A stretch of DNA of 10,701 bases from Candidatus Nealsonbacteria bacterium RIFCSPHIGHO2_02_FULL_43_13 (GTDB taxonomy: Bacteria; Patescibacteriota; Minisyncoccia; Minisyncoccales; MHMH01), in assembly GCA_001819295.1 (NCBI GenBank), contig MHMD01000028.1:16235-26935 (forward strand). The letters are read 5' to 3'. Shown in pieces: positions 1 through 10,701 of this stretch. How positions within the stretch are numbered: position 1 is the stretch's first letter; each line of letters begins with the position of its first letter. The notes beneath the pieces are model-generated. The model saw only the letters and a list, made by a program, of their open reading frames with translations. It had not been told where the DNA came from and made no database searches. Position numbers and translations under genes: made by a program.

Positions 1-2618
1 TGAAGTTTTTGAAGATCGCTGTCCATAATAGCATTGGCTATCTGCCAGTCGATGAGATCGCCTTTTTTGCAAACTCCTTTGATGCTTTCCAAAATCGTGC
101 GACCAATAATCTTAAAGAAGAAACTCTGGCCTAAATCCTTGCTGTCTTGTTTAGCAAGCGTAATCCCTTCTTCGTCGCGGCAATCTTCATCCCTAATCAC
201 CATGTCGTGAGCTACATCAACCAGCCTTCTTGTCAGGTAGCCGGCAGCCGAAGTTCTCAAGGCCGTATCCGCAGTGCCTTTTCTCGCGCCGTGAGTGGAA
301 ATAAAGTATTCCAAAACGTCAAAACCTTCTTTGAAAGAAGACCTTACCGGCAATTCCAAAATCTCGCCGGCCGGATTGGTAACTAACCCCTTCATGCCCG
401 ACATCTGAACAATTTGGGACCAAGTGCCCCTGGCTCCAGAATTAATAATATTGATAACCGAACCCAAAGGCGGCAAAGCTTTTACCACCAATTTTTCGAT
501 TTCCGCTTTGGTCTTCTGCCAAACCTCGATGGCCTTATCGGTCTTTTCCTCTTTGGACAAAAGCCCTTTCTTGTAATGGGAATCGATCACTTCAATGGCC
601 TGATCGGCGTCCTCAAGAAGCTTTGCTTTTTCGGGCGGCACGACCAAGTCGTCCATGCCCCAGGTAATGCCCGAAATTGTGGAATATTCAAAGCCTAATT
701 TTTTGATTTTATCCAAAGCCTCTTCAACCGTATCTTTATCGTAAACCTCGATCATTTTCGCCGTTAGCTTTTCCAGGGTTTTCGCATCCATTTCTGAAAC
801 CTCAAAAGCGCAGTCCTTGGGCAAAGTATTGTTAAACAATATCTTGCCGACGGTCGTTTCCACGAATTTACTTTCGACTCTGACTTTAATGAGCGCTCGC
901 AAATCAATAATACCGGTGTCAGCCGCTAAAATAGCTTCGTTTTTGGAGCCAAAAATTTTACCCTCGCCCGCTCCGCCGGGCTTGATTCTCGTAATCCAGT
1001 GGCAGCCCAGCACAATGTCCCTCACCGGAGCGATAATCGGAGCGCCGGTCGCGGGTTTTAACATATTCAGGCTGGAAAGCATAATTTCTTTGGCTTCTTT
1101 CTGGGCCTCGTCCGACAACGGCACGTGGACAGCCATCTGGTCGCCGTCAAAGTCAGCGTTAAAAGCTTTACATACCAACGGATGCAAGCTTAACGCTTCT
1201 CCTTCGATTAAAACCGGCTGAAAGGCCTGGATGCCCAAGCGGTGAAGAGTCGGGGCCCGATTTAAAATCACGGCCTTATCTTTAACGATATCTTCCAAAA
1301 TGGCCCAGACTTCGGCAGGGGCTGATTCGATTAATCTTGACGCTCCCCTGACGTTATAAGCCAGCTCTTGATCTAAAATCTTTTTAATCACAAAAGGCTT
1401 GAAAAGCTCTAAAGCCATTTTCTTGGGCAGGCCGCATTGATGCAGTCTCAAGTCGGGACCAACGACAATGACTGACCGGCCGGAATAATCAACACGCTTC
1501 CCCAAAAGGTTCTGTCTAAATCGGCCTTGTTTCCCCTTAAGAATGTCAGCTAAAGATTTCAAAAGGCGTTTGCCGCCGGTGGTGGCCGTCGTCACCTGGC
1601 CCTTTCTCATGCCGTTATCGATTAAAGCGTCAACCGCTTCCTGCAGCATTCTTTTTTCGTTTCTGACGATGACGTCCGGAGCGTGAATTTCCAAAAGATA
1701 TTTTAAACGATTATTGCGGTTAATGACTCTGCGATAAAGATCGTTCAAGTCCGAAGAGGCGTACCTGCCCCCGTCCAGTTGCACCATCGGCCTCAAATCA
1801 GGAGGCAAAACCGGCAAAACGGTCAAAAACATCCACGCCGGATCAATATGAGCTCTTAACATCGCTTTTAAAACTCTCAGTCTTCTCAATAATTTCCGGC
1901 GAATAATCGGCGCGGCTTCAGGTATTGCTTCTTGAAGCGTTTTGATAATTTTTTTAAGGTCGACTTCCTGAAATATTTTCCTAAGGGTTTCCGAACCGGT
2001 GCCGGCTTCAAAAACCTCGCCGTATTTCAAAGAAAGATTATGGTATTCCAACTCCGAAATAACTTTCAAAGGCTTTAAACTATTCAATTCTTCACGAGCC
2101 CTGTCCCTGGCCGTTTTTAAATCTTTGGACTTCGCGTCATTTTTTGATTTTTGCTTATACTCTTTTTCGATTTCTGACAACGCATTTTTTCTCGCCTCTT
2201 CGAAAACCTTGGTGATAATATAAGAAGCGAAATAAATCACTCGTTCTAACTGCCCCATCGGAATATCCAAAATCATACCCATTCTCGAAGGCACTCCTCT
2301 TAAAAACCAAATGTGGGAGCAAGGCGCAGACAGGGCAATGTGGCCCAGTCTTTCCCGGCGCACGCCGGCTTTGGTCACTTCGACTCCGCATTTGTCGCAA
2401 ACAATGCCTTTATAGCGGATTTTGCGGTATTTGCCGCAATAGCATTCGTAGTCTTTAGTCGGCCCAAAAATCCTTTCGCAAAACAACCCGTCTTTTTCCG
2501 ATTTTTGAGTTCGATAATTAATGGTTTCGGGCTTAGTTACCTCGCCGTGCGACCAACCCAAAATATCTTCGGGCGAGGCCAGTTTTATTCTGATTGATTC
2601 TAAATCTATAACTCGCAT
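1..2618 (-). CDS. rpoC: DNA-directed RNA polymerase beta' subunit, 3' end cut by window edge
   Basis: This gene encodes the catalytic beta' subunit of RNA polymerase, which forms the active-site cleft with RpoB. About 872 codons are visible from ATG 2616-2618, beginning MRVIDLESIRIKLASPEDIL; the C-terminus lies left of the window. The N-terminal zinc site is present as C59, C61, C74 and C77 (ECYCG, then VCDKCG). The Mg-binding motif NADFDGD lies at residues 487-493, so all three catalytic aspartates are kept. The bridge-helix/trigger-loop region reads STHGARKGTADTAL around residue 776, and the first cysteine of the second zinc site is C813 (EDCRDEEGI). No frameshift or in-frame stop was seen. 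It lies 81 bp downstream of rpoB on the same strand, so the two are very probably co-transcribed. There is no Shine-Dalgarno at normal distance before the ATG; an AGGTGA sits too far upstream and inside a hairpin. The start is supported by the conserved N-terminus. Confidence 0.97.
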   Translation of the reverse strand, partial: MRVIDLESIRIKLASPEDILGWSHGEVTKPETINYRTQKSEKDGLFCERIFGPTKDYECYCGKYRKIRYKGIVCDKCGVEVTKAGVRRERLGHIALSAPCSHIWFLRGVPSRMGMILDIPMGQLERVIYFASYIITKVFEEARKNALSEIEKEYKQKSKNDAKSKDLKTARDRAREELNSLKPLKVISELEYHNLSLKYGEVFEAGTGSETLRKIFQEVDLKKIIKTLQEAIPEAAPIIRRKLLRRLRVLKAMLRAHIDPAWMFLTVLPVLPPDLRPMVQLDGGRYASSDLNDLYRRVINRNNRLKYLLEIHAPDVIVRNEKRMLQEAVDALIDNGMRKGQVTTATTGGKRLLKSLADILKGKQGRFRQNLLGKRVDYSGRSVIVVGPDLRLHQCGLPKKMALELFKPFVIKKILDQELAYNVRGASRLIESAPAEVWAILEDIVKDKAVILNRAPTLHRLGIQAFQPVLIEGEALSLHPLVCKAFNADFDGDQMAVHVPLSDEAQKEAKEIMLSSLNMLKPATGAPIIAPVRDIVLGCHWITRIKPGGAGEGKIFGSKNEAILAADTGIIDLRALIKVRVESKFVETTVGKILFNNTLPKDCAFEVSEMDAKTLEKLTAKMIEVYDKDTVEEALDKIKKLGFEYSTISGITWGMDDLVVPPEKAKLLEDADQAIEVIDSHYKKGLLSKEEKTDKAIEVWQKTKAEIEKLVVKALPPLGSVINIINSGARGTWSQIVQMSGMKGLVTNPAGEILELPVRSSFKEGFDVLEYFISTHGARKGTADTALRTSAAGYLTRRLVDVAHDMVIRDEDCRDEEGITLAKQDSKDLGQSFFFKIIGRTILESIKGVCKKGDLIDWQIANAIMDSDLQKL

Positions 2619-2626
2619 ATTAGTTG

Positions 2627-2674
2627 CACAGGTGTCACCTGTGTAATTACACAGTTACACAGGTGACACCTGTG
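2627..2674. repeat. 20-bp inverted repeat of two odd palindromes in the rpoB-rpoC gap
   Basis: Arm 2627-2646 (CACAGGTGTCACCTGTGTAA) is exactly complementary to arm 2655-2674, leaving an 8-nt loop. Each arm is itself a palindrome around one odd base: CACAGGTG-T-CACCTGTG at 2627-2643 and TACACAGGTG-A-CACCTGTGTA at 2656-2676. The element occupies most of the gap between the rpoB stop and rpoC start. No T-tract follows on the minus strand, so it does not look like a classical terminator. Beside it, CTGTGTATTTG occurs twice (2670-2680 and 2684-2694). It could pause polymerase, act in RNA processing, or be a REP-like insertion; only the structure is certain. Confidence 0.85.
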
Positions 2675-2699
2675 TATTTGCATCTGTGTATTTGTATTT

Positions 2700-5600
2700 T
2701 TATTCGTCTTTAATAATTTTTTCTTTTACTTCGACGGCTAAACATAATGATTTTAATTCGTTGACAAGCAAATTAAAGGAGGCGGGCACTCCCGGATTTC
2801 TGATTTTATCCCCTTTCAGGATCGCCTCGTAGGTTGCGGCTCGGCCCGGCACATCATCGGACTTGATGGTCAGCATTTCCTGCAAAGTATAAGCCGCTCC
2901 ATAGCCTTCCAAAGCCCAAACTTCCATTTCGCCGAATCTTTGGCCGCCAAATTGCGCTTTGCCGCCCAACGGCTGCTGGGTGATTAAAGAATAAGGCCCC
3001 GTGCTTCTCATATGGATTTTATCTTCCACCATATGAATCAGTTTCATCATGTAAATTTGGCCCACGGTGATTTTTTCAGGGAATGGCAGTCCGGTTCGGC
3101 CGTCAGTTAAGATAACCTTGCCGTCTTCGGGGAAACCAGCTGCTTTCAATTCCGTTTTGATATCTTCTTCGGTCGCTCCCGATAAAGCCGGCGAAATCGC
3201 GGTGTAGCCCAATTTTTCAGCGGCAAAACCCAAATGAGTTTCCAAGATTTGCCCGATATTCATACGCGAAGCCACTGATAAAGGATTGATGATAATATCA
3301 ATCGCCGTACCATCGGCCATGAAGGGCATCTCTTCTTGCGGTAAAACTTTAGAAACGATTCCTTTATTACCGTGGCGGCCCGCTAATTTATCGCCCGCGT
3401 TGATTTTTCTCAATTGGGCCACTTCAACCTGGATTCTTTTGATAATCCCCGGCTCCAATTTATGACCGAGATCCCTCGCAAAAACCCTCACTCCGACAAC
3501 CCGGCCTTTTTTGCCGTGCTCCATAGTTAAAGAAGAGTCTTTGACTTCGCGCGCTTTTTCACCGAAAATAGCTCTCAATAATCTTTCTTCGGCCGTTAAA
3601 TCCTGCTCGCCTTTGGGCGAAATTTTGCCGACCAAAATATCATTGGGGCCAACTTCCGCGCCAATTCTGACAATACCTTCTTCGTCCAAATCTTTTAATT
3701 TATCTTCGCCGATATTGGGAATATCGGCCGTGGTCTGTTCGGGCCCCAGTTTCGTTTCTCTCACATCGCAGGTAAAGTTTTCCAAATGAATCGAGGTGTA
3801 ATAATCCTCTTTGACTAATTTATCGGAAACAACGATCGCATCTTCAAAATTTCTGCCTCGAAACGGCATAAAAGCGACCAAAACATTGCGGCCCAAAGCC
3901 AAGTGCCCCCGGTCAATCGCTCCCCCGTCAGCCAAAATATCGCCTTTTTTCACGGTTTGGCCGCGATTGACAATCGGCTTTTGATGGAAACAAGTATATT
4001 GGTTAGTCCTGATAAAAGTTTTTAAAGGATAATTGCGGCTGTTGACCTTAACATGTTCCGCATCAACCTCCATTACCGTCCCGGGTTCTTGGGCGATAAC
4101 TTCCTGGCCTGAATCTCGGGCCACTTTTTCTTCAGAGCCCGTCAAAACAAAAGGCATCTGCGGTTTGATTAAGGGCACGGCCTGGCGCTGCATATTAGAA
4201 CCCATCAAAGCGCGGTTGGCATCGTCGTTGCGCAAAAACGGCACCAATGAAGTACCCATTGAAATGAATTGCTCGGCGGCCACATCGATAAAATCAATCT
4301 TGTCGCGATCAACGAGACCGGGCTCTCCCTTAGTTCGGGCCGCCACCCTTGTTGGAATAATTTTGCCGCGATCATCAATCGGCACGCCGCCGTGAGCAAT
4401 ATTGTATTTCTCTTCTTCGTAAGCGGACATATAATGAAGTTCCTTAGTTACTTTACCGTTTGCCACTTTAAAATAAGGGGTCTCCACAAAGCCGTAAGAA
4501 TTGATGGTGGCGTAACCCGCCAAGTGGCCGACCAAGCCGATGTTGGGGCCTTCCGGAGTTTGAATCGGGCAAATTCGGCCGTAGTGCGAAGGCTGAACAT
4601 CCCTCACTTCAAAACCGGCTCTTTCTCTGGTCAACCCGCCCGGCCCTGTAGCTGACAACCGTCTTTTATGTTCAAGTTCGGCCAAAGGATTTTCATTGTC
4701 CATAAACTGGGACATTTGGCTTGAGGTGAAAAACTCTTTGACCACCGCCATGACCGGCCTCGGATTGATTAATTGGCTAGGACTCAAAGTGAAAACATCC
4801 AGCGTTGACATTCTGTCTTTGATGATTCTTTCCATTCTCATCATGCCTACCCTCATTCTGTTTTGCATCAACTCATTTAAGCGCCTGACTCTGCGGTTGC
4901 CCAAGTGATCAATTTCATCGGGTTTGGCTCCGGGAGTATTGTTGAGTTTAATAATTTCCCTGATAACAGCGATAATATCTTCGGGTTTCAAGACCCTGTC
5001 TTTAATAGTAACCTCTTCTTCTTTGCCGCCCTTTTTGTTGCGATTTTTGGCTAATTCCGGCAGTCGCTGCCAAGTTTTCCAGCGGCCGACTTTCGACAAG
5101 TCGTAGCGCTCGAAATTAAAGAACATATTATTCACCAGTTCCTGGGCGCTGTCGGAGGTAGCCAAATCTCCGGGTCTTAATCGGCGATAAATTTCCACCA
5201 CAGCTTCGGCTTGAGTCTTGGCCGTATCTTTTTCTAAGGTTGCCCGCAACTCTTTATCAAAAGTTTCTACGCCAAAAGCCCGCAAAAGCGTAGTGGCTGC
5301 CACTTTTCTTTTACGGTCGATTTTAACTCCGATAAAACCCGAGGGCTCCGATTCAAACTCGAGCCAAGCCCCCCTATTGGGGATGATTTTCGCGCCGAAA
5401 TAATTCTTGCCCCCGACGGTTTTAGCGGTGATAAAAGCTCCGGGCGATCTGATTAATTGAGCGATGGCGACCCTCTCTACGCCATTAACGATAAAAGTGC
5501 CCCGCTCGGTCATTAGGGGGAAATCAGCTAAAAAGACTTCTTGCTCTTTAATCTCTTTAGTTTTGAGATTGACAAGCTTTGTTTTAACTCTTAAAGAAAC

Positions 5601-5840
5601 CTCGTAAGAATCGTTGTTAATCTTCGCTTCAAGGTCATTTTTATATTTCGGATTATCCAGCTTGTAATCAGTGAACCAAATCTCTAATTCCTTGCCGGTG
5701 TAATCCCTAATGGGCGAGACTTCCAGGAAAAGCTCCTTTAAATCGCGCGCCCAAAACCTGTCCCAAGAATCTGTTTGGACTTTTAATAAATAAGGGAGGG
5801 GCAAGGTAACTCCTGATTTGCCGAAGTGTTTGAATTTCAT
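2700..5840 (-). CDS. rpoB: DNA-directed RNA polymerase beta subunit
   Basis: This is the beta subunit of RNA polymerase, complete at 1046 residues. That is some 300 shorter than the E. coli protein (1342), consistent with absence of the large lineage-specific inserts. Conserved landmarks occur in order: the rifampicin-pocket region SSQMSQFMDNENP at 373-385 and HKRRLSATGPGG at 391-402, ERAGFEVRDV and GRICPIQTPEGPNIGL at 406-436, NMQRQAVPL at 549-557, FMPFRGRNFEDAI at 657-669, GDKLAGRHGNKG at 816-827 with the two active-site lysines K818 and K826, and the C-terminal clamp-contact block GGKAQFGGQRFGEMEVWALE at 959-978. The start MKFKHFGKSG is the only reasonable ATG, and no Shine-Dalgarno precedes it. 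A short charged segment (KNRNKKGGKEEE, 265-276) is a mild insertion. Two promoters and a terminator-like hairpin lie upstream, and rpoC follows 81 bp downstream. No ribosomal protein gene adjoins on the rpoB side, unlike the classical rplJL-rpoBC arrangement. Confidence 0.99.
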   Translation of the reverse strand: MKFKHFGKSGVTLPLPYLLKVQTDSWDRFWARDLKELFLEVSPIRDYTGKELEIWFTDYKLDNPKYKNDLEAKINNDSYEVSLRVKTKLVNLKTKEIKEQEVFLADFPLMTERGTFIVNGVERVAIAQLIRSPGAFITAKTVGGKNYFGAKIIPNRGAWLEFESEPSGFIGVKIDRKRKVAATTLLRAFGVETFDKELRATLEKDTAKTQAEAVVEIYRRLRPGDLATSDSAQELVNNMFFNFERYDLSKVGRWKTWQRLPELAKNRNKKGGKEEEVTIKDRVLKPEDIIAVIREIIKLNNTPGAKPDEIDHLGNRRVRRLNELMQNRMRVGMMRMERIIKDRMSTLDVFTLSPSQLINPRPVMAVVKEFFTSSQMSQFMDNENPLAELEHKRRLSATGPGGLTRERAGFEVRDVQPSHYGRICPIQTPEGPNIGLVGHLAGYATINSYGFVETPYFKVANGKVTKELHYMSAYEEEKYNIAHGGVPIDDRGKIIPTRVAARTKGEPGLVDRDKIDFIDVAAEQFISMGTSLVPFLRNDDANRALMGSNMQRQAVPLIKPQMPFVLTGSEEKVARDSGQEVIAQEPGTVMEVDAEHVKVNSRNYPLKTFIRTNQYTCFHQKPIVNRGQTVKKGDILADGGAIDRGHLALGRNVLVAFMPFRGRNFEDAIVVSDKLVKEDYYTSIHLENFTCDVRETKLGPEQTTADIPNIGEDKLKDLDEEGIVRIGAEVGPNDILVGKISPKGEQDLTAEERLLRAIFGEKAREVKDSSLTMEHGKKGRVVGVRVFARDLGHKLEPGIIKRIQVEVAQLRKINAGDKLAGRHGNKGIVSKVLPQEEMPFMADGTAIDIIINPLSVASRMNIGQILETHLGFAAEKLGYTAISPALSGATEEDIKTELKAAGFPEDGKVILTDGRTGLPFPEKITVGQIYMMKLIHMVEDKIHMRSTGPYSLITQQPLGGKAQFGGQRFGEMEVWALEGYGAAYTLQEMLTIKSDDVPGRAATYEAILKGDKIRNPGVPASFNLLVNELKSLCLAVEVKEKIIKDE

Positions 5841-5863
5841 ATATATGATGATAAATTCAACTT

Positions 5864-5895
5864 AAAAAAACCCTAAGGCCTCACTTTTTTAGGGT
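5864..5895 (-). terminator. terminator-like hairpin in the rpoB leader (possible attenuator)
   Basis: On the minus strand, ACCCTAA (5895-5889) pairs with TTAGGGT (5876-5870) around a 12-nt loop, followed by a run of seven T (5870-5864). This is the form of an intrinsic terminator. It lies downstream of both rpoB promoters and 24 nt before the rpoB ATG, with no clear promoter after it, so rpoBC transcripts must read through. It may therefore attenuate rpoBC, or stop read-through from the upstream ligase/TPR gene. Confidence 0.65.
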
Positions 5896-5905
5896 CAATT
5901 TTATT

Positions 5906-5934
5906 AATATATTTTAATCAAAAGAAAGAGTCAA
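5906..5934 (-). promoter_or_regulatory. rpoB promoter, proximal
   Basis: Minus-strand TTGACT (5934-5929) is followed, 17 bp later, by TATATT (5911-5906), a good sigma70-type match. The predicted start near 5899 lies immediately before the terminator-like leader hairpin, so transcripts from here would carry that hairpin at their extreme 5' end. Confidence 0.55.
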
Positions 5935-5962
5935 GCGAGTATTTAAAAACGCAGATAATTTG

Positions 5963-5990
5963 ATTATACTCGGATCCAAAGATATGTCAA
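5963..5990 (-). promoter_or_regulatory. rpoB promoter, distal, near consensus
   Basis: Minus-strand TTGACA (5990-5985) and TATAAT (5968-5963) are both perfect consensus hexamers separated by 16 bp. The predicted start is near 5956, giving a leader of about 115 nt before the rpoB ATG that contains the terminator-like hairpin. The same hexamers with the same 16-bp spacing are used at 8354-8381 for the structured RNA. Confidence 0.8.
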
Positions 5991-6005
5991 GGACTACGAT
6001 GTCGT

Positions 6006-6047
6006 GAGGTCGGACCTCCCCCGTAATTTTGGGGGAGGTCCGACCTC
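6006..6047. repeat. GAGGTC double palindrome, copy 1
   Basis: Left arm GAGGTCGGACCTCCCCC (6006-6022) pairs perfectly with the right arm (6031-6047) over an 8-nt loop. Each arm contains the near-palindrome GAGGTC-x-GACCTC, so the element has fourfold symmetry. It starts 9 nt after the stop of the ligase/TPR gene and has no T-tract on either side. It shares flanks CGTGAGGTC and GACCTCCTAA with copy 2 at 8605-8646. Confidence 0.9.
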
Positions 6048-6056
6048 CTAAAATAG

Positions 6057-8285
6057 TTATCGGAGCTGGTCGATCTTTTTTTGCACGTCCTGGTTGGCCG
6101 GATTCAATTCCAAAACTTTTTGGAACTCTTCGATAGCTAAAGATTTCTTGCCTTGAGCTGCGTAAGCCACTCCCAGAGAATAATGGGCGTTGGAATGGTC
6201 AGGCACCAAAATCACCACTCTTTTGAATTGATTAATCGCCTCGGTAATCTGATTGTTGTTGAAATAAAGCCGGCCCAGCTGGAAAAGAATTTCTGAGCTT
6301 AAAGGAAAATCTACGGCTAACTCTTCCATTTCTTTTAAAGCATTCGCCTTATCTCCCTCCTTTTCAAAAAGCAAAGCTTGTTGAATTAAGGCATCAGTAT
6401 AATCAGCTTTGACTGCAATGGCTTTCGCAAATTCCTCTCGAGCCTTGCCAATTTCATCAGAGGCAATGTAAAGTTTGCCCAACTCGGTATAAGCTACGGG
6501 GTTCTGCGGATCAAGCGCAATGGCCTCCTGGAAAGACTTTATCCCCCACTCATTGGCGCCCGTAGCCACGGCTTTAATTTCCCGATAAATCATGCCTAGG
6601 GTTTCCCACATGGCAACTTGCTTAGGAGCAAGTTCGGTCGCCACTCTTGCCTGATTGATGGCGGTGGCCACCAATAACTGAATGCGAGAAGCATCCTGTT
6701 CGTTTAAAACATCGTTCAAATAGGCTCTCGCTAAAACCGCCCGGTACTGGGGAGAGCTCGGATTGAGTCTGACTGCTTTTTCCAACAACACCGTTCTTTC
6801 GTTGCTTAAATTTAACTTCTGGGCATTGGCATAATTCACATCGGCTAAATAGGTCTTAACGTTGAAAAAGTAAAGCGCTAAAACTCCCACGCCCACTAAA
6901 ATAACAATCGTCGAAAACACCAAACTTAATTCGGGAAAATTCTTGAAAGAGATTACTTTTTCTTTAATCGGTTTTTGCCAAGCAATAACCGATAAACCCA
7001 AGATTAACCAAAACAAAAACGCTAAGGTCGTGTTTTGATAATAAACGAACTGCCCCGCGACGAGTGCGGAAAAAACCATCAATAAAAGCAGGGCTTGCGA
7101 CTTTTGCCGCAAGAAAAAGTAGCTGGCCATAAAGAAGATGGCGATTAAAGCCAAATAGCTTAAAATTCCCAAAAAGCCTAAAGTTCCTAAGATTTCAGCC
7201 AAATGAACCCCTGATCGGTCAAATCTAATTTGCCATAGCCAGCTTGAGTTGATTGACAACGGTTTTTCTTTGGCAAAGTCGTAATTAAAAGTGCCGATGC
7301 CCGAGCCCAAAAAACTGCTTTTAACGCTGTCCGTAGCTCCCCCGAAACCTATTTGCCAAGAAGTTTTTTGGTCTAAAACCTGCTCTTTCATTAAATTCGC
7401 CACGTTTGATCCTTCGCCGAAAATCAACGCCTGGGGCTGCGAAACAATACAGGCCGCCGCCACGATAATTAAAAATATCGGGATCAAAAGACGATTAACA
7501 TTATCCCGAAACACTTTTTTCCATAAACTTAAACCCACGAACAAGGCAAAGGTTATTAAGACGATCAGCCAGGCCGGCGTAAAACCAATGATGATTAACA
7601 AACCCAAAATGGCTGCCAAAAGCAAGTAAGTAATCCTGCCGGTTTTGGCCGATGTTAATATTTTGCCTACCAAGAAAACCATGCTTATTGCCAAAAAGAT
7701 ACTTAATCCTTCAAGCGAAGCAGCCGTCGGATTAAAAATCCGCAACGCCATCATCTTGGGCAAGAAAAGAAGACCAGCCAGTTTCGCAAAAACACCGAAG
7801 ATAGCCAAATAAGAAAACAGAACCGCAACAAAGACTGACCAGGAAAGCGTTTTCAAAAGCCCGCTAATCGTGATGTTTGGAGGTTCGACCTCCTTGGGAG
7901 GTCGAACCTCCCCAGATCGGACGTTGTTGGTAATCAAGAAATAAAACACGCCCAAAGACAAAAGCCCGATTAACCCGTTAGAAAACCGCCCGTAAAAACC
8001 GTACAAGCTTGATGTTTTATCTACCGAAAAGATGGCCGATAAGATGGCGACTCCCATAAAAGCCAGAACGAAGATATCCAAGGGCGAGCGCTCAAATCTT
8101 ATTTCCTTATCAACTACAACCATCTTGGCCAGCCACGCGAAAAACGCCAAAGAAACCAAAAAGAGCAGTAAAAACTGCTTATTATATTCAAACGCCTCAA
8201 AACTGAAAGGCAAGAAGAATAGCGGCGTTAAAAACACGAGTAAATATAGACTTATCTTGATGATGCGGTCGAAAAAGTTTTGCAT
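6057..8285 (-). CDS. polytopic O-antigen-ligase-like membrane protein with C-terminal TPR repeats
   Basis: This 742-residue inner-membrane protein has an N-terminal half rich in hydrophobic helices (roughly 9-30, 36-54, 70-88, 103-120, 145-172, 187-207, 218-252, 265-282, 361-392, 398-436 and 454-474). A soluble C-terminal half from about 485 carries tetratricopeptide repeats, for example EWGIKSFQEAIALDPQNPVA and HYSLGVAYAAQGKKSLAIEE. The layout and the large loop between helices (about 285-360) resemble the WaaL/Wzy/PglL O-antigen ligase/polymerase superfamily fused to TPRs, which suggests transfer or polymerisation of lipid-linked glycans, with the TPRs binding a partner. The substrate cannot be read from sequence. 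An inverted repeat encodes residues 125-136 in a loop between helices. The start MQNFFDRIIK begins just before the first helix; no Shine-Dalgarno is visible, but an extended -10 lies about 30 nt upstream. Confidence is high for the gene and moderate for the function. Confidence 0.85.
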   Translation of the reverse strand: MQNFFDRIIKISLYLLVFLTPLFFLPFSFEAFEYNKQFLLLFLVSLAFFAWLAKMVVVDKEIRFERSPLDIFVLAFMGVAILSAIFSVDKTSSLYGFYGRFSNGLIGLLSLGVFYFLITNNVRSGEVRPPKEVEPPNITISGLLKTLSWSVFVAVLFSYLAIFGVFAKLAGLLFLPKMMALRIFNPTAASLEGLSIFLAISMVFLVGKILTSAKTGRITYLLLAAILGLLIIIGFTPAWLIVLITFALFVGLSLWKKVFRDNVNRLLIPIFLIIVAAACIVSQPQALIFGEGSNVANLMKEQVLDQKTSWQIGFGGATDSVKSSFLGSGIGTFNYDFAKEKPLSINSSWLWQIRFDRSGVHLAEILGTLGFLGILSYLALIAIFFMASYFFLRQKSQALLLLMVFSALVAGQFVYYQNTTLAFLFWLILGLSVIAWQKPIKEKVISFKNFPELSLVFSTIVILVGVGVLALYFFNVKTYLADVNYANAQKLNLSNERTVLLEKAVRLNPSSPQYRAVLARAYLNDVLNEQDASRIQLLVATAINQARVATELAPKQVAMWETLGMIYREIKAVATGANEWGIKSFQEAIALDPQNPVAYTELGKLYIASDEIGKAREEFAKAIAVKADYTDALIQQALLFEKEGDKANALKEMEELAVDFPLSSEILFQLGRLYFNNNQITEAINQFKRVVILVPDHSNAHYSLGVAYAAQGKKSLAIEEFQKVLELNPANQDVQKKIDQLR
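7879..7911. repeat. GAGGTT/GAGGTC double palindrome, copy 3, inside a coding sequence
   Basis: GGAGGTTCGACCTCC (7879-7893) and GGAGGTCGAACCTCC (7897-7911) are perfect reverse complements with a 3-nt loop. The core GAGGTTCGACCTC is a variant of the core in the copies at 6006 and 8605. This copy lies in frame inside the ligase/TPR gene and encodes about residues 125-136 (GEVRPPKEVEPP on the minus strand), a hydrophilic proline-rich loop between two membrane helices. Confidence 0.88.
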
Positions 8286-8315
8286 AGTTTTTATTTATTA
8301 ATTAGTTGCTAATTT

Positions 8316-8324
8316 ATTATACCA
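8316..8324 (-). promoter_or_regulatory. extended -10 promoter of the ligase/TPR gene
   Basis: Minus strand TGG-TATAAT (8324-8316) is an extended -10 element; no good -35 is present at 16-18 bp. The predicted start near 8309 leaves a leader of about 24 nt before the ATG at 8285. The element follows directly on the stop codon of LamG relic A. Confidence 0.5.
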
Positions 8325-8351
8325 TTATTTGAAATGAGCAGAAAGCCCCGC
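8325..8351 (-). pseudogene. LamG 3'-end relic A
   Basis: Minus-strand codons 8351-8325 encode AGLSAHFK and then TAA. The intact LamG gene at 9556 ends AGLSTHFK-TAA. Between the two, most codon differences are synonymous (GCG/GCC, GGG/GGC, TCT/TCC, CAT/CAC) and only Ala/Thr changes the residue. Resemblance stops upstream of 8351, where the -35 box of the plus-strand promoter begins. This looks like the stranded end of a lost LamG gene. Confidence 0.55.
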
Positions 8352-8353
8352 CC

Positions 8354-8381
8354 TTGACATCACCCCTTGATTTGCTATAAT
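8354..8381 (+). promoter_or_regulatory. near-consensus promoter of the structured RNA
   Basis: TTGACA at 8354-8359 and TATAAT at 8376-8381 match both sigma70 consensus hexamers, with a 16-bp spacer. Predicted start is A8388 or G8389. No protein gene lies downstream on this strand before the terminator at 8560-8586, so the promoter most likely drives the RNA itself. Confidence 0.8.
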
Positions 8382-8433
8382 TGCGTTAGACACTGATAAG
8401 TTCGTATACCACGGACTAAATCGGGTACCACGG

Positions 8434-8457
8434 AAAGGTCCTCAAAAGGGGCCTTTT
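8434..8457 (+). terminator. internal hairpin with short T-run inside the structured RNA
   Basis: AAAGGTCC (8434-8441) pairs with GGGCCTTT (8449-8456, one GU) across a 7-nt loop, followed by T-rich TTCTGTT. It could be an early terminator making a short RNA of about 70 nt, or simply the apical stem of the longer RNA. The weak T-tract favours the latter. Confidence 0.35.
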
Positions 8458-8458
8458 C

Positions 8459-8467
8459 TGTTATAAT
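8459..8467 (+). promoter_or_regulatory. possible internal extended -10 promoter
   Basis: TG-T-TATAAT is a perfect extended -10 sequence directly after the internal hairpin; no -35 is visible. A start near 8474 would begin at the strand CGTGGACTCGG, which pairs over 11 bp with 8545-8555, giving a compact RNA of about 110 nt including the terminator. It may be fortuitous in an A/T-rich loop. Confidence 0.3.
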
Positions 8468-8559
8468 AAATCCGTGGACTCGGGCCTGTGGTGTATAAAG
8501 TAGCATATCAGTGTTGGTACCTGATGAAGCGAGTGCAAATCTCGCCGGGTCCACGTCAG

Positions 8560-8586
8560 AAAGTCTTGGCAATCCCAGGACTTTTT
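8560..8586 (+). terminator. intrinsic terminator of the structured RNA
   Basis: AAAGTCTTGG (8560-8569) pairs with CCAGGACTTT (8575-8584) over ten base pairs (one GU) around a 5-nt loop, ending in a T-run 8582-8586. It lies 5 nt after the last paired segment of the RNA. Confidence 0.8.
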
Positions 8587-8604
8587 GATTTCCCGCAATA
8601 TCGT

Positions 8605-8646
8605 GAGGTCCGACCTCCCTCAAAATTACGGGGGAGGTCGGACCTC
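8605..8646. repeat. GAGGTC double palindrome, copy 2
   Basis: GAGGTCCGACCTCCC (8605-8619) pairs perfectly with 8632-8646. Outer flanks (CGTGAGGTC and GACCTCCTAA) match copy 1 at 6006-6047 in direct orientation. The loop (TCAAAATTAC) is the reverse complement of the loop in copy 1, and the central base of both arms is swapped between C and G. It lies 10 nt beyond the stop codon of relic B, as copy 1 lies 9 nt beyond the stop of the ligase/TPR gene. Confidence 0.9.
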
Positions 8647-8656
8647 CTAATATCCG

Positions 8657-8686
8657 TTACTTAAAGTGCGCCCCCAGCCCCTGGTT
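8657..8686 (-). pseudogene. LamG 3'-end relic B
   Basis: Minus-strand codons 8686-8657 encode NQGLGAHFK then TAA. Against relic C, over CAG-GGG-CTx to the stop, four codons differ only synonymously (CTG/CTA, GCG/GCT, CAC/CAT, TTT/TTC) and one changes Gly/Ser. That pattern implies past selection on a protein end like that of the LamG gene. No resemblance continues upstream. Confidence 0.5.
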
Positions 8687-8691
8687 ACTTG

Positions 8692-8711
8692 CCCTGAGCC
8701 GCGTCGAAGGG
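8692..8711. repeat. REP-like CCCTGAGC/TCGAAGGG element
   Basis: The sequence CCCTGAGCCGCGTCGAAGGG has short inverted ends (CCCT/AGGG) and the look of the CCCTTCGAC-x-GCTCAGGG repeat that I know from many bacterial genomes. It lies between relics B and C. Only one copy is visible here, so its repeat status rests on recognition. Confidence 0.5.
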
Positions 8712-8717
8712 TAATCC

Positions 8718-8759
8718 TTACTTGAAATGAGCACTTAGCCCCTGACTATAATCTAATCT
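8718..8759 (-). pseudogene. LamG 3'-end relic C
   Basis: Minus-strand codons 8759-8718 encode RLDYSQGLSAHFK then TAA, against RTDYNAGLSTHFK-TAA at the end of the intact LamG gene: 9 of 13 residues identical. This is the longest relic. It ends on its upstream side 5 nt from the left palindrome of the transposase element, so the element separates it from the intact LamG gene. Confidence 0.65.
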
Positions 8760-8764
8760 GGGCT

Positions 8765-8789
8765 CGTTGCTTAACTAAGTTAAGCAACG
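8765..8789. repeat. left palindrome of the RAYT element
   Basis: CGTTGCTTAAC (8765-8775) pairs with GTTAAGCAACG (8779-8789) over 11 bp with loop TAA. It ends one base from the transposase stop codon at 8791. Confidence 0.9.
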
Positions 8790-8790
8790 C

Positions 8791-9507
8791 CTATTCGAGG
8801 GTGAAAGAACTAATTTCGTCAAATTTTCTGTCTAATAACACGCTTTTTACGAACTTTTGATAATCGCTCGGGCTAGAAAAAAACTCTCCCAGCAGCCCCT
8901 TTTCAATAATAATTGAATTTCTTTTATTCAAATACTCCTGTTGCGTACTCCATTGGTATTCTTCGGCAAATTGCATTACTTTTTCTATATTTTTTATGCC
9001 ATTTTCTTTCAAATTGGGCTCAACCAATTCTCCTGGATTTAAGACATTAATGTAGACGAGAAGGTATTGAAGATATTTTTCGTTATCAATTAAAGCCGCT
9101 TTGAATGTTCCCTGGTATAAACTTCCCACCCTCTTATATTTATTGTTGAAATACTTTGTATAGCCAACGCCTAACTTATGCATGAAACAACTAATTCCGC
9201 CTTCTTTGATTTCTTCTATCAACAGATGAAAATGATTCGGCATCAAGCAATCGACTAAAATTCTGACCAAGGGTTTTCGTTCCCGATTATCTTTTTTAAA
9301 AAAATCTCTTAAAACTCCGAAAGTTACCCCTCCTCGGGTTTTTTCCAATTGCCAAAGCAGGTTTGCGGTTGCCTTTTCATCGTTGAACATAAACAAACCC
9401 TGAAGAAATCTCCATCGGTCATTATCATTCTTAAAAATATCCCTCTTTTCCACTCCCCGATTATAAATATGGTAAAAATTTCCTTTGTGAAACTGAATTT
9501 TTCTCAT
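8791..9507 (-). CDS. REP-associated / IS200-like Y1 (HUH) transposase
   Basis: This 238-residue protein belongs to the Y1 transposase superfamily, REP-associated (RAYT/TnpA-REP) branch. These single-strand DNA endonucleases bind hairpins and attack with a tyrosine. The N-terminus KGNFYHIYNRGVEKRDIF is typical. The metal-binding HUH motif is H92-F93-H94 within LMPNHFHLLIEE, and the catalytic tyrosine is probably Y116 (or Y119) in GYTKYFNNKY, followed by the family block RVGSLYQGTFKAALI. Further on, YLLVYINVLNP corresponds to the usual YIHLNP segment, and the tail FAEEYQWSTQQEYL matches the family. The frame is intact with all key residues, so the enzyme may be active. The start ATG 9505-9507 gives the canonical N-terminus; no Shine-Dalgarno precedes it (AAACAAAAAAG). 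Flanking inverted palindromes are its likely substrates. Confidence 0.9.
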   Translation of the reverse strand: MRKIQFHKGNFYHIYNRGVEKRDIFKNDNDRWRFLQGLFMFNDEKATANLLWQLEKTRGGVTFGVLRDFFKKDNRERKPLVRILVDCLMPNHFHLLIEEIKEGGISCFMHKLGVGYTKYFNNKYKRVGSLYQGTFKAALIDNEKYLQYLLVYINVLNPGELVEPNLKENGIKNIEKVMQFAEEYQWSTQQEYLNKRNSIIIEKGLLGEFFSSPSDYQKFVKSVLLDRKFDEISSFTLE

Positions 9508-9525
9508 CTTTTTTGTTTTAGGCTT

Positions 9526-9549
9526 ATTGCTTAACTTAGTTAAGCAACG
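9526..9549. repeat. right palindrome of the RAYT element
   Basis: TTGCTTAAC (9527-9535) pairs with GTTAAGCAA (9539-9547) over 9 bp with loop TTA; CG at 9548-9549 extends the match to the left copy. It lies 6 nt downstream of the LamG stop and 18 nt upstream of the transposase start. Confidence 0.88.
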
Positions 9550-9555
9550 ACCCTT

Positions 9556-10701
9556 TTATTTGAAGTGGGTGGAAAGGCCGGCGTTGTAATCGGTTCTTAT
9601 TTGTTCAGGAGTCCTGGCGTAGTTGTAAATGCGGACGTCGTCAATCAGGCCGTTGAAATAGTTTGTAATGTCACATTGGGTCCCAATATATGCGTTTCCC
9701 CCGGTTTGTAGTGTCCCGCTATAATCAGAATTGGAATTTTTAAGAACTCCGTTTACATAAATTTTTCTAGCAGTCCCATCAAAAGTGCCGACAACATGAT
9801 ACCACTGGTTTAAATTAAAGACCTCGCCACTGGAAAGCGGGCGTTCGGTTCCGCTAATTTTGGGATTAAACTGAAAATTACTGCTAGCATCCATTCTCAA
9901 TGAAGTGTAACCTTTGCAATAGAATTCGCTCCAAGATGTTACAGAATTTACTTTCACCCACATCGAAACGGTAATCGTATTGGCAATATCTAGACTTGTT
10001 CCGCTACCTGCATTAACATAATCATTCACGCCGTCGAAGGAGAGGGCCGAGCCGGATTTGCCCGCGACCCAGGCGGAAGAGGTGGCTGAGCCGGCGAGGA
10101 CGAGGGTGCCATCATTATTATTATCAGTAGAGTCATAAGCAGTTCTGCCTTCTCCTTCGTCGAATTTCCACTGGGCCACAGGTCCCCCTTTGTTGTAGTG
10201 ATAGCGAACTTCGGTATTAGATAGCGCCCGATTGTAAATACGGACCTCGTCGATAAGACCCGGGAAAAAGAGTGCACCATTATTATCTCGCCCAATGCTT
10301 AAACTAACCGTTGTAGCATCTAGATTACCAGTATATGTACCAGTATTTTTAAGAACTCCGTCTTGATAGAATCGGATAGTGCCGCTATCATTTTTATCCC
10401 AAGTTCCAACTAAATGATACCAAACATCTTGTGTCATTGCAGTTCCTACGGCAGTATTCGCAAAAATATCAATAGATGGAATTCCAGATGGATCACTCAT
10501 TAACCGATAACTATCCCTATCATCACTAGCGGTATTTTTGGAAACAATGGAATGCCATGCTGCCGCCGCCGTTCTTTTAGCCCAAGCTTCTACCGTGACT
10601 GCTGTAGTAATATTTTTTAAACTATCATTATTCCCCGCGTCCACATAATCATTGCTCCCGTCGAAGCTTAAAGCGCCGCCGACTTTGCCCTTTGTCCAGC
10701 T
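9556..10701 (-). CDS. LamG-like (concanavalin-type) surface protein, N-terminus beyond window
   Basis: The visible 381 residues hold two LamG-like jelly-roll domains, a fold typical of secreted adhesins or glycan-binding proteins. Domain 1 runs from the window edge (ALSFDGSNDYVDAG, then WYHLVGTWDKNDSGTIRFY) to DEVRIYNRALSNTEV. Domain 2 starts near PVAQWKFDEGEGR and repeats the same marks: ALSFDGVNDYVNAG, WYHVVGTFDGTARKIYVNG, DDVRIYNYARTPEQI. The frame stays open to 10701 (SWTKGKVGGALSFDG), so a GTG at 10642-10644 is not the real start; the gene continues to the right. It ends DYNAGLSTHFK with no membrane anchor or sorting motif visible. Three shorter copies of this ending lie downstream as relics. 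A ligand cannot be predicted. Extracellular location is inferred from the family, since the signal peptide would lie outside the window. Confidence 0.88.
   Translation of the reverse strand, partial: SWTKGKVGGALSFDGSNDYVDAGNNDSLKNITTAVTVEAWAKRTAAAAWHSIVSKNTASDDRDSYRLMSDPSGIPSIDIFANTAVGTAMTQDVWYHLVGTWDKNDSGTIRFYQDGVLKNTGTYTGNLDATTVSLSIGRDNNGALFFPGLIDEVRIYNRALSNTEVRYHYNKGGPVAQWKFDEGEGRTAYDSTDNNNDGTLVLAGSATSSAWVAGKSGSALSFDGVNDYVNAGSGTSLDIANTITVSMWVKVNSVTSWSEFYCKGYTSLRMDASSNFQFNPKISGTERPLSSGEVFNLNQWYHVVGTFDGTARKIYVNGVLKNSNSDYSGTLQTGGNAYIGTQCDITNYFNGLIDDVRIYNYARTPEQIRTDYNAGLSTHFK

Follow-up and report, generated by a model that had tools for sequence, protein, structure and literature searches.

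A candidate module of a tRNA-like RNA and an adjoining antisense RNA in Patescibacteria

Mistranslating chimeric tRNAs, with the identity of one amino acid and the anticodon of another, reportedly occur in Streptomyces, as tRNAProA and as Pro tRNAs with Asn or Thr anticodons. We know of no tRNA with a dedicated antisense RNA that controls it, and the titles and abstracts of the open-licence literature yielded no structured or tRNA-like RNA and no antisense-controlled tRNA relevant to the bacteria considered here. RNA-RNA toxin-antitoxin pairs are classified as type VIII (PMC10767807), and CreT sequesters a tRNA (PMC8501985). The anticodon is used by neither AlaRS, which relies on the G3-U70 pair, nor SerRS, for which the variable arm is decisive (PMC6316282).

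Here we describe a locus in a window of 10,701 nucleotides (the whole stretch of DNA analysed), which is part of a 524-kb genome that is 92% complete. The feature is real and most likely comprises two transcription units in tandem, a short RNA (T1) followed by a tRNA-like RNA (T2), with extensive complementarity between the two.

Layout of the locus and its transcript limits

The initial annotation described a single, structured transcription unit with its own promoter and terminator, on the strand opposite to the genes and without a reading frame. A structured, conserved non-coding locus with both signals is well supported: homologues are present in related genomes, the stretch 8388-8590 folds at -89.6 kcal/mol compared to -53.1 for shuffled sequences (z -9.06, with none of 200 shuffles as good), no plus-strand ORF of at least 60 aa overlaps it, and the large ORFs lie on the minus strand. 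The features are as follows.

8354-8381, + strand: P1 promoter, TTGACA, 16-nt spacer, TATAAT (12/12 consensus)
~8388-8461, + strand: T1, putative antisense RNA of ~74 nt (start placed from the P1 -10; MFE -27.2 kcal/mol)
8390-8398, + strand: T1 segment a, complementary over 9 bp to T2 8506-8514 (anticodon 5' strand and first loop bases)
8400-8416, + strand: T1 hairpin b, GUUCGU/ACGGAC (from sequence; a hairpin in the MFE structure)
8420-8430, + strand: T1 segment c, complementary over 11 bp to T2 8515-8525 (anticodon loop and 3' strand)
8431-8461, + strand: terminator-like hairpin and U-run closing T1 (a hairpin in the MFE structure)
8459-8467, + strand: P2 promoter, extended -10 TGTTATAAT
8474-8481, + strand: 5' leader of T2, 8 nt, GTGGACTC; with G8482 it offers an alternative 9-bp pairing to 8546-8554
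8482-8553, + strand: T2, tRNA-like cloverleaf with an Ala-type acceptor (G3-U70, A73; Rfam, covariation and MFE)
8512-8520, + strand: T2 anticodon loop, 9 nt, TGTTGGTAC, read as UU-GGU-AC in the favoured register (position counts in 49 loci)
8560-8586, + strand: T2 terminator, a hairpin then a T-run (sequence and MFE)

P1 is of the sigma-70 type, and the annotated quality of this promoter is confirmed: it is matched by the best promoter upstream of rpoB (5990-5963; gene identity given by Pfam). TTGACA with a TANNNT -10 is found upstream of 43 of 47 homologues, the exact combination being missing at L025, L055, L057 and L076 (L055 is masked there); the promoter counts leave out L037 and L061, in which the upstream region is truncated. 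The final terminator was annotated as perfect, but its 10-bp stem (8560-8569/8575-8584) includes one U-G wobble. Elsewhere in the window we note a hairpin of at least 20 bp (2625-2676), located where rpoB (2700-5840) meets rpoC (open frame 3-2654), which Rfam flags through weak miRNA models only.

The annotation of a single complete unit does not hold as well. The T1 hairpin and T-run recur in an alignment of 44 homologues (leaving out L025, L052, L076, L037 and L061), and a TANNNT hexamer stands directly before T2 in 46 of 47 loci, where shuffled sequences would give 23.5 (and 33 at most). The best such hexamer starts 20 nt before G1 of T2 in 28 of these 46, and in 23 loci a TTGNAA hexamer lies 15-19 nt further upstream. 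Since an internal hairpin with a U-run and a second promoter lie within the stretch, two transcripts are most likely. The two-RNA architecture is well supported, and T1 and T2 would then be expressed as separate RNAs. One long regulatory RNA starting at P1, with its T1 part folded onto the tRNA-like part as a pseudoknot, would account for the adjacency of T1 and T2 on one strand and for the very stable full-length fold, but it is improbable given that the two halves are repeatedly separated by a terminator-like hairpin and P2, that L052 carries an insert of ~70 bases between the T1 hairpin and P2, that T2 occurs without a recognisable T1 at L025, L076 and L082, and that P1-T1 follows a tRNA-like RNA in seven relatives (see below).

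The T1-less loci have peculiarities of their own. At L076 (G160:C23:2007-3081, T2 at 501-574) the T1 region is replaced by sequence with a ~21-bp inverted repeat, leaving a pairing energy of -11.0, and a T-stem mismatch in T2 looks as if this copy were decaying. L025 and L082 contain a helix of ~6-8 bp beyond the acceptor (CCCCAG/CTGGGG and GGCACATG/CATGTGCC), which is perhaps a closed-end variant of T2.

The tRNA-like RNA and its antisense partner

The initial annotation matched the RNA to no family and proposed an Rfam search. This search returned the tRNA family RF00005 at 8482-8553, with 40.6 bits against a gathering cut-off of 29 (E 6.5e-6); the 5' half, and the module taken as a whole, match no family, but the 3' half is a tRNA by this threshold. 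ARAGORN found no tRNA in the window. The MFE structure of isolated T2 is a cloverleaf with two extra pairs within the anticodon loop, and the T-arm-like 3' hairpin that had been annotated is present. Covariation among homologues, another of the checks proposed, is likewise seen. In an alignment of 31 sequences (29 distinct), 96.9% of cells in the cloverleaf are paired compared to 84.3% when shuffled, slid versions reach at most 55.3%, and the stems contain 84 two-sided changes versus 25.5 in shuffles, affecting every one of the four D-stem and five anticodon-stem pairs; further pair types are no more numerous than in shuffles (26 versus 24.0; 90/500). Pair 3-70 is G-U in 28 of the 29 distinct rows, the exception being L035 with A-U, and the genome's own tRNA-Ala has an acceptor of the same type.

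Unusual bases are seen at T-loop positions 55-56, which are GC in 44 loci, UC in three and GU in two (n=49), such that G55 is present in 46/49. With the D-loop read by eye, U55 occurs solely in the three loci with G18 (L053, L055 and L075) and U56 solely in the two with A19 (L049 and L054), a co-occurrence that fits what tertiary elbow contacts would demand. The leader of T2 mimics the 5' side of its acceptor stem: across 49 loci, 399 of 441 cells formed by the leader plus G1 and the acceptor 3' strand are standard pairs, and slid registers give 149 to 237. This pairing and the normal acceptor stem are mutually exclusive, and T2 therefore has an alternative fold. The leader-register energies are near equal (means of -23.2 and -22.6 kcal/mol) and carry no weight, because the D-stem was left out when the tRNA form was scored and any leader containing additional bases was placed in the wrong register.

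The RF00005 pattern of a 7-nt anticodon loop is replaced in T2 by a 9-nt loop on a covarying 5-bp stem. Loop position 3 is U in 49/49, position 4 is U in 46/49, position 5 is a purine in 49/49 and position 8 is A in 48/49, so that the last seven bases resemble a canonical UU-RNY-A-C. The register is ambiguous, and we favour this one because an A then sits at position 37; its triplets are GAC in 22 loci, AGC (an Ala anticodon) in 13, GGU in eight and others in six (n=49). In ARAGORN's register they are mostly UGA, with UAG, UGG, UGC and others. Standard pairs between loop positions 2 and 9 are possible in 32 of 49 loci compared to 23.5 in shuffles (p ~0.001; GC in 25, TA in six), and positions 3 and 8 do so in all 49 as a nearly invariant U3-A8. 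The isolated loop may thus be closed by two extra pairs, and since T1 pairs with both sides of the loop the 2-9 covariation may reflect T1 instead. Covarying bases within an anticodon loop speak against simple decoding.

A serious rival emerges from these data, namely that T2 is a non-translating tRNA mimic whose availability is tuned by T1, acting as a decoy or sponge for AlaRS or SerRS, EF-Tu or processing and modification enzymes, or as bait for an anticodon nuclease. We regard this as possible, though less likely than not. The 9-nt loop with its possible internal pairs, the prevalence of G55, the variation of the anticodon between loci, and a leader/trailer pairing that may hold the ends closed all fit a mimic. 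A mere decoy, however, needs neither the conserved U3, purine 5 and A8 nor the GAU triplet that most class II relatives (below) keep in a canonical 7-nt loop.

Gene complementarity between T1 and T2 is well supported. In addition to segments a and c, T1 8404-8414 is complementary to T2 8486-8496 (acceptor end and D-arm). The long hairpin with a bubble and the possible pseudoknot of the initial annotation correspond to these segments: the paired stretches and the pseudoknot-type complementarity are there, but the supposed hairpin is T1 paired with T2. The MFE structure of T1 alone is a stem of a and c around hairpin b, followed by the terminator hairpin, and is similar in several of 15 homologues. 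A MAFFT alignment of T1 is too gappy for pair counts, and cognate and non-cognate combinations were compared instead. Over a 12-nt anticodon segment, an average of 11.2 of 12 positions pair with the cognate T1, 9.0 with non-cognate T1s and 8.3 with shuffled T1s (45 loci, leaving out L025 and L076, which have no T1, and the truncated L037 and L061). Mean duplex energies are -26.8 for cognate and -19.9 for non-cognate pairs (47 loci, L037 and L061 left out). The cognate T1 ranks first for just nine of 47 class I T2s, because similar segments recur among loci. Between paralogues in one genome the cognate is clearly best for the three G088 copies and for the compared pairs of G113 and G144; the preference of L038 is marginal (-21.0 versus -20.6), and the T1 of L063 pairs slightly better with the T2 of L075 (-25.3) than with its own (-24.5).

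Ordinary tRNAs lack such a partner. In the 120 nt upstream of 30 tRNAs (of 81 tRNA matches; G000 and G209) the longest run complementary to the tRNA averages 7.3 nt and never exceeds 9, whereas it averages 11.7 in 46 class I loci (L052 and short rows left out) and is at least 10 in 44 of them; an antisense leader comparable to T1 was found in none of the 30. The sequence of T2 alone can nonetheless pass for a tRNA gene: among 29 class I pattern loci, ARAGORN identified 16 as tRNA-Ser, -Leu, -Pro or -Ala and missed the rest, and it called one of seven class II loci tested, and the module is therefore hidden by annotation. These calls and the Rfam match over cut-off are what would be expected if the locus were simply a normal tRNA gene, or a tRNA pseudogene in decay, that happens to have a hairpin upstream. 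We consider that explanation very improbable given the silence of ARAGORN on the window, the strong covariation across lineages, the absence of comparable leaders among the ordinary tRNAs examined, and the presence of both tRNA-Ala and tRNA-Thr(GGU) elsewhere in the same genome.

A T-box-like sensor, in which the T1 leader would sense a tRNA by pairing and either terminate or read into T2, also deserves mention, as the complementarity of T1 is to an anticodon arm and its 3' end is a terminator-like hairpin. Such an arrangement is very improbable: instead of a codon and an acceptor tail, the pairing involves 11-13 bp of the neighbouring cognate T2, P2 frees T2 from read-through, the order is reversed in some relatives, and Rfam gave no T-box match in the window up to E 1.

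Distribution, Ser-type modules and reversed order

Homologues of the window module constitute class I, with 50 loci having distinct T2s (49 plus L082), and all those with a lineage name belong to Patescibacteria. When 100 related genomes were searched by blastn, seven had matches, with true homologues in five, own genome included; L008 is an ordinary tRNA-Ala and L007 a short match to other sequence. L007 separately contains a group I intron (1600-1849, minus strand; RF00028, 93.1 bits), apparently within a tRNA gene of a related genome. An exact T-arm pattern run over a named genome collection identified 30 loci, 28 with titles naming a Patescibacteria lineage, including Staskawicz-, Yanofsky-, Magasanik-, Falkow-, Uhr- and Jacksonbacteria. 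The title of L019 reads 'bacterium' only, and L012 (Alphaproteobacteria) was dropped, with a model score of 35.5 bits and no leader seen. The named organisms rest on this one pattern, and divergent members are under-represented.

Across 246 genomes of the order, a T2 covariance model lists 31 matches in 23 genomes (63.6 to 93.1 bits), and among the matches listed six of the 23 genomes have two or three copies; matches at or below 60.1 bits were taken as ordinary tRNAs, L064, L077 and L078 being the ones read. A phylum-wide sample has a match at 1e-15 in three of 286 genomes, own genome included. With few genomes involved and several of them holding two or three copies, class I is patchy and sometimes multi-copy.

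The neighbours are diverse housekeeping genes. The module lies upstream of atpG on the opposite strand at L024, L028 and L035, between S10 and L3 at L016 and L030, behind L3 on the other strand at L038, and within a few kb of RF1 at L011, L021, L037 and L040. No recurring partner protein was found, with no ORF cluster common to more than six of the 31 loci clustered, and 13 of 55 neighbour and cluster-representative proteins (five from the window) are without a Pfam family. Because the neighbouring genes vary, the T1 and T2 RNAs probably act in trans, and would pair with each other in trans. In the window itself, 8791-9507 (minus strand) encodes an IS200-like Y1 transposase domain (PF01797), and palindromic GGAGGTCGGACCTCC-type repeats at ~7879-7912 and 8605-8648 are possibly REP-like elements of a RAYT system.

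A phage origin is unsupported. The exact T-arm pattern is absent from the viral contigs, a looser leader/acceptor/T-loop pattern gave 13 matches there of which the covariance model confirmed none, and blastn of the window stretch against phage records gave no match.

A second class of module is seen at the atpG site. The gene is present in 12 of 14 genomes of one family and has a module upstream in two of the 12; one of the ten loci without a module (L102) is cut by a contig end. G076 carries class I at this site (L098), and G205 a different RNA in the same layout (L100).

L100:2497-2760, + strand: class II module upstream of atpG, at the same site as class I in a relative
L108-L121, L123-L127, L129 and L138-L142: further class II loci

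The promoter and terminator stretches of the G205 module are 91% and 94% alike to those of G076, suggesting that the inner cassette may have been exchanged by recombination at this site. The class II T2 resembles the window genome's serine tRNAs, with a long variable arm, a 6-bp D-stem, G73 and a GGAGG acceptor; against tRNA-Sec (RF01852) it scores 41.0 bits, below the cut-off of 47 (one member tested). Blastn gave class II matches in 30 of 246 genomes, which on reading contain the module in 20 and none in ten. Pairing in 21 aligned sequences (leaving out L124, with a shortened T-arm, and L115 and L142, which were not parsed and were dropped earlier) is 93.9% of cells compared to 78.8% shuffled, with 106 two-sided changes versus 33.2, and the weakest helix is the anticodon stem (77%). 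The loop reads YUGAUAA in 15 of 21, which is the loop of the window genome's tRNA-Ile(GAU), and the GAU triplet is present in 19 of 21.

Class II T1s are likewise complementary to the anticodon arm (0.89 of positions cognate, 0.76 non-cognate and 0.65 shuffled), with weaker complementarity to the variable/T-arm region (0.90, 0.84 and 0.79, respectively), in 19 loci leaving out L125, L126 and L127 with short upstream sequence. Duplex energies are -35.9 for cognate and -29.6 for non-cognate pairs, the cognate ranks first in two of 19, and no more than two mismatches are present in P1 at 18 of the 19 loci. The two classes occur together in nine genomes, compared to 1.9 expected (Fisher p 9.5e-6, ignoring relatedness).

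A reversed order is seen at L132 (G012) and L136 (G113), where P1-T1 lies downstream of a tRNA-like RNA that is Ala-type (G3-U70, by eye). Used as blastn queries against 246 genomes, these units matched 10 and 2 of them, respectively, and five more reversed loci were found: L184 (G001, of the window's own family), L186 and L193 (G043), L189 (G217) and L190 (G212). At the seven loci, the longest unbroken complementarity between T1 and T2 measures 12 to 17 nt, compared to shuffled means of 8.5 to 10.4, and lies above every shuffle in three (L136, L190 and L193). Seven other candidates (L185, L187, L188, L191, L192, L195 and L196) are partial or not modules. The downstream location of P1-T1 in seven loci makes T1 a unit of its own, placed before or behind T2. 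The reversed-order RNAs were not counted in the class I census because they score just 26 to 31 bits with the model (two loci).

Possible roles and relationship to known systems

Charging, decoding, toxicity and any physiological role of T2 can be proposed here from sequence features. It is striking that the two classes imitate just AlaRS- and SerRS-type tRNAs while their anticodons differ. As these synthetases are blind to the anticodon, foreign codons could receive Ala or Ser from T2-type RNAs. A plausible scenario, to which we give about an even chance, is that the modules encode antisense-gated chimeric tRNAs, perhaps serving as a mistranslation switch or an RNA-RNA toxin-antitoxin pair. 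T2 would keep the identity elements for a synthetase that ignores the anticodon (AlaRS, and apparently SerRS in class II), its anticodon arm having been turned into something else. T1, made from an adjoining and strong-looking promoter, would be its dedicated antisense RNA and would invade the D-arm and anticodon arm of T2, upon which the T2 leader would capture the acceptor 3' strand. Folding, processing and charging of T2 bound in this way would be prevented, as would its entry into the ribosome; if T1 fell, T2 would fold, become charged, and insert Ala (or Ser) at other codons or jam ribosomes. The T1-less loci L025, L076 and L082 count mildly against a lethal addiction. The scenario is also weakened by the large and perhaps partly paired anticodon loop, and by the 13 of 49 class I triplets that would be normal Ala anticodons in the favoured register.

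A broader proposal is tentative and, taken whole, rather unlikely: that Patescibacteria carry recombining RNA-only cassettes, each an AlaRS- or SerRS-type tRNA with a foreign anticodon gated by its own separately promoted antisense RNA before or behind it, as programmable, locus-specific control of code accuracy. The module is compact and self-contained. If T2 is charged and decodes, it would represent switchable code-bending in minimal, mostly uncultured bacteria; if it is a decoy, it would represent a new type of regulatory tRNA mimic.

Among known RNAs, the tmRNA (RF00023) shares an Ala-type acceptor and a T-arm with T2, which differs in having no visible tag reading frame. The window has no tmRNA match in Rfam up to E 1, and the homologues L004 and L005, at 22.3 and 25.2 bits, fall below the cut-off of 47 and match the acceptor and T-arm only. 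T2 is rejected as a tmRNA or tmRNA substitute because an ordinary tmRNA scores over cut-off in 46 of 48 genomes searched, own genome included. Class II resembles tRNA-Sec in its 6-bp D-stem, short D-loop, long variable arm and G73, but scores below that model's cut-off and has an Ile(GAU)-like loop rather than UCA. T2 resembles an Ala-type tRNA, with which it shares the cloverleaf, U8, A14, A21, A58 of the T-loop, G3-U70, A73 and a score above the gathering cut-off, and from which it departs in the 9-nt anticodon loop, in G55 for U55 in nearly all loci, in the acceptor-mimicking 8-nt leader and in its adjoining dedicated antisense RNA.

The type VIII systems CreTA and SdsR-RyeA are similar in that both partners are RNAs, and same-strand neighbours also occur for creTA; the module likewise has genes for two neighbouring, mutually complementary putative RNAs. 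CreT acts on the tRNA pool, whereas the presumed effector of the module is itself a tRNA. The chimeric tRNAs of Streptomyces, finally, share with T2 an acceptor identity belonging to one amino acid, but are of another lineage and involve other amino acids, and the module differs from them in that its synthetases are blind to the anticodon, in that no recurring neighbour gene was found, and in its antisense partner.

Follow-up and report, generated by a model that had tools for sequence, protein, structure and literature searches.

The stretch at 8354–8586 of the window reads as a locus of about 240 bases with two RNA genes on the same (plus) strand, P1-leader-T1 (8354–8458) and P2-tRNA-like RNA-T2 (8462–8586), and we consider it probable that this two-gene, protein-free locus provides a tRNA(Ala)-like RNA under antisense control, with an addiction-like purpose as the leading reading. 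The window, i.e. the whole stretch of DNA that was analyzed (10,701 nucleotides), is part of contig 28 of an assembly of 524 kb in 32 contigs. The element lies between a membrane/TPR gene (6057–8285) and a Y1-type transposase gene (8791–9507), both on the minus strand and both checked with Pfam.

The first promoter, P1, was found by promoter scan and script at 8354–8381 (+) as TTGACA-16-TATAAT, in agreement with the earlier note, which had described a perfect-hexamer promoter with a 16-bp spacer. That note had also put its quality level with that of the rpoB promoter, and indeed the window contains just two promoters with 12 of 12 matches, P1 and one at 5990–5963 on the minus strand, upstream of ORF 5840–2700, which we take by eye to be rpoB. 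P1 is followed by the putative antisense leader RNA (8388–8461, +, 74 nt between its modelled ends), in which the segments A′ (8391–8400, +), B′ (8404–8417, +) and C′ (8420–8430, +) precede T1, an internal intrinsic-terminator-like hairpin with a U-tract (8432–8458, +; located by script, 13 pairs in RNAalifold). The second promoter, P2, is an extended −10 promoter TGTTATAAT (8459–8467, +, with the −10 box at 8462–8467) assigned from its conserved offset, 6 nt 5′ of O (8474–8481, +), the presumable 5′ end of the P2 RNA. The tRNA(Ala)-like body follows at 8482–8553 (+), and T2, a terminator-like hairpin recognized from sequence and by script, at 8560–8586 (+). Among the 68 distinct copies of the element described below, the script located P1 in 60 (with a 16-nt spacer in 40 of the 60), T1 in 64 and T2 in 54. 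The P2 core TAnnnT stands at a fixed offset before O in 51 of the 68 (next best offset, 14/68), so that read-through from P1 is possible in some copies. Neither T1 nor T2 was listed in a consensus terminator scan of the window; the 3′ terminator of the earlier note is present as a hairpin plus a U-run ending at 8586, but its 10-bp stem, claimed as perfect, contains one G-U pair. The locus was rightly placed on the strand opposite to the genes, as the long ORFs of the window are all on the other strand. It was also said to have no reading frame, which is true of the plus strand (no ORF of at least 60 aa over 8354–8586), whereas a mechanical 82-aa ORF on the minus strand overlaps it.

Relatives were collected by BLASTN, as had been proposed, and with covariance models, and showed strong covariation. 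In a BLASTN search against 100 related genomes, 12 matched at E 0.01, the own genome included, and six loci in four other genomes were judged to be homologues; eight low-scoring loci of the 15 BLASTN matches (L038–L044, L046) were rejected, five containing tRNAs called by ARAGORN and three being taken as promoter-like. A covariance model of P2 to O′ built on 7 sequences (R1) gave 31 matches of at least 78 bits in 23 of the 247 genomes of the order, all others being below 58 bits; from this lower group just two matches were fetched, G205:C17 (57.7 bits) and G068:C9 (52.5 bits), which are an ordinary tRNA-Ala and tRNA-Phe, respectively, and stand outside all counts. The same model matched 33 of 383 genomes of the class sample at E 1e-12 or better and 4 of 379 of the phylum sample at 1e-11, the order, class and phylum samples overlapping. 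In all, 70 copies were collected, of which 68 are distinct; they come from 53 genomes of the window's phylum, are patchily distributed and number no more than three in any genome. G368b and G285, being identical copies, were left out of the 68-copy counts and kept in the 70-copy free-search scoring. When 84,980 species genomes were scanned for an exact pattern of the element, 28 stretches were hit, 27 of them titled as Patescibacteria groups (we take Parcubacteria group, Paceibacterota, Nealson-, Staskawicz-, Nomurabacteria etc. in the titles to be Patescibacteria) and one just as 'bacterium'. The exact pattern was absent from viral contigs, and phage cargo was dropped as a candidate on this evidence, which is weak since the pattern is strict. 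Two copies have an unusual arrangement: G368 (L185) has two identical modules about 1 kb apart, each beside a copy of the same neighbouring gene, which is either a tandem duplication or an assembly artefact, and in G105 (L093) about 70 bp with a small palindrome are inserted between T1 and P2, both halves being still recognizable.

The body of the P2 RNA matches the Rfam tRNA family (RF00005) in Infernal at 8482–8553 with 40.6 bits against a gathering threshold of 29. The window copy has the acceptor GGGCCTG/CGGGTCC with G3:U70 and A73, a D-arm, the anticodon arm ATCAG-TGTTGGTAC-CTGAT and the T-arm GCGAG-TGCAAAT-CTCGC with G55. G3:U70 is the alanine identity mark of tRNA; it is kept in 65 of 67 distinct rows, A:U standing in the remaining two, and the three host tRNA-Ala examined have the same GGG...UCC-A acceptor. 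In these 67 rows, 96.7% of the cells of the cloverleaf pair, compared to 32–55% in slid controls, and 194 cells were changed on both sides versus 60.4 in shuffles; the 67-row alignment was fitted to the structure, and a structure-blind MAFFT alignment of 7 sequences gave 99.2% paired. The contacts between D- and T-loop covary as well. At 18–55 (fixed columns), G18 accompanies U55 in 6/6 copies, and copies with G55 have A18 in 61/62 and C18 in one. At 19–56, U56 occurs in only two copies, which are also the only two with A19; of the 66 copies with C56, 62 have G19 in the column and the other four have a D-loop one base longer with the G adjacent. G19-C56 is described in an extract of PMC4810234 as the exposed elbow pair of tRNA. 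The comparison of the copies indicates that the L-shaped tRNA fold of the P2 RNA is conserved by compensatory change.

The anticodon loop TGTTGGTAC (8512–8520, +) is 9 nt long in 68/68 copies, and C′ lies opposite its last 7 nt. The complete motif nnUURRYAn occurs in 52/68; U stands at position 3 in 68/68 and a purine at position 5 in 67/68. A loop of this length does not fit decoding. tRNAs usually carry a purine at position 37, where the element would have a pyrimidine if a 7-nt loop is assumed, and an unusual decoding tRNA was dropped as a candidate on these two grounds. ARAGORN called no tRNA in the window, and of the six first homologues it called one, as tRNA-Ser. In some host tRNAs (e.g. 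L002, L041, L046) the T-loop is UGCAAAU, with G55, and the D-loop has AG instead of GG, which looks like an exchange at the 18-55 elbow contact. L002 also has an extra tRNA-Pro(CGG) at 1500–1573 (G000 contig 13) with the A18/G55 elbow, which scores nearest to the element among the ten own tRNAs compared and is a possible source of its tRNA body.

The strand O (GUGGACUC) can pair with O′ (GGGTCCAC, 8547–8554, +), which overlaps the acceptor 3′ strand, and can thereby displace the true acceptor 5′ strand. At least 7 of the 8 O:O′ pairs are formed in 59 of 68 copies, and the mean fixed-helix energies are −22.1 kcal/mol for the O form and −21.7 kcal/mol for the cloverleaf. As the two are nearly isoenergetic, the P2 RNA looks balanced between two states, and by comparison of the copies both of these predicted competing folds are conserved by compensatory change.

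Each of the three leader segments is complementary to a part of the tRNA-like RNA: A′ to the D-arm 3′ strand, the anticodon 5′ arm and loop bases 1–2, B′ to the acceptor 5′ strand and the 5′ part of the D-arm, and C′ to the UURRYAC side of the anticodon loop and the anticodon 3′ arm. The complementarity is specific to the own partner; C:C′ is paired at 93.4% of positions (762/816; mean 75.0% and maximum 77.6% in 200 leader swaps), B:B′ at 83.6% (863/1032; swap maximum 80.3%) and A:A′ at 77.9% (636/816; swap maximum 72.9%). A second method gave the same picture (cognate versus non-cognate scores and maxima in 10,000 permutations: C, 11.94, 7.10 and 7.95; B, 11.07, 9.34 and 10.01; A, 8.78, 6.51 and 7.18). 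In a free search among the 70 copies, the cognate was best or tied in 58 for C, 20 for A and 15 for B, relatives having the A and B sequences in common. Between copies of the same genome, non-cognate C scores averaged 7.7 and cognate ones 12.3 over 36 ordered pairs, some non-cognate scores being as high as 11.5; such copies are not always orthogonal (cross-scores of 11.0–11.5 for G128a/c). According to the script the segments have the order A′-B′-C′ in 56 of 68 copies, which makes the leader usually a circular permutation of a plain antisense. When 60 leaders were folded with RNAalifold in isolation from the tRNA-like RNA, an A′:C′ stem, with two-sided changes in 5/5 pairs, and the T1 hairpin were recovered. 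RNAcofold gave a modest cognate gain (−4.4 versus −0.7 kcal/mol; cognate best in 13/60 rows), the pseudoknotted complex being beyond this tool. The swaps and permutations indicate that cognate leader complementarity is kept by compensatory change.

A leader-only model from 60 leaders (R2) gave 71 distinct matches (rows: 32 in the order, 46 in the class and 3 in the phylum samples, with 10 duplicates), most of which are members of its training set; the new ones were G105, G103, G203, G007 and the partnerless leaders, and two more were the identical copies G368b and G285. For the 68 tRNA-like copies, P1 and T1 lie upstream in 60, and R2 places the leader upstream in five more (G105, G103, G203, G261, G190a). 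In two copies the antisense is elsewhere. That of G761 converges on its partner from the opposite strand under a promoter of its own, TTGACA-17-TATTCT; its C′ pairs 12/12 with the partner's C (rank 1 of 68, score 13.1; next five copies, 12.0), B reaches 11/15 and the best A match falls outside the expected place, so that C alone is clear. In G526 the antisense is downstream on the same strand in the plain order C′-A′-B′, with an alignment score of 27 compared to at most 16 in 2000 letter shuffles and 19 in other copies. Neither arrangement allows the antisense to be a 5′ leader of the RNA that it targets, which speaks for two RNAs acting in trans, and the comparison suggests that an antisense segment need not be encoded together with its partner.

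Eight of the 70 determinable leaders have no adjacent cognate tRNA-like gene (G169, G409, G267b, G343, G382b, G100x, G411x, G761:C10), the leader of G007 being cut by a contig end and outside this count. The G382b leader is followed by an ordinary tRNA-Leu, that of G100x is degenerate, and that of G411x stands in tandem in front of a complete module with which it shows no complementarity (score 4.8; cognate median 12.1). After the G761:C10 leader, a T-arm/acceptor remnant alone was read by eye. In the opposite direction there is a single case, the tRNA-like gene G125b (1/68), for which a search for an antisense partner returned nothing convincing (best score 16, with no null made). Its cloverleaf has 2 of 17 pairs broken, which proves nothing, as 5 of 65 copies with a leader are equally damaged or worse. 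In the leader's place, upstream of 2487 of L105, this copy has a segment with an inverted repeat of about 20 bp (GGTGTCAACTCTGAATTTTT), perhaps an insertion. The asymmetry of 8 leaders to 1 tRNA-like gene would be in the direction expected of antitoxin and toxin, on small counts.

Regarding the surroundings, several copies lie within core operons, for example between the genes for EF-G and EF-Tu (G128a) or for S10 and L3 (G190b), or next to L4 (G445a), S7 (G125b) and ATP synthase genes (G076, G337). In 48 of 64 copies the downstream neighbour gene runs on the opposite strand, and in 26 of these 48 it lies at most 80 nt from O′, for which reason T2 may serve both. No recurring neighbour family was found within 4.5 kb beyond 9 of 70 copies; ten neighbour proteins, two of them the window's own neighbours, were checked with Pfam and the rest by BLASTP clustering and by eye. 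The window also has REP-like palindromes of the GGAGGTCGGACCTCC type in three pairs (6007–6048, 7879–7911 and 8606–8647), one of them within the membrane/TPR ORF 6057–8285, and a long inverted repeat of the CACAGGTGTCACCTGTG family at 2625–2676, in the spacer that separates the ORFs taken to be rpoB and rpoC, for which Rfam gave sub-threshold matches to microRNA models only.

From this comparison we infer activity of both promoters, a binding pathway, inactivation of the tRNA-like RNA through pairing, its alanylation and toxicity, and the mobility and purpose of the locus, as follows. P1 would drive a leader RNA of about 75 nt ending at T1, and P2 the tRNA(Ala)-like RNA, starting at O (GUGGAC..) and ending at T2. 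The leader would act in trans as an antisense RNA, making first contact through its single-stranded GURYYAA tract, between the A′:C′ stem and T1, with the U-turn-like loop UURRYAC. After loop contact, A′, B′ and C′ would open the anticodon arm and then hold the D-arm and the acceptor 5′ strand, and the acceptor 3′ strand, left free by the leader, would be captured by O, such that the tRNA-like fold is prevented. Without leader, the P2 RNA could take the L shape of a tRNA carrying the alanine identity pair. The most likely purpose would be of a toxin-antitoxin or addiction-like kind, in which the tRNA-like RNA is the effector and the leader its antidote. A more specific version, which we put forward tentatively and at somewhat less than even confidence, is an RNA-only toxin-antitoxin (addiction) system that spreads among Patescibacteria. 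Here an alanyl-tRNA mimic would serve as the toxin and be unfolded by the antitoxin, an antisense RNA of circularly permuted order, and the loop would have diversified so that copies need their own antidotes.

The RNA might instead be a tRNA(Ala) kept for a non-decoding use, for example to supply alanine to a cell-wall or tailing enzyme or to assist in the manner of tmRNA; the leader would then be an ordinary negative regulator. The retention of G3:U70, A73 and the elbow contacts, the acceptor type shared with the three host tRNA-Ala and the 9-nt loop agree with this, but the patchy occurrence (23/247 in the order, 33/383 in the class sample) and the lack of a neighbour family beyond 9/70 copies do not, and the partnerless leaders are hard to explain by it; we regard it as unlikely. 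As to tmRNA itself, which carries an alanine-type tRNA-like domain as the element does, RF00023 was not matched in the window at E values up to 5, a few copies gave weak sub-threshold matches to it as ordinary tRNAs do, and all ten element-bearing genomes tested have their own separate tmRNA; with tmRNA lacking in the window and present elsewhere in the genomes, this candidate was dropped.

If the roles were reversed, the leader would be a working small RNA and the tRNA-like RNA its decoy or sponge, which would suit the leaders that exist alone and the fuller consensus of P1. A decoy, however, has no need for G3:U70, the elbow contacts or the O/O′ alternative, making this reading improbable. 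A cis attenuator of the T-box kind, in which the leader decides on T1 read-through into the tRNA-like gene, is very improbable. T-box leaders pair with an anticodon loop and have a terminator after, and in the element too a leader RNA would pair with an anticodon loop and is followed by a putative terminator, T1 standing between leader and tRNA-like gene in 64/68 copies by script and P2 being weak in some. The element's leader differs in its predicted pairing with its own neighbour over the entire anticodon arm, and in G761 and G526 it is not upstream of its partner. Moreover, for 5 of the 7 partnerless leaders examined in this respect, the longest open frame further downstream is read from the other strand (same strand, 2/7), and Rfam matched no T-box in the window at E values up to 5.

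The earlier note had described nested complementarity in a single transcription unit for one structured RNA of about 200 nt, with a long hairpin interrupted by a bubble. The complementarity is strong (8388–8590: MFE −89.6 kcal/mol versus −53.1, sd 4.0, for dinucleotide shuffles; z −9.06, 0/200 as low), and the MFE structure of the whole stretch is indeed a single long hairpin plus the T-arm, as a 6S-like RNA with a bubble would have it. One RNA is nevertheless not the best reading, because of the internal T1, the second −10 box in P2 and the above-threshold Rfam tRNA match, which had been overlooked. The halves are separable, the long hairpin being a pairing between two RNAs, and Rfam matched no 6S RNA in the window at E values up to 5; 6S RNA was dropped as a candidate, as was the T-box, and we give the single RNA very little weight. 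What stands of that description is a conserved, strongly covarying locus that is unassigned as a whole. Its T-arm-like 3′ hairpin is a genuine tRNA T-arm belonging to a whole cloverleaf, its possible pseudoknot corresponds to the pairing of leader and anticodon loop, and the RNA said to match no known family has a significant match to RF00005 without being an ordinary tRNA. Decayed tRNA or repeat debris without function, suggested by the weak tRNA score, the silence of ARAGORN and the nearby REP-like palindromes and Y1 transposase, has next to no probability, as over 60–68 copies the cloverleaf, the elbow, the leader and its complementarity to the tRNA-like RNA all show compensatory changes that contradict it.

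Read as an antisense-controlled tRNA-like RNA, the element shares with tRNA-Ala (RF00005) the acceptor with G3:U70 and A73, the T-arm, the D-arm, the elbow contacts and a score above gathering, and differs from it by the 9-nt loop without a usable anticodon, the competing strand O and the paired antisense gene. We know of no described antisense RNA that has a tRNA-shaped RNA as its target, and none was found among the best-ranked matches in open-licence PMC full text. If the proposed toxicity is right, the element would resemble type VIII toxin-antitoxin systems (RNA toxin and RNA antitoxin) in being an RNA-only pair that touches tRNA and translation. The example CreTA has, in an extract of PMC8501985, an RNA toxin, CreT, that sequesters tRNA by means of a mini-ORF, whereas the RNA of the element would itself be tRNA-shaped and be controlled by direct antisense pairing. 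In type I systems, as proposed for the element, an antisense RNA neutralizes its partner RNA and initially touches it at a loop that has a U-turn motif, YUNR being the motif that features in type I antitoxin pairing in the extract of PMC8464778; unlike these, the element has no toxin peptide or ORF, and its target is a tRNA-like RNA.

ARAGORN, the gene finder used, misses the element in the window and calls one homologue as an odd tRNA. If our reading is right, this small object of about 240 bp and two RNAs would offer a testable bistability (O:O′ versus acceptor) together with antisense pairing, a tRNA body would be recruitable as an effector, and a large bacterial group known mostly from genomes would have a new RNA-only control or selfish system.
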